The notes beneath the pieces were generated by a model. It was not told the origin of the DNA. It saw nothing but the letters and a program-made list of their open reading frames with translations, and did no database searches. Positions 1-54,598 of a DNA stretch of 54,598 nucleotides are shown piece after piece (the first letter of the stretch is position 1; the number at the start of each line of letters is the position of its first letter). The translations under genes and the position numbers were made by a program. Source of the DNA: Bacteroidota bacterium (GTDB lineage Bacteria; Bacteroidota; Ignavibacteria; Palsa-1295); assembly GCA_030706385.1 (NCBI GenBank), contig JAUZOQ010000009.1, positions 1-54,598 on the forward strand, written 5' to 3'.

Positions 1-432
1 ATTCCAGATGATGGTCGCATTGAACTCGGCCTGGTAACGAATATTAACTGTGTCAACTTTACCATTAAGGTGAGAATAGACTACCGGACGTGCCACACCT
101 GAATCGGGCGGCCAGGCGATCTTCGAACGGTAAATGTTTAGATGATGAGTGCCTTGATTCATTGCGATTTCGATCCGATCGACGTCAAAATCGACATCGG
201 AAGGAAGATGCAGGTAAAAATCTCCCTGAACTTCCGTTCCGGCAGGAACATCGAACGGCTCGACGGCTATCTGGAGTCCTTCTCCGGCAGGTGGAGCGGT
301 CATCCAGGCATTGCCGGAAGCATCAACGCCATGCGCTGATTGCCCGACCGTGGTGGCTGTATCTGTTGATGACTTGCAGCTAGCAATAAAAACTGCAGCA
401 AGCAACATCAATAAAGGTAGGAATTTCTTCAT
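1..432 (-). CDS. Lipoprotein, copper type II monooxygenase-like (partial, 3' end outside window)
   Basis: The gene reads leftwards off the window edge; 144 residues are visible. It starts with ATG at 432 and a lipoprotein signal (MKKFLPLLMLLAAVFIASC), the lipobox being I-A-S-C near residue 19, so the product should be lipid-anchored in the envelope. Further in, the chain reads NQGTHHLNIYRS, which resembles the histidine-rich metal site of copper type II ascorbate-dependent monooxygenase-like domains. That family match is by eye only and the second metal site would lie outside the window. It follows the porin gene on the same strand after about 130 bases and may be the distal gene of the 3874-to-1 run. 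Lipoprotein: sure. Copper domain: moderate. Confidence 0.68.
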   Translation of the reverse strand, partial: MKKFLPLLMLLAAVFIASCKSSTDTATTVGQSAHGVDASGNAWMTAPPAGEGLQIAVEPFDVPAGTEVQGDFYLHLPSDVDFDVDRIEIAMNQGTHHLNIYRSKIAWPPDSGVARPVVYSHLNGKVDTVNIRYQAEFNATIIWN

Positions 433-562
433 TATTTGGATAAATTAAGTGAAAATGGTTAGTTTTGAGACAACGCTCAATACAATAGACACAGAATGAG
501 AGGCCTAGGTTACAAATAGTCCGGATTTTTTTTGCCTAAAATGCGAGTAAAAAGAGGCAAAT

Positions 563-1684
563 TCAATATTTGAACGAAAAAGTCACCCTCGGAACGAGAT
601 CATAATCTGCTTTTTCCGTCCCGGCTACTCCCCGAATCTTGTTGAAGTAGTTGCTGTACCAGAGATTCGGCATGACGTGGACGCTTGGATTGGGAGTCCA
701 GTCAAGGCCAAAGGTCAGGAAATGTTCAATTGCGGGAGAATATCCAGGCGACGTGTATGAAAAATTCGGATCGTAGTCCAAATCCGGATCAAACGAATCG
801 TATCGGGCAAAAAAATTGAGTTTTCGCTCGATTATTTGCCCGCTCGTAAATATTGAGAACCCAAATGGTTTTGCATCAGCAAAATCTGTTATTCCGTTCT
901 TGTCCTGAATTTCTGCACCCTTCGATTCAGTTTGAATGAATGCTTCGACTCCAACCGTAATCGGGACCGTCTGATAGGCTGCAAAAAACTTCGTCGTCTG
1001 GTAGATCACTTGGGGGATTTCCCTTATCTGACTAATATCACCATAGATATTGAGAATAACCTTCTTATCGAAGAACTTTGCCCAAAGATCGGCATACATC
1101 TTCTTATATCTGTCGTTTTCCGGTTTTGTACCGGTTCCATCGGCATAAAGAAGGTCGTAACCAAAATTCTTCTCATCATCGAAGCCCCCTTGAATTCCGG
1201 CTCCCAGATCAGTGGGCACGGCAATCCGGTTCTTGTCCAGCAACGTCTTTTCAATAGCACGGTAACCCCATACTTTCTCGGACAGCAATATAAAACTGGG
1301 AGTGAACTGCAGACCGACGATGAAATCTGCGTGTGGATAAATTTCCTTCCACTTGATATCGGCAACCTTTAGTAGGACTCCCCTATTTCCACTTCCATCA
1401 AGATTTCCTTCATAGGAGAACATGATTTCTCCAGTAAAACTCTGGGAGAAGTCATAGTTATAGCCTAGAAAAAGCCGTCGAATATCGAAATTGGCATAAT
1501 CTTTCTTGACACCGGAATACTGGCTGTTGCCGAAGGTAAAATCTTCAGCATGTTCCTTATAAAAATAGTCTACAAAGAATTGAGCATTGATCTTACCTGA
1601 GGCCTTGAAATTAGAATCGCTCTGACCAAATGAACAAGAAAAAAGCAGCATCATGAGTAATGCTGTCGATACGATCAGTTTCAT
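563..1684 (-). CDS. Outer-membrane porin-like beta-barrel protein
   Basis: A 373-residue protein with an N-terminal signal peptide (MKLIVSTALLMMLLFSCSFGQ). The rest has many short alternating stretches ending in aromatic residues and closes with TFSFKY, a terminal aromatic typical of outer-membrane barrels. The opening after the signal (KINAQFFVDYFYKEH, then RRLFLGYNYDFSQSFTGEI) resembles phosphate-selective porin O/P-like or generic Bacteroidota porin-like proteins. Some would call the signal a lipobox (LLFSC), but the residues after it look like a mature barrel start. It lies 19 bases after the Fe-S reductase gene, so the two are probably co-transcribed. Substrate unknown. Confidence 0.72.
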   Translation of the reverse strand: MKLIVSTALLMMLLFSCSFGQSDSNFKASGKINAQFFVDYFYKEHAEDFTFGNSQYSGVKKDYANFDIRRLFLGYNYDFSQSFTGEIMFSYEGNLDGSGNRGVLLKVADIKWKEIYPHADFIVGLQFTPSFILLSEKVWGYRAIEKTLLDKNRIAVPTDLGAGIQGGFDDEKNFGYDLLYADGTGTKPENDRYKKMYADLWAKFFDKKVILNIYGDISQIREIPQVIYQTTKFFAAYQTVPITVGVEAFIQTESKGAEIQDKNGITDFADAKPFGFSIFTSGQIIERKLNFFARYDSFDPDLDYDPNFSYTSPGYSPAIEHFLTFGLDWTPNPSVHVMPNLWYSNYFNKIRGVAGTEKADYDLVPRVTFSFKY

Positions 1685-1703
1685 GGGGATGTGCGGGGTG
1701 GTA

Positions 1704-2678
1704 TTAGCGCTTCACTTTATTGTAATAATGCCTTTTTTCTCTGTTCAGATCAACCGGTTCCGGTGCAGGCAGCATACGGACTTCCGGAAAAAGCTTCGTT
1801 TCTGTTCCTTCAAAATCCTTTGCCCATTCCTTATGGTTATAGACACAAACCGGCAGGCAGATCGAGCAGTAATTATATTTTGCAAAATACGGAAAACATT
1901 TACCCGTATCGACAACATACCGGTCGTACCCAATATGATCTTTGCCGCCGTTGGGATCGCGTTCATCGGGAATGGCATCTGCAGGGCAATAAATCCTACA
2001 GGCGCGGCAGTTATCGCAAAATTTTGCGATGCCGGCATCGATAGGATGATCGATAGCCATTTCCAGGTTCGTGATCACGCTTCCCATCCGAAATAATGGC
2101 CCAAGCTTCGGATGAATGATCGATCCATGTCTGCCTAGCTCACCGAAGCCTGCTTTCAGGCCGATCGGAAGGTGAAGAATATTGCTATCGCCGATCGGAT
2201 GCTCGACTTTACAAGGATGACCAAGACTTCGAATGTACTCGGCAAGCCTCACAACCGTTTCACCAAGCGAATGATAAATTCGCATGCATTCGATCGCCGA
2301 TTCGCGAGATGGCACAACCTGGAATTCTTTCCACTTCATCCGCTGCCCAACTGCAATTGCGAATTTTTCCGTAACGACCTTGCCACGATAGATATCACTT
2401 GGTTCGATCTCACAAACCCCGACTATATCTGCTCCGAACTCTGCCGCTTTTTCTTTGATCGCAGCAGCAGCTTCGCTCGGTGAGGAAAATTCATGGCGTG
2501 TACTTGCTACAGGACCATCGAAACGAGGGTACTGTTCGTTCTGGATACGCTCTCTCAAAGCATCGACTTCAGGAACGTGAATCGACCGGCCGCCGACACT
2601 GGCGTACCAATCGTCCCACTGAAATGCCGGCGGAGAGTCCTCGCCTCCGGAGAGCGAGATCTGGACTAGCTCTTCCAC
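1704..2678 (-). CDS. Reductive dehalogenase/QueG-like iron-sulphur protein
   Basis: A 324-residue protein with a corrinoid-reductase-like core followed by a ferredoxin-like tail. Residues 179-206 (GELGRHGSIIHPKLGPLFRM and onwards) match the conserved loop before the Fe-S domain in reductive dehalogenases and QueG-type proteins. Cluster one is C221, C224, C227 and C231 (CDNCRACRIYCP); cluster two is C261, C271, C274 and C278 (CSICLPVC). No TAT signal or membrane helix is visible, so it should be cytoplasmic, unlike respiratory RdhA. It lacks the C-terminal repeats of QueG. The start is GTG at 2678, overlapping the end of the DUF3179 gene by 13 bases, which suggests translational coupling. Substrate is not known. 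Confidence 0.75.
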   Translation of the reverse strand: MEELVQISLSGGEDSPPAFQWDDWYASVGGRSIHVPEVDALRERIQNEQYPRFDGPVASTRHEFSSPSEAAAAIKEKAAEFGADIVGVCEIEPSDIYRGKVVTEKFAIAVGQRMKWKEFQVVPSRESAIECMRIYHSLGETVVRLAEYIRSLGHPCKVEHPIGDSNILHLPIGLKAGFGELGRHGSIIHPKLGPLFRMGSVITNLEMAIDHPIDAGIAKFCDNCRACRIYCPADAIPDERDPNGGKDHIGYDRYVVDTGKCFPYFAKYNYCSICLPVCVYNHKEWAKDFEGTETKLFPEVRMLPAPEPVDLNREKRHYYNKVKR

Positions 2679-3874
2679 TGCGCAGTTTCAGGATGAAAGC
2701 GGTGCCATGCATGCCAGTATTCCTGGTATGCAGGTATTCGGTCAAGTTTTTTCCCTTGAAGTATCCCTTCAACGCAATCGCCATGAACATTCCAGAGATC
2801 ATTATGCTCATCACGGTAACCTTTTCCCAAAGAATCAGCGCGGAGGTGGAGGACTTCACCTGCAACCGTACTTTTGTAGCAGGCGAACGATGTGCTATCA
2901 GATCCGATCATAACAACGACAGGCGTCGTACCAATCTGATCATTTACGATGTGCAAAGGAAGAACGTCATTCCAACGATAAGCTTTTGCAGTATTCCCGC
3001 TGATGACACCTATCACCCAGGAAGCACGCTGCCAACCAAGTAGTTCAGAGGCAGCGTCTGTCTTTGTTGGTTGGTAACTATCGTATGGTTCAAGTCTCTT
3101 ATATCGGGCTTTAAAATTCGGATCGGGCTGCATGATCAAGGTATTCGGATGAAGCGATATCCATTCGCCCAACGTCATTTGCTCGCAAGGGATCTCTCCC
3201 ATGGCAATCCCCTTCCTCGGTCCAACGGCGGCCGTGCCTGTGGCCTGATACCACCAGCTGCCCGTCTCATTATCTTCGATGATTGCATCGTAGTGCCGCG
3301 CACCGACAAGACGAAAATGCTGGTACTTCCCGTCAATAAACGGATCGTACACACGCCCCGTGCGGCACATCGTGCAGTATGTTACCAAAATAGGTTTTCC
3401 TCCGACGCTGTCCTGCACTTTATGGTGGTAGCCAATAAAATTGATCGGATATGCCTTTGCTTCTCCATTGATACTGACTCCGATGATGAGCCGGTCAAGA
3501 GGTACGGCATTAGTCGATGCAGATGCGAATGTCTTCTGCTTCGGCTCAAGAAACATGTGCTCCGCGCTTGAGAAAATTTCCGTGAAATAGAGCAACCCGG
3601 CCATGAATACAATGAGAACAGAAGTCCAGATGCGACCTTTCAACCTTCCATTCATGTAAATATTGAGGATCGGCAAAGCAATAAGTGCAAGCGCCAGGAT
3701 CCTAGTGGGCCAGAGGAATTTTTCGATATAATAGGAGAGATTCATTGCCTCGATGTCCTGACTTCCCGGAAAGGGCATCAAAAAGTATGCATGCAGGATG
3801 CTTGGCACGAGCAAAAGAAGCACACCTGGCAGAAACATCCACCGATAGTATTTCTTCAGGGGGAGTTCGGTCAT
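2666..3874 (-). CDS. DUF3179 domain membrane protein
   Basis: A 402-residue protein. The first 110 residues hold about four hydrophobic segments (around 12-34, 55-72 and 80-100 are clearest), then a soluble domain of the DUF3179 family. Signs of that family are the stretch VTYCTMCRTGRVYDP, then DNETGSWWYQATGTAAVGP and WISLHPNTLIM. The two cysteines in TYCTMC and the W-Q-G pattern are the usual conserved features. No biochemical role is established for DUF3179. It is the first gene of a run with a reductive-dehalogenase-like protein, a porin and a copper-protein-like lipoprotein. About 200 AT-rich bases separate it from the divergent gene at 4079, where promoters for both should lie. Confidence 0.82.
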   Translation of the reverse strand: MTELPLKKYYRWMFLPGVLLLLVPSILHAYFLMPFPGSQDIEAMNLSYYIEKFLWPTRILALALIALPILNIYMNGRLKGRIWTSVLIVFMAGLLYFTEIFSSAEHMFLEPKQKTFASASTNAVPLDRLIIGVSINGEAKAYPINFIGYHHKVQDSVGGKPILVTYCTMCRTGRVYDPFIDGKYQHFRLVGARHYDAIIEDNETGSWWYQATGTAAVGPRKGIAMGEIPCEQMTLGEWISLHPNTLIMQPDPNFKARYKRLEPYDSYQPTKTDAASELLGWQRASWVIGVISGNTAKAYRWNDVLPLHIVNDQIGTTPVVVMIGSDSTSFACYKSTVAGEVLHLRADSLGKGYRDEHNDLWNVHGDCVEGILQGKKLDRIPAYQEYWHAWHRFHPETAQWKS

Positions 3875-4078
3875 TATTGTCTATGAATAAAGTGAAAAAA
3901 CAGAAATGAAAATTCTAGAGACACAATTTCGAGGAAAGAAAAGACAAGAATTTTGATAAAATAAAAATAATCTTCTTGTCTCCAATTGACAAATCTTTGT
4001 GTCTTTTGTGAATGTATTGACTGCCTAATGCCGTCAGTCATAAATCCTTTGATTGTTGATTCATTCCATCATTACTTC

Positions 4079-5191
4079 ATGAAAAAAAATATCATTGTTC
4101 TTACCCTAACATTATTCTTTGTTGGTGCTTTCGTTTGTCAGTACTCCTATGCGCAAGGTTGCGTCGTTCAACGACAATGCGCTCCGGAGTTCGGAGCCGA
4201 TGGATCGCCGTATCTCATGCCCGGTCAGTGGCAAGTCGATGCTTCGTTCCGATATCTTGATGCCTCACGTCATTACAATGGCACGGTTGAACAGACTCAG
4301 CGCGAAACCCAAGGTACATTCGTAATGAATCGTCAGCGCATTTTGAACGTCGCCGGTAGTTATGGCATAAGCGACCAATTCAGCGCAAGCATTAACATTC
4401 CTTATTTGGTTCACGGAGAGTGGGGGTTGCCCTTGCCTTTTGGTAAGGCAGCAACCGACAGCACAGCGGCGGTACCGAACGGACCTCGTTGGAATCAAAA
4501 TACATCGGGAATAGGAGATATCACAGTAAGCGGCAAATACTGGTTTCTCAACGTTAAGGAGAATCATGATCAGAACATCATGCTCGGAATTGGAATCAAA
4601 ATTCCTACAGGCAATTCGAACGTCCAGGTAAATTATCCGACGATCTCGGGAGCAGCCTCCACCGTACAATTGCGCTCAGCGGATCAATCGATCCAGCCTG
4701 GCGATGGTGGCTGGGGAATTCCGCTCGAATTGGAAGCTTTCAAGACGATAGGCGATTTTTCGGCTTTTATGACCGCTACCTATCTCATCAATCCACGCGA
4801 TACGAATGAGACTCCATCGATCGTGACCACACTTGGAATCGCACCTACGCTTGCAACGCTCTACCGTGTACACAATACAGTTCAGGATCAGTACCTCTTC
4901 AAGATCGGCGTAGCATATCAGGTTATGCAGAGCTTATCTGTATCCCTCGCGGGCAGGATCGAAGGTGTTCCTGTGAAGGATCTCATCGGTGGTAACGACG
5001 GCTTCCGCAGGCCCGGAACTGCTTCCTTCATCGAGCCGGGAGTGGTTTGGAACAGCCCTTCCTTCGGAAGTTTTTCCGCAAGCGCCCCTATTACAATGAC
5101 AAGAGATCGTGCAGCCGACGCGTTCGGATTTGCCGGAGATGCGACATTTGCAGATTATGTCATTCTCGTTGGGTACTCGTACAGATTTTAG
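4079..5191 (+). CDS. Outer-membrane channel-like protein (phenol_MetA_deg-like)
   Basis: A 370-residue protein starting at ATG 4079, chosen because it opens a standard signal peptide (MKKNIIVLTLTLFFVGAFVC, cleavage likely after SYAQ). A longer reading frame upstream lacks signal character. The mature part has repeated beta-strand patterns such as YGISDQFSASINIPYLVHG, a glycine-rich ISGIGDITVSGKYWF-like middle and the closing YSYRF, as in outer-membrane transporters annotated as MetA-pathway phenol degradation or generic transporter proteins. It stands alone on the plus strand, with a strong bidirectional hairpin after it. The ligand cannot be inferred from the sequence. Confidence 0.7.
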   Translation: MKKNIIVLTLTLFFVGAFVCQYSYAQGCVVQRQCAPEFGADGSPYLMPGQWQVDASFRYLDASRHYNGTVEQTQRETQGTFVMNRQRILNVAGSYGISDQFSASINIPYLVHGEWGLPLPFGKAATDSTAAVPNGPRWNQNTSGIGDITVSGKYWFLNVKENHDQNIMLGIGIKIPTGNSNVQVNYPTISGAASTVQLRSADQSIQPGDGGWGIPLELEAFKTIGDFSAFMTATYLINPRDTNETPSIVTTLGIAPTLATLYRVHNTVQDQYLFKIGVAYQVMQSLSVSLAGRIEGVPVKDLIGGNDGFRRPGTASFIEPGVVWNSPSFGSFSASAPITMTRDRAADAFGFAGDATFADYVILVGYSYRF

Positions 5192-5268
5192 AAATGTGAC
5201 GTAAGGAGAGACAAAAAAAAACACGAATCCTCCCATCTAAATTGATGCATGCGTAGTGCAACAATAGC

Positions 5269-5294
5269 AAAAACCCGCCGTCAGGCGGGTTTTT
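5269..5294. terminator. Bidirectional rho-independent terminator
   Basis: An 11-bp perfect stem, AAAAACCCGCC paired with GGCGGGTTTTT around a four-base loop, sits between the converging plus gene ending at 5191 and ccmF ending at 5316. A-tract and T-tract flank the GC core, so it can stop transcription from both sides. Confidence 0.93.
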
Positions 5295-5315
5295 CTTTAG
5301 AGGTGTTTTACTGCC

Positions 5316-7940
5316 TTATGTTCTTTTCTTTTTCTTCAGAATGGGTTGGTTCTTCTCATGATGAACTTTGGAAGCTATAGGCTCCTTCGATTCATCGCTT
5401 GCAGCGCGAAGGGTAAGTATCTTCTCATAGGCTTTCTCCGCCTTCTCGATGGCAGTAAGCGCCTCGCGACGTCTGCGCGTTACTGAAAAACCAAATCCGA
5501 CTACAACGATGAGGATGCCGGCCCAAACAAAATTGATGTACGGTTTGACGAATGCCTCAACGGTAAGGACTTCTTTCACCGGAGGAGGCGGATTCGCATC
5601 ATCAAGCATCTTGATGATGATCTTCGACTTCGAGCGATCTTCAAGATTCGGCCGCAATTCGGAAAGGCGAAGATGGTAACTTGTGCCCGGCACTTTCACA
5701 TCTTCTTCCTTCGCTTCGCCGGTCTTCAAATTTCTTGTTACAGAAAGCTCGAGAGGGATCGGCTTTGCGTTCGGATCCTTTGCATCGATCACCTCAACAT
5801 TGGCCTTTACCCTGAAGGGCTGCTGCGACATCATCTTCGCACGCTCTTCCTGCGAAAAATCGAATTCATCAAACTTGATATTTGCAGCTCCGCCAAAGGC
5901 AGCAATGCTCTGTCCCTTTGTAAGCGAATCTTCAGGGATGCCGCCCTTCTGATCGATTCCTACAATGGTGAAATAAAGATCCTTCGATGCGTATTTCAAA
6001 ATCCCGGGATTACGTATGGGCTCTGTGTGATTATTGAAGGCCGTCCAAAATAGAAGCGGGCGAGCTTGCTCCACATTACCATCGCGATCTTTGATATCAA
6101 GAACGAAATGATAATTTTCCGGCTCGGAAAATTCATGATGAGAATAGGTCACCGTATAATCTCCTCCGAATGCCGTTACAGGCTCACCTTGAGGCAGAGT
6201 GCCGTACTGCTTCTTCTCGTATCTCGCCGATGCGATCACACCAAGAATAAATAACGCCATGCCGGCATGTGCAATATAGGTGCCGACAAATCTCTTATCG
6301 AATTTGAATCGCGGATAGCCTATGAGCGTGAACGCAAGGACGACGATCGCAAGAAAGCCGATCCAGAACGGTCCATACGCAACGATTAGATCACCATACT
6401 TATAATAATCCCCCTTCGATGCGATGATAAGTCCCAAAAAGCCAAGAGAGAACGACCATTTGAAGGCGCTCCATAAACGTGGCTTCATTGATCCTCTTCC
6501 GCCTTCGAAGGAAAATCCTATCCTCGATTTCATGAGCTTTGCCATGATCTCGATATTGACGATAAGTGCAAATGTGGCTGCAACGGCAATTGCAAGATAA
6601 TCGAGATCACGCAATCCTGACATAAAGAGAATCGCACCAACGAGAAGCGATAGCACGAAAGAGATTGCACCCTTTCTCACCATTTCCCGAATTCCTGTTT
6701 GCTTCCACTTCAAGAGCATCGTTAGCGCATTGACGAGCATGAGACTGATGGCGATCGGAATGTGGAGATTTCCATAGAAACTCGTATCGACTTTCTTCGA
6801 GACCAACGGTGCGCTCGTTCCGATAAAGACGACGAGAGCACTCGCGCCCAAAACAGCAGATCCGATCGATAAACCTGTCTCTCTCGAGAGGATCTTGTAG
6901 TCTCCACCGCGAGCATTCATATCTCTCCATCGGATAATGAATGTGACAAGAGAGAATCCGATAAAAACGACGAGTGCAGACACGAGCAGAGTAAACGCAA
7001 GGTTACCCGGATCGGCGAAGGAATGAACCGAAGCTTCGCCAAGCACTCCGCTTCGTGTGAGGAAGGATGCATAAAGTACGAGGGAATATGCCAGAAGCGT
7101 CATCCCGATATTTGTCTTCATCAAGCCTCCAGTCTTCTTTTGCGTCAACATCGTATGAACGCCGGCTATCGTGATCAGCCATGGCAACAAACTCGCATTC
7201 TCGACAGGATCCCATGCCCAGTAGCCTCCCCATCCGAGCGTTTCGTATGCCCAAAAACCGCCGAGCATGATTGCAAATCCCAATACCATCGCAGCTCCGA
7301 GAGTCCAGGGCAGAGATGTCGTTACCCAACCTTGGTAATCTCGCCGAAGCAGACCCGCTATCGCAAATGCAAACGGTACAGCCAAGAGCGTGAAGCCCAG
7401 GAAAAGCATAGGCGGATGGATGACGATCCAGAGATTCTCAAGAGATGGATTCAAACCTTTTCCATCCTGAGGAATAAATCCTGCAGGCGCTTCTCCCGGA
7501 TGTGCCGAGTAAATAGATTCGAAGGGACTCTTCGCAACAAGCATTATAGCAAGGAATGCAAAGACGGCAAGATAGACTGCCATCACCGGCGCTTCATAGC
7601 GCTGACGCTGTGCGTAGGGGATAAGGAAAATTGCGACGATCGCAGTAAAGAGCGCCCATAACATGAAGCTTCCTTCCTGCGAAGCATAGAATGATGCGAA
7701 GAGCAGTGGTTTGCTTAGTTCGCGTGAGGAATGCTCATAGACATAATTGATGTCGAACCGGTAGTTGAAGATGAAATAGAGGAGGGTGCCGGCCCCGATG
7801 AACATTGCCCAGATCGCAACGTGAGTTGAGATACGGGCTGCGGTCAAATATTCGGTCCTTCCGCGGGCAACAAGCGTGTAGAGAGTCATCCCCATCAACG
7901 TTGCCGCCAGCACGATACCCATTGCAATTGAGCCGATCAT
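5316..7940 (-). CDS. ccmF: Cytochrome c haem lyase subunit CcmF
   Basis: An 874-residue multi-pass membrane protein, longer than proteobacterial CcmF (about 650). It carries the WWD-type haem-handling loop (GWGGYWAWDPVENASLLPW, about residues 229-247) typical of the CcmF/CcmC/NrfE family, many transmembrane helices through about residue 590, then a long periplasmic segment and a last helix near residue 820 before a lysine-rich cytoplasmic tail. In system I maturation CcmF takes haem from CcmE and attaches it to the CXXCH motif of apocytochromes. ccmE lies directly upstream on the same strand, 87 bases away. The other ccm genes are not in the window. The extended periplasmic domain may replace parts of CcmH, which is inference. 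Confidence 0.95.
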   Translation of the reverse strand: MIGSIAMGIVLAATLMGMTLYTLVARGRTEYLTAARISTHVAIWAMFIGAGTLLYFIFNYRFDINYVYEHSSRELSKPLLFASFYASQEGSFMLWALFTAIVAIFLIPYAQRQRYEAPVMAVYLAVFAFLAIMLVAKSPFESIYSAHPGEAPAGFIPQDGKGLNPSLENLWIVIHPPMLFLGFTLLAVPFAFAIAGLLRRDYQGWVTTSLPWTLGAAMVLGFAIMLGGFWAYETLGWGGYWAWDPVENASLLPWLITIAGVHTMLTQKKTGGLMKTNIGMTLLAYSLVLYASFLTRSGVLGEASVHSFADPGNLAFTLLVSALVVFIGFSLVTFIIRWRDMNARGGDYKILSRETGLSIGSAVLGASALVVFIGTSAPLVSKKVDTSFYGNLHIPIAISLMLVNALTMLLKWKQTGIREMVRKGAISFVLSLLVGAILFMSGLRDLDYLAIAVAATFALIVNIEIMAKLMKSRIGFSFEGGRGSMKPRLWSAFKWSFSLGFLGLIIASKGDYYKYGDLIVAYGPFWIGFLAIVVLAFTLIGYPRFKFDKRFVGTYIAHAGMALFILGVIASARYEKKQYGTLPQGEPVTAFGGDYTVTYSHHEFSEPENYHFVLDIKDRDGNVEQARPLLFWTAFNNHTEPIRNPGILKYASKDLYFTIVGIDQKGGIPEDSLTKGQSIAAFGGAANIKFDEFDFSQEERAKMMSQQPFRVKANVEVIDAKDPNAKPIPLELSVTRNLKTGEAKEEDVKVPGTSYHLRLSELRPNLEDRSKSKIIIKMLDDANPPPPVKEVLTVEAFVKPYINFVWAGILIVVVGFGFSVTRRRREALTAIEKAEKAYEKILTLRAASDESKEPIASKVHHEKNQPILKKKKRT

Positions 7941-8027
7941 GTGGTTGATTCCTTAATAAAAATATAGACGAGATCGATCGCCGATCATACGGAGGCTTGA
8001 TAGCGACGCAGCAAGCGAAGCCATTCG

Positions 8028-8405
8028 TTAACTTTTTGGAGCTGCACCCTCATATCGCGAGGGGCACTTCGTCTGAATATCGGTCACCTGAAAAACTCCG
8101 CCTTCTACTTTGCCTACACAGACAACCTGCGGCGCAATTTCAAAGTTATTCGGACGGATTCCGACATACCGAACAGGCATGACGTTACCCTTGTGATCCT
8201 TCATGCTGAAGGTGAAAACCCTGGATTGTTCGTCGTATTTCGTGGGAAGATCTTTCTGCCATTCGCCTGAGACCTGAACGCGTTTACCCGTTCCCTGGGC
8301 GGAGGCGAAATCTGCATAATCTATCTTGTTATCGACAAGTGCAAATGCTGCAATTCCGATAAAAAGCAGCGCAACTGCAAGTGCTATAATATGTTTCTTC
8401 TTCAT
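8028..8405 (-). CDS. ccmE: Haem chaperone CcmE, CXXXY type
   Basis: A 125-residue protein with one N-terminal signal-anchor helix (residues 5-24) and a small OB-fold periplasmic domain containing the VRYVGIRPNNF loop that matches the VRYxGxxPxxF motif of CcmE. In the usual protein haem is bound covalently by histidine in an HXXXY motif near the end; here that site reads C114-P-S-R-Y118. Cysteine-type CcmE is known from archaea and Desulfovibrio. It precedes ccmF on the same strand, and the pair forms a haem delivery unit. The family call rests on the OB-fold motif, position of the CXXXY motif and the neighbour. Confidence 0.9.
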   Translation of the reverse strand: MKKKHIIALAVALLFIGIAAFALVDNKIDYADFASAQGTGKRVQVSGEWQKDLPTKYDEQSRVFTFSMKDHKGNVMPVRYVGIRPNNFEIAPQVVCVGKVEGGVFQVTDIQTKCPSRYEGAAPKS

Positions 8406-8641
8406 AACTAATTTCGAGTATTATTCAAACATTCCGGATTTCCAAGAGGTTCAAATTTCCGCCCGGATTATGGCGTATCCTTGGTAGTACAGCCACTGAA
8501 TAAGGCCGGCCGGAATCCGCAAGCCCTGATTCTACGTAAATCAAATGGGATAGGCGATTACCGACGCCTCTGCTTTGGCATAGGTTTTGCCCGATTTATC
8601 TCAGATGCCCCCGGGAGGCGTGTTAACTATCATGATTTACA
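8406..8641 (+). other. Intergenic leader region with possible RNA hairpins
   Basis: This 236-base stretch lies between the divergent ccmE and the first DUF4382-like lipoprotein gene and must hold promoters for both. It contains a palindrome GGCCGGCCGG at 8504-8513, a hairpin AGGCG/CGCCT at 8552-8569 and a hairpin GGCA/TGCC at 8577-8591. A purine-rich GGGAGG lies near 8615, too far from the ATG to be an ordinary ribosome binding site. I recognise no riboswitch family. Confidence 0.3.
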
Positions 8642-9436
8642 ATGAAAAAGGATTCATCAAAAAAGATTTCGATCGGAAGAGTATTATTTCCGATCGTCTT
8701 TGCAGCGGTTTCAATGATCTATGTCGGATGCTCAAGTAGTACGAGCAGTACGCCTTCATCCACAAATCAATCCACGATCAATACGTATACGGCCATGGAC
8801 AAAGGTACGGTGACCTCGTCGGCATTTCAGGACAAAAGTCCTGCAGTCGAAGGCTCGGGCTCGACGGCGGATTCCATTGTTATTACCCGTGCAAGGATTG
8901 TGATCAGTTCACTGAAAATGCATACCGTCGGCGACGCCGATGATGATAGCCTGCACCATTTCAAAGACGGCGATCCCGATGTGATCAAAGCCGGGCCATT
9001 CATTGCAGAGTTCGACTCCGGTGCCGAGAAGATCATCTCAACGATCACGATTCCTCCGGGAACATACGACCGCATCAAGTTCGAGATTCACAAGTTGAAC
9101 GAGAACGAAGATCAGTCTCTATTGAACGATCCCCTCTTCGGTGATTTTGTTAATGGCGGAAGATACACGTTCATCATCGATGGTTTCGCTTGGGTTAACG
9201 GAACGGCGTATGCCTTTTCATTCAAGTCGTCTCAGACTGATAATGTCACGGTGTTTCTTGATCCGCCAGCCGTGTTCGATACGGCTCATGTCTATGATCT
9301 GCGGCTGATCTTCAATCCGAAGCTGATGTTCGGACGTACAGGCCTGCGGCCGCTTGATCCGCGCGATCCTGACAATATTCATGCGATCGAAGGGCTACTG
9401 AAGAAGTCTATTCGTGCATTGCGCACAAGCAAGTAA
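8642..9436 (+). CDS. DUF4382-like lipoprotein, paralog 1
   Basis: A 264-residue lipoprotein: basic start, hydrophobic stretch and lipobox YVGC (MIYVGCSSSTSS). The mature domain begins with an SVTSS-rich linker, then TADSIVITRARIVISSLKMH, a signature shared with the genes at 9711 and 10604, then AGPFIAEFD, IPPGTYDRIKFEIHKLNE and DPRDPDN near the end. The pattern of a hydrophobic strand followed by a P-x-G-x-Y-x-x-I turn is like DUF4382 domains, but the match is by eye. It is closest to the gene at 10604 (long identical stretches in the second half) and more distant from 9711. The role is unknown; it is presumably an outer-membrane or periplasm-facing anchored protein. Confidence 0.7.
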   Translation: MKKDSSKKISIGRVLFPIVFAAVSMIYVGCSSSTSSTPSSTNQSTINTYTAMDKGTVTSSAFQDKSPAVEGSGSTADSIVITRARIVISSLKMHTVGDADDDSLHHFKDGDPDVIKAGPFIAEFDSGAEKIISTITIPPGTYDRIKFEIHKLNENEDQSLLNDPLFGDFVNGGRYTFIIDGFAWVNGTAYAFSFKSSQTDNVTVFLDPPAVFDTAHVYDLRLIFNPKLMFGRTGLRPLDPRDPDNIHAIEGLLKKSIRALRTSK

Positions 9437-9442
9437 TTTTTT

Positions 9443-9478
9443 CGCGATCCTCGCAGGCATCGGCCTGCGAGGATCGCG
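9443..9478 (+). terminator. Long perfect hairpin after paralog 1
   Basis: A 16-bp perfect stem with a four-base loop begins 6 bases after the stop codon of the lipoprotein gene (stem arms 9443-9458 and 9463-9478). Only a weak pyrimidine tract follows (TTCTCATTT), so it may end transcription or protect the 3' end of the mRNA. Confidence 0.65.
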
Positions 9479-9568
9479 CGTTCTCATTTACACTCCTCTC
9501 AAGCAAAAAAGTGTGAATGATGTAACGAAAAACTAAAGTTCTGTAACATATTCCTCCCCGTTGCTGCG

Positions 9569-9576
9569 TAACTTTG
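9569..9576 (+). promoter_or_regulatory. Candidate Bacteroidota -7 box (TAACTTTG)
   Basis: The octamer fits TAnnTTTG, the -7 element of Bacteroidota housekeeping promoters. It lies 134 bases before the lipoprotein gene at 9711. No clear -33 TTTG is present at 19-21 bases. Supported mainly by recurrence of the box before other genes here. Confidence 0.3.
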
Positions 9577-9710
9577 CATTTGCAGCAAAAGAGCCAGCTA
9601 TTTTCTCTCCGGAAGTTCTCTTTAAGCAGACCTTCAATAGCAACCACTCCCTTGTTTCCCCGCAAGATCTTATTTACATTTATTTCTAATTCATAACTAC
9701 GCTTACAAAC

Positions 9711-10460
9711 ATGACAAAACGCACATTTCATACCACCGGAATCGCAGGGATCTTTTTAAGCCTTGCATTCTTCTTTTCCTCCTCGGTTTTCATTTCAGGT
9801 TGCTCGAGTTCTTCTACAAGTCCCGGAACAACTTCAACAGTCAGTGCAACCGATGATATGCAGAATAACACGATATCGGGAACATTCCAGAAAGCACCTT
9901 CGCCGATGGACGGACCGACCGTCGACTCGATGACGATCACGAAAGTCCGAGTCGTAATGAGTGGCCTCCATCTCCACGTCAGCGATGAAACGGCTGCAGG
10001 AGTAGGTTCATTCATGAGCCAGCCAACGGTCGTGACATTTGTACCAGGATCAGTAAATTCCCTCGGATCGGCAACCGTTCCGATCGGTGTCTACACGCAG
10101 ATGATCTTCGATCTCTATTCGCTCAATCCTGTTACCGATGCTACACTTATCGCCGGTAATCCGGCCTTCGCTGATTTCCTTGTCGGAGGAACGGCAACGA
10201 TCATCGTCGATGGCAGCATCGTAAAGAATGGCACGAGGAGCACGTTCTCTTACCGAACCGGAATGGTGAGAAACCTCAAGCCGGTGTTCATTCCTTCATC
10301 GCTCATCACTGTCGCCGAACAAAACTATTCTGTTGACTTGCGCTTTGATGGCAAGATCGCTTTTGCTGTTACCAGCGGTAAAGCTCTTGATCCGACAGCT
10401 TCAGAAAACAGTGCCACGATCGACGATCAGATCGCAAAAGCATTTATTGCAATGCATTAA
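9711..10460 (+). CDS. DUF4382-like lipoprotein, paralog 2 (divergent)
   Basis: A 249-residue lipoprotein with lipobox ISGC after a long hydrophobic stretch (FISGCSSSSTS). It shares the layout of its neighbours: serine/threonine linker, TVDSMTITKVRVVMSGLHLH, a short loop, VPIGVYTQMIFDLYSLNP in the place of IPPGTYDRIKFEIHKLNE, FADFLVGGTATIIVDG and a closing VDLRFDGKIAFA. Its sequence identity to paralogs 1 and 3 is much lower than theirs to each other, so it is the oldest split or the fastest changing. It sits between them on the same strand with its own terminator, so the three are likely separate transcription units. Function unknown. Confidence 0.68.
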   Translation: MTKRTFHTTGIAGIFLSLAFFFSSSVFISGCSSSSTSPGTTSTVSATDDMQNNTISGTFQKAPSPMDGPTVDSMTITKVRVVMSGLHLHVSDETAAGVGSFMSQPTVVTFVPGSVNSLGSATVPIGVYTQMIFDLYSLNPVTDATLIAGNPAFADFLVGGTATIIVDGSIVKNGTRSTFSYRTGMVRNLKPVFIPSSLITVAEQNYSVDLRFDGKIAFAVTSGKALDPTASENSATIDDQIAKAFIAMH

Positions 10461-10487
10461 GAACTTAATAAGGAATTCTTCTTATTC

Positions 10488-10521
10488 AGGACGGATTCGC
10501 AAGGATTCGTCCTTTTTTTTT
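10488..10521 (+). terminator. Rho-independent terminator
   Basis: An 11-bp stem with two G-T wobbles and a GCAA tetraloop (10488-10513) is followed directly by a run of eight or nine T. It lies 28 bases after the stop codon of the lipoprotein gene ending at 10460. Confidence 0.92.
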
Positions 10522-10603
10522 GGCTTTGGCATGTTAATTGTAGTCTTGCCTATATCCCTACTGCAAATGCTACAACTGCTATTTCATTATTCTTAACACC
10601 AAC

Positions 10604-11509
10604 ATGAAACCGATTCAACACTTTAGATTCATACGCCTTAAGGGATTACTATCATTAGGCTTTTTTGCCGCTGGAATTTGGCTTGCCGGATGCTCGGATA
10701 AGGCGAGTATCAATACTGCCTCTGTACCTGCGAATAAGGCAGAGATCCGGACTTTCGCAAGCATGCAGAAAGGAACGATCAACTCGTCAACGATATTCGG
10801 GAAAGCACCGGCTATCACCGATCTTCATTCGACGGCAGATTCCATCGTGATCACCCGTGCGCGAATCCTCGTCGGTGCAATTCAGTTGCATCCCGTCGGA
10901 GGACCCGAAGATACTATCATTATCATTAAGACCAAGGACGACGACGAGCATGAAGGCATGGGAAGTGGAAACGGCCACGGAAAAGGCCTCGCCAAAGGCC
11001 ATCACAAACGCCACAGAGATAACGACGAGGACGTCGAGATTCGTGTAATCGAACGTGAGGACGGAACGATCCGAGTTGGTCCGTTCATCGCCGAGTTCGA
11101 TACAGCCGGAGAGACGATCGTATCTCGAGTAGCAATTCCACCCGGTACATACGACAAAGTGAAATTTGAGATCCATCAGCTCAATGAGAACGATGACTCT
11201 ACATTGCTAAATGATAGTCTCTTTGGCGACTTCGTTAACGGAGCACGATATACGATCATCATTGATGGATTCGCCTACATCGGAGGAAAAGCATATCCGT
11301 TCTCGTATCGGTCTTCGCAGACTGACAATGTGACCGTCACGCTCGATCCGCCGGCAGTCTATGATGCAAATCACACATATGACTTACGCCTGGTTTTCGA
11401 TCCGAAGATCATGTTTGCCCGACCGGGACAAAAGCCGCTTGATCCGAGAGATCCGGATAACAGAGAAGCGATCGAGTTAATGATCAGGAATTCGATACGA
11501 GTATTGTAA
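10604..11509 (+). CDS. DUF4382-like lipoprotein, paralog 3 with charged insertion
   Basis: A 301-residue lipoprotein, lipobox LAGC (WLAGCSDKAS). The core is very close to paralog 1: ADSIVITRARILVGAIQLHP, VGPFIAEFD, IPPGTYDKVKFEIHQLNEND, SLFGDFVNGARYTIIIDGFA and DPRDPDNREAIE. The difference is an insertion of about 40 residues (roughly residues 105-150) rich in Asp, Glu, His, Gly and Lys, including a TKDDDEHEG start and a GKGLAKGHHKRHRDNDED stretch. Such a strip could bind divalent metal ions, but nothing proves this. A terminator follows at 11530. Confidence 0.7.
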   Translation: MKPIQHFRFIRLKGLLSLGFFAAGIWLAGCSDKASINTASVPANKAEIRTFASMQKGTINSSTIFGKAPAITDLHSTADSIVITRARILVGAIQLHPVGGPEDTIIIIKTKDDDEHEGMGSGNGHGKGLAKGHHKRHRDNDEDVEIRVIEREDGTIRVGPFIAEFDTAGETIVSRVAIPPGTYDKVKFEIHQLNENDDSTLLNDSLFGDFVNGARYTIIIDGFAYIGGKAYPFSYRSSQTDNVTVTLDPPAVYDANHTYDLRLVFDPKIMFARPGQKPLDPRDPDNREAIELMIRNSIRVL

Positions 11510-11529
11510 GATTTATCAACTGATACGAG

Positions 11530-11558
11530 AAGAGCCCGTTTCATGACGGGCTCTTTTA
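11530..11558 (+). terminator. Rho-independent terminator
   Basis: A 10-bp perfect stem AAGAGCCCGT/ACGGGCTCTT with a six-base loop, ending in a short T tract, lies 21 bases after the stop of paralog 3. The A-rich opposite side could also serve the converging gene ending at 11599. Confidence 0.9.
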
Positions 11559-11598
11559 GTATTAAGCGTATTAAATGATTTTAGCGCACGAAGAGGAG

Positions 11599-11838
11599 TT
11601 AACTTACCACTTCCTCTATCCTCTTAATCTCGGGAGCCTTGGAGATAATTGCCCTTTCGATCCCTGCGCGTAGCGTCATAATCTTCAGCGGACATGTTGC
11701 GCAGGCTCCGAGAAAGCGGACATCGACAATTCCGGCTACTTCATCGATGCTAACAAGTTCAATATCGCCTTCATCGACCCGTAGGAAAGGACGACAGTAT
11801 TCCAGTGCGCTTTCAATGCGCGAGCGAAGATCATTCAT
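11599..11838 (-). CDS. NFU/NifU C-terminal domain Fe-S scaffold protein
   Basis: A 79-residue single-domain NFU protein. The hallmark is GACATCPL, a CXXC pair that binds a [4Fe-4S] cluster across a dimer, followed by the helix containing TLRAGIERAI and a closing PEIKRIEEV. The chain fits the length of stand-alone NFU domains. NFU proteins carry assembled clusters to apo-proteins. It starts with ATG at 11838, three bases after the mrp stop codon, so the two are almost certainly one operon and act in the same Fe-S delivery route. Confidence 0.9.
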   Translation of the reverse strand: MNDLRSRIESALEYCRPFLRVDEGDIELVSIDEVAGIVDVRFLGACATCPLKIMTLRAGIERAIISKAPEIKRIEEVVS

Positions 11839-11841
11839 CCT

Positions 11842-12969
11842 CTAGTTTTCCGTACCAAGAAGGATTTCAACCGGTTTCTGATTCGGGAGCAAGTTTGCAA
11901 TACTCACTTGCTGAGCCATCGTCTGCGCAATATCCCTGAAAGAATGAGCAGCTTCGGTCTCAGTACCGCTAACGACTATCGGAGAACCTTCATCGCTGCC
12001 TACTCTGACCGAAGTTTCAAGCGGAAGTTCGCCTAAGAAAGGTACACCAAACTCTGCCGCCGCTTTTGCAGCTCCGCCATGAGAAAAGATTTCCTCACGA
12101 TGATGACAGGCCGAGCAGATAAAGTAACTCATGTTTTCGATAATGCCGAGAACAGGCACGTGGACTTTCTCGAACATCCTTACTGCTTTGCGTGCATCGG
12201 CAAGTGCAATGTCTTGCGGAGTCGTTACGATAACCGCTCCCGTAAGAGGGATCGTCTGGACTAGTGTTAGTTGGATATCGCCTGTTCCTGGAGGGAGATC
12301 GAAGATCAGATAATCCAGATCTCCCCAGAGCACATCTGACATAAATTGCTTTAGCGCTCCCGATGCCATCGGGCCACGCCATACGACGGCAGTATTCGGA
12401 TCGACAAGAAAACCTATCGACATGACCTTTACCCCATGCGCTTCAAGTGGCACCATCATTGCGTGGCCATTAACCTGTTGTGCTTCCGGCTTTTCATTCT
12501 GCAGCCCGAACATGAGTGGAATGCTCGGTCCGTAAATATCGGCATCGAGCAATCCTACCTTCGCGCCGTCTTTGGCAAGTGCAACGGCAAGATTGGCTGC
12601 CACTGTAGACTTCCCTACTCCGCCTTTACCGGACGCGACAGCGATGGTATTGCGCACGCCGCTTAAGGCAGGCGGTTTGTTCACGCCTTGCTGCATGGCA
12701 ACATTGGATGTCATCGTAACCTTGACATTGCCTTCGCCGGCAATTTTCTCAACGGCCGTTCTTGCTTCGAGTTCGAGTTTATCCTTCAGCGGGCAGGAAG
12801 GAGTGGTAAGTTCAAAGGTGAAAGCAACTTGCTCGCCCGCTATCTTCACGTTCTTGATCATACCAAGCGATACGACATCCTTGTGCAGATCCGGATCGAT
12901 CACAGATCGGAGAGCATCGAGAACTTCGGCTTCAGTGAGAGTTGAATTGTTTTTCGAAAAAAATCCCAT
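11842..12969 (-). CDS. mrp: Mrp/ApbC-type Fe-S cluster carrier ATPase
   Basis: A 375-residue protein. Residues 1-85 are a MIP18/DUF59 domain (VIDPDLHKDVVSLGMIKNV). A ParA-like P-loop domain follows, with the deviant Walker A SGKGGVGKSTVAANLA, then DADIYGPSIP and the VVWRGPMASGALKQF block. A CSACHH motif near residue 280 supplies the CXXC cysteines that bridge a cluster between subunits. Mrp proteins take a [4Fe-4S] cluster and hand it on in an ATP-dependent way. The start at ATG 12969 is chosen over an upstream one because it gives MGFFSKN, the usual Mrp opening, without a 15-residue extra tail. It is paired with the NFU gene. Confidence 0.95.
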   Translation of the reverse strand: MGFFSKNNSTLTEAEVLDALRSVIDPDLHKDVVSLGMIKNVKIAGEQVAFTFELTTPSCPLKDKLELEARTAVEKIAGEGNVKVTMTSNVAMQQGVNKPPALSGVRNTIAVASGKGGVGKSTVAANLAVALAKDGAKVGLLDADIYGPSIPLMFGLQNEKPEAQQVNGHAMMVPLEAHGVKVMSIGFLVDPNTAVVWRGPMASGALKQFMSDVLWGDLDYLIFDLPPGTGDIQLTLVQTIPLTGAVIVTTPQDIALADARKAVRMFEKVHVPVLGIIENMSYFICSACHHREEIFSHGGAAKAAAEFGVPFLGELPLETSVRVGSDEGSPIVVSGTETEAAHSFRDIAQTMAQQVSIANLLPNQKPVEILLGTEN

Positions 12970-13026
12970 AAGAAAATTGATGTAAGTGCCGCTAAAACAG
13001 AATGCACAGGGCATCGGTTCGGGAAG

Positions 13027-13710
13027 TTACTTGCTGACCCATTGCGCAACGCTATCGGCAAAGTTCTGAATCTCCTTTTTCAAATTCAGAGTAAGTCTCT
13101 TTGCATTTGTCATTTGCAGCTGGATCACATGCTGGCGCACTTCATCGGGAGAACTCGATTTCCCGACAGATTCGAATGAGCCAACATCGGCTACCCATGT
13201 CGAATATGACCATCGGTATTGCGGAAGAGCAATCCGTCTATAGAATTCGTCGACGAAAGTGAGAGAATACTGATCGGCATAGCGTGGCAATAGATCTCCG
13301 AATTCATCGGGATCCAGCCTGCTAAGACGCATGAAAAGAAAGAAATAAAATGATCGTGTTGTATCATTTTTCGTCAGTAGACTGTCACAGAGAGCAACTG
13401 TCTTGCTATCGGTCGATATGGGCGTATAACGCTGTAAATAAAATTCCTTCGCAGTTTGCGAGATGTCGCTACGCTGCAAATAGAACGAAACGGGCCTTCC
13501 TTCGATCAAGGAATCTCCCGGAGGAAACATCTGCCTCATTTTGTCTGCGCGTTCGATACTATCGGTATTGACATTCCCCGTGGGGAGTTCATCGAGTGGT
13601 ATGTCCTGATCTGTCCATCGCGTACTATCGGGCATAAAGGGTTTTTTGTTCGATCCTCCGCAACTGCTAATGAGAAAGATGAGAATAATGAGCGAAGCGT
13701 TTCGGATCAT
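13027..13710 (-). CDS. Hypothetical lipoprotein
   Basis: A 227-residue protein. ATG 13710 is chosen since it directly opens a lipoprotein signal, MIRNASLIILIFLISSCGG, with lipobox I-S-S-C. Mature residues are charged and helical-looking, with no family I recognise; a middle section (QRYTPISTDSKTVALCDSLL) and DPDEFGDLLPRYADQY are the clearest features. It ends 57 bases before mrp on the same strand, so co-transcription is possible. The role is unknown. Confidence 0.65.
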   Translation of the reverse strand: MIRNASLIILIFLISSCGGSNKKPFMPDSTRWTDQDIPLDELPTGNVNTDSIERADKMRQMFPPGDSLIEGRPVSFYLQRSDISQTAKEFYLQRYTPISTDSKTVALCDSLLTKNDTTRSFYFFLFMRLSRLDPDEFGDLLPRYADQYSLTFVDEFYRRIALPQYRWSYSTWVADVGSFESVGKSSSPDEVRQHVIQLQMTNAKRLTLNLKKEIQNFADSVAQWVSK

Positions 13711-13832
13711 GTAGATAGTCGTCCGGATATGAAGGAAGTAGAATGAATTGGCGGTATTCTCCGTTCCCAATGAGGACAGTCGTAGTCGGACTGTGATTGG
13801 AATTTTTTGTCCCTTGAATCGTTAGATAAATC

Positions 13833-15431
13833 ATGTATAAACGAGTGCTTCCACCGGTTATCCTCAGCATCGTGTCTCTTCTTTTTGCGACAAGCGGGTA
13901 TGCCCAATTATTCTTGTCGCCTCCGAAACAGTTATCACCCGCAGATCTCTTCGATGCCGAAGGAGTATCCATTCTTATTAATCCGATAAATCCACTGCAA
14001 CTCGCTGCAGGATCGGATGTAAATTACTTCTACTATTCTTCCGATCAAGGACAGTCGTGGAACGGTAATGGATTGAATACATCTTTCGGCGATCCCGGCG
14101 ATCCTTCGTTGGCAGCCGATTCAAAAGGCAATATCTATTACAGTCATCTCTCTGATAACTTAGATCGAATCGTAGTCCAGAAATCAACCAATGGTGGTTC
14201 AAAATATTCGGACGGCACATTCGTAGGCCTATCCCATTCTCCAAGAGCGCAATTTAAAGAATGGATCGTAAGTGATCTTTCCTCTACATCTCCGCACAAG
14301 GATGCTCTCTACCTCTCATGGACTGAGTTCGACGCATACAAGACTTCGCAACCCCGATTCGATAGCAGCAGAATTCTTTTCTCGAGTTCCGTCGATCAAG
14401 GGGCAACATGGTCAACTCCTATAGTAGTAAGCGATAGCGACGGCGATTGTGCCGATAGCAGCAATACCGTTGAAGGAGCTCGTTGCACAACAGGGCCAAA
14501 TGGAGAAATTTATATTACGTGGTGCGGGCCCAGCGGTCTGCTGTTCGATAAGTCAACCGACGGTGGTAAAACATTCGGCAAGGATCAGATTCTCTCAGCT
14601 ATTACGCCGGGCTGGCTATTTAATGTCAGTGGAATCTACCGATGCAATGCATTTGCAACTCCGATCTGTGATATAAGCTCCAGGAAAACACGAGGGAATC
14701 TGTATGTCGTTTTTTCCGATAAACGAAATGGCGAAAACAACTCCGATGTGTTCTTGCTAAGATCTACTGATGGTGGCAGTAGCTGGAGCGTCCCACTTCG
14801 GGTAAACGACGATACTACACAAACCGAGCAGTTCTTTCCATCGGCTGCGATCGATCAGACAACTGGATTTATTTATTGCCTGTTTTATGACCGGAGAGAT
14901 CATATCGGGCGAAATCTCACCGAGGTTTATCTTGCCAGATCGATCGATGGTGGCTTGAGTTTTCAGAACTTCCGCCTGAATTCGAATCGGTTCAATCCGA
15001 GCAACAAAATCTATTTAGGCGACTACACTCACATCGCTGCTAGCAATACGTACGTTTATCCAGCCTGGACGGAAGAGAAGAGCAATAACGACGGAATCAC
15101 ATTCTCGGAAAGTATTTGGACGGCAATCGTCATCGATACAGGCGCACTTCGAGCTGCTGTAACTGAGCCTGCAAGTCCAAACCAGGCTGATCTTTCGGTT
15201 TCCTTATCTCCGAATCCTACTCATACACAGTTGCATATTACCGTGAATCGTAGCGCAGAACTTCACGGTTCGCTTGAGATCCGCGATGTCATGGGTAGGA
15301 GTGTTATGGCCGTACCGATGACTAGTGAGTCAATGACGATGGATGTTAGTCACTGGGCTTCCGGCGTTTACTATTGTATAGTCGAATGCGGTGACGAGCG
15401 AGCGGTGCAGAAATTTATTGTCGGGCAGTAA
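13833..15431 (+). CDS. Sialidase-fold (BNR repeat) T9SS-secreted protein
   Basis: A 532-residue secreted protein. It has a signal peptide (MYKRVLPPVILSIVSLLF, cleaved near GYAQ). Five Asp-box/BNR motifs follow: SSDQGQSWNG, SVDQGATWSTP, STDGGKTFGK, STDGGSSWSVP and SIDGGLSFQNF, which make a six-blade sialidase-like propeller plausible. The last 80 residues (LSPNPTHTQLHITVN ... GVYYCIVECGDERAVQKFIV) are a type IX sorting domain with the PNP and ASGVYY marks. Catalytic sialidase residues are not evident, so it may be a surface binding protein. Its last 17 bases overlap the end of thiE from the opposite strand. Confidence 0.82.
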   Translation: MYKRVLPPVILSIVSLLFATSGYAQLFLSPPKQLSPADLFDAEGVSILINPINPLQLAAGSDVNYFYYSSDQGQSWNGNGLNTSFGDPGDPSLAADSKGNIYYSHLSDNLDRIVVQKSTNGGSKYSDGTFVGLSHSPRAQFKEWIVSDLSSTSPHKDALYLSWTEFDAYKTSQPRFDSSRILFSSSVDQGATWSTPIVVSDSDGDCADSSNTVEGARCTTGPNGEIYITWCGPSGLLFDKSTDGGKTFGKDQILSAITPGWLFNVSGIYRCNAFATPICDISSRKTRGNLYVVFSDKRNGENNSDVFLLRSTDGGSSWSVPLRVNDDTTQTEQFFPSAAIDQTTGFIYCLFYDRRDHIGRNLTEVYLARSIDGGLSFQNFRLNSNRFNPSNKIYLGDYTHIAASNTYVYPAWTEEKSNNDGITFSESIWTAIVIDTGALRAAVTEPASPNQADLSVSLSPNPTHTQLHITVNRSAELHGSLEIRDVMGRSVMAVPMTSESMTMDVSHWASGVYYCIVECGDERAVQKFIVGQ

Positions 15432-16041
15432 ATCTTCTTGTAAGAGTTGCAATGACTTTTTCCGGATCTTCGGCTTGAGAAAATGCACTGAGGATTGCCA
15501 ACCCTCCTACGGGAAGCTCCAGCAACGGCTCCGAGTTCTCAGGCGTAATGCCACCAATCGCTATTACCGGAAGAGGCACATTCGAACAAACCAAAGCCAA
15601 CTCTTCCACTGTTCTTGGATTCGTGATCTTTATTTTTGAAGATGTCGGATACATATGGCCGAAGCCGATGTACGCTGCTCCCTCCTTCTCTGCTCGAATG
15701 GCTTCTTCGACCGATCCGCAAGATATACCGATGACACTCTTTTCTCCAAGAATTTCACGAGCATATACGATCGGAAGATCTTCCTGCCCTAAGTGGACTC
15801 CATCTGCTCCGGAAAGCAGCGCCAGATCGGCTCGATCATTAACGATGAAGAGGATATCACTGCATATCTTGCGAATTCGTTTAGCGATCGGAAGCACTTC
15901 ATCCATCGGCATGATCTTCTCCCGTAGCTGAATCGCAGCGGCTCCGCCACGCACTGCAATTTCTGCCAGATCTTCGACAGAATACTTGCCAATGGCTGAG
16001 GCGCCGAGAAGTACATGGATTCCTCGAATTCCTTTTCTCAT
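15415..16041 (-). CDS. thiE: Thiamine-phosphate synthase ThiE
   Basis: A 208-residue TIM-barrel enzyme that couples HMP diphosphate with thiazole phosphate to thiamine phosphate. It holds the ThiE motifs QLREK (residues 38-42), NDRADLA with D69, DGVHLGQED with D88 (both magnesium ligands) and VIGISCGS. The phosphate loop reads GFGHMYPTSSK, with H129 where ThiE has proline (GPxxxT). ATG at 16041 gives an ATGA overlap with the upstream tenI-like gene. Longer frames start far upstream and lack support. It is the last gene of the thiamine operon. The GH loop is a TenI trait, so activity should be confirmed. Confidence 0.9.
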   Translation of the reverse strand: MRKGIRGIHVLLGASAIGKYSVEDLAEIAVRGGAAAIQLREKIMPMDEVLPIAKRIRKICSDILFIVNDRADLALLSGADGVHLGQEDLPIVYAREILGEKSVIGISCGSVEEAIRAEKEGAAYIGFGHMYPTSSKIKITNPRTVEELALVCSNVPLPVIAIGGITPENSEPLLELPVGGLAILSAFSQAEDPEKVIATLTRRFTARQ

Positions 16042-16670
16042 CAGGCAGAAGGCAAGATCGCCGTGTATTCGGAAAAACGACTTATAGGATTTTCGGATTG
16101 CAGGAGATCCCCCATGACGAACACTCCGTGTGCGCCTTGATCGATGCAATATCCAGATCTTTCGGGTGTCATACCTCCGATCGCAAATACCGGAATCTTG
16201 ACTTGAAAACATATTTCGCGAAGCGTCTCTAAGCCCTGAGGCTTGCCGAACTCTCGTTTTGAAGGAGTATCATAGATTGGACCGAACGTAATAAAATCCG
16301 CACCTTCAGATTCCCACTTCAAAGCGGATTCAAGCGAATGTGCACTTTTGCCGATCAACTTTTCGGCTACTACCCGTCGCGCTTCATCCACAGGGAATCC
16401 GTGCTCGGGAATGTGCAAGCCATCGGCGCGAACTGCACGGGCAATATCGGCACGGTCATTTATGAAAAGATCTAAAGAGTGAGCAGTAGTCCTCTTACGA
16501 ACTTTTTCCGCCAATGAAATCACATCCCTTGCCGATAGATCCTTTTCACGGATTTGCACTGCTCTCAATCCACACTCTGCCAATCGTGCAATGCGATCCA
16601 CTAGCGTATCCGGTGGAAGCAAATTCCGGTTCGTGACGAGGCAGAGCCGGAAATTAATTTTCGATCTCAT
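16041..16670 (-). CDS. TenI-like thiazole tautomerase/ThiE paralog
   Basis: A 209-residue ThiE-fold protein. It keeps QIREKDLS (residues 39-46) and NDRADIA (D72), but the second magnesium aspartate loop is changed to [11 protein letters not shown] (no LGQED), like Bacillus TenI, and [15 protein letters not shown] matches TenI's IGRSVHSLEEAV. The next loop keeps ThiE-type [10 protein letters not shown]. TenI converts the ThiG product to the aromatic thiazole tautomer and often neighbours thiG, as here: its start overlaps the end of thiG by 17 bases. I call it TenI-like. A second thiamine-phosphate synthase is the alternative. Confidence 0.8.
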
Positions 16671-17457
16671 GGCGGATAAGCCCCGTCATCGGTGAGGATC
16701 GTTCGGCATAGAGGCGTTTAGGAATTCGTCCGGCTTTGTAGGCAAGTCGTCCGGCCTGAACTGCAAGCTTCATTGATTCGGCCATCATAACGGGATGCTC
16801 GGCGCAGGAAATTGCCGTATTCAGGAGGACGGCATCGGCCCCGAGTTCCATTGCAAGTGCAGCATCGCTTGCAGTGCCGATTCCCGCATCAATAATAACA
16901 GGTATACGTACCGTTTCCCTGATGATCTGAATGTTATACGCATTACGGATTCCCGCACCGGAGCCTATCGGCGCCGCGAGCGGCATAACGACGGAGCATC
17001 CGATATCTTCGAGTTTTCTGCATGTGATAGGATCGTCATTGCAGTAGGGCAATACGACAAATCCTCTGTTCACAAGATCTTGAGCGGCACTGAGAAGTTC
17101 GACGACATCGGGAAAGAGAGTTTCATCGTCGCCGATAATTTCAAGTTTGATCCAATTTGTTTCTAATGCTTCACGCGCAAGTTCGGCGGTTAAGACTGCT
17201 TCTTTTGCAGTAAAACATCCGGCAGTGTTCGGCAATAAGCGATAGGAGCCACGGCGAATAATATTCAAAATGCTTTCGCCGAACGAATCGGTCACGTCGT
17301 GCCTGCGTATCGAAAGTGTAACCATTTGTGTGCCGCTCGCTTCGAGCGCTGCCGTCATGATCAGCGGATTCGGATATCGCGCCGTGCCCAAGATGAGCCG
17401 CGACGAAAATTGTTCACCGGCTATTTCCAAAACATCTTGCTCTTTTTCCTTGATCAT
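16654..17457 (-). CDS. thiG: Thiazole synthase ThiG
   Basis: A 267-residue TIM barrel forming the thiazole phosphate ring from dehydroglycine, deoxyxylulose phosphate and ThiS-thiocarboxylate. Marks are [11 protein letters not shown], the active lysine in [11 protein letters not shown], the [12 protein letters not shown] phosphate loop and [23 protein letters not shown] 17457 is chosen because GGGGA lies five bases before it; ATG 17469 would overlap thiS by 10 bases and lacks a site. Order thiS-thiG-tenI-like is normal for thiazole operons. No thiH is present, so dehydroglycine is expected from ThiO. Confidence 0.95.
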
Positions 17458-17459
17458 AA

Positions 17460-17666
17460 TTATCCCCATTGTGTTGCGCGAATTATCTCAACACTGTCGC
17501 CTTCTCGAAGCATCACCTCTGGCCAAACTTTACGAAAAACAACGGCCTCATTGATGGCAACTGCAAACCCGGGTGCATCCGGATCGATTTGCTTCTGCCG
17601 AAGAAGTTCGGTCAGACCGGTTGGTTGATCAAGGTCTTCTTTTTTTCCGTTGATGACAACAGTCAT
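17460..17666 (-). CDS. thiS: Sulphur carrier ThiS with atypical C-terminal Trp-Gly
   Basis: A 68-residue beta-grasp protein with typical ThiS parts: [35 protein letters not shown] and [14 protein letters not shown]. ThiS normally ends in Gly-Gly, the glycine carboxylate being adenylated by ThiF and thiolated. Here the end is Gln-Trp-Gly: the penultimate codon is TGG (complement of 17466-17468), one base from glycine GGG. Start overlaps the thiO stop as ATGA. The position between thiO and thiG makes the call sure. Whether it works depends on whether the tryptophan is real. Confidence 0.92.
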
Positions 17667-18811
17667 ACTACTTCCTCAATAATATGTGCTTCTTGACTGA
17701 ACCGACTCGGTGAAAAGACCTGGAGATCGGCTCGCTTCGTTCCGAGAAGAATTTCATCGCGAAGGGCATATGCTGTCAGCGGAGCAAGCAAAATTCCATT
17801 GCGATAGTGCCCCGTTGCATAATACAATCCCTCTTCATCTGCCTGACCGATGATCGGACAGTTGTCACGCGAAGCCGGGCGCATGCCGCTTTGAAGTTCT
17901 GTGATCTCCAGTTCATATACTGCAGGCAGAACTTCCCATGCATAGTGCAATAACTCCATGATCGGACCTGCAGTGATTCTTCGATCCAAACCCTTTTCCT
18001 CAGCCGAAGCGCCGACAAGAAGTCGCCCATCGTCCTTTGCTGCAAGATAGATTCGCGGCGAGCGAATGAGATGATGCAACTCGGCAGATGGCTCGCTTTT
18101 TAATGTAACGACCTGCCCTTTGACCGGACGAATGCCTATCGGATCGATGCCCTTGATTTTTCCGGCAAGCGCCCCCGGAGCAACTGTAATGCTGCTCGCG
18201 TTTCGAGACACTCCTGAAACTTCGACTCCTTCAGCCTTTCCTTTGCGGACGACAACTCGATCGACTTGCTGATGTTCGTGAATGATTCCTCCGCGATTTA
18301 GGAATGCTTCATGTAGTGCTGAAATGAGTTTCCGGTTATTGATCTGTCCGTCATTCGCAAGATAAAGAGCCTGCTTTACTTTTGGAGAGAGCAGTGGTTC
18401 TCGCTCACGCGCTTCGGCGCCGCGGATCAACTCCATTCCATCCTGACCTAACTTCTTCCGGAATTCGAATTGCCGCTGAAGGATCACACTATCATCTGCG
18501 GTAACAGCAACGATCATCGAACCGCATCGATCAAGCGCAGGCACTTCGTTTTCGCGCACATCCTCTCGCAGTTCCGAGAGAAATTCCGGGTACGCTGAAA
18601 GGCCCTGAAGGCATAAATTGTAAAGAGCTTCTTCCTCATAGCCTGCTTCAGCGTGAGGCGCAAGCATCCCTGCTGCATTCCATCCGGCACCACTTCGAGG
18701 AATGGCCGATTCTTCATAGATCTCAACAGGCCTTCCGGCTCGCAATAGCTGCCAGCCGATAGAGAGGCCAATGATCCCTCCTCCGATAATAATATGCGGA
18801 TGATCTTTCAT
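17663..18811 (-). CDS. thiO: Glycine oxidase ThiO
   Basis: A 382-residue FAD enzyme of the D-amino-acid oxidase family. The N-terminus HIIIGGGIIGLSIGWQLL is the Rossmann dinucleotide motif, ending in the acidic EIYEES. Other marks are NAAGMLAPHAE, TVAPGALAGKI, RPVKGQVVTLK and the C-terminal YYATGHYRNGILLAPLTA loop of glycine oxidases. It oxidises glycine to dehydroglycine (iminoacetate) for ThiG, using oxygen, so the cell should be able to make thiazole aerobically. ATG 18811 gives the standard short lead; an ATG at 18832 would overlap thiC by 8 bases and cannot be excluded. It lies between thiC and thiS. Confidence 0.93.
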   Translation of the reverse strand: MKDHPHIIIGGGIIGLSIGWQLLRAGRPVEIYEESAIPRSGAGWNAAGMLAPHAEAGYEEEALYNLCLQGLSAYPEFLSELREDVRENEVPALDRCGSMIVAVTADDSVILQRQFEFRKKLGQDGMELIRGAEAREREPLLSPKVKQALYLANDGQINNRKLISALHEAFLNRGGIIHEHQQVDRVVVRKGKAEGVEVSGVSRNASSITVAPGALAGKIKGIDPIGIRPVKGQVVTLKSEPSAELHHLIRSPRIYLAAKDDGRLLVGASAEEKGLDRRITAGPIMELLHYAWEVLPAVYELEITELQSGMRPASRDNCPIIGQADEEGLYYATGHYRNGILLAPLTAYALRDEILLGTKRADLQVFSPSRFSQEAHIIEEVV

Positions 18812-18824
18812 AATTCCATGAGCT

Positions 18825-21585
<2,761 letters not shown>

Positions 21586-21587
21586 TT

Positions 21588-21664
21588 TCCTACGCCGGCA
21601 TTATCCGGATCAGGTCTGTGGGTGTGATCTCAGCCTGCTAAGAAGATTCTTGCAAGCACCCCGT
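21588..21664 (-). promoter_or_regulatory. TPP riboswitch (THI element)
   Basis: Read on the minus strand this holds the THI-box parts in order: GGGGTGC, GCTGAGAT, ACACCC, ACCTGATCCGGATAATGCC and GCGTAGGAAA. The last bases lie against the thiD ATG (GTAGGAAAATG), so ligand binding closes the P1 stem over the ribosome binding site and switches off translation. It controls thiD-thiC-thiO-thiS-thiG-tenI-like-thiE. No terminator hairpin or U tract follows, which favours translational control. Confidence 0.96.
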
Positions 21665-21714
21665 TTTCTAAATGTTAGAACGTATAACCGTTCTGGCGAA
21701 AAATAGTTCGCATC

Positions 21715-22833
21715 TCAGTAACTTGTAAGAGTACGATCGATCCGCTCAGTCCAGGCATTGATTCCGCCAGCAAGGTTTCGTAGATGCGAGTAACCGTTCT
21801 TCCTGAGTATTTCCAATCCTCTTCTTGAGCGAACACCTTCCTTGCACAAGAGAATGATATTCTTATCTTTAGGGATTTCCTTCAAGCGGTTGGGCAATTC
21901 CGAAAGCGGAATGAGCAGGCCGCCGAGATTCGCGATTTGATACTCGTACATTTCGCGAACATCAAGCAAAAGATGCTCCTGAGTATTGCGAAGGATCGAA
22001 TATTCTTCCACGCTAATATCTTCAGATACAACTTCATCTTTTCGGCCATTGCAGAATTCATCGTAATCGATGAGTTCACGAATCGAAGGATGTTCTCCGC
22101 AGATCGGACAATCGGGATCCTTCCGAATATAGAATTCCCTGAACCTCATTGCAAGAGCGTCATAACTAAGCAACCGTCTAGCAAGCGATTCGCCAATTTC
22201 CATGACAAGCTTGATCGCCTCAGTTGCCATCAGCGTTCCGATGACTCCGGGCAGTACGCCGAGAACTCCATCTTCATTACAGGAAGGTACACTTTCTGGT
22301 GACGGCGGATGCGGATAAAGGCAACGATAACATGGCCCATCGCTCATTCCGAAAACGCTTACCTGACCTGAGAAGCGAAGTATCGAACCGAAGATATACG
22401 GAATGCCAAGGAGAACGCAGGCATCGTTTGCCAAATACCTGGTCGGGAAGTTATCCGATCCATCGGCTACGATATCGTAATTCGAGAAGATCTCCATCGC
22501 ATTCAGTCGCGAAAGACGCTCTTCGTGGATGTTCACCGTAATATTCGAGTTGAGTTTTTGAAGACGAGATCTTGCTTCTTCTGCTTTAGATTTGCCAACA
22601 GAGCTTTCATCATAGAGGATTTGACGTTGCAGATTCGACGAATCGACGATATCGTAATCGATTAGCCCAATTGTTCCAACTCCGACTGCTGCGAGATAAA
22701 GGGCCATGGGTGAACCGAGGCCGCCTGCTCCGATAAGCAAGATACGCGACGCCCCGAGCTTTTCCTGGCCCGCAATACCTACTTCCGGCAATGCGATATG
22801 TCGAGCATATCGCTTCAATTCGTCCTGGTTCAA
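21715..22833 (-). CDS. thiF: ThiF/MoeB-type adenylyltransferase with rhodanese domain
   Basis: A 372-residue fusion. Residues 1-250 are an E1-like adenylyltransferase (GAGGLGSP nucleotide loop, RQILYDE, DGSDNFPTRY, zinc pairs CYRC and CPIC, crossover cysteine in SCNEDGVLG). Residues 265-372 are a rhodanese domain with active loop CKEGVRSRR. It adenylates the ThiS (and perhaps MoaD) C-terminus and supplies sulphur. It sits directly upstream of the TPP riboswitch, 50 bases away, so it may escape the riboswitch or be co-transcribed. The name thiF rests on the neighbours; moeB is the alternative. Confidence 0.85.
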   Translation of the reverse strand: MNQDELKRYARHIALPEVGIAGQEKLGASRILLIGAGGLGSPMALYLAAVGVGTIGLIDYDIVDSSNLQRQILYDESSVGKSKAEEARSRLQKLNSNITVNIHEERLSRLNAMEIFSNYDIVADGSDNFPTRYLANDACVLLGIPYIFGSILRFSGQVSVFGMSDGPCYRCLYPHPPSPESVPSCNEDGVLGVLPGVIGTLMATEAIKLVMEIGESLARRLLSYDALAMRFREFYIRKDPDCPICGEHPSIRELIDYDEFCNGRKDEVVSEDISVEEYSILRNTQEHLLLDVREMYEYQIANLGGLLIPLSELPNRLKEIPKDKNIILLCKEGVRSRRGLEILRKNGYSHLRNLAGGINAWTERIDRTLTSY

Positions 22834-22841
22834 TACGTTGT

Positions 22842-23321
22842 TTATTTCGCTTTTGCTGCTTTGGCTTTTGGCTTCGCTTTTCCCTGTTTGGCTTTCAAAC
22901 GGGCAACACTTTTTTCCATCCGATCCTTGTACTCAGCAGGCGGATACTCAACCGTTGCCATTTCCTTAACAAACTTTTCAGCAATATCAAGCGGCATCTG
23001 TAATGCATTTTTGAAATTGATACAGCCTTTCTGAAATTTTGCTTTGGGAAGGAGTTTTTCGAATTTCTCGCGAAGGCCGGAGCCGCCGAAGCGGATCGAA
23101 CTTCCGTACATCACCATCGAATGAAACGACATGTGATCCTTCACGCTCGATAGCGCATACTTCATGAAATCGCCCTGCATATAGACGAGCATTTCACGGC
23201 CCATCATGCCGGCAACAACTTCTTTGACGAGAGGATCGGATTTCAAGATCAACAAACGAAGTTTCGAGATCACTTCTTTCCGATCTTCAGGCAGAGAATC
23301 GATATATTCTTTAGGAGTCAT
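22842..23321 (-). CDS. DUF1801/YdhG-like protein
   Basis: A 159-residue protein; TPKEYIDSLPEDRKEVISKL, VVAGMMGREMLVYMQGDFMKY and FGGSGLREKFEKLLPKAKFQ are like DUF1801 proteins, often linked to iron or phosphate stress but without known function. The tail is a Lys/Ala-rich stretch (KAKQGKAKPKAKAAKAK). The start at 23321 (MTPKEYIDS) is preferred; upstream in-frame ATGs at 23357 and 23348 fall inside an inverted repeat (23325-23390), which adds twelve non-conserved residues. It follows the 134-residue gene on the same strand. Confidence 0.75.
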   Translation of the reverse strand: MTPKEYIDSLPEDRKEVISKLRLLILKSDPLVKEVVAGMMGREMLVYMQGDFMKYALSSVKDHMSFHSMVMYGSSIRFGGSGLREKFEKLLPKAKFQKGCINFKNALQMPLDIAEKFVKEMATVEYPPAEYKDRMEKSVARLKAKQGKAKPKAKAAKAK

Positions 23322-23324
23322 AGC

Positions 23325-23390
23325 AAATCCGTGAAATCCATATGTCATCAACATCATGGCACACGGATTTCACGGATTAAACGGATTTGC
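23325..23390. repeat. Inverted AATCCGTG-type repeat at a gene start
   Basis: Arm 23326-23339 (AATCCGTGAAATCC) is the reverse complement of 23365-23378 (GGATTTCACGGATT), and a further GCAAATCCGT/ACGGATTTGC pair frames it (23324-23333 and 23381-23390). On the minus strand the right side reads as successive AAATCCGT units. The unit resembles an AATCCGTG repeat I recall from other bacterial genomes. It covers the start region of the DUF1801 gene. Confidence 0.7.
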
Positions 23391-23403
23391 AGGGATTTCG
23401 TTT

Positions 23404-23808
23404 CTACTCTTCGGCAGCTGTTTCGGCTTCGGTTCTCGGATCGCCATACGAAGGACGTTTCTCTTCACGCAGTTTACTCCAATCTTCGCCTCGATAGGCA
23501 CGAAGCGTATACTCTATTTGCTCATCGAGAGCGGCCGGACTATATGAGAATATAAGCGGACGAATATCGACATTCCATCCTTCAAGATGCTTTGAAGCAT
23601 AGAGGGCTTCGCGTTCTTCTGCCGTCGCGCAATAAAACACTGCAACTCCTCCAGGCTTGCCGATAAAATGATCGTGAAAGATCACCAGCGGCAACGACCG
23701 ATCACCGACGAAGTCGTTGAATACCCGGTTCGCGTCTGAGGGCAGCATGCCTTCAGAAGCAAGGGCATAAACCAAAAAGCATCGAGGTTTTTTGATGGGA
23801 GGGTTCAT
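23404..23808 (-). CDS. Conserved hypothetical protein, 134 residues
   Basis: A soluble protein without signal or membrane helix. It begins MNPPIKKPRCFLVYALASEG, then ANRVFNDFV, LVIFHDHFIGKPGGVAVFY and a charged tail (KLREEKRPSYGDPRTEAE). The middle is compact and alternates beta strands and helices, but I know no family function. It overlaps the preceding T9SS gene by 4 bases (ATGA), implying coupling, and the following DUF1801 gene is on the same strand. Confidence 0.7.
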   Translation of the reverse strand: MNPPIKKPRCFLVYALASEGMLPSDANRVFNDFVGDRSLPLVIFHDHFIGKPGGVAVFYCATAEEREALYASKHLEGWNVDIRPLIFSYSPAALDEQIEYTLRAYRGEDWSKLREEKRPSYGDPRTEAETAAEE

Positions 23809-24869
23809 TCGACGATCACCTTTTTTGTTACTATTCCTTCATCGGTTTCCATCCGTACATAATACATGCCCGGAGGAAGCTTTGCCCTAAAATCGTGTTT
23901 GCCTTCGGAGAGCACGCCGTCGTAAACGGTCACGATGTCTTTGCCAAGATTGTTGAAGATGTGGAGATAAAGAAAAGAGGACTTACCCAAACTGCACGTT
24001 GCATGGACCGAACCGGTAGTTGGATTGGGGTGAACTAACAACTGCTCATTCAAAAAGCCTCGTGTTGGAACGGTAGATTTGGCAAGTGGCAGAAAAATGA
24101 AATTTACCGGCATCGCAAAAGTGGAATCAATTTTGCGATTTCGCGTATGGAGGTGAATAGATCCGCTGAATCTCATTGTGTCACTAAATACAGGAGCTGT
24201 TGTTGCGAAAAACAATCTAATCGTCTCATACGTAAGCGGGGGTATCGCTAACTGCCGAATTATCGCAGTATCGAGAGTTACCGTCATATTAAGTGCGGCA
24301 GAAGGATCGATTGTAAACGAAAAAGAATCGCATTGCAAGGAATCAGCAATATTGTTAAAAATACTGAAGTCTTGATATGAGAATGGCAGGCCTCTGCCAT
24401 ATTTAAGGCCGGTAGAGTCTGGTTCGAACGTCACGTCATATTTGTAAGGCCTTCGTATCCTCACAGTGCTGTCATAATAACTTTCTACATCAAAACTATG
24501 AATATCTTCCAAGGCAAATTGACAGGTGCTGCATGGGGGACTCGGCTCTAGCCATGTCCAAGTAAACTTAAAGGTATCTTTAAACCTGCCCGCCGCCCAA
24601 GAAGCGAATCCAAGTCTGCAACCAACTCCCCACCCAAATGGAGACTGCGGGAAGCGATGCAAAGTTGGCGCATTAGCTTTGCTTATTTCTATAAAATAAT
24701 ACGAGCACGTGTCGAAACCACTGCCAAAACTGCAATTTTGATATACGTAGCGATACTGGGGACCGCCAAAAATCAGTGAGTCCATACCTACGGGTATGCG
24801 TAAGGTTTGAGCAGACACCTCAAAAGAGCCGCATCCCAGAATGACGAGGCAAAACAGGGCTCTTAGCAT
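23805..24869 (-). CDS. T9SS paralog family protein, member 1
   Basis: A 354-residue secreted protein; signal MLRALFCLVILGCGSFEVSAQ. It opens LRIPVGMDS like the other members (IPVGD). The body has paired cysteines and the family stretch VESYYDSTVRIRRP (others: SYYDERIKI, AYYDDKIKI). The last 85 residues are a T9SS sorting domain: HPNPTTGSVHATCSL, LHIFNNLGKD, SEGKHDFRAKLPPGMYYVRM. N-terminal sequence varies strongly while the end is close to the other four genes in the array. Role unknown; surface exposed. It is last of five tandem genes and couples to the 134-residue gene. Confidence 0.78.
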   Translation of the reverse strand: MLRALFCLVILGCGSFEVSAQTLRIPVGMDSLIFGGPQYRYVYQNCSFGSGFDTCSYYFIEISKANAPTLHRFPQSPFGWGVGCRLGFASWAAGRFKDTFKFTWTWLEPSPPCSTCQFALEDIHSFDVESYYDSTVRIRRPYKYDVTFEPDSTGLKYGRGLPFSYQDFSIFNNIADSLQCDSFSFTIDPSAALNMTVTLDTAIIRQLAIPPLTYETIRLFFATTAPVFSDTMRFSGSIHLHTRNRKIDSTFAMPVNFIFLPLAKSTVPTRGFLNEQLLVHPNPTTGSVHATCSLGKSSFLYLHIFNNLGKDIVTVYDGVLSEGKHDFRAKLPPGMYYVRMETDEGIVTKKVIVE

Positions 24870-24906
24870 TTATTTATTTTCCCTGGTTATCATCTTAATT
24901 GCAGCC

Positions 24907-25977
24907 TCATTCAACAACTAGCTTCTCCGTCAACACTCCATCCTTCGTTTCCATCCGCACATAATAAACACCTGATGGCAGCTTAAACGAGAACAGATGT
25001 TGTCCGGCCGGCAACCCGCCGTCATAAACTACGAAAACATCCTTCCCTAGTTCATCGAAGATATGCAGATGAAGTTGGGTAGCCTCTTTCAAGGTACAGA
25101 GAGCGTGGCCTGAGCCAATGGAGGGGTTTGGGAATATTTCCAGATCGTTTGCTTTATCCACGCCTGCAGATAAACCGGATCTCGGCATTTCCTGGAACAT
25201 GAAAATAAGTGGAATCGAACACAGTGAATCCTTTCCACCAAAATGCGCCATGCACTGCACCTCGCCGGCAAATGATCGCCAAGGCCGGACCGGAATAAGT
25301 GAAGTGGTGAAATCAAGCAGCAGATTTTGTGCAACCGTACCGGCGGTAACTTCGACGCTGCTTACTCCGATCGAATCTTGCTCACACTTGAATGTGATCG
25401 ACGAAGAAGAATCAAGTGCAAGTCTCCAGCTATCGAATACGACATTCACGTCTTTATTATTATAGATCTCAAGTTTGGAAACGGCACCAAAGTATTTATT
25501 CTTCGCTGTGTCGTAGACAAAAACGACACCGGAATCAACCACTTTTCCGTATATCAAAGTATTGTAATAGTGCGAATAGATCTTTATCGCATTATCCAAG
25601 TATGTGTTGACAAGAAATGACTGGTTTTCATAATGATTCTCGCAGCCCCAGCATGTATAGAAGCGCTCGTCACAACTCCCACTGTTATATCTTAGGAACC
25701 AGTATGCAACGCTATCAACATACCTGCCCACACTATCTGCCTTAAATCGTATTGTTCCGATATCACTCACATAGAACGGAGGATTGACATTTGAAGGCCC
25801 AGTCACTTCGTACTGACACTCGCCTAATACCCGTGGATTCTGACAGGTGCAGGACTCTACCGAACTCGGCCGACCTGTAACGAAGACATCATTGCCGACA
25901 GCGACCTTCAACTGCTGAGCGGGACTCGCTGAAACCATTGCGGACAAAACAAAAACACAACAAAGGACTTTTCTCAT
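24907..25977 (-). CDS. T9SS paralog family protein, member 2
   Basis: A 356-residue protein; ATG 25977 opens a signal peptide (MRKVLCCVFVLSAMVSASPA, then QQ). A longer frame upstream gives a non-signal tail of 29 residues and is rejected. The mature part has paired cysteines (SCTCQNPRVLGEC, CDERFYTCWGCENH), VNTYLDNAIKIY, then SKLEIYNNKDVNVVFDSWRL, a block shared with members 4 and 5. The end (PNPSIGSGHALCTL ... GQHLFSFKLPSGVYYVRM) is the sorting domain. Member 2 is more cysteine-rich than the others. Function unknown. Confidence 0.78.
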   Translation of the reverse strand: MRKVLCCVFVLSAMVSASPAQQLKVAVGNDVFVTGRPSSVESCTCQNPRVLGECQYEVTGPSNVNPPFYVSDIGTIRFKADSVGRYVDSVAYWFLRYNSGSCDERFYTCWGCENHYENQSFLVNTYLDNAIKIYSHYYNTLIYGKVVDSGVVFVYDTAKNKYFGAVSKLEIYNNKDVNVVFDSWRLALDSSSSITFKCEQDSIGVSSVEVTAGTVAQNLLLDFTTSLIPVRPWRSFAGEVQCMAHFGGKDSLCSIPLIFMFQEMPRSGLSAGVDKANDLEIFPNPSIGSGHALCTLKEATQLHLHIFDELGKDVFVVYDGGLPAGQHLFSFKLPSGVYYVRMETKDGVLTEKLVVE

Positions 25978-26000
25978 AGTAATTCGACAAATATTCAGTA

Positions 26001-26008
26001 CAAACCTA
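26001..26008 (-). promoter_or_regulatory. Candidate Bacteroidota -7 box (TAGGTTTG)
   Basis: Read on the minus strand the octamer fits TAnnTTTG and lies 23 bases before the ATG at 25977 of the T9SS gene. No good -33 element is seen. Confidence 0.35.
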
Positions 26009-26077
26009 CGGAGGATTCGGGAGGATTGTACCGTCATTGCAGGGTAATAATCAGTACCCTTCATCGAACTCAGAATA

Positions 26078-27115
26078 TTATTCCACGATCACCCTCTTCG
26101 TGACAACTCCTTCTGACGTTTCCATTCTTACATAATACATGCCTTGCGGAAGCGTGAAGGAGAAATCGTGCCTGCCGTCGGTCATTGTGCCGTCATAAAG
26201 AGGCAAGATATCTTTGCCGAGTTCATTGAAGATGTGAAGGTGCAGTGCTCCGCGTTTTTTCAAGCATAGCGACAACTGCGTTGGACCATTTGATGGATTC
26301 GGAAAAATATTCGGATCGAACCTTGAAGACGCAACTTTTGTCGCTACCCCATTCTTGATCGAAGAGAAATGCATCCAGAAGCTGAAATTGACTTCAGTAT
26401 CCACCGCAGAGTTGTATGCGTGGATTGTTGCCATTGCCAGGATAGTACGATCTTCAGGAAATATTGGGCCAGTATGGGTAAGCCTGAATCCCAGAGTTGC
26501 CTGACTGAATGGATCCACTGTAGCTTTCGCAAATGGAACTGAGTCAATAAGTGTACGCAGACTCATATGTGCGCTGGAATCGATAGTAAGGATGCAACTA
26601 TCCAAGGTTACCGCATCCGGCCGGTTATTGAAGATAAAGACTTGTCCGGCAGGAACGCTCATGGGGCGATACCTATTCGTCAACGAGTCGATCACAAAGT
26701 CAACGTAGTAATTCGCTTGTCTAAATCTCAGCGTAGAATCAAAAAAGGTTTGCCCGGTTACGTGGAGAATGTCCTCAACTTGATTGTCACAAAGACCGCC
26801 TCCCGCGCCGTACGTTATCTTGATGGTATCACTGAATGTTCCTGCACTGAACGGTTCAAAGAGGAGCTCCTGATTTTGGCCGACGAAAAATGGGAATGAC
26901 GTGTCTTGTCCGTCAAGCGGCAATCCAGCTCCGTCGAGCGATTCGAAGGCATGAAACGGATAGCTGCAATTAGGACCTTGCTTGTCGTGACCTTGGTATA
27001 CGTTAACTCTTCCACCGACCGGGCATCTCGCCGGAGGTACTTCTTCGAATTGTGCAAGACTTTGCCTCACCAACCCAAGACTGCAGAATACGCAGAACAG
27101 GAATTTGAGTATCAT
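26078..27115 (-). CDS. T9SS paralog family protein, member 3
   Basis: A 345-residue protein with signal MILKFLFCVFCSLGLVRQSL. It is the most divergent member: RCPVGGRVNVYQGHDKQG at the start and TFFDSTLRFRQANY in the place of the YYD stretch. FNNRPDAVTLDSCILTIDSS matches the FNNK block of members 4 and 5. The last part, NPSNGPTQLSLCLKKR, LHIFNELGKDILPLYDG, DGRHDFSFTLPQGMYYVRM, is the T9SS domain. A TAnnTTTG box lies 33 bases upstream, so it may have its own promoter. Confidence 0.78.
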   Translation of the reverse strand: MILKFLFCVFCSLGLVRQSLAQFEEVPPARCPVGGRVNVYQGHDKQGPNCSYPFHAFESLDGAGLPLDGQDTSFPFFVGQNQELLFEPFSAGTFSDTIKITYGAGGGLCDNQVEDILHVTGQTFFDSTLRFRQANYYVDFVIDSLTNRYRPMSVPAGQVFIFNNRPDAVTLDSCILTIDSSAHMSLRTLIDSVPFAKATVDPFSQATLGFRLTHTGPIFPEDRTILAMATIHAYNSAVDTEVNFSFWMHFSSIKNGVATKVASSRFDPNIFPNPSNGPTQLSLCLKKRGALHLHIFNELGKDILPLYDGTMTDGRHDFSFTLPQGMYYVRMETSEGVVTKRVIVE

Positions 27116-27147
27116 ATTCTAGGAGTTATTTCATAGCATACATATGG

Positions 27148-27155
27148 CAAAAGTA
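27148..27155 (-). promoter_or_regulatory. Candidate Bacteroidota -7 box (TACTTTTG)
   Basis: Minus-strand octamer matching TAnnTTTG, 32 bases upstream of the ATG at 27115. Confidence 0.38.
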
Positions 27156-27211
27156 AGAAACCGTACGGTACGAGCAATCGTGGCTTGGATAGCACTACTT
27201 ATACCTAAGTC

Positions 27212-28267
27212 TTACTCCACTACAACCTTCTTCGTGACTACGCCTTCCGATGTTTCCATTCTGATATAGTACATCCCCGGTGGGAGCTGAGCACTAAAAT
27301 CGTGTTTGCCTTCGGAGAGCATTCCATCGTGAACGGTCAGGATGTCTTTGCCGAGCTCATTGAAGATACTGAGATGGAGGGATCTATCGCCTAGAGAATG
27401 ACAAGTTATCTTGATTGAGGCTGTCGACGGATTAGGAAATACTTGAAGACTTCGATAGTCAGATCCTATTCGATCAACGGATGAAAGCGGCAATGCTTGG
27501 AAAACAAAAAATATTGGTACATTATATAGTGAGTCAATCCCAGAGAAATTCGCAACACATTGAATTATCCCCCTGAACGTCCCTTCCCTGCTTCCACCAT
27601 GAATTGGGGCATGAGTTGAAGAAAACTCAAAAAGCAAATTATCGAGATGACTCCGCGAAGAGATTAATATTGAAGAAACTGGGGTAGAGTCTTGTACGAT
27701 TCTAAAAGAAATTGATGATGAAGAGTCGTATAAGACTTTCCACTCAGTGAGGGTTACCCTGTCAATTTTATTATTAAAGAATTGAACGGGAATACTAGCA
27801 TCGCTATATCTTCTTGTCGTTGAATCATAGGAGAAATAAGCGTAGCCGGGAAAGGTGACCGCCGATTGCGACGAGATTTTGATCCGCTCATCGTAATATG
27901 AGTCAACAATTAGTGTCTTAACCGTATCGGAAGGAGGGGAACAAAAAAGTGGAAAACATGATGGCCCTCCTCCCGGCAAGACATAGTGCAAATGTATGCT
28001 GTCAACATATTCACCTGCTTGTATGGGTTTCACAAAAATGCCGCCGTCCCCGCCCCCCTCTTGGAACGGGGGGAACACGTTGGAATCATGGGATAGAGAC
28101 CAATAGCATGTATCATTCGGGCCACTACAATCAACCGTAGTAAACAGCTGCATTGGAGGAGCGTAATATTCTACATCGCCTACCGGGATAGTAAATTGTA
28201 TGGGCTGTCCCATCCCTGGCACAGCTAATAATACATAAAACAGAGCGTAAAGCAGGGCTTTGATCAT
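27212..28267 (-). CDS. T9SS paralog family protein, member 4
   Basis: A 351-residue protein; signal MIKALLYALFYVLLAVPGMG, then FTIPVGDVEYYAPPM. Family blocks: CYWSLSHDSNVFPP, VDSYYDERIKISSQS, YSYDSTTRRYSDASIPVQFF-like strand, NNKIDRVTLTEWKVLYDSSS. The tail FPNPSTASIKITCHS, LHLSIFNELGKDILTVHDGM, GKHDFSAQLPPGMYYIRM is the sorting domain. Its 27291-27352 DNA differs at 3 of 62 positions from 28442-28503 in member 5. Function unknown. Confidence 0.78.
   Translation of the reverse strand: MIKALLYALFYVLLAVPGMGQPIQFTIPVGDVEYYAPPMQLFTTVDCSGPNDTCYWSLSHDSNVFPPFQEGGGDGGIFVKPIQAGEYVDSIHLHYVLPGGGPSCFPLFCSPPSDTVKTLIVDSYYDERIKISSQSAVTFPGYAYFSYDSTTRRYSDASIPVQFFNNKIDRVTLTEWKVLYDSSSSISFRIVQDSTPVSSILISSRSHLDNLLFEFSSTHAPIHGGSREGTFRGIIQCVANFSGIDSLYNVPIFFVFQALPLSSVDRIGSDYRSLQVFPNPSTASIKITCHSLGDRSLHLSIFNELGKDILTVHDGMLSEGKHDFSAQLPPGMYYIRMETSEGVVTKKVVVE
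27291..27352. repeat. Near-identical 62-bp block shared with member 5
   Basis: This DNA inside the sorting-domain part of member 4 matches 28442-28503 in member 5 at 59 of 62 positions; a 28-base stretch is also identical in member 1 near 23900. The proteins differ much more elsewhere. Confidence 0.9.
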
Positions 28268-28362
28268 ATTGGATTATCAGGTGTACGCAAACTACGACGA
28301 AAATTCGGGAATCGCACCCGATCTCTGAGGCCAAGAATCCATGCCAGTTCAAGAGCTTAACC

Positions 28363-29442
28363 TTATTCTACAATCAGCTTCTTCGTCTCCACACCCTCGC
28401 TCGTCTCCATTCTAACATAGTACATCCCCGACGAAAGCTTTGCACTAAAGTCGTGTTTTCCTTCGGAGAGCATTCCATCGTGAACAGTCAGGATGTCTTT
28501 GCCTAGCTCGTCATAAACGTGCAAATGAAGAAATGAGGGTCGAAGAATTGAGCATACAATCTTTGCAGATTTATGCGTTGGATTCGGAAAAACTGAAAGC
28601 GGGATCTCGGAAAGATTTTCGATACTTACACCTGATTTTGGCTTTTGTTGAAAATAGAGAGTGACAGGAAGGAGGCAAATAGAATCCTTTCCAGAAAAAT
28701 GTGCATGGGTCTGCACTATTGCATCGAAGAACCGATAGTCGGCTGTCGGAGAAAGTGATGTTCTAAATAGGAGTTGGATAGAATTAGAGTGCTCAAATCC
28801 CGGCAGAATAACCTGAGTTACGGATAGTGAATCTTGTTGTATAGAGGACAACTCGATAGACTGGGAAGAGTCCTTTATGATCGTCCAATCGGTAAAAAGC
28901 GTACTATCGTTCTTATTGTTGAAGATATCCACATTGCTGCTTGCCTCTTCATATCTATTGGAAATTGTGTCGTAGGCAAAGAAAATACTTTGGCTATATC
29001 GAATCTTGATCTTGTCATCGTAGTATGCAGTAACCCTTAGCTGCTTGACAGTATCCTTCGGAGGAGAACAAACCGGGAAGCCATTGATGCCATTCATGCA
29101 ATGCCTTAGTGGCGAAGGGCAGAGCATGTAGCTAAGATTCATCGTTGAGGAAAATTCTCCTGCCTTTTGGGGTGCAATATAGATTTCCCGATCATTTTCA
29201 TAAAATGGTGGTTCCAAATTTGAGATCCCACTCAAGCACCAATTGCATGTATCGGTATACCATACACGAACAACTACGGAATCTATCATTTGGAAATAAT
29301 TGCAGCTCTGAGTGCTCGGTTCTGTTATGATATACGTAACCGGCGTGTCGATTTTCGTCACATCTCCAACGGGTACGGTAACCTGTGCTTTGCTATCTGC
29401 AATCGACCAAAGTATTGCCAGACCAAAAATCAGAAATTTCAT
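28363..29442 (-). CDS. T9SS paralog family protein, member 5
   Basis: A 359-residue protein, first of the five in transcription order. Signal MKFLIFGLAILWSIADSKA, then VTVPVGDVTKIDTPVTY. Cysteine-containing parts DTCNWCLSGISNLEPP, CPSPLRHCMNGINGFPVC, the strand TAYYDDKIKIRYSQS, SSNVDIFNNKNDSTLFTDW and DAIVQTHAHFSGKDSICLLP are shared with members 2 and 4. The end is the T9SS domain (FPNPTHKSAKIVCSI ... LSSGMYYVRM). A TAnnTTTG box four bases before the ATG implies an almost leaderless message. Confidence 0.78.
   Translation of the reverse strand: MKFLIFGLAILWSIADSKAQVTVPVGDVTKIDTPVTYIITEPSTQSCNYFQMIDSVVVRVWYTDTCNWCLSGISNLEPPFYENDREIYIAPQKAGEFSSTMNLSYMLCPSPLRHCMNGINGFPVCSPPKDTVKQLRVTAYYDDKIKIRYSQSIFFAYDTISNRYEEASSNVDIFNNKNDSTLFTDWTIIKDSSQSIELSSIQQDSLSVTQVILPGFEHSNSIQLLFRTSLSPTADYRFFDAIVQTHAHFSGKDSICLLPVTLYFQQKPKSGVSIENLSEIPLSVFPNPTHKSAKIVCSILRPSFLHLHVYDELGKDILTVHDGMLSEGKHDFSAKLSSGMYYVRMETSEGVETKKLIVE
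28442..28503. repeat. Near-identical 62-bp block shared with member 4
   Basis: Partner of the block at 27291-27352 (59 of 62 identical), inside the sorting-domain part of member 5. Confidence 0.9.
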
Positions 29443-29446
29443 ACGG

Positions 29447-29454
29447 CAAATATA
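29447..29454 (-). promoter_or_regulatory. Candidate Bacteroidota -7 box (TATATTTG) at a near-leaderless start
   Basis: The minus strand reads TATATTTG, then CCGT, then ATG at 29442. If the box is the -7 element, transcription would begin at or just after the start codon. The octamer recurs at the same distance in other genes. Confidence 0.45.
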
Positions 29455-29499
29455 CGCCTAAACTTCGGCACATTGTACTGGGTAAAAGGTCAATTATCC

Positions 29500-32370
29500 C
29501 TACCCTACTTGTGCACCCAGTTTCTCCATCTGGACTCGGAAGCTTTCCAGCTTCTCTTTTTCTTTCACAATAATCTGTTCCGGTGCACGGCTTGTGAATT
29601 TCTCATCGCTGAGCTTGTTCAGCAGGGACTCGTATTGCTTTGTGATGCGCTCAAGCTCTTTTTGGATGCGTTCTTTTTCTTTCTTTGCCTCTTCGGCGCT
29701 TTGCGCTTCTTGTTTAATGAAGACCTGTCCGCGTCCGCTCAATAGTTCAGCTGAGTATTCTTTGGAGGAAAGCTCTGCTCCACCTTCGGCTTCCAGAGTA
29801 AGGGCTGAGGCTCTGCAGACATTCTCGAGGATATTTCTTGAAGATTCGGCTAACTGCAGGTCGGCGGCCGATTTCAATCTAATAATGAACTCAGCCTGCT
29901 TGCTCGGAGCAAGTTTTGCATTCGACCTGAGAAGCCGCGCAGCTTCGATGATCTTTTGGATGAACTCGAATTCTTCCTCAGCCTTATCATCGATCTTCCC
30001 TTCATCGGAGGTGATGTAATCGTCTCTGCCGATCAGCACTTCGTCAGGATTGCCGGTTAGTCCGTGCCATAATTCTTCGGTGACAAATGGCATGATGGGA
30101 TGGATCATCCGCAAAATGCCTTCAAGAATCTCAACGGCAAGTGGAGTTGACTCCGGCTGCAACTTTACGATCTCTAAGTACCAGTCGCAATAATCTTTCC
30201 AGATAAAATCATACAGAAGTTTCGTAACATCATTGATGAGATAGGCATCGAATGATTTCTTCACCTCACGTGCGGCACGGTTGGCGCGCGAGAGGATCCA
30301 CTTATCGGCTAGGGTGGAAGCCGGCGCGTTTGCGAAGCCGCCGGATCGGGCATTGTCCTCAGTCGTTCCGCGCACGGAGTGGAGAGTCCGTGCCACTGAA
30401 GTTGGTGCCAGTGTATTCTGATACTCCGTGTCCTTCGCTTCGAACTTCGGTTCGGGATGAGTGGAGCGATATTCATCGCGCTTCATCATGACAAAGCGCG
30501 TGGCATTGTAAATCTTATTCGCAAAATTCCGGCCCATCTCGCAACTCTCTTCTCCGAAGCGGACGTCTTGTCCGAGTGGAGCAAGATAAAGCAGGGTGAA
30601 GCGTACAGCATCGGTACCATACTTATTGACAAGATCGATCGGATCCGGTGAGTTACCGAGCGATTTCGACATTTTCCTTCCCTGTTGGTCACGAATGATA
30701 TTATGGAAATAGACATCGCGGAATGGAATTCGATCTTCCATTCTTTCGCGTGGCATGCCATCGGGCATTTCCATACCGTGCGTGAATTCGATTCCGCCCA
30801 TGATCATACGCGCAACCCAGAAGAAAAGAATATCCGGTGCGGTCGAGAGCAACGAGCCGGGATAGAATGTTTGCAGGTCCTTCGTATTCTCCGGCCAACC
30901 GAATGTTGCGAAGGGCCAGAGCCATGACGAGAACCACGTATCGAGCACATCGGGATCTTGCTCGTAACGCGATCCGCAGTACGGACACTTTTCCGGTTGA
31001 GTAATTGAGACTACCGGTTTCTTGCATTCAAGCGTGCAGGCAACATCGCCGACGCAGTACCATGCCGGAATACGCTGTCCCCACCAAAGCTGGCGCGATA
31101 TGCACCAGTCGCGGATGTTCGTCATCCAATGCCGATACGTATTGATCCAACGCTCGGGATGAAAATGAATGAGGCCATCTTCAACAACTTGCAACGCAGG
31201 TTCGGCAAGCGGTTTCATTTTCACGAACCATTGATCGGAGAGATACGGCTCGATCATCTCGCCACCGCGCTCGGAGTATCCAACGGAATTGGTATAATCT
31301 TCGATCTTCTCGACGAGGCCAAGCTCTTCCAGATCGGCAAGAATTTTCTTGCGCGCAACATAGCGATCGAGCCCGGCGTATTTGCCGCCTTTCTCATTGA
31401 TATGCGCTCTCGTATCCATCACATTGATCTGCGGCAGATTGTGGCGCAGGCCGATTTCAAAGTCGTTCGGATCATGCGCCGGCGTGATCTTCACGCAGCC
31501 CGTTCCGAATTCTTTATCGACATATTCATCGGCAATGATCGGGATCTCCCGATCCATGAGTGGCAGGCGCAGTTTGCGACCGACTAAATTCTTGTAGCGC
31601 TCATCGGCAGGGTTGACTGCAACGGCAACGTCACCAAGCATCGTCTCCGGACGCGTCGTAGCAATAATGATATACTCCGGTTCGCCGGCTTTGCGATCGA
31701 TAAGTGGGTAGCGGAAGAAGTGCAGCTTCCCTTTTGTTTCTTTATGGATTACCTCTTCATCACTGAGAGCAGATTGCGCAAGCGGCGACCAATTGATGAT
31801 ACGCTTGCCGCGATAGATCAAGCCTTTATTATAGAGACGCACGAAAGCTTCAAGAACGGCTTTCTCATATTTCTCATCCATCGTAAACGTGAAGCGCCGC
31901 CAATCCGGACCGCAGCCAAGTGCTCGAAGTTGTGTCTCGATAAAATCCGAATGTTCATGCTTCCACTTCCAAACTTCTTCTACGAATTCTTCGCGGCCAA
32001 GATCGTAGCGCGTTTTTCCTTCATCGCGTAATTTCTTCTCGACCTTTGTCTGTGTTGCAATACCGGCATGATCAGTGCCGGGAAGCCAAAGCGCTTCGTG
32101 GCCGAGCATGCGGTGATACCGGATATAGGTATCCTGAATAGCATTATTGAGCGCATGACCCATGTGCAAAATGCCTGTCACATTGGGCGGAGGCATACAG
32201 ACGACAAACGGAGGCTTGTCATTGGCGCGCCGGCCTGTCGGATCCTGCGGCACTTCATCCGGACGGTACGCATAGAACAATCCGCCCTTTTCCCAGGCAG
32301 AATACCACTTCTTCTCTACATCTTGCGGCGCGTAAGCCTTTGCTAACTCTTTTTTCGGCGTCTCTGACAT
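29500..32370 (-). CDS. valS: Valyl-tRNA synthetase with in-frame insertion
   Basis: A 956-residue class I synthetase. It has the HIGH motif (PPPNVTGILHMGHALNNAIQ, near residue 62) and KMSKS (GRKMSKSLGNSPDPIDL), the editing domain between them (TTRPETMLGDVAVAVNP), CPYCG zinc cysteines and a C-terminal coiled-coil arm (KEKERIQKELERITKQY). Between NATRFVMMKRDEY and DKWILSR lies about 50 residues, where the usual gap is about 20: the extra sequence encodes three tandem hairpins (30321-30413). The insertion keeps frame. It charges tRNA-Val in the cytosol. Start at ATG 32370. Confidence 0.96.
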   Translation of the reverse strand: MSETPKKELAKAYAPQDVEKKWYSAWEKGGLFYAYRPDEVPQDPTGRRANDKPPFVVCMPPPNVTGILHMGHALNNAIQDTYIRYHRMLGHEALWLPGTDHAGIATQTKVEKKLRDEGKTRYDLGREEFVEEVWKWKHEHSDFIETQLRALGCGPDWRRFTFTMDEKYEKAVLEAFVRLYNKGLIYRGKRIINWSPLAQSALSDEEVIHKETKGKLHFFRYPLIDRKAGEPEYIIIATTRPETMLGDVAVAVNPADERYKNLVGRKLRLPLMDREIPIIADEYVDKEFGTGCVKITPAHDPNDFEIGLRHNLPQINVMDTRAHINEKGGKYAGLDRYVARKKILADLEELGLVEKIEDYTNSVGYSERGGEMIEPYLSDQWFVKMKPLAEPALQVVEDGLIHFHPERWINTYRHWMTNIRDWCISRQLWWGQRIPAWYCVGDVACTLECKKPVVSITQPEKCPYCGSRYEQDPDVLDTWFSSWLWPFATFGWPENTKDLQTFYPGSLLSTAPDILFFWVARMIMGGIEFTHGMEMPDGMPRERMEDRIPFRDVYFHNIIRDQQGRKMSKSLGNSPDPIDLVNKYGTDAVRFTLLYLAPLGQDVRFGEESCEMGRNFANKIYNATRFVMMKRDEYRSTHPEPKFEAKDTEYQNTLAPTSVARTLHSVRGTTEDNARSGGFANAPASTLADKWILSRANRAAREVKKSFDAYLINDVTKLLYDFIWKDYCDWYLEIVKLQPESTPLAVEILEGILRMIHPIMPFVTEELWHGLTGNPDEVLIGRDDYITSDEGKIDDKAEEEFEFIQKIIEAARLLRSNAKLAPSKQAEFIIRLKSAADLQLAESSRNILENVCRASALTLEAEGGAELSSKEYSAELLSGRGQVFIKQEAQSAEEAKKEKERIQKELERITKQYESLLNKLSDEKFTSRAPEQIIVKEKEKLESFRVQMEKLGAQVG
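30321..30413 (-). repeat. Three-hairpin insertion element within valS
   Basis: This stretch holds three consecutive inverted repeats: CCGGCG/CGCCGG (30321-30344), GCACGGA/TCCGTGC (30372-30393) and CACTG/CAGTG (30394-30413). It translates in the valS frame as a low-complexity run including TSVARTLHSVRGTTEDNARS. It falls at the join of the catalytic core and anticodon-binding domain, where length varies between species. No second copy is seen in this window. Confidence 0.55.
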
Positions 32371-32430
32371 TAGTACGATAATTTAGTCAGGATATAACGT
32401 TTATAGGAGCGGGAGGTTCAATGAGGGGTG

Positions 32431-32470
32431 GACGGATAGACGGATAGGCGTATAGGCGTATAGGCATATG
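32431..32470. repeat. 8-bp tandem repeat
   Basis: Five 8-bp units in a row: GACGGATA twice, GGCGTATA twice and GGCATATG. It lies between valS and the YdjM-like gene in 180 bases without a gene. The rest of that gap shows nothing recognisable. Confidence 0.85.
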
Positions 32471-32550
32471 GCGGTAATGGAAGCGGAGAATGGACTGAAT
32501 GGAATATGACCGACTAAAGAATTCGGAAATAGATCCTTTGATAATCGAAC

Positions 32551-33150
32551 CTACCTCTGCAAGGCAATCACCCACGCTAAAACTCCTGCGCAGCCAAGCA
32601 CGATTGCCGTGATCTTCCAGTATAACTCGCCACTTCGTTTCGTCCATAATAAGGCTCCGAATCCGAACGTCCACAACATGGCGGCTTCAGTACTGAAGAG
32701 GGTCAGTCCGCGCTGAGATAAAAGGTGAGCCGGCCCTAACGGAGCCAAGGGCAATGGCGATATCCAAAATATGTAACGGCTCATCTCGAAGGGCATAAAG
32801 AATCCGATTCCGATACGCATTCCTGTGCTGAACCCATCGAGCAATGGATGAGAAACTGCGGCGAGAATGAAAAAAGCCATTAACTTCCAGATCTCGCTAG
32901 GTTCGATCCATTTCTTTGAGCGAAACAGTAGCGCTGCGAGGAAGGCGGTCAGGCAGGCGACCAGTATCGAATGCATAATGCCCCGATGATCGAACATTGT
33001 GCCACGGCCAACGAGGGACATAATGATCGTATCCGAATCGGGAATGGCTGCAAGCAAGATCGAACCGAGAATAACTTTGCCGCGGTTCGGAAATCTTGAA
33101 AAGCTTGCAATTCCTGCTCCAATAATGCTATGACTGATTACCGTTGGCAT
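32551..33150 (-). CDS. YdjM/DUF457-like membrane metal-dependent hydrolase
   Basis: A 199-residue membrane protein with five or so hydrophobic helices. The family marks are an N-terminal SHSIIGAG, PDSDTI, HRGIMHSILVAC and SHPLLDG, giving histidine and aspartate pairs of a possible metal site. YdjM-like proteins (LexA-regulated membrane hydrolase family) have no proven substrate. It starts at ATG 33150. A TAnnTTTG box lies 42 bases upstream. Confidence 0.85.
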   Translation of the reverse strand: MPTVISHSIIGAGIASFSRFPNRGKVILGSILLAAIPDSDTIIMSLVGRGTMFDHRGIMHSILVACLTAFLAALLFRSKKWIEPSEIWKLMAFFILAAVSHPLLDGFSTGMRIGIGFFMPFEMSRYIFWISPLPLAPLGPAHLLSQRGLTLFSTEAAMLWTFGFGALLWTKRSGELYWKITAIVLGCAGVLAWVIALQR

Positions 33151-33192
33151 GATCGTGAATTGACTGTGAGCGTGCCTTGCGCATTATCCAAA

Positions 33193-33200
33193 CAAATCTA
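33193..33200 (-). promoter_or_regulatory. Candidate Bacteroidota -7 box (TAGATTTG)
   Basis: Minus-strand octamer matching TAnnTTTG, 42 bases before the ATG at 33150. Confidence 0.35.
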
Positions 33201-33347
33201 CGCATATTTTCGGCATTTGTATTCGCCCGCTCATAGGATGGCAGAATATGTGATACACGAATTGGAATATAACTCTTTAGAGAAAGAATTATCGTTCGGT
33301 TAACGAACCATAATCCTACCAAGAGATGCTTAGGGTGCGGTCGGATT

Positions 33348-33752
33348 TTACGATAACTCAGCAGCGCGAGCTTTGCGCTTTTGGGCAGCAGTAGGCGGAG
33401 GAGTAAATGGTGGATGCACGACTGCTTCCATCACTTCAAATACATCATTATAGGGAGTAGCAAATTTATCGCATGCTTCCTGCAGAGATGTCGCTTCTAC
33501 AACGACGTTAATATCATTTTCTCCGTGAAACATCTGGCGAATAACTTTAAATCGTCTCGGATCACCATGTGGAAAAGGAGGCAGTAGTGCGGATGAGAGA
33601 AATGTATATTTCTTTACCACATTCTTCTTTTTCGAAGATCCTTCCGTGGGTTCACACGTGATGCCGAGGAACACATAATTGAAGCTCTTATTCAGGTACG
33701 TCGTCTTGACGATCGCTTCATCCGGGGATTCCAGCACAACTTGATATCTCAT
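33348..33752 (-). CDS. Hypothetical protein, 134 residues
   Basis: Soluble, no signal. ATG 33752 is chosen; an upstream TTG would add nine residues. It reads MRYQVVLESPDEAIVKTTYL, a small alpha/beta-like pattern, then KKKNVVKKYTFLSSALLPPF and a C-terminal proline- and alanine-rich tail (HPPFTPPPTAAQKRKARA). I recognise no family. It stands alone between the YdjM-like and HNH-like genes, on the same strand. Confidence 0.55.
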   Translation of the reverse strand: MRYQVVLESPDEAIVKTTYLNKSFNYVFLGITCEPTEGSSKKKNVVKKYTFLSSALLPPFPHGDPRRFKVIRQMFHGENDINVVVEATSLQEACDKFATPYNDVFEVMEAVVHPPFTPPPTAAQKRKARAAELS

Positions 33753-33830
33753 GGAAAGAGTAACACGAAGTTGGTACAAAAGAATACAGCAATCACAGAA
33801 CCGGGCGGAAATGGGACTATTCAGCCTCGA

Positions 33831-34061
33831 TCAGAATACACCAAGCAACTGCCTTGCGCGATGACAGGCTCCGCATAGGACTTCGGAATTCGATAGGGAG
33901 AGGTCGTCTTTACTGCGCAATGATATCTTCGAATGGACATGCCAATCCCCTGCAAGCTTTGCGTTACACCTTCCGGCATGGCCGTGCGTCGTTCGCTGGC
34001 ATTCGCATTTGCCGCGGGATCGCGTGAAAGCCTGATTCTTGATCGCTTGAGTAAATTCCAT
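33831..34061 (-). CDS. Small HNH-like zinc protein
   Basis: A 76-residue protein; ATG 34061 has AAGG before it, while the upstream GTG at 34079 would add six residues. Cysteine pairs CEC and CGAC, with GRCNA, frame a WHVHSKIS core, and LSNSEVLCGACHRA at the end is the typical closing helix of HNH endonucleases. The usual middle histidine-asparagine spacing is irregular, so it may be a degenerate nuclease or a DNA-binding finger. Neighbours give no clue. Confidence 0.6.
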   Translation of the reverse strand: MEFTQAIKNQAFTRSRGKCECQRTTHGHAGRCNAKLAGDWHVHSKISLRSKDDLSLSNSEVLCGACHRARQLLGVF

Positions 34062-34154
34062 AGATGCCTTGTTTGTCACATCAACTCTCGAAAGACAACT
34101 TATTTGGCAAGAAGATAATTCTCCTACCTCCTCATCGGCACCATGATGAAATCA

Positions 34155-35750
34155 TTACTTCGGATCGATCATCCAAAGCGCCAAATCGGGCATCAGAGGA
34201 TTGGGGATCACCGTCCGGAAATCTGCCACAAGATGATCTTTTGTCAATAGGAAAGAGCCGGCAGACGTTCTGTAAAGCGGAGCGTATATCGTTACGATTT
34301 GTGTACTATCGCTTCCTGCCCGATTCGAAAATGTCGCTGATTCATCGGGGTGCTCCTGAACGTGCCCGAGCCAATAGAACACATGATTCTGTTTCAGGTA
34401 GCTGTTGATGCCGTCGCGCCGCAGGCGGTCGTTGTACTCGTAATCATTTATCAAACCATCGGAGGATAGTATATTCATATCGGAATAGTATCCGATCATC
34501 CCGGGCCAATCAAACATGAAGATGTTTGTATGTGCCGGCATATGACTCCGCAGCCAAAGGGCGATCTCAATTTGCCACTTCTTATCGGTGTACACATGGA
34601 AATTGAATGGATTCAATCCTTGAGAATTTCCGCTGGCATACTTACTCCATGACCGCATCCCGGTGAAAGCAACGAGCGTGAGGAAAATCGTTACTGCTGC
34701 GGCGATCCGCACCCGTTCTCTGCGTCTAAAGAGTAATCTGCTTCCGAGATCGAACAGATATGCCACAAGCAATGCTGCCAACGTAATTCCAACAACATAA
34801 TACCAAGCCCAGCGCGTATTCCCATCTGTGAAAAGATAGAGGTAAAGCGTCAATAGCAGTGTCCCACAGGACAGGGCAAGAAAGACCCATCTTCGCCCGC
34901 TTCCCTTCTCTGAAAATAGCCCGGCAAACAGACCACAGATTCCGGCCAGGGTCGCAATTTCTCCGATGCCACTGATCGCGCCGAAATTTGCGGAAATATA
35001 GGGGAAAGTGCTTTTTATCGCCCCACTGATCGGGACGAAGTGGCCGAAGGAAAAATAATTGTAGAGTACATAAGGAAGTCCTAGACAACATGCAGCAATT
35101 GCTGCGAGCCCGATATTTATGACTGCTTTCCGATCATGACGCGATTTCCAGGCAGCAGCGAGGATAAGGGGTACGGAAAAAAATATACTATCGAGCCTGG
35201 CAAGGAAGAGCAATCCTGTGAGAACTCCTATCAGCAGCCAATCCCTTGGCGAAGACGCCCGGCCAATGACTTCCCTAATAACATAATACGTGAGCATCAC
35301 TAAGAGAAGTCCATGAAGATGAGCTTCCGAAGCATATAATCCTGTGCACAAGAAATAGAACACTAGTACGGGGATCGCTAAATACCAAAAGCGTAGGCGA
35401 AGGAATTCATTCAGGCGCAGAACATAGTAAAGGATGCCGATAAAGAGCAATTGCTGAAAGATGCAGACTAGAAGCAGGGCAGCACTTTTATCTCCACCGG
35501 TAAGCACAAAAATTCCGGTACAGCATATTTGCCATAAGGGATGAAATCCATTTGTCATTGCAATACGGTTGAACGTGCTTCCATAACCAGCGACAATATT
35601 ACTTGCAACCTGGAGATAGAAGTAGGCATCGTCAGAGGGATAATGTTCCGGTCGGAGCCAGACAGGGATAATGCAGGCGAGAAAGCCGATCAAGCCGGAG
35701 AAAATAATAATGTTCTTTTCGGATCTCTGCATAAGCCTATGATCTGCCAT
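34155..35750 (-). CDS. GT-C-like polytopic membrane glycosyltransferase
   Basis: A 531-residue membrane protein with 10-12 helices. The first outside loop HYPSDDAYFYLQVASNIVAG carries paired aspartates, as in GT-C enzymes (GT39/GT87 and the related ArnT-like families), followed by TFNRIAMTNGFHPLWQ, a stretch common in this set. The last 150 residues are a soluble domain outside (SHMPAHTNIFMFDWPGMIGY). It presumably transfers a sugar from a lipid donor across the membrane. It stands alone with a divergent promoter region to 35956. Confidence 0.7.
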   Translation of the reverse strand: MADHRLMQRSEKNIIIFSGLIGFLACIIPVWLRPEHYPSDDAYFYLQVASNIVAGYGSTFNRIAMTNGFHPLWQICCTGIFVLTGGDKSAALLLVCIFQQLLFIGILYYVLRLNEFLRLRFWYLAIPVLVFYFLCTGLYASEAHLHGLLLVMLTYYVIREVIGRASSPRDWLLIGVLTGLLFLARLDSIFFSVPLILAAAWKSRHDRKAVINIGLAAIAACCLGLPYVLYNYFSFGHFVPISGAIKSTFPYISANFGAISGIGEIATLAGICGLFAGLFSEKGSGRRWVFLALSCGTLLLTLYLYLFTDGNTRWAWYYVVGITLAALLVAYLFDLGSRLLFRRRERVRIAAAVTIFLTLVAFTGMRSWSKYASGNSQGLNPFNFHVYTDKKWQIEIALWLRSHMPAHTNIFMFDWPGMIGYYSDMNILSSDGLINDYEYNDRLRRDGINSYLKQNHVFYWLGHVQEHPDESATFSNRAGSDSTQIVTIYAPLYRTSAGSFLLTKDHLVADFRTVIPNPLMPDLALWMIDPK

Positions 35751-35955
35751 TAAATGTTATATCTTCTTGGCAATCAATTAGATCGCGAAGATTCATTCAT
35801 GACCTCGGATATCGATTATGTGTTATTTTGCATCTGAGGAAACACACAAAGATACAACCCCCGAAGGAAGTAACCTATAGTTGAAACAAACTTCGAGCCA
35901 CGGTATCATCATTATACTTTTGTTGTGTATTTCACCTTTTAACCTTGATCATGCC

Positions 35956-37668
35956 ATGCCACGATATATGCGATATATTCTACTTGCAGTATTTTCTCTA
36001 ATTTCTTTTACCCCAGCATCTTATGCTCAGGGTATTAAAGTAAGTTTCTCTCCTTCGAGTCGTTTCTTCCCAGGATTCGGAAATGTCTCGATCGGTAAAT
36101 CGAAAGACCAAACCATCATCATTAAGAATGCCGATACTTCGACAGGAGCACTCAACTGCTCGATTACCGGACCCACTGGGAACGGATTTTCATTTTCGGG
36201 CCCGGCCAGTTTCAGCATCGGAGTGGGACAATCAGATACGTTGATCCTTCATTTTGCGCCGCAAGTTGCCGGGTTAGTTCGTGATACGATCTACATTTCC
36301 CATAATGCCGATACATCCTTTTCTTTGAAGAACCCCGTTCGTTATGCACTGAGTGGCACGGGTGTAGCTGCCGATACTTTTCCGAAGATAACCGTCAACA
36401 CGGGATTCGGCGGATTTTTCAACGTGGGTACAACCCCTGTTGGGAGGACCATCTCGGCATCGTTTACGATCAGGAACACCAGCGATACAATTCGAACACT
36501 TACCGGCAACGTTGGGCAGACTTTCACCTCGCGCTTTTCAGTTACTACCGGTGCAGGTGCATTTTCGCTTGATACGGGTAATGTTCAGACTGTAACCGTG
36601 AGCTTCACCCCCGATACGGCAGCGCAATTTCTCGTCGATTCAATTATCATAACGAGTAATGCAGCAAGCCCAAACAACAGGATAAAAATTACGATTATTG
36701 GCTCAGGGACGAAAGCAAGTCCATTCCCCCAAATCTCGATCGGAGGTCTTCAAGGAGGGATCATCAATTTCAGAAACGACACAATTCCGAAAACAAAGAC
36801 GGCAGTCTTCACGATAAGGAATACATCCGATTCACTTCGGACCCTTACGGGATCTGTTTCAACTCCGGGAAGCCCATTTGCTATCACCTCTGGAAGCGGG
36901 GCCTTCTCACTTGATTCCGGACAGACGAAAACAGTTACTGTGACCTTTGCTCCGACAACGGCGGGATTATTCCGGGACACGATCATAATCACAACTAATT
37001 CAGACGCCGCTAACCAGCTCATCAAGATCCCTTTAAGCGGAACGGGCGTCATCGTAGCCGGGCCGAGGATCAGCGTACAACCGCTATCCATAAATTTCGG
37101 CAATCTTACGCAGGGCGGATCAGCTCCATCATTTGCGGCTACGATCAAAAATATTGCAGATTCAGCTACCGATACGTTGCGAGGCTCCATAACCCAGCCG
37201 GGAATGCCATTTAGTATCACCTCTGGAAGCGGCGATTTTACGCTGGCTCAGAATGATTCAGTACGCCTCATCATTCAAATGGCAACGGATAACGCCGGCA
37301 CATTTAAGGACTCAATAGTGATCCTTTCCAATTCCAATGACAATGCGAAACGATTTGTTCTTCGGCTAAGTGGGACAGTGCTAGGACTTGGAGTTAAAGA
37401 CGGAGCAACTCGATTCCTAATGACAGCCGCTCCGAATCCATTTAATAACAGGACTGCAATCGGCTTCACGCTCGACGAGGCTTCTACTGTTAGCCTGAAG
37501 ATCGTTGATGTTCTCGGGAAGGAAGTATTTTCTGCATCACCTCAACAGCATCCGGCAGGTCCCTGCGAAATTGAGTGGAATGCCTCAGGAGTTCAAAGCG
37601 GATCATATACGTGTCTCCTTACGATTGGGAAAGAGACACACTCACTTCGGATAATCCTTGAGAAGTGA
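35956..37668 (+). CDS. ASH-repeat (choice-of-anchor D) T9SS surface protein
   Basis: A 570-residue secreted protein. ATG 35956 opens the signal (MPRYMRYILLAVFSLISFTP, cleaved near YAQG); a TTG frame upstream adds hydrophobic residues and is less likely. Four HYDIN-like ASH repeats follow, each ending in a TFAP-like core and SGTG: FAPQVAGLVRDTIYI, FTPDTAAQFLVDSIII, FAPTTAGLFRDTIII and a shorter one. The C-terminal 85 residues are the T9SS sorting domain (AAPNPFNNRTAIGFTLDEAS ... SGSYTCLL). It may act as a surface scaffold; no enzyme domain is seen. Confidence 0.8.
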   Translation: MPRYMRYILLAVFSLISFTPASYAQGIKVSFSPSSRFFPGFGNVSIGKSKDQTIIIKNADTSTGALNCSITGPTGNGFSFSGPASFSIGVGQSDTLILHFAPQVAGLVRDTIYISHNADTSFSLKNPVRYALSGTGVAADTFPKITVNTGFGGFFNVGTTPVGRTISASFTIRNTSDTIRTLTGNVGQTFTSRFSVTTGAGAFSLDTGNVQTVTVSFTPDTAAQFLVDSIIITSNAASPNNRIKITIIGSGTKASPFPQISIGGLQGGIINFRNDTIPKTKTAVFTIRNTSDSLRTLTGSVSTPGSPFAITSGSGAFSLDSGQTKTVTVTFAPTTAGLFRDTIIITTNSDAANQLIKIPLSGTGVIVAGPRISVQPLSINFGNLTQGGSAPSFAATIKNIADSATDTLRGSITQPGMPFSITSGSGDFTLAQNDSVRLIIQMATDNAGTFKDSIVILSNSNDNAKRFVLRLSGTVLGLGVKDGATRFLMTAAPNPFNNRTAIGFTLDEASTVSLKIVDVLGKEVFSASPQQHPAGPCEIEWNASGVQSGSYTCLLTIGKETHSLRIILEK

Positions 37669-37685
37669 TAAATCTATCGAAAATG

Positions 37686-37712
37686 TGTCCGGCTTCATGA
37701 TGAAGCCGGACA
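37686..37712. terminator. Bidirectional terminator
   Basis: A 12-bp perfect stem TGTCCGGCTTCA/TGAAGCCGGACA with a three-base loop lies between the converging genes ending at 37668 and 37750; A and T tracts flank it. Confidence 0.9.
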
Positions 37713-37749
37713 TTTCCTTCTCCATCACACTCCAAGTCGAAATTCTTGC

Positions 37750-38619
37750 CTACCCTCGTTCTACGAGCAGGACTCCGATAAGCGCTAGTACACCGCCGCC
37801 GAAAAGCTCCGGAGAGAGTACTACCTTTCCGATCATGAGAGCTATGACAGTCGTTAGTATTGGCTGAAGATTTTGGAAAATCGCTACCTTGCTTGTTTCT
37901 AATTTTCCGAGTGCATAATACCAGAGCACATAATTCACACACGATGCAAGGAGCCCAAGATAGACAAGCTCTATCCAAAGATTACCGGAGATCGTAGCAA
38001 CTTCCTTCAGTTCGAAATTTCCTAACCCAATTGGCAAGAAGAGCAATGTTCCAATGGTCATGTGCAGTGCGGTGACTCGAAGCGCTCCATACTTCGGCAC
38101 CAATGGCTTTCCTAAGAAGGTAAAGAGGGACCACGCTACGACGGCAACAAAGATCAAGAGATTGCCTTTTGTATTCGCTGAGTCAAGCGTTGCTCCATGC
38201 TCGAACATGATAATGGCAACTCCCAGAAAAGCGATCGCAATGCCCGAGGTCTTCTTCCAGTTCAGCTTCTCCCAATGAACCCGAAGCGCGAACAGAAAGA
38301 CGATAGCAGGCGTGAGAGCATACAGCAATGCGCTATTGGCAGGAGTTGTATACTTCAATCCTTCGAGATACAGAAACTGATTGATCGGAATATTCAGCAG
38401 ACCTAAGAACACGATGCGAATTCTATCTTTTTTCGTGATGCCGGCAAGCAAATTGAATCTTCGCTCCCGCATCATGACGAAGAGTAGTAAGGAAACCGAA
38501 GCAATCAATGCTCGGAACGTCAGGACCATCGAAGGAGAAAGGGTCTCGACAGCATCCTTGCCGACGATGTGCGTCATACTGGCAATGGTTTGCTGGATAA
38601 AAAGAAGAAAGTAGATCAA
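37750..38619 (-). CDS. EamA-family (DMT) transporter
   Basis: A 289-residue polytopic inner-membrane protein with about ten helices in two EamA repeats. The first repeat includes SPSMVLTFRALIASVSLLLF and YTTPANSALLYALTPAIVFL; the second AWSLFTFLGKPLVPKYGALR and NYVLWYYALGKLETSKVAIF. EamA proteins export amino acids or other metabolites; the substrate is not predictable. The only close start is TTG at 38619, overlapping the glycosyltransferase stop as TTGA, so it is translated by coupling. Confidence 0.85.
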   Translation of the reverse strand: MIYFLLFIQQTIASMTHIVGKDAVETLSPSMVLTFRALIASVSLLLFVMMRERRFNLLAGITKKDRIRIVFLGLLNIPINQFLYLEGLKYTTPANSALLYALTPAIVFLFALRVHWEKLNWKKTSGIAIAFLGVAIIMFEHGATLDSANTKGNLLIFVAVVAWSLFTFLGKPLVPKYGALRVTALHMTIGTLLFLPIGLGNFELKEVATISGNLWIELVYLGLLASCVNYVLWYYALGKLETSKVAIFQNLQPILTTVIALMIGKVVLSPELFGGGVLALIGVLLVERG

Positions 38620-39785
38620 GCGGATTTCCCTATTGTTTGGGAGGAGGATCGTTGTTGAAACATCAGCTTCTCTGATTCGGCTTCGAAGGTGAAGTTGTTA
38701 TAGGCATCGACGTATAACCTAGTTCTTAATTCAACTTCGCCTGCCATCGCTATAGCTAATCGACATGCTTTCAATAGATCGGCCGGTATTTGCGGATCGG
38801 CAAAGAGAATCCCTTCTTTATCCTTCAGCAGATCGAATACCTGTTTCAATGGGCTCGAGATTACCGGTAAGCCGGCCAGCATATACTCGAAGATTTTAGA
38901 AGGCAGAGCCAGTTGGTAGCTTCCCGAATGCGGTTCAATAAGTGAGACACCTATATCGGCAGAAGCGAGAACACCAATAACCTTTTCCGATTCGATCGAC
39001 GGATGAAAAAATACGCTTTCCTCAAGCTTATTCGTATTCACTTTTTCTTCCAGTTTTCCCTTCAGCAGACCATCTCCAATGATAACAAACGCGGCTTCGT
39101 TGCTAAGTTGGGGCATCAGATCAAGTATCAGGTCCAATCCCCTGTCTTGCTGGAGCCCGCCGATGTATACAAAAATCTTTTTCTTAAGTGGGATAGTGAA
39201 ACGATCGCGAAGATAGGTACTCTGCTTTAATTCTTCCTTCCCCGGAAAATTCCTGATGACTATGCTTGGCGGAAGGAAATTATGAATTGTGCGGATTGCA
39301 TTAGCATCATCGGGTGCAGTTACGATCACAAGATCGGTTCGCTTCAACCCATAGCTCTCCCATCTTCTCCAATACCATTTTTTTAGCGGATTATCGGCAA
39401 CCGAAGGCAACTCCGTATAGAGTTCGCGGGCATCATAGTAGAGTTGTCCTACTTTCCCTGCCGATCTGCTATGAGCAGCCGCACGAAGAGAGTAAAGGTC
39501 GCAGGCAAAAAGAATTTCCGTGCTTGTCGCTTTTTTGAGTTCGTCCGCGAGCAGCGAATCGTATTCCATAAACATCTTCCGCCCGCCGCGATGTTTGAGT
39601 GGCAGCTGCCGGGCAAATATATCTCCGATGGAATGGATATCCGCACGATTGGCTCCGGGAGTTGCAAAAACAATTTCTACTTCGTGATCATGCTGACGAA
39701 AAAAATGTGCAAAGTTCTTCAGCCGCCTATCGGTTTTCGGGTCACCAAGAAAGAGAAATCGTATGCGAGGTTTCGGAGCTAGCAT
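38616..39785 (-). CDS. Glycosyltransferase family 4 protein
   Basis: A 389-residue GT-B enzyme. The N-terminal half holds LFACDLYSLRAAAHSR, YDARELYTELPSV and DLVIVTAPDDANAI; the C-terminal half holds the nucleotide-sugar domain: FVYIGGLQQDRGLDLIL, FVIIGDGLLKGKLEE and the EX7E-like LPSKIFEYMLAGLPVISS. No signal or helix, so it works at the cytoplasmic face. It is between the FemAB-like and EamA genes in one run, likely in surface polysaccharide building. Confidence 0.85.
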   Translation of the reverse strand: MLAPKPRIRFLFLGDPKTDRRLKNFAHFFRQHDHEVEIVFATPGANRADIHSIGDIFARQLPLKHRGGRKMFMEYDSLLADELKKATSTEILFACDLYSLRAAAHSRSAGKVGQLYYDARELYTELPSVADNPLKKWYWRRWESYGLKRTDLVIVTAPDDANAIRTIHNFLPPSIVIRNFPGKEELKQSTYLRDRFTIPLKKKIFVYIGGLQQDRGLDLILDLMPQLSNEAAFVIIGDGLLKGKLEEKVNTNKLEESVFFHPSIESEKVIGVLASADIGVSLIEPHSGSYQLALPSKIFEYMLAGLPVISSPLKQVFDLLKDKEGILFADPQIPADLLKACRLAIAMAGEVELRTRLYVDAYNNFTFEAESEKLMFQQRSSSQTIGKSA

Positions 39786-39797
39786 TTAGGTATCGAT

Positions 39798-40766
39798 CTA
39801 CGCTCCATAGGATTTCCACATCGTCGATCGCAACACTCCGCGAGAGTCAAACTTCTCTTTGAATCGAATGAGCGATAGCGCCGGAGTCATAGGATTCGCA
39901 TCACTGGTATCCTGAGAGACTCCAATGTCGACGAAAGAATAGTTGTTCTCCTGCGACCACCGTGTCACCCTATCCATAAGAAGATAAATCGGTTTGTATT
40001 CATCGAAGGAATACCGCAGCATATGATAGAAGATGATCGCTACACGTGAATTCGCCAGAAATAGGAGCGAGCCTGCGACTGCCTCATTATTGATTCTTAC
40101 CAGAAATAATTTCATCAAGTCAGGCAAAAGTTCGTTGAGCTTGAGAAGCTCTTCGAGCGTATGAGTGGGCTTCGCATTGAATTTTGACTTGTTTTCTAAA
40201 AGGATCGGATAAAATTCTTTGAGCCCGCGCACCATATCATCTGTATTCACTTCCTCAATGGTAAGCTCCGGATGCTCCCTCAATACGCGGCGAATATGCT
40301 TTCGGGCCGTCGGCTGAAATCGTTCGAACGGAAAAACCCCGTCACGCATTTCGATCGCATGGGAGATATAATGGCGCTGATAGGAAAATCCATGGTAGAG
40401 CAGCGCAAAATCAAGATTCTGCGTTAGGATCGGTTGATAAATGACGGGAGCGCTCGTGAGATAGACTTCCTGAACATTCAATCCTCTGATGTAACTCTCA
40501 AAGCTGCGGACAATGGCCAGAGCCACATCGGCGCTGATATCACCTGTTACGAAAGAGCCATAGCTTGCGCCAAGCGGCGAATCATAAATCCTGCCATTTT
40601 CTCTGAAACCACCGGCAAGAACGGCGACCAATTTCTTCCCCTCATAGAAGAGCATATGGTGAAACTGGAATCGCCCTTCATGGTGATAAGCAAGGAATTG
40701 CTGCGTATGGAATACAGTCCCGTTCATCGAGTTTTTCACAAAGGAATCCCAGGCATTCTTATGCAA
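39798..40766 (-). CDS. FemAB/GNAT-like aminoacyl- or acyltransferase
   Basis: At least 322 residues: SMNGTVFHTQQFLAYHHEG (like the FemAB N-terminus), PLGASYGSFV, FERFQPTARKHIRRVLREHP, then NEAVAGSLLFLANSRVAIIF and VDIGVSQDTSDANPM. FemAB-type proteins with GNAT folds act on peptidoglycan or polysaccharide. The only codon near the start is TTG at 40766; the frame is open to 40874 without ATG or GTG, and the upstream part (EIHIEITTVPYEA) looks coding, so the true start may be upstream. It precedes the glycosyltransferase by 12 bases. Confidence 0.72.
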   Translation of the reverse strand: MHKNAWDSFVKNSMNGTVFHTQQFLAYHHEGRFQFHHMLFYEGKKLVAVLAGGFRENGRIYDSPLGASYGSFVTGDISADVALAIVRSFESYIRGLNVQEVYLTSAPVIYQPILTQNLDFALLYHGFSYQRHYISHAIEMRDGVFPFERFQPTARKHIRRVLREHPELTIEEVNTDDMVRGLKEFYPILLENKSKFNAKPTHTLEELLKLNELLPDLMKLFLVRINNEAVAGSLLFLANSRVAIIFYHMLRYSFDEYKPIYLLMDRVTRWSQENNYSFVDIGVSQDTSDANPMTPALSLIRFKEKFDSRGVLRSTMWKSYGA

Positions 40767-40960
40767 CGAGGCTTCGTACGGAACAGTCGTGATCTCTATA
40801 TGAATTTCGGGTGCGGGCAGAGTATGTTCTGAAATTATTGACGAGGCAAAACACCGAAGATGGGCGGGATAATTTCAGAATAATTCGTGACCTAATGAAG
40901 AATTAGATGAATTGCTTCAGCAATTTTGCAGTTGAATACCTGAGAGTATTCTTTTTTTCG

Positions 40961-40968
40961 TATTTTTG
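40961..40968 (+). promoter_or_regulatory. Candidate Bacteroidota -7 box (TATTTTTG)
   Basis: Fits TAnnTTTG, and lies six bases before the ATG at 40975. A small A/T-rich hairpin GAATAC/GTATTC (40934-40951) with a T run stands before it and could end upstream transcription. Confidence 0.42.
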
Positions 40969-40974
40969 CGCTCA

Positions 40975-41577
40975 ATGAAATTACAAACACGCACAATTCT
41001 TCAGTCTCGCCCAATTCTTAGCTTGTTCATTTTAGGAGTGGTGATTGCCGTATCAGGCTGCCTCACTGCCGAGCATAAAGAGGTCAGGCTTACCCTCAAC
41101 GCAGATGGAAAAAGCGGAACAGGCAAGATGACCTTCACCAATATCGTCTCCGAGCCTGATGATAGTTCTAAGGATAATTCCAAGGATGATTTCAACAACG
41201 CTCTCATTACGGAATACTACCAGGGCAGAAAAATGGAAGAATCGAACAAGGGAATGCGGAACGTGAAAAAACGCCTTTACCTTGACGGCGATGATCTCAT
41301 GGGCGAGGTAACCTTTGAGTTCGATGATATTACAAAACTGGGTTTCTTCCGCTACAAAGGCGAGGGCCCCTATATGTACTATACGATCAGCGATGGCTAT
41401 TTCACCAGCGGCCAGTTCGAAGCAACGAACGGAACGTACGGAGATGAAAAGACCATGCCCGTAATATTCTGGGATGCGACAGCGAGAGATTTCTATTTTA
41501 AGGTCGCCTTATCAACTCCGAATGTCGTCCATCATTCTCTTGCAAAGTTCTACAAGGATTGGGCGAAAAAGCAATAG
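40975..41577 (+). CDS. Hypothetical lipoprotein, 200 residues
   Basis: ATG 40975 opens a lipoprotein signal, lipobox VSGC (IAVSGCLTAEHKEVRL). The mature protein is beta-rich and charged, with LTLNADGKSGTGKMTFTN, a Ser/Asp/Lys linker (DDSSKDNSKDDF) and ending HHSLAKFYKDWAKKQ. The stretch after the lipobox (EHKEVRLTLNADGKSG) resembles an N-terminal strand of unknown families. Function unknown. It stands alone on the plus strand and converges on the BadF-like gene. Confidence 0.68.
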   Translation: MKLQTRTILQSRPILSLFILGVVIAVSGCLTAEHKEVRLTLNADGKSGTGKMTFTNIVSEPDDSSKDNSKDDFNNALITEYYQGRKMEESNKGMRNVKKRLYLDGDDLMGEVTFEFDDITKLGFFRYKGEGPYMYYTISDGYFTSGQFEATNGTYGDEKTMPVIFWDATARDFYFKVALSTPNVVHHSLAKFYKDWAKKQ

Positions 41578-41594
41578 TCATCTTCTCATTTACG

Positions 41595-42506
41595 TCAGAG
41601 CTGCATACTGACCTCTAACGCTTTCTGTAGGACTGCTTCTTCGCTTAGTACTCTGCATTGAAGTCCGCGTTTTCTACAATCTTCCGCGATCGCACCGGCA
41701 ATCTCAGGATGACGTGCGATCGTGCCATGCAAAGTGACGGTGGGATTACATTCTTCCTTCACTTTCGCAAAAAGTGTAAAGAGAATAGCTTTCAGAGCAT
41801 TGATCGCCTCTTCAATGATGGATTTTGCAGCAAGGTCCTTATCCGAGTATTCGAAGACTAACTGTGCAAAATCCTGGGGATGCAATTCATTCTGATATAG
41901 CATCCTTCGTATTGCAGCGAAATCCGAACCGCATTTCGTTTGCAAAACTTCCTCAACTCGTATAAATAACTCGCCCTGATTCTCATTTGCATCCGAAGCC
42001 TTGCAATACTGCTTTAAAGCCTGAAGGCCAATCCAGTAACCGCTGCCTTCATCTCCGAGTAAGCGTCCCCAGCCACCAACCTTCACGATATCTCCGTTTT
42101 TCTTCCGGGCAATAGCAACGCTTCCTGTTCCGGCAATCAGCACCATTCCGGATTCGTCGTTGGGATAAGCAGTCTTGAGTGCGAAAGAGGAATCACTCTC
42201 AATATGAATTTTCAGATCCTGAAGTTGCATGTGATCGCGCAACGCAGATATGAACTCGGCATTGGCAACCTGATTGCTTGCACCGGAAAGTGAAATGCAT
42301 ATTGAACGGCAGGAAGTAACGTCATCACCCAGAATATCTCGGAGGCACTTCGACAATTCTTTCGCCGATTCCTGAATGCCAAGATCTGTGTATTTCAGAT
42401 TCTGTGCAAATACATGAGTGCTTGGTTCGCCATTCTTCCGAGCAACAATGAACCGGCTCGTCGAACCTCCCCCATCGAATCCGACGAATATGGAATCACT
42501 TGTCAT
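41595..42506 (-). CDS. BadF/BadG/BcrA-type ATPase, N-acetylglucosamine-kinase-like
   Basis: A 303-residue ASKHA-fold kinase: FVGFDGGGSTSRFIVA (phosphate-1 loop), VLIAGTGSVAIARKKNG and GGWGRLLGDEGSGYWIGL (adenosine and phosphate-2 motifs). The pattern fits the N-acetylglucosamine kinase-like members of the BadF family rather than CoA dehydratase activators, as no cysteine cluster is seen. It would phosphorylate amino sugar, perhaps from cell-wall recycling. Three starts are possible (42530 TTG, 42518 and 42506 ATG); 42506 is taken as it matches the usual opening. It follows rqcH. Confidence 0.82.
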   Translation of the reverse strand: MTSDSIFVGFDGGGSTSRFIVARKNGEPSTHVFAQNLKYTDLGIQESAKELSKCLRDILGDDVTSCRSICISLSGASNQVANAEFISALRDHMQLQDLKIHIESDSSFALKTAYPNDESGMVLIAGTGSVAIARKKNGDIVKVGGWGRLLGDEGSGYWIGLQALKQYCKASDANENQGELFIRVEEVLQTKCGSDFAAIRRMLYQNELHPQDFAQLVFEYSDKDLAAKSIIEEAINALKAILFTLFAKVKEECNPTVTLHGTIARHPEIAGAIAEDCRKRGLQCRVLSEEAVLQKALEVSMQL

Positions 42507-42537
42507 TATCTGGTTCATTCCTTTCTGCAATATGATC

Positions 42538-44064
42538 TCATTCGGGAATTCTAGGAGTTACCATAATAACCTCTTCCCTTTCGACCATCACTGCTCCCGG
42601 TGCTGCGCCTTTCGGCTTTCGAACGAATTTCCTTCGTGTGTAGGCAACAGGAGCATGTTTCTGAGTCTTTGCATCGCTAAAAAATGCAGCGATCTCCGCT
42701 GCTTGCTCTATGGCCTCTTTCGGTACTTGCTTCAAGTTCTTGGTCTGAAGTACAACATGTGATCCTGGAACATGGCGGGCATGCAACCAAATATCTTCCT
42801 TCTTTGCCACATGCATCGTCAAGTCATCATTATGCTTTGCGTTCTTCCCAACGAGTACTCGGAACCCACCGGCTACGATGAATTGTCTAAACTTCGAAAG
42901 CGGATCGGCTTCTGTAAGGTCTTCGGAATTATGACTGAGCACAAATCCGTGCGAGGCAATCTCTTTTTCAAGAGATTCGATCTCTCCGATCTGGATAGAT
43001 GTCTCTAACCGCTGCTGGAAATCTTCCAAGATAGCTTTCTCATTGTTGAGCTTGGCCCGCTTGACCTGCAATTCCTTCTGCATATCCCTGGCGCGACGAG
43101 CTTTTTCATAATATCGTTTTGCATTATCGAAGGGCGAAAGCGCCGGGTCAAGACTTGCAGCTATTTTCTTTCCAGAGATCTCTAGTTCGAATTCCGCACT
43201 TCCCCTCTGCATTTCATGCGCTTGCGACTGAATAGCATCGGCAATCGCGTTGTATCTATCAGCCCTCTCCGAATTCTCGATACCACTCGAAGCATCTGCG
43301 ATCGCCTTCTCCGTCCTTGCCAGCGCACTGCGAAGTTTTTCGGTGAGAGAATCCTTCTTCCCTTTATACGCCGATTCTTTCATTCGCGTACGTACTATGA
43401 AATCGATCGCCTCACTAATACTCGTGTATTTCTTGGGCGTGCCCTTCAGTGTCTGTAAGGGAATCGGTGAGAGGAGCAAGCCCTTCGGCGTGGTATAGAA
43501 GAAAGCCTCTTTCGACGCTCGCAATTTGTTATCGAAACTTGCGCATTCACGCTCAAGGTCATACGTACCGATTTTTTCAAGTTCAGAGCGCAGTTCCGCT
43601 TCAAGCCATTTACCAAGCATTGGCAATTGGCGTTGAATCGGATTTTCGCTATTGGTCCCCTGCGCGGAGGCCTTCGGCGGTAACTCTTTTTTGAACGATG
43701 AAAGTAGACGGCCATCTTCCTGCAAAATAGCATTCGGACTATTGTAGAACCGCAACTGGAGCAGTTTCTTGCCAAATACCATCGATACAATTTTGTCAGT
43801 CTTTGGAATCGTAACCGATGTTAACACTTCTCCTTCCAACTCTTTAAAGAAGGACATGACATTACGCTTCGGTTCGCGGGCGGAGGTGTTTGCGATATAC
43901 AACGTCGTATGTGCAGGCTGAAGCGCTGCCACGATCTCACCTCGATCGAACTCCATTCTCAGCTCACCAGGACGAATAGAATACGCGCGGAGGAATTCTC
44001 CGCCGATCAATTTCGCGCGGATTTCTTCGCAGACTTCATGCAATATGTAATAATTCGAGATCAA
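42538..44064 (-). CDS. rqcH: Rqc2/RqcH homolog (NFACT family)
   Basis: A 508-residue protein. Residues 1-230 are NFACT-N (KLIGGEFLRAYSIRPGELRM, ELEGEVLTSVTIPKTDKIV); a long coiled coil (RARDMQKELQVKRAKLNNEK) leads to NFACT-R: RVLVGKNAKHNDDLTMHVAK, DIWLHARHVPGSHVV. RqcH binds stalled 50S subunits and adds alanine tails using tRNA-Ala. The DR pair needed for tailing in Bacillus is D90-K91 here. The start is TTG at 44064, directly after an in-frame TAA. It is head to head with a tRNA-Ala gene 71 bases away. Confidence 0.88.
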   Translation of the reverse strand: MISNYYILHEVCEEIRAKLIGGEFLRAYSIRPGELRMEFDRGEIVAALQPAHTTLYIANTSAREPKRNVMSFFKELEGEVLTSVTIPKTDKIVSMVFGKKLLQLRFYNSPNAILQEDGRLLSSFKKELPPKASAQGTNSENPIQRQLPMLGKWLEAELRSELEKIGTYDLERECASFDNKLRASKEAFFYTTPKGLLLSPIPLQTLKGTPKKYTSISEAIDFIVRTRMKESAYKGKKDSLTEKLRSALARTEKAIADASSGIENSERADRYNAIADAIQSQAHEMQRGSAEFELEISGKKIAASLDPALSPFDNAKRYYEKARRARDMQKELQVKRAKLNNEKAILEDFQQRLETSIQIGEIESLEKEIASHGFVLSHNSEDLTEADPLSKFRQFIVAGGFRVLVGKNAKHNDDLTMHVAKKEDIWLHARHVPGSHVVLQTKNLKQVPKEAIEQAAEIAAFFSDAKTQKHAPVAYTRRKFVRKPKGAAPGAVMVEREEVIMVTPRIPE

Positions 44065-44135
44065 TTACTTGATAGCAGCGTCAAAGGAACTCTCAACATC
44101 GAATTCGCCTTATTCTGTTACTAAAATAAAAAAGA

Positions 44136-44208
44136 GGGCCTGTAGCTCATCTGGTAGAGCGCTACGTTCGCAATGTAGAGGCGAGGGGTTCGAGTCCCCT
44201 CAGGTCCA
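44136..44208 (+). tRNA. tRNA-Ala (anticodon CGC)
   Basis: A complete 73-base cloverleaf: acceptor GGGCCTG/CAGGTCC, D-arm GCTC/GAGC, anticodon stem CTACG/TGTAG with loop TTCGCAA (anticodon CGC, at 44169-44171), variable loop AGGCG, T-arm AGGGG/CCCCT with TTCGAGT. The G3:U70 pair in the acceptor is the alanine identity mark. CCA is not encoded. It is divergent from rqcH and next to the repeat-bounded element. Confidence 0.97.
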
Positions 44209-44231
44209 CAACACTCCTCCGGAGTGAATGC

Positions 44232-44735
44232 AAAATTAAAAATGTAAAATGTAAAATTTGGGTACAATTCATTATTCGGATGGAAATTGTGCCTCAAGAA
44301 TTTAAATTAAAAATGTAAAATGTAAATTTGGGATGTTATGGGTTATCCGGATAGGAAAATTGATATCCATGAGAGAACGTTTGATTTCGCTGTTAGAATT
44401 GTAGAGTTTTGCAGAACATTAGACAATATCCCAACGAACTGGGTACTTTCTAAGCAATTAGCTAAATCGGGAACATCAATTGGTGCAAATGTTGAAGAGG
44501 CACAAGGTGGACAAAGCAAACCTGATTTTATTGCCAAAATATCAATTGCCCTTAAAGAAAGTAGGGAGACAAATTATTGGTTACGTGTTATTAAGGAATC
44601 AAAGGGATCGGAAAGTGACGAACTTCTATACCTTATCCAGGAATCGTCTGAACTAATGAAAATATTAGCAGCAATACTTATAAAAGCCCGTTCCTAGCTT
44701 CCGCATTTCGTTTTACATTTTACATTTTTAATTTT
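44232..44735 (+). mobile_element. Repeat-bounded four-helix-bundle element
   Basis: A 25-base A/T-rich sequence at 44232-44256 is perfectly inverted at 44711-44735. A partial direct copy lies at 44304-44326, with ATTTGGG following both left copies. Between the repeats is one gene of the four-helix-bundle/23S intervening-sequence family. I recall such genes next to AAAATGTAAAATT-type repeats in other genomes, which suggests a small non-autonomous element. It lies directly before def, whose GTG start is 23 bases after the repeat. Confidence 0.55.
44338..44697 (+). CDS. Four-helix-bundle protein (23S rRNA IVS-type)
   Basis: A 119-residue all-helical protein. The family marks are FAVRIVEFCRTL, LSKQLAKSGTSIGANVEEAQ and ISIALKESRETNYWLRVI. 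Members are found as intervening sequences of rRNA genes and as singletons; their role is not known, though some bind nucleic acid. Start at ATG 44338, shortly after the second direct repeat. It is more AT-rich than its neighbours, suggesting a later arrival. Confidence 0.9.
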   Translation: MGYPDRKIDIHERTFDFAVRIVEFCRTLDNIPTNWVLSKQLAKSGTSIGANVEEAQGGQSKPDFIAKISIALKESRETNYWLRVIKESKGSESDELLYLIQESSELMKILAAILIKARS

Positions 44736-44757
44736 ACATTCTTACTTTTACATTCGA

Positions 44758-45324
44758 GTGTCATTCTTACCAATTTATACATTCGATCACCCTGTTCTTC
44801 GCAAGGAGACTAGCCCGATCACCGAGGATACGGAAGAATTGCAGAAACTGATCGCTGCAATGCAAAAGACGATGCATCATGCCGAGGGCATCGGACTTGC
44901 CGCAAATCAAGTCGGCAAATCCCTTGCGATGACGGTGATCGATATTTCGGAAACAAAGGGCAACGAACATATTTTGCCTCTGGTACTTATTAATCCTGTC
45001 ATTATTGGTACTCATGGAGAATCAGTATTCGAGGAAGGATGCCTGAGCCTGCCGGAAATCCGCGAAGATGTTGTTCGTCCGGAATCGATCGGGATTAAAT
45101 TCCTGAATGAAGATTTCAAGGAAGTAGAAATGGAAGCGGATAAACTGCTGGCAAGAGTAATGCAGCACGAAGTGGATCATCTTCATGGAAAATATTTTAT
45201 CGACTATCTCAGCCCTCTGAAACTCTCTTTCCTCAAGGGCAAGCTCAACAAGCTTCGTAAAGGTGAGGTCGAGACAGACTACCCGCTTGCTCCTCCGAGC
45301 GGGATGAAGAAAAAGAAGAAATAG
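44758..45324 (+). CDS. def: Peptide deformylase
   Basis: A 188-residue enzyme removing the formyl group from nascent proteins with a metal ion. All three motifs are present: GIGLAANQVG (motif 1), EGCLSLP (motif 2) and QHEVDHLHGKYF (motif 3, HEXXH). A lysine-rich tail (GMKKKKK) closes it. The start is GTG at 44758 with no clear ribosome site, 23 bases after the inverted repeat of the four-helix element, and the usual opening LPIYTFDHPVLR follows. The upstream element may have replaced its original 5' region. Confidence 0.95.
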   Translation: MSFLPIYTFDHPVLRKETSPITEDTEELQKLIAAMQKTMHHAEGIGLAANQVGKSLAMTVIDISETKGNEHILPLVLINPVIIGTHGESVFEEGCLSLPEIREDVVRPESIGIKFLNEDFKEVEMEADKLLARVMQHEVDHLHGKYFIDYLSPLKLSFLKGKLNKLRKGEVETDYPLAPPSGMKKKKK

Positions 45325-45412
45325 TAAACTTTGAACTTCAGCCGGAACCACGCCCAACCATTCTGAAAGCGAAGGATTCGATGAATAAAACTGAGGAGCC
45401 AGGAAGACTTCT

Positions 45413-47128
45413 TTACTCTATGTTCTTCAGTATTTCCTGAAACTCCGGTAGCTTGCGCAGTGGAGCCAGATCGGGGTCGTTTCGAAGGAGATCGGCATTA
45501 TTCAGCCCTGCAGCAATGCCGCGCCGCAATGTTACCACAGCCTTATCGTATTCTCCAAGAGTTGTTAGAAGGCAAGTGAGATTATAACTACCCGAACCAT
45601 CGAGTCTCTCAATAGAGCATAATGCATCGGCTTCCTTCTTCGCCGCTTCGCTCTTGCCTGACCATTGTAGGATATATGCATATTGAACTCGTGAAGGATG
45701 ATCTTCCGGCCTGAATCTGAGATGACGCTCGTACACCGGTAAAGCGCGTTGGATGGCCTGCGCCAGCCATGCCGCGTCTCCAATTTGAAAGAGGATTCCA
45801 ATAAGATTAAAATGCGCATTCGGAATGCTATTTCGCAATTCGACTTCCCTTTGCCATGCCTTCGCCGTTGAGGGCAGGTCACCGAGAGCATAGAAGGCGA
45901 AGCCAAGGACTGCCTGAACACCGGCATCTTCCGGGGCAAGCTCGGCTGCTCGCTTCGCATATATCAAAGACTCCTCTTTATTCCCGAGACGCAAATTCTT
46001 TTGACACATACCCATGTTCCAACGGTAGGATTCACCCTCGATCTCCTTGATGCGGCTGACAGCATCTTCGACCCGCTTGATCATAATTGGATCAGCGCCA
46101 TAGTACCGATGCATCTCATAGCAAATATTAGCTATTCTGCCATACGCAGCGGCAAAATTTGGATCGAGCTTTATGGCTTCATCATAGAGCAGGAGTGCAC
46201 GTTCATAGTCAGCCTTCGTATGCTTCTGAAAATATTCATGCGCACGAAGATACAGCTCGTAGGCATCGGAATTATCCGTAAGCTTGGTATCGATCTGTTT
46301 TTCTTCATCGGGAGTCAGCTTCAGCGCTAGGGCGTCCGAAATTGAACGCACCGTCTTATCTTCAAAATCAAAGATATCATCGAACGTACCGTCGTATTTT
46401 TCCGTCCATACGTATTGATGCAGTACCGCATCGGAGAGTGAAACACGCAAACGAATTTTTTCCCCGACTTTTTGGACCGATCCCGAAACTACGTATCGAA
46501 CTCCGAGATCGGAAGCGACCTCCGACAACGTTGGCTGACGACCCTTATAGTAGATCACATCGTTGCGAGGGTTAACGATAAGCTTTCTTAGCAGACTGAG
46601 CGTACCGATGAGCTCATCCGTCATGCCCTCAGCAAACCAATCGTTATCCCTTGCAGGCGAAAGATCGTCGAACGGAAGGACGGCAAGCCTGCGTACCCCA
46701 TGTGAATCATGGACACGAGGAGTAACTACGTTGGATTGCGACTCCGAACTCAGGTCGATCGATAAGATCCACTTCTCCACGGAGTCCTTATCCTGTGCAG
46801 AAATTCTGTGCAATCCGGCAAGGGCATACATCATCGCATCGCTTAATTCACACTGCTCCAATTCAATCGGAACGATCGTTTTTTGGAGTTCGGATGCAAG
46901 TGCAAGTTCTTTGGTAACATTCTGAGATAGGACGGAGCGCGGAGAAAGCAGCACAATGAAAGCTTGGCAGTTACGAATGGCACTAACGATCTCTGCACTC
47001 CACGTCTCCGCAGCAGTCAGTGAAGCGGTATCCATCCAAATATTCGCTCCGCGTGAGCGTAACTCACCGGCAAATCGCACCGCATACTCGCCGTCGCTTC
47101 GAGAATAGGATAGGAAAATATCCGACAT
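45413..47128 (-). CDS. TIR domain-TolB/FlgO-like-TPR protein
   Basis: A 571-residue soluble protein. Residues 1-125 form a TIR domain (IFLSYSRSDGEYAVRFAGEL, GANIWMDTASL, ETWSAEIVSAIRNC, AFIVLLSPRSVLSQNV); E46 in WSAEI could be the NADase glutamate. Residues 150-260 (RRLAVLPFDDLSPARDNDWF, GVRYVVSGSVQKVGEKIRLR) are a TolB/FlgO-like nucleotide-cyclase-associated domain. From 270 on, TPR repeats follow (AIKLDPNFAAAYGRIA). Similar architectures occur as signalling proteins; a role in NAD-linked signalling or defence is inference. A TAnnTTTG box lies eight bases upstream. Confidence 0.85.
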   Translation of the reverse strand: MSDIFLSYSRSDGEYAVRFAGELRSRGANIWMDTASLTAAETWSAEIVSAIRNCQAFIVLLSPRSVLSQNVTKELALASELQKTIVPIELEQCELSDAMMYALAGLHRISAQDKDSVEKWILSIDLSSESQSNVVTPRVHDSHGVRRLAVLPFDDLSPARDNDWFAEGMTDELIGTLSLLRKLIVNPRNDVIYYKGRQPTLSEVASDLGVRYVVSGSVQKVGEKIRLRVSLSDAVLHQYVWTEKYDGTFDDIFDFEDKTVRSISDALALKLTPDEEKQIDTKLTDNSDAYELYLRAHEYFQKHTKADYERALLLYDEAIKLDPNFAAAYGRIANICYEMHRYYGADPIMIKRVEDAVSRIKEIEGESYRWNMGMCQKNLRLGNKEESLIYAKRAAELAPEDAGVQAVLGFAFYALGDLPSTAKAWQREVELRNSIPNAHFNLIGILFQIGDAAWLAQAIQRALPVYERHLRFRPEDHPSRVQYAYILQWSGKSEAAKKEADALCSIERLDGSGSYNLTCLLTTLGEYDKAVVTLRRGIAAGLNNADLLRNDPDLAPLRKLPEFQEILKNIE

Positions 47129-47135
47129 ACTCGTG

Positions 47136-47143
47136 CAAAGATA
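47136..47143 (-). promoter_or_regulatory. Candidate Bacteroidota -7 box (TATCTTTG)
   Basis: Minus-strand octamer matching TAnnTTTG, separated by seven bases from the ATG at 47128 of the TIR gene. A TTG lies 16 bases further upstream, slightly closer than the usual 19-21. Confidence 0.45.
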
Positions 47144-47255
47144 CGAAGTGTTTCCCCTACAAGCGGGAGCTAATAATTTCGAACGAACCAGCTTCCGGCG
47201 CTGTTATACGCCCGCACAAAAATTTACCAATTCAATCTATTCATTTAGGAAAATT

Positions 47256-48539
47256 ATGGACGAGAAGAAGGGCGTATATAAAGTTCGTGATATTAAGTTA
47301 GCCGATGCCGGCCGCAGGCAGATCGAATGGGCCGAGAGCCGCATGCCGGTCCTCATGGCATTGCGTGAAAAGTACTCTAAGTCCAAGCCTCTTTCGGGTT
47401 ACAAGATCGCCGGATGCTTGCACGTGACCAAGGAAACAGCCGTTCTGATCGAGACTCTTGCTGCTGCCGGAGCCGAAGTTTCCTGGAGCGGATGCAACCC
47501 ACTTTCGACCAATGATGAAGTAGCTGCAGCCCTTGCCGTTGGCGGAGCAACACAGATCTTCGCCTGGTACGGAATGAATGTTGAAGAATTCTACTGGTGC
47601 ATCGACCGCACTCTCGATTTCAAGCCCAACCTCACCCTCGACGACGGCGCAGATCTCATCTTCACGGTACATAACAAGTATCCCAACCTCGCTGCCGATA
47701 TTATCGGCGGTACTGAAGAAACAACGACAGGCGTTCACCGCCTTCGCGCTATGGCTGACGATGGAAAGATGATGTATCCGGTCATCGCCGTCAATGATGC
47801 CGAAACGAAATGGGATTTCGATAACGTCTACGGAACAGGCCAATCTACACTCGATGGTATCATTCGTGCAACGAGCGTCTTGCTTGCTGGAAAGAATGTC
47901 GTTGTTGCAGGCTACGGCCATTGCGGTAAAGGTGTTGCAACTCGTGCCAAAGGCATGGGCGCAAATGTCATCGTTACCGAAGTAAAGGCTACAGCTGCTT
48001 TGAAGGCTACTCTTGAAGGCATGCAGGTTATGCCGATGGATGAAGCCGCAAAGGTCGGCGATATCTTCATCACTGCAACAGGTGTGAAGGATATTCTCGT
48101 CGGACGCCATTTCGATTCGATGAAAGATGGCGCGATCTTCTGCAACACAGGCCACTACGATTGCGAGATCAATATTCCCGATCTCGAAGAGCGCTCGGCG
48201 AATCATCGCCAGATCCGCACGAACTGCGAAGAGTATCTTCTTTCCGGTAACCGCAGAGTCTATCTTCTCGCTCAAGGCCGCTTAGTCAACCTCGCTGCCG
48301 CGGAAGGGCATCCTTCGGAAGTTATGGATATGAGCTTTGCAAATCAGTTCATGTCGCAGCTTCGCTTAGTCCGTGTTGATAAAGGCGAAGAGATCATGGA
48401 GCGCGGCAAAGTCTATGATATTCCGGTCGAGCAGGATCAGGAGATCGCCGGCGTCAAACTTTCGACTCAAGGATTTAAGATCGATACGCTCACTGAAGAG
48501 CAGCTTGCATACTCACTGGATTATGCTGCAGGCACGTAA
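47256..48539 (+). CDS. ahcY: S-adenosylhomocysteine hydrolase, short type
   Basis: A 427-residue enzyme splitting S-adenosylhomocysteine into adenosine and homocysteine with bound NAD. It has KIAGCLHVTKETAVLIETL, GCNPLSTNDEVAAAL, DDGADL, GTGQSTLDG, the NAD loop AGYGHCGKG and NTGHYDCEIN. The C-terminal KPxHYRY tail and the inserted segment of eukaryotic and proteobacterial enzymes are absent: it ends SLDYAAGT. Short forms are known from archaea and Thermotoga. ATG 47256 has AGGA six bases before it; the longer upstream frame lacks similarity. Confidence 0.95.
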   Translation: MDEKKGVYKVRDIKLADAGRRQIEWAESRMPVLMALREKYSKSKPLSGYKIAGCLHVTKETAVLIETLAAAGAEVSWSGCNPLSTNDEVAAALAVGGATQIFAWYGMNVEEFYWCIDRTLDFKPNLTLDDGADLIFTVHNKYPNLAADIIGGTEETTTGVHRLRAMADDGKMMYPVIAVNDAETKWDFDNVYGTGQSTLDGIIRATSVLLAGKNVVVAGYGHCGKGVATRAKGMGANVIVTEVKATAALKATLEGMQVMPMDEAAKVGDIFITATGVKDILVGRHFDSMKDGAIFCNTGHYDCEINIPDLEERSANHRQIRTNCEEYLLSGNRRVYLLAQGRLVNLAAAEGHPSEVMDMSFANQFMSQLRLVRVDKGEEIMERGKVYDIPVEQDQEIAGVKLSTQGFKIDTLTEEQLAYSLDYAAGT

Positions 48540-48562
48540 TCGCTGGTAGCACTCAATTAGTC

Positions 48563-48601
48563 AAAAGAGGAATTGCGCGAAAGCGACATTCCTCTTTTTT
48601 T
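48563..48601 (+). terminator. Rho-independent terminator
   Basis: An 11-bp stem AAAAGAGGAAT/ATTCCTCTTTT with an internal CGC-GAAA-GCG loop, followed by T residues, begins 24 bases after the ahcY stop. The next gene starts six bases after it. Confidence 0.88.
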
Positions 48602-48606
48602 ATATT

Positions 48607-49149
48607 ATGAAGATATTCGTAGAAACTGAGCGCCTCATTCTCCGCGAGATTCTTCCCTCTGATGACGAGGGCATGTTCGAACTTGATTCCGATCCGGATG
48701 TGCATACCTATTTAAATCATCCTGTCGAGACGATCGAGCAGTCAAGGGAAATAATCAAATCCGTCAGGCAGCAAAACACTGACTTTGGAATCGGCCGATG
48801 GGCGATGATCGAAAAATCTACAAATGCCTTCATGGGCTGGACAGGCCTGAAGTTCGTAACCACTCCGAGGAATAACCATAAAGATTATTACGATCTTGGT
48901 TACCGGATCATCAAACGATTCTGGGGCCGCGGATATGCAACTGAATCTGCAATCGCATCTATGGATTATGCATTCACTATACTGCCAATCGATACACTTT
49001 ATGCGATGGCCGATGTGAGAAATCTCGCTTCCAGAAATGTCCTGACAAAGACCGGATTTCGCTTCACAGGGACTTTCGACGACGAAGGCCACGAGACTGC
49101 GTGGTATGAGATCGGAAAGTACGAATGGCTTTTACGCAAGAAAGATTAA
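48607..49149 (+). CDS. GNAT-family N-acetyltransferase (RimJ/RimL-like)
   Basis: A 180-residue GNAT protein: FVETERLILREILPSDDEGM, GRWAMIEKSTNAFMGWTGLK, DLGYRIIKRFWGRGYATESA (acetyl-CoA loop RGYAT), DVRNLASRNVLTKTGFRF. It looks like the RimJ/RimL branch acetylating amino groups of proteins or small molecules. No ribosome binding site is seen, because the T run of the preceding terminator is next to the ATG. It precedes the broken epimerase by one base. Confidence 0.88.
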   Translation: MKIFVETERLILREILPSDDEGMFELDSDPDVHTYLNHPVETIEQSREIIKSVRQQNTDFGIGRWAMIEKSTNAFMGWTGLKFVTTPRNNHKDYYDLGYRIIKRFWGRGYATESAIASMDYAFTILPIDTLYAMADVRNLASRNVLTKTGFRFTGTFDDEGHETAWYEIGKYEWLLRKKD

Positions 49150-49150
49150 T

Positions 49151-49810
49151 ATGAAGCTCAAAGTGATCGTCACAGGAGTGACCGGTATGGTAGGTGAAGG
49201 CGTAATGTATGAATGCCTTATGCATCCGGATGTTGAAAGTGTGCTGACAGTTTCGCGGAAACCTACGGGATATGCTCATCCGAAATTGACAGAGATCGTG
49301 ATTCCGGACCTTTTGGATCTCTCAGCAATCGAATCCCGACTCACCGGTTACAATGCCTGCTTTTTCTGCCTCGGTGTTTCTTCGATCGGAATGAAAGAAG
49401 CTGAATATCGCCACATCACGTATGACCTGACGATGAATTTTGCCACAACATTATCGAAGGCAAATCCGGATATGACGTTCTGCTACATTTCCGGTGCCGG
49501 CACCGATAGCTCGGAATCGGGAAAACTCATGTGGGCCAGAGTAAAAGGCAAGACGGAAAATGATCTCAGGAAATTACCTTTCAAGCGCGTCTTTGCATTT
49601 CGCCCGGGATTGATCAAAGCAACGTAGGGTATGAAGTATACATTGAAGTACTATAAATATTTCTCGTGGTTCTATCCATTGTTGCATTTCCTTTTCCCCT
49701 CCTCTTCCTGCACGCTTAAAGAGATCGGGATTGCAATGATTCACGTAGCAGAGAATGATTATCCAGAGGAAATAATGGAAGTCAGGGATATCGTCACTGC
49801 CGCGAAGTAG
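49151..49810 (+). pseudogene. NAD(P)-binding epimerase-like gene with in-frame amber stop
   Basis: The frame starts at ATG 49151 (KLKVIVTGVTGMVGEGVMYE, a GxTGxxG nucleotide loop), runs 158 residues to FRPGLIKAT and meets TAG at 49625-49627. The same frame then continues with GMKYTLKYYKYFSWFYPLLH, FPSSSCTLKEIGIAMIHVAE and stops at 49808-49810. The extension has the features of the usual end of this family (elG-AMI), so the gene would be about 219 residues if TAG were CAG. A sequencing error cannot be excluded. The amber is one base from glutamine CAG. Confidence 0.7.
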
Positions 49811-49839
49811 CCAACCTTAACCTTCCATGTAGAGAAGCA

Positions 49840-52340
49840 TTATTGCTTCACTAATTTTCGTAAGATCATCCCTCCATCGGTTTGGATCAAGAGGCTATAT
49901 ATCCCCGTTGGCAATGATCGGAGTGAAACTGTCGCGATTCCTGCCAAGAGAGGAATATTTCTTTTCTCCAAAAGCTTCTGCCCCAAAGCATTTACTACTA
50001 CGAGTCTCGAGATGCTATTCTGACCTCCAGGAATGCTGATGTTTATTTCTTCCGAAAATGGATTTGGGTAAATGCTTACAGCTTCATCATCTGATGACGG
50101 TGATGTAACTCCACCCGAAGGTTTCGTAACAGTGACGGTTACATCCTTCGTCGTCATGTGAACATCATCGAATGCACGCAGCGTCAGCGTGTAGTTTCCC
50201 GGTACAGTTAAGCCACTGACTCCAGTGTTTGCAAGTCCTTGATGATCGAATACCGGTTTTGCTCCTGCCGGTGCGCTCTTAATCACCCACCAATGCCGCA
50301 AAAGCTGCCCTTGCGGATCGCTTGTCGATGCGGTGAGCTGCGTAGAGCTTTCGGGAAGCGTGACCTTGGCAGGATTTGCCGATATCGAATTGATCACCGG
50401 TCCTGTACTTGCCGGGTGCACAGTGCAGATCACCATCGAAGTCAGATCGGGATGGCCGGGATTTGTTACTGCGACATGAAATACATAGTCGCCTGGAACA
50501 GTCATGTTCGTGACTTGTGCCCGGATGCTAATAAAGATATAGATCGTCGTATCAACTTTCGCATTAGCTCCTGCTGGCTGGCTTACCAAGGTCCACTTTC
50601 CGCGACCGGAGAAATCAGAATTCGCAAGATCGCCGATGCCCACCTGCAAAATTGCAGAAGAAACGGGAAGTTCGACATTCGCATGAGTCGTATCTCCCGG
50701 ATCGCTGAAGACGAGCCCATACGGAGCGGCAAATCTGAATCCCGCCTGCCCAATCATTGGCGGCGGATTGGAAGCATAGACGATGAGATAGACATTTTTC
50801 GACGATGTGTTAGTGCCATCGGAAACACTGACCTTGAACTCGTACGGCCCAGGGATGATGAGATTATTGACCGCTGTCGTCGCATTAGCTGGACTCGCAA
50901 AACTTGCACTTGCTCCCGCCGGCTGAAGAACAACGCTCCAGGCATACGTCAATGGATCGAGTTCTGCATCATTCGCCTTGCAGGTTAGAGTAGCTGAAGT
51001 CGTGGGTGCAACGACATAACCCGGATTTACAGTGAAACTCATTATTGTCGGCGCATGATTCGGGCCAGTGTAGGGATAGACTGTCGTTGCAGATCCGGAC
51101 CCACCGATATTCACTGTTAGCTTCCCATCGGCTCCAACAGACTGAATACCGAACTCCTTGAAGAATGTCGTGCCCGGAGCTGATTGCGACACTCCATAGG
51201 AACCAGGTGGCAAGCCGTTGAGGATCACTGACTTCACCGAGCCTCCGTTGAGCAGCACCGTTGTCACTTCCCCGGAGTGAGTAAATGCAAGAACGCGAAT
51301 CGTAGAGTCAGATGAAGTCGCTCCGATGCGCATATCTCCGGGCCGGACATAATGCAAGACCTGTCGCAACCGAAAATATGTCGATGAAGGAGTGAATCCT
51401 GTATTACCTGCAATCGGAGCAAGCGTGTTCTGTCCGGCGAAGGCGATCTCCCAATATGTGACGCCGCCGAGAGTGAGATCGCCGAAGAGATCGTCGATCG
51501 TCGGATTTCCCATCTCCGTTTGCGCCGTCGGAATACCTCTTGCCGCTCCGAAGTCGCGAATGTCGGCGCGGTAGGGATCTGCAGTACCATAAGTATGATA
51601 CGACAAACGGCCGATGAACGGCCATAGATCCGAATCGTTTGCAACCGGAGTAATGTAATTCCAATCTGTCTGCGGCGAGACTGCTTCAGCGTACTGCGTC
51701 TTCGTTGCCAGACCATGACTCAGCAGTCTAGGGCCCAGTGCCTTAATATCGTCGGCAATAAGCTGAGGAGTCGCAGATCCCGATGGTTCGTTGAAGATGA
51801 CATCATAATTGATATCGATTCCAAAATTCTGCTTCCACCATAGAGCATCTGCCCATATTTGCTGCGCGCGTTCGCCCGGATGATTCATTACCCAGGGCTT
51901 GAATGCCGTTGCCGCAGTTGCATAGGTGGGAGAGGAATAAAATGATGTATGATATCCTTCTGCTTCTACAAGATCCTTAAAGTAAACGGCATATCTTCCA
52001 ATAGCCGAATCGATCACTGTAGCCCGAAACTTTGTCCAGTCAATGGAATCGCAATCGCCGTTATCCATGCCCGTACCATCAATTCGCGGCCCTACTTCCC
52101 ACATTCGTGAACCCGTCAGCCCCAGATCATGCGCGATAAAATCCAGATACTGGAAATTGTACGAATCGCGGATCGTTGAATCCAATGTGTATCGAAGATT
52201 GCTGAAGATGCCGCCGCCATGGCCCCATCCTTCAATCGTTTGGAAATGAGTCGAAGAATCGATCGTTACCGTGACTTGCCCAGAGAGGGGACGCACCACA
52301 GAGAAAAGCAAGGTCAGTATTAACCAATATTTTTTTGCAT
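49840..52340 (-). CDS. GH30-like secreted glycoside hydrolase with T9SS domain; frame break at the signal peptide
   Basis: About 833 residues in the corrected frame. A glycosidase barrel (IEGWGHGGGIFSNL, SRMWEVGPRID, FNEPSG with E about 185, QTEMG with E about 276) resembles GH30-type enzymes, with acid/base and nucleophile glutamates. Three PKD/Ig-like domains follow, then a T9SS domain (IYPNPFSEEINISIPG ... LPTGIYSLL). The in-frame start is only TTG at 52407. The ATG at 52340 begins a perfect signal (MQKKYWLILTLLF) only if the seven-A run were eight A. Confidence 0.75.
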
Positions 52341-52448
52341 AAGGAAATCCGTCTAACTTAACTTCAAAGGGAACATACCCGCAAACAGAAGAATTGAGAG
52401 AATGCAAAGAGGCTCAAGTCCGTCAAAGCCCGATAAGGACTTTATCTA

Positions 52449-53657
52449 CTACCTCGCTACAGCTATCGACTTTATTGCGACACTATTTCCAGATTGGAGT
52501 CGCACATAGTATAGACCGGATGGAACATTTCTGACACTCCATTCTACGCGAAAAATGCCCGATGCAGGAGATTTATCGAGCAGAGTGATTATTTCTCTGC
52601 CTAGTTGATCGAAGATTTTTAGTGTGACTGGCTCGGAAGTCGGAATACAACATTGAATTGAAGTCTGCGAAGTGCAGGGATTCGGGTGAATACCGTTGAT
52701 ACGCTGGCTCGGATATTCTTTGGGCGGATCGAATCCCACAGACAGTAGATCCTGCAATGGACGTCTCCAGACTCCATTCGCTGAAGTACCTGCAAAGAGG
52801 TATGCCCCGTCTGCGACAAAAACTACGCTACTCGCACTTGGAAGTCCTCCAGTAATATCTTCCCAACTATCGCCATTATTGCTGGAGTAGAATACCGTGC
52901 CGCCCACCTCGCAAGCAAAAATGTTTGATCCGGCCCCATAGAGAGAACCGATAGTTTGGTATGGGAAATTAATCCCATTGTTCACGCTTGTCCAGGAGGC
53001 ACCAAAATCCGTGGAGCGATATACTCCATGATGATGATCCGCACCTGCAAAAAGATGGGTTGTCGTCGAAGCAAATTCACGAATTTCACGGTTAGTACCT
53101 AATCCCGTAACGCCCCAAGTTGTCCCAGTATCAGCAGAAAAAAAGACGCCATCAAAATTTGCAACATACATGCTTACAGAGTCAGCGTAGAAGCAGGAAA
53201 CTGTTGTTGGGAATTGTTTCGTGGCAAATGTACTCCAGGTCTTCCCATAATCTCTACTGCGAAGAAGGCTATCTGAACTGTTCAGCATAACATAATCACC
53301 TGCCACAATTGAAGAATATACCAGCAAGCCTTTCTTTGCTAGGGAAGCAGACCAACTCTTTCCAGTATCGACTGAAACGAAGACACCACCATCTCCTGAT
53401 GCAAAGAGATACTTTCCCTTCTTGATTATGCTCTTTATATATTGCAGACTGAGCCCACTATCGGATTCTACCCACGTATTCCCTCGATCTTCTGAGTGAA
53501 ATAATTTGCCATCACTTGTTCCTGCATAGAGACCGCTGGCATCTGAATACAACGAATAAATATTCTTATTTACTAACCCGGATTGCTCCCACTGCGCAAT
53601 ACTGCGCGAACCGCAAAAACATAGTCCTAATATCAGAAGGATTCGTAATGCTCTCAT
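52449..53657 (-). CDS. T9SS-secreted beta-propeller protein with Asp-box repeats
   Basis: A 402-residue protein; signal MRALRILLILGLCFCGSRSI cleaved near SIAQ. Seven or so repeats of the type SEDRGNTWVES, SVDTGKSWSAS, SRDYGKTWST, SADTGTTWGVT, STDFGASWTSV and SSNNGDSWEDI form a sialidase/photosynthesis-system-like propeller (YCF48-like). The C-terminal end (HPNPCTSQTSIQCCIPT ... VPSGLYYVRL) is a T9SS domain. No enzyme residues recognised; likely a surface binding protein. It is transcribed in the same direction as the GH30-like gene 41 bases after it. Confidence 0.8.
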   Translation of the reverse strand: MRALRILLILGLCFCGSRSIAQWEQSGLVNKNIYSLYSDASGLYAGTSDGKLFHSEDRGNTWVESDSGLSLQYIKSIIKKGKYLFASGDGGVFVSVDTGKSWSASLAKKGLLVYSSIVAGDYVMLNSSDSLLRSRDYGKTWSTFATKQFPTTVSCFYADSVSMYVANFDGVFFSADTGTTWGVTGLGTNREIREFASTTTHLFAGADHHHGVYRSTDFGASWTSVNNGINFPYQTIGSLYGAGSNIFACEVGGTVFYSSNNGDSWEDITGGLPSASSVVFVADGAYLFAGTSANGVWRRPLQDLLSVGFDPPKEYPSQRINGIHPNPCTSQTSIQCCIPTSEPVTLKIFDQLGREIITLLDKSPASGIFRVEWSVRNVPSGLYYVRLQSGNSVAIKSIAVAR

Positions 53658-53791
53658 AAGGATGACACGAGTTAACTAACCAGAATAACAGGCAATACTG
53701 ATAAACATTCCGACGTCTTGCCGAGATTAAGCAAGAACTAGGCCGTAGTGACCAACCCGACATTGTAAGATGTTTACTCTTTACATGTCCC

Positions 53792-54598
53792 TCAATGCTC
53801 TACCAAGATCTTCTCCGAGAACGTGTGTGCAAAACTCGAAGTGAAGCGAAGAATATAGACTCCTGTTCTGAACGAGCGAGTTGGGATCTCAGCACTCCCA
53901 ATTCCCTGCTTGCTTTCGAACTTCAGCTCTCCAAGGGTATTGTAAAGTTGTATCGTTGCAGGGTAGTCGAGAGCAAACTGTATGGAAGCATCGGCGATCG
54001 AAGATGCGAGATGAATTCCGGATTGTTTGTCTTGAGCAGCAACTGCTGCGCTTCCCGATTCAAGATTAAAAAATTTCACGATTGCTGTTGACGTCGGATA
54101 CTCTCCGTTCGTCCATGCATGTCCCATGCCAGTGATGCGAATGAGCGAGACTTCAACGGGCGGCGGACAGAAGACAAGTTTATCGACATTGTGCATGATC
54201 GGAACCACATCGCTATAGGTCGTTGCATTGCAGCCGCGAGCCGATACGAAAAGCGGATACTCTTCGTATGGTTTCGGCGTGTTATCGGGATCGGGATAAT
54301 CGACAACATTATCGGCCGTGCCATGCACATGCATCACCGGCATCGGTGTCACCGTCCCGCCGGCGAGTAAGGCTTGGAGATAATTACTGTCACCCCACAA
54401 ATTTCCGGCCACCGGCGCGATAGCTGCAATTTCATTAAAGGCAAACATCGAAAGCGCATAGCACATGAAGGCGCCGTTCGATAAACCCGAAGCATAGACT
54501 CGCTTGCGATCAATACCATAATCGGTTGCAAGCTTATCGATCATATCGCGTGTAAAGAGAATATCATCGGGTGCGTTCGCATCGCCGACTCCTGCATG
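53792..54598 (-). CDS. PHB depolymerase/LpqC-like esterase with T9SS domain (partial, 5' end missing)
   Basis: The frame runs off the window edge (residues ANAPDDILFTRD come before MIDKLATDYGIDRKRVYASG). It shows the alpha/beta-hydrolase nucleophile GLSNGAFM (GxSxG), HVHGTADNVVDY with the acidic residue, and GMGHAWTN with the histidine, as in extracellular PHB depolymerase or feruloyl esterase-like proteins. The last 70 residues are a T9SS domain (LYNTLGELKFESKQG, FRTGVYILRF). Substrate unknown; secreted esterase. Confidence 0.85.
   Translation of the reverse strand, partial: HAGVGDANAPDDILFTRDMIDKLATDYGIDRKRVYASGLSNGAFMCYALSMFAFNEIAAIAPVAGNLWGDSNYLQALLAGGTVTPMPVMHVHGTADNVVDYPDPDNTPKPYEEYPLFVSARGCNATTYSDVVPIMHNVDKLVFCPPPVEVSLIRITGMGHAWTNGEYPTSTAIVKFFNLESGSAAVAAQDKQSGIHLASSIADASIQFALDYPATIQLYNTLGELKFESKQGIGSAEIPTRSFRTGVYILRFTSSFAHTFSEKILVEH

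Follow-up and report, generated by a model that had tools for sequence, protein, structure and literature searches.

Diverged tandem T9SS genes in an Ignavibacteria genome and probable local gene conversion of their sorting domains

Protein tags that direct export through the T9SS are as a rule regarded as signals that evolve independently of one another. The T9SS sorting domain (CTD) is a known export signal, in which targeting sits in the last 22 residues (PMC4804311). With respect to the evolution of T9SS cargo, the gingipain/HagA genes of Porphyromonas gingivalis display domain rearrangement and allelic exchange, and gene conversion has been invoked to account for their variation (PMC5266723). 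The locus described here, an array of five genes in the window (54,598 nt of a Bacteroidota bacterium, contig JAUZOQ010000009.1), resembles other T9SS type A cargo (TIGR04183/PF18962) in that all five predicted proteins combine the sorting domain with what look like AQ-type leader ends; unlike described type A proteins, they carry a front that is absent from Pfam and NCBIfam.

The array and its front domain

The array (23805-29442) consists of five paralogous minus-strand ORFs encoding proteins of ~350 aa, each with a T9SS type A CTD, with member 5 first and member 1 last in transcription order (Table 1). The first-pass annotation had listed five tandem T9SS paralogs with IPVGD-like openings and YYD-type and FNNK-type blocks, and these features are indeed common to members 1-5, in the form of a PVG-like opening, YYD and FNN blocks and the sorting domain. 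All five score above the 23-bit cut-off of the NCBIfam model TIGR04183 (37.8-41.6 bits), and Pfam PF18962 matches four of them at >27 bits and member 2 at 23.1. The leaders are hydrophobic, with AQ-like sites at the end as judged by eye, and the model of member 1 has a helix at residues 2-12. Members 1-5 are predicted to be Sec-exported, T9SS-delivered proteins. The N-terminal extension of member 2 as called (30 residues) holds an TAGGTTTG box and is followed by what looks like a normal signal peptide; the true start is probably at 25974 (355 aa) rather than at 26064. TAnnTTTG-type boxes lie ahead of members 2, 3 and 5 and would give rise to separate transcripts. Matches to viral proteases of the C107/3CLpro type (16-23 bits) fall on the CTD and were dismissed.

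Table 1. Features of the five-gene array (positions in the window)
Feature	Position	Strand	Description
Member 5	28363..29442	-	359 aa; predicted double Ig-like front and T9SS type A sorting domain; TIGR04183 41.6 bits
TATATTTG box	29447-29454		just upstream of member 5
62-nt tract, member 5 CTD (GKDILTVHDGMLSEGKHDFS)	28442..28503	-	3 mismatches to member 4; shifted 3 nt, 9 to member 1
Member 4	27212..28267	-	351 aa; architecture of member 5; TIGR04183 41.2 bits
62-nt tract, member 4 CTD	27291..27352	-	3 mismatches to member 5; shifted 3 nt, 6 to member 1
TACTTTTG box	27148-27155		upstream of member 3
Member 3	26078..27115	-	345 aa; architecture of member 5; shared 62-nt tract absent
TAGGTTTG box	26001-26008		within the called extension of member 2
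Member 2	24907..26064	-	385 aa as called; shared 62-nt tract absent
Member 1	23805..24869	-	354 aa; architecture of member 5; shared 62-nt tract present
Same tract, member 1 CTD	23887..23948	-	shared with members 4 and 5

The front of the five proteins has no Pfam or NCBIfam match, only the CTD being matched; a PDB sequence search with the front returned no match beyond weak irrelevant ones, and a profile scan of the genome contigs with the five-row alignment yielded nothing but CTD matches. The front domain was found in 9 of the 13 genomes of the same GTDB family and in 0 of the 378 others in the class, which supports a putative family that is confined to one GTDB family and unnamed in sequence libraries. 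Structure prediction yields two Ig-like beta-sandwiches (member 4 front, pLDDT 74.5, pTM 0.70; full-length member 1, pLDDT 61), and Foldseek relates the front to HYDIN/ASH-type and PapD-like Ig-fold domains and CFA/I-type pilins, with E-values of ~1e-7 to 1e-9 and the double beta-sandwich in common. However, the TM-scores are low (best ~0.55, for one pilin), and there is no sequence match, so that the front shares with these families the general fold only; the Pfam models of ASH/HYDIN domains, likewise, match none of the five proteins despite the similar predicted structure. The initial impression of an undescribed family accordingly holds for the sequence libraries (Pfam, NCBIfam and PDB), within one GTDB family, but not for the predicted fold, which is an ordinary Ig-like double sandwich. 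Such proteins would be located at the cell surface, possibly in a binding or structural role.

In the tree of the fronts, the five array members are marginally rejected as a single clade (p 0.041), and one front from another species groups inside them. When the array was sought next to valS in a genome of the same genus, the contig was found to end inside valS.

Identity along the array genes and a 62-nt tract

Nucleotide identity along the array genes is non-uniform. Between members 4 and 5, it is 0.27-0.60 across the front, 0.49 upstream of the tract and 0.96 in the block, in keeping with the first-pass description of widely diverging fronts and of a 62-bp block with three differences that is far closer than the rest; the block proved exact in position and mismatch count. 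The description of the ends as near-identical, however, was overstated: the array CTDs are 54-73% identical in protein and 0.55-0.69 in DNA, and the last 15 codons of members 4 and 5 are 0.64 identical. Synonymous sites are saturated in the fronts and near saturation in the other parts of the CTDs; most of the CTD similarity within the array is ordinary purifying selection.

Codons for the same residue are nevertheless identical more often in the last 50 codons than in the front for members 4 and 5 (24/38 vs. 30/93, P=0.001), 1 and 3 (20/32 vs. 23/73, P=0.003), and 1 and 4 (20/38 vs. 20/71, P=0.011), where the ten pairs derive from five genes and hence are not independent. A tree test of concerted evolution on the short CTD alignment gave AU p-values of 0.09-0.26. 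The tract itself is internal to the CTD and occurs in members 1, 4 and 5; members 4 and 1 have a 28-nt exact run in common. Synonymous recoding of the tracts of members 4 and 5 left 12.8 mismatches on average and never fewer than 4 in 40,000 draws, against the 3 observed (P=2.5e-5); the corresponding values are P=7.5e-5 for members 1 and 4 and P=0.0036 for members 1 and 5. Members 2 and 3 have no comparable stretch clearly in common with other members, pairs with member 2 had no excess in the recoding test, and mosaic members with two identifiable donors were not seen in the window array. The share of member 1 in the block had gone unremarked in the first-pass annotation.

The tract would fit best with a short, old gene-conversion event, and we propose that members 1, 4 and 5 acquired it through a single conversion or a small series; as a short stretch amid saturated sequence, it bears no readable sign of donor, direction or age. 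Of the earlier suggestion that a shared 3' cassette had been converted, recombination at the 3' domain is upheld by the synonymous-site tests and by the other clusters considered below, whereas what the array members share is a short stretch inside the CTD and not an entire cassette.

T9SS clusters elsewhere

In three other clusters of the same genome, in a genome of the same family and in a two-contig, ~100% complete genome of another family (G027), neighboring T9SS genes whose fronts are saturated or non-homologous have CTD DNA that is 84-96% identical. CTD homogenization in these clusters is far stronger than in the window array. In the window's genome, covered through 75 CTD stretches, the codon identity of CTD pairs is 0.351 for non-adjacent pairs (n=4050) vs. 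0.580 for adjacent same-strand pairs (n=58). A pair in cluster C1 combines a front nucleotide identity of 0.49 with 0.96 over the last 50 codons and a synonymous identity of 0.90 (P=1.5e-11), and the contrast between front and tail at synonymous sites is also significant for pairs in C23 (P=1.3e-6), C50 (P=2.9e-5) and the 20-contig genome G003 (P=2.7e-6). Both excess synonymous identity and mosaic patterns are present, and the boundaries of identity are sharp. The gene c1_3 is a clear mosaic, with front blocks like those of c1_2 (mostly 0.93-0.98) and a tail like that of c1_4 (0.93-1.00). Within a further array (array B), the gene junctions overlap as CATGAATAG and are repeated, and a BNR-propeller gene carries the last 43 nt of the array genes (90.7%, E 7e-12).

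In G027, the genes at 655016 and 656942 have non-homologous fronts (blastp E 0.2) and CTDs with nucleotide and synonymous identities of 0.87 each (P=6.7e-12). The same genome has a second type of CTD, common to three genes whose Pfam fronts differ (YCF48-type, BNR/CarboxypepD and SBBP propeller) and 84-88% identical in DNA. Two adjacent G027 genes have leader and start in common, a neighbor bears the same tag, and past the stop there is an identical flank of 60 nt. Pooled over 70 neighboring G027 pairs, the signal is weak (front 0.508 vs. CTD 0.519), with only part of the clusters carrying it. A Flavobacteriales genome (n=1) showed no CTD homogenization except in whole recent duplicates; therefore, we do not extend the pattern to T9SS bacteria in general.

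Probable gene conversion, its alternatives and known systems

Taken together, these observations are probably explained by old tandem duplicates with local gene conversion of CTD stretches, both in the array and in other clusters. Members 1-5 arose by old tandem duplications; their mature part is predicted to consist of two Ig-like beta-sandwiches, and their fronts have drifted to synonymous saturation. Purifying selection would act on the CTD because the T9SS must recognize it, and neighboring CTDs would thus remain similar enough to recombine, resulting in the occasional copying of a short CTD stretch. As to the route and direction, we infer that homologous recombination among neighbors moves a piece of one CTD into another. 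Later and longer events would have left neighboring T9SS genes outside the array, in this genome and in related ones, with near-identical 3' ends, and the same process would have produced mosaics by combining the front of one gene with the tag of another.

Unequal crossing-over or duplication of junction segments (a CTD plus the next start), with similar ends as the latest duplication joints, is rather improbable as the general explanation. It could well hold for array B, where the sequence in common continues past the stop into the next start, as it also does in a pair of G027 genes; however, homology ends at or before the stop codon in the window, in G003 and in most other pairs, and the window tract has divergent flanks on both sides. 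Purifying selection alone, with the 62-bp block as the most constrained part of a CTD that the T9SS needs, accords with the role of the CTD as an export signal targeted through its last 22 residues (PMC4804311), with the near-saturated synonymous sites of the remaining array CTDs and with the lack of excess identity in pairs with member 2. Nevertheless, we give it little credence as the sole cause: three mismatches in 62 nt were not reached in 40,000 recodings, the C1 pair retains a synonymous identity of 0.90 at 96% identity, and the 3' flank of the G027 pair is identical past the stop. It is refuted for the tract and the other clusters, but still accounts for most of the conservation of the CTD.

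Programmed diversification, in which constant ends would let whole fronts be swapped and so vary the cell surface, appears equally unlikely. Mosaic genes, unrelated fronts on common tags, the G027 neighbors with the same leader, start, tag and flank, and the repeated junctions of array B could all be read in this way. However, the array combines old, saturated fronts with ends that are far from constant, its region has no repeats besides the CTD, and no silent donors were seen next to it and no dedicated recombinase among the neighboring proteins scanned. The earlier remark that the arrangement could diversify surface proteins gains no support: the fronts resemble old drifting duplicates, and one front of another species falls inside the array tree. 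Assembly artefacts, with repeats collapsed or joined into chimeras in a metagenome bin that is fragmented, are very hard to credit: although the genome of the window comprises 161 contigs and array B reaches the ends of contigs, the copies are 84-96% rather than 100% identical, and the pattern recurs inside G027 and G003.

Local gene conversion is a known process that here appears to be recurrent on the export tag. If neighbors keep rewriting their tags, tag phylogenies would depart from gene phylogenies, cluster-specific tags may mark common sorting partners, and unrelated proteins could gain export by capturing a neighbor's tag. More tentatively, in this class of bacteria the tag and the following gene junction might form a local recombination cassette, through which adjacent T9SS genes of a cluster exchange tags and unrelated passengers gain one cluster-specific tag and perhaps the same sorting partner. 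The strong cases, G027 and array B, open tag rewriting to testing, and one of the two genomes concerned is near-complete; the window array adds a modest, older instance along with a lineage-restricted, unnamed double Ig-like family.

In classical gene conversion within tandem surface-protein families, one segment is likewise homogenized while the rest diverges, and mosaics arise; here, in contrast, the homogenized segment is the export tag rather than the exposed or variable part, so that the diversity of the copied segment is lowered, not raised. The gingipain/HagA genes are similar in encoding T9SS surface proteins with modules shared through recombination, but that exchange involves adhesin modules, and alleles between strains (PMC5266723), whereas the exchange proposed here concerns the sorting domain and takes place within a single genome, among neighboring genes, some of which have fronts unrelated to each other.

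Array layout and the front domain

All five tandem T9SS paralogs, numbered from 1 to 5 in order of increasing window coordinate and transcribed from 5 to 1, carry the T9SS type A sorting domain TIGR04183 at the C-terminus (37.8-41.6 bits; NCBIfam cut-off 23), and four of the five exceed the Pfam cut-off for PF18962. Among the roughly 80 sorting domains of this genome, a close front (the N-terminal part) occurs in members 1-5 only, and a profile search recovered a distant copy in one further gene, on contig C1. As called, member 2 has about 30 surplus N-terminal residues, an extension that contains a TAGGTTTG box and is followed by a normal leader. With this start corrected, TAnnTTTG boxes of the Bacteroidota promoter type precede the starts of members 2, 3 and 5 by no more than about 40 bases; because the motif is not over-represented across the window (30 observed versus 26.6 expected), these boxes are at most suggestive of separate transcription of the three genes.

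Coordinates of the array, its surroundings and the compared clusters (L-numbers denote fetched DNA stretches; plain positions are those of the window)
Feature	Position	Strand	Remark
Members 1-5 (T9SS; ORF calling)	23805-29442	minus	
Small gene without assigned function	23404-23808		overlaps member 1 end by four bases
valS	29500-32370		adjoins member 5 side
T9SS protein, several HYDIN/ASH-type Ig domains	35881-37668		few kilobases off the array
TIR domain and TPR repeats protein	45413-47128		571 aa; possibly defence or signalling
Array B, contig C1	L075:265-3923		
Array B, contig C107	L164:3879-7313		
Array B, contig C23	L165:1294-5719		
BNR-propeller T9SS gene	L164:7673-9712		among array-B genes, C107 end
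L168 cluster	G027:C1:649000-662000		five adjacent T9SS genes, mostly unrelated fronts, two shared tag types

The suggestion of the first-pass annotation that the family is undescribed is supported, as far as sequence libraries go, for the front, which has no match in Pfam, NCBIfam or PDB sequences. Of the 13 genomes in the window's GTDB family, 9 contain it according to a profile built from ten fronts, as against none of 378 genomes elsewhere in the class. Relatives include single genes equal in size to those of the array, and in genomes G004 and G002 and on contig C1 the front is embedded in longer proteins, the one scanned giving weak propeller-repeat matches. The AlphaFold model of the member 4 front reached pLDDT 74.5 and pTM 0.70 from five sequences only, the full-length member 1 model being poorer (pLDDT 61). 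Foldseek matches comprised HYDIN/CFAP ciliary Ig-like domains, PapD-like chaperones and CFA/I pilins, with E-values down to 1.6e-9 and low TM-scores (best about 0.55, CooA pilin). The safe reading of this model is a front of two predicted Ig-like beta-sandwiches to which no ligand can be assigned.

The tree of the fronts places a gene from the same-genus genome G001 with members 2, 4 and 5 at support 89/89, and a single clade of members 1-5 is marginally rejected (p 0.041), so some of the array is probably older than the species split. The G001 contig (L058, G001:C339) stops inside valS, at the side that faces the array in the window.

An internal tract in the sorting domains

Synonymous sites in the fronts are saturated (0.28-0.45 of same-residue codons identical, against 0.351 for non-adjacent CTDs of this genome), and in most of the array's C-terminal sorting domain (CTD) the protein is kept and the codons are randomised. 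The exception, 31 to 51 codons ahead of the stop, is a tract shared by members 1, 4 and 5 and lacking from members 2 and 3 in the comparison of CTDs within the array. The block singled out earlier in members 4 and 5 does hold 3 mismatches in 62 nt; members 1 and 4 differ there at 6 positions, with a 28-nt exact run, and members 1 and 5 at 9. When codons were redrawn from the array's own usage and the best 62-nt window was scored, members 4 and 5 averaged 12.8 mismatches and 3 was reached in none of 40,000 draws, pairwise tests inside an array not being independent of one another. Identity of these two members drops to 0.49 immediately upstream of the tract and to 0.64 over the final 15 codons, so that identity is indeed non-uniform along the genes, and the tract is internal, not the near-identical end that had been described. 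With divergent flanks on either side, it has the classical footprint expected of gene conversion; of the proposed conversion or recombination of a shared 3' cassette, a probable converted tract survives and the cassette-like end does not.

Tag sharing in other clusters

CTD stretches of 92 T9SS genes were compared in the window's genome, a fragmented assembly read in stretches. Codon identity was 0.580 for adjacent same-strand pairs, 0.411 for adjacent opposite-strand pairs and 0.358 for non-adjacent pairs (0.351 after leaving out the array-B family). Because adjacent genes are often duplicates, the decisive test is front versus end inside one gene pair. On C1, c1_3 and c1_4 share 0.49 of front DNA versus 0.96 of the last 50 codons (P=1.5e-11); c1_3 has a c1_2 front joined to a c1_4 tail. 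The contrast recurs in pairs on C23 (P=1.3e-6) and C50 (P=2.9e-5) and in genome G003 of the same family (P=2.7e-6), where the boundary is sharp and lies about 155 bases ahead of the stop.

In array B, a second tandem T9SS family that is larger than the window array (13 complete members of about 285-320 aa, with a GWPDTCAHLK-type front and a T9SS tag), the 3' ends are near-identical; the front has no Pfam match in the two members scanned, and the end of C107 and the start of C1 may belong to a single array. The BNR-propeller gene among them, with an unrelated front, matches its neighbours at 90.7% over its last 43 bases and, from its sequence, appears to be a case of tag capture.

As a replicate from another family we used G027 (two contigs, about 100% complete), where P fell below 1e-4 in 5 of 70 neighbouring same-strand pairs; since the contrast pooled across the 70 pairs is weak (0.508 vs 0.519), only some clusters of this genome show tag sharing. 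In the L168 cluster, gene 655016 (YCF48-type propeller) and gene 656942 (BNR and a weak P-domain) have non-homologous fronts, last 90 bases 98-100% identical and an identical 60-base flank past the stop, and genes 651225, 659039 and 660924 join three front kinds to a common second CTD type at 84-88%. The leader, about 35 residues long, is likewise identical in two genes of this cluster. The same method found no tag sharing in a Flavobacteriales genome, which doubles as its negative control, whole recent duplicates aside; giant T9SS genes there (L189, L190; G391:C2) are very recent duplicates with about 800 codons 100% identical.

Probable recombination between sorting domains

Selection that keeps CTDs similar would permit homologous recombination between them, which could leave short old tracts in the window and long recent ones elsewhere, and could yield mosaic genes and tag capture by unrelated fronts; as judged from these comparisons, it would explain all of the tracts, mosaics and captures. 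Array B and part of G027 are described equally well or better by unequal crossing-over or by duplication of a segment at the junction: most array-B stops overlap the next start as CATGAATAG, and the repeated segment continues through the gene junction. Programmed surface variation, the diversification of surface proteins envisaged earlier, is not supported in the window array, whose fronts are old and whose region holds no repeats besides the CTD.

We found no title or abstract describing tag homogenisation between neighbouring T9SS genes; subscription literature lay outside the scope, and novelty is unproven. In the T9SS proteins of P. gingivalis, adhesin modules are rearranged and alleles exchanged (PMC5266723); the CTD itself is a beta-sandwich in which T9SS targeting is by the last 22 residues (PMC4804311).
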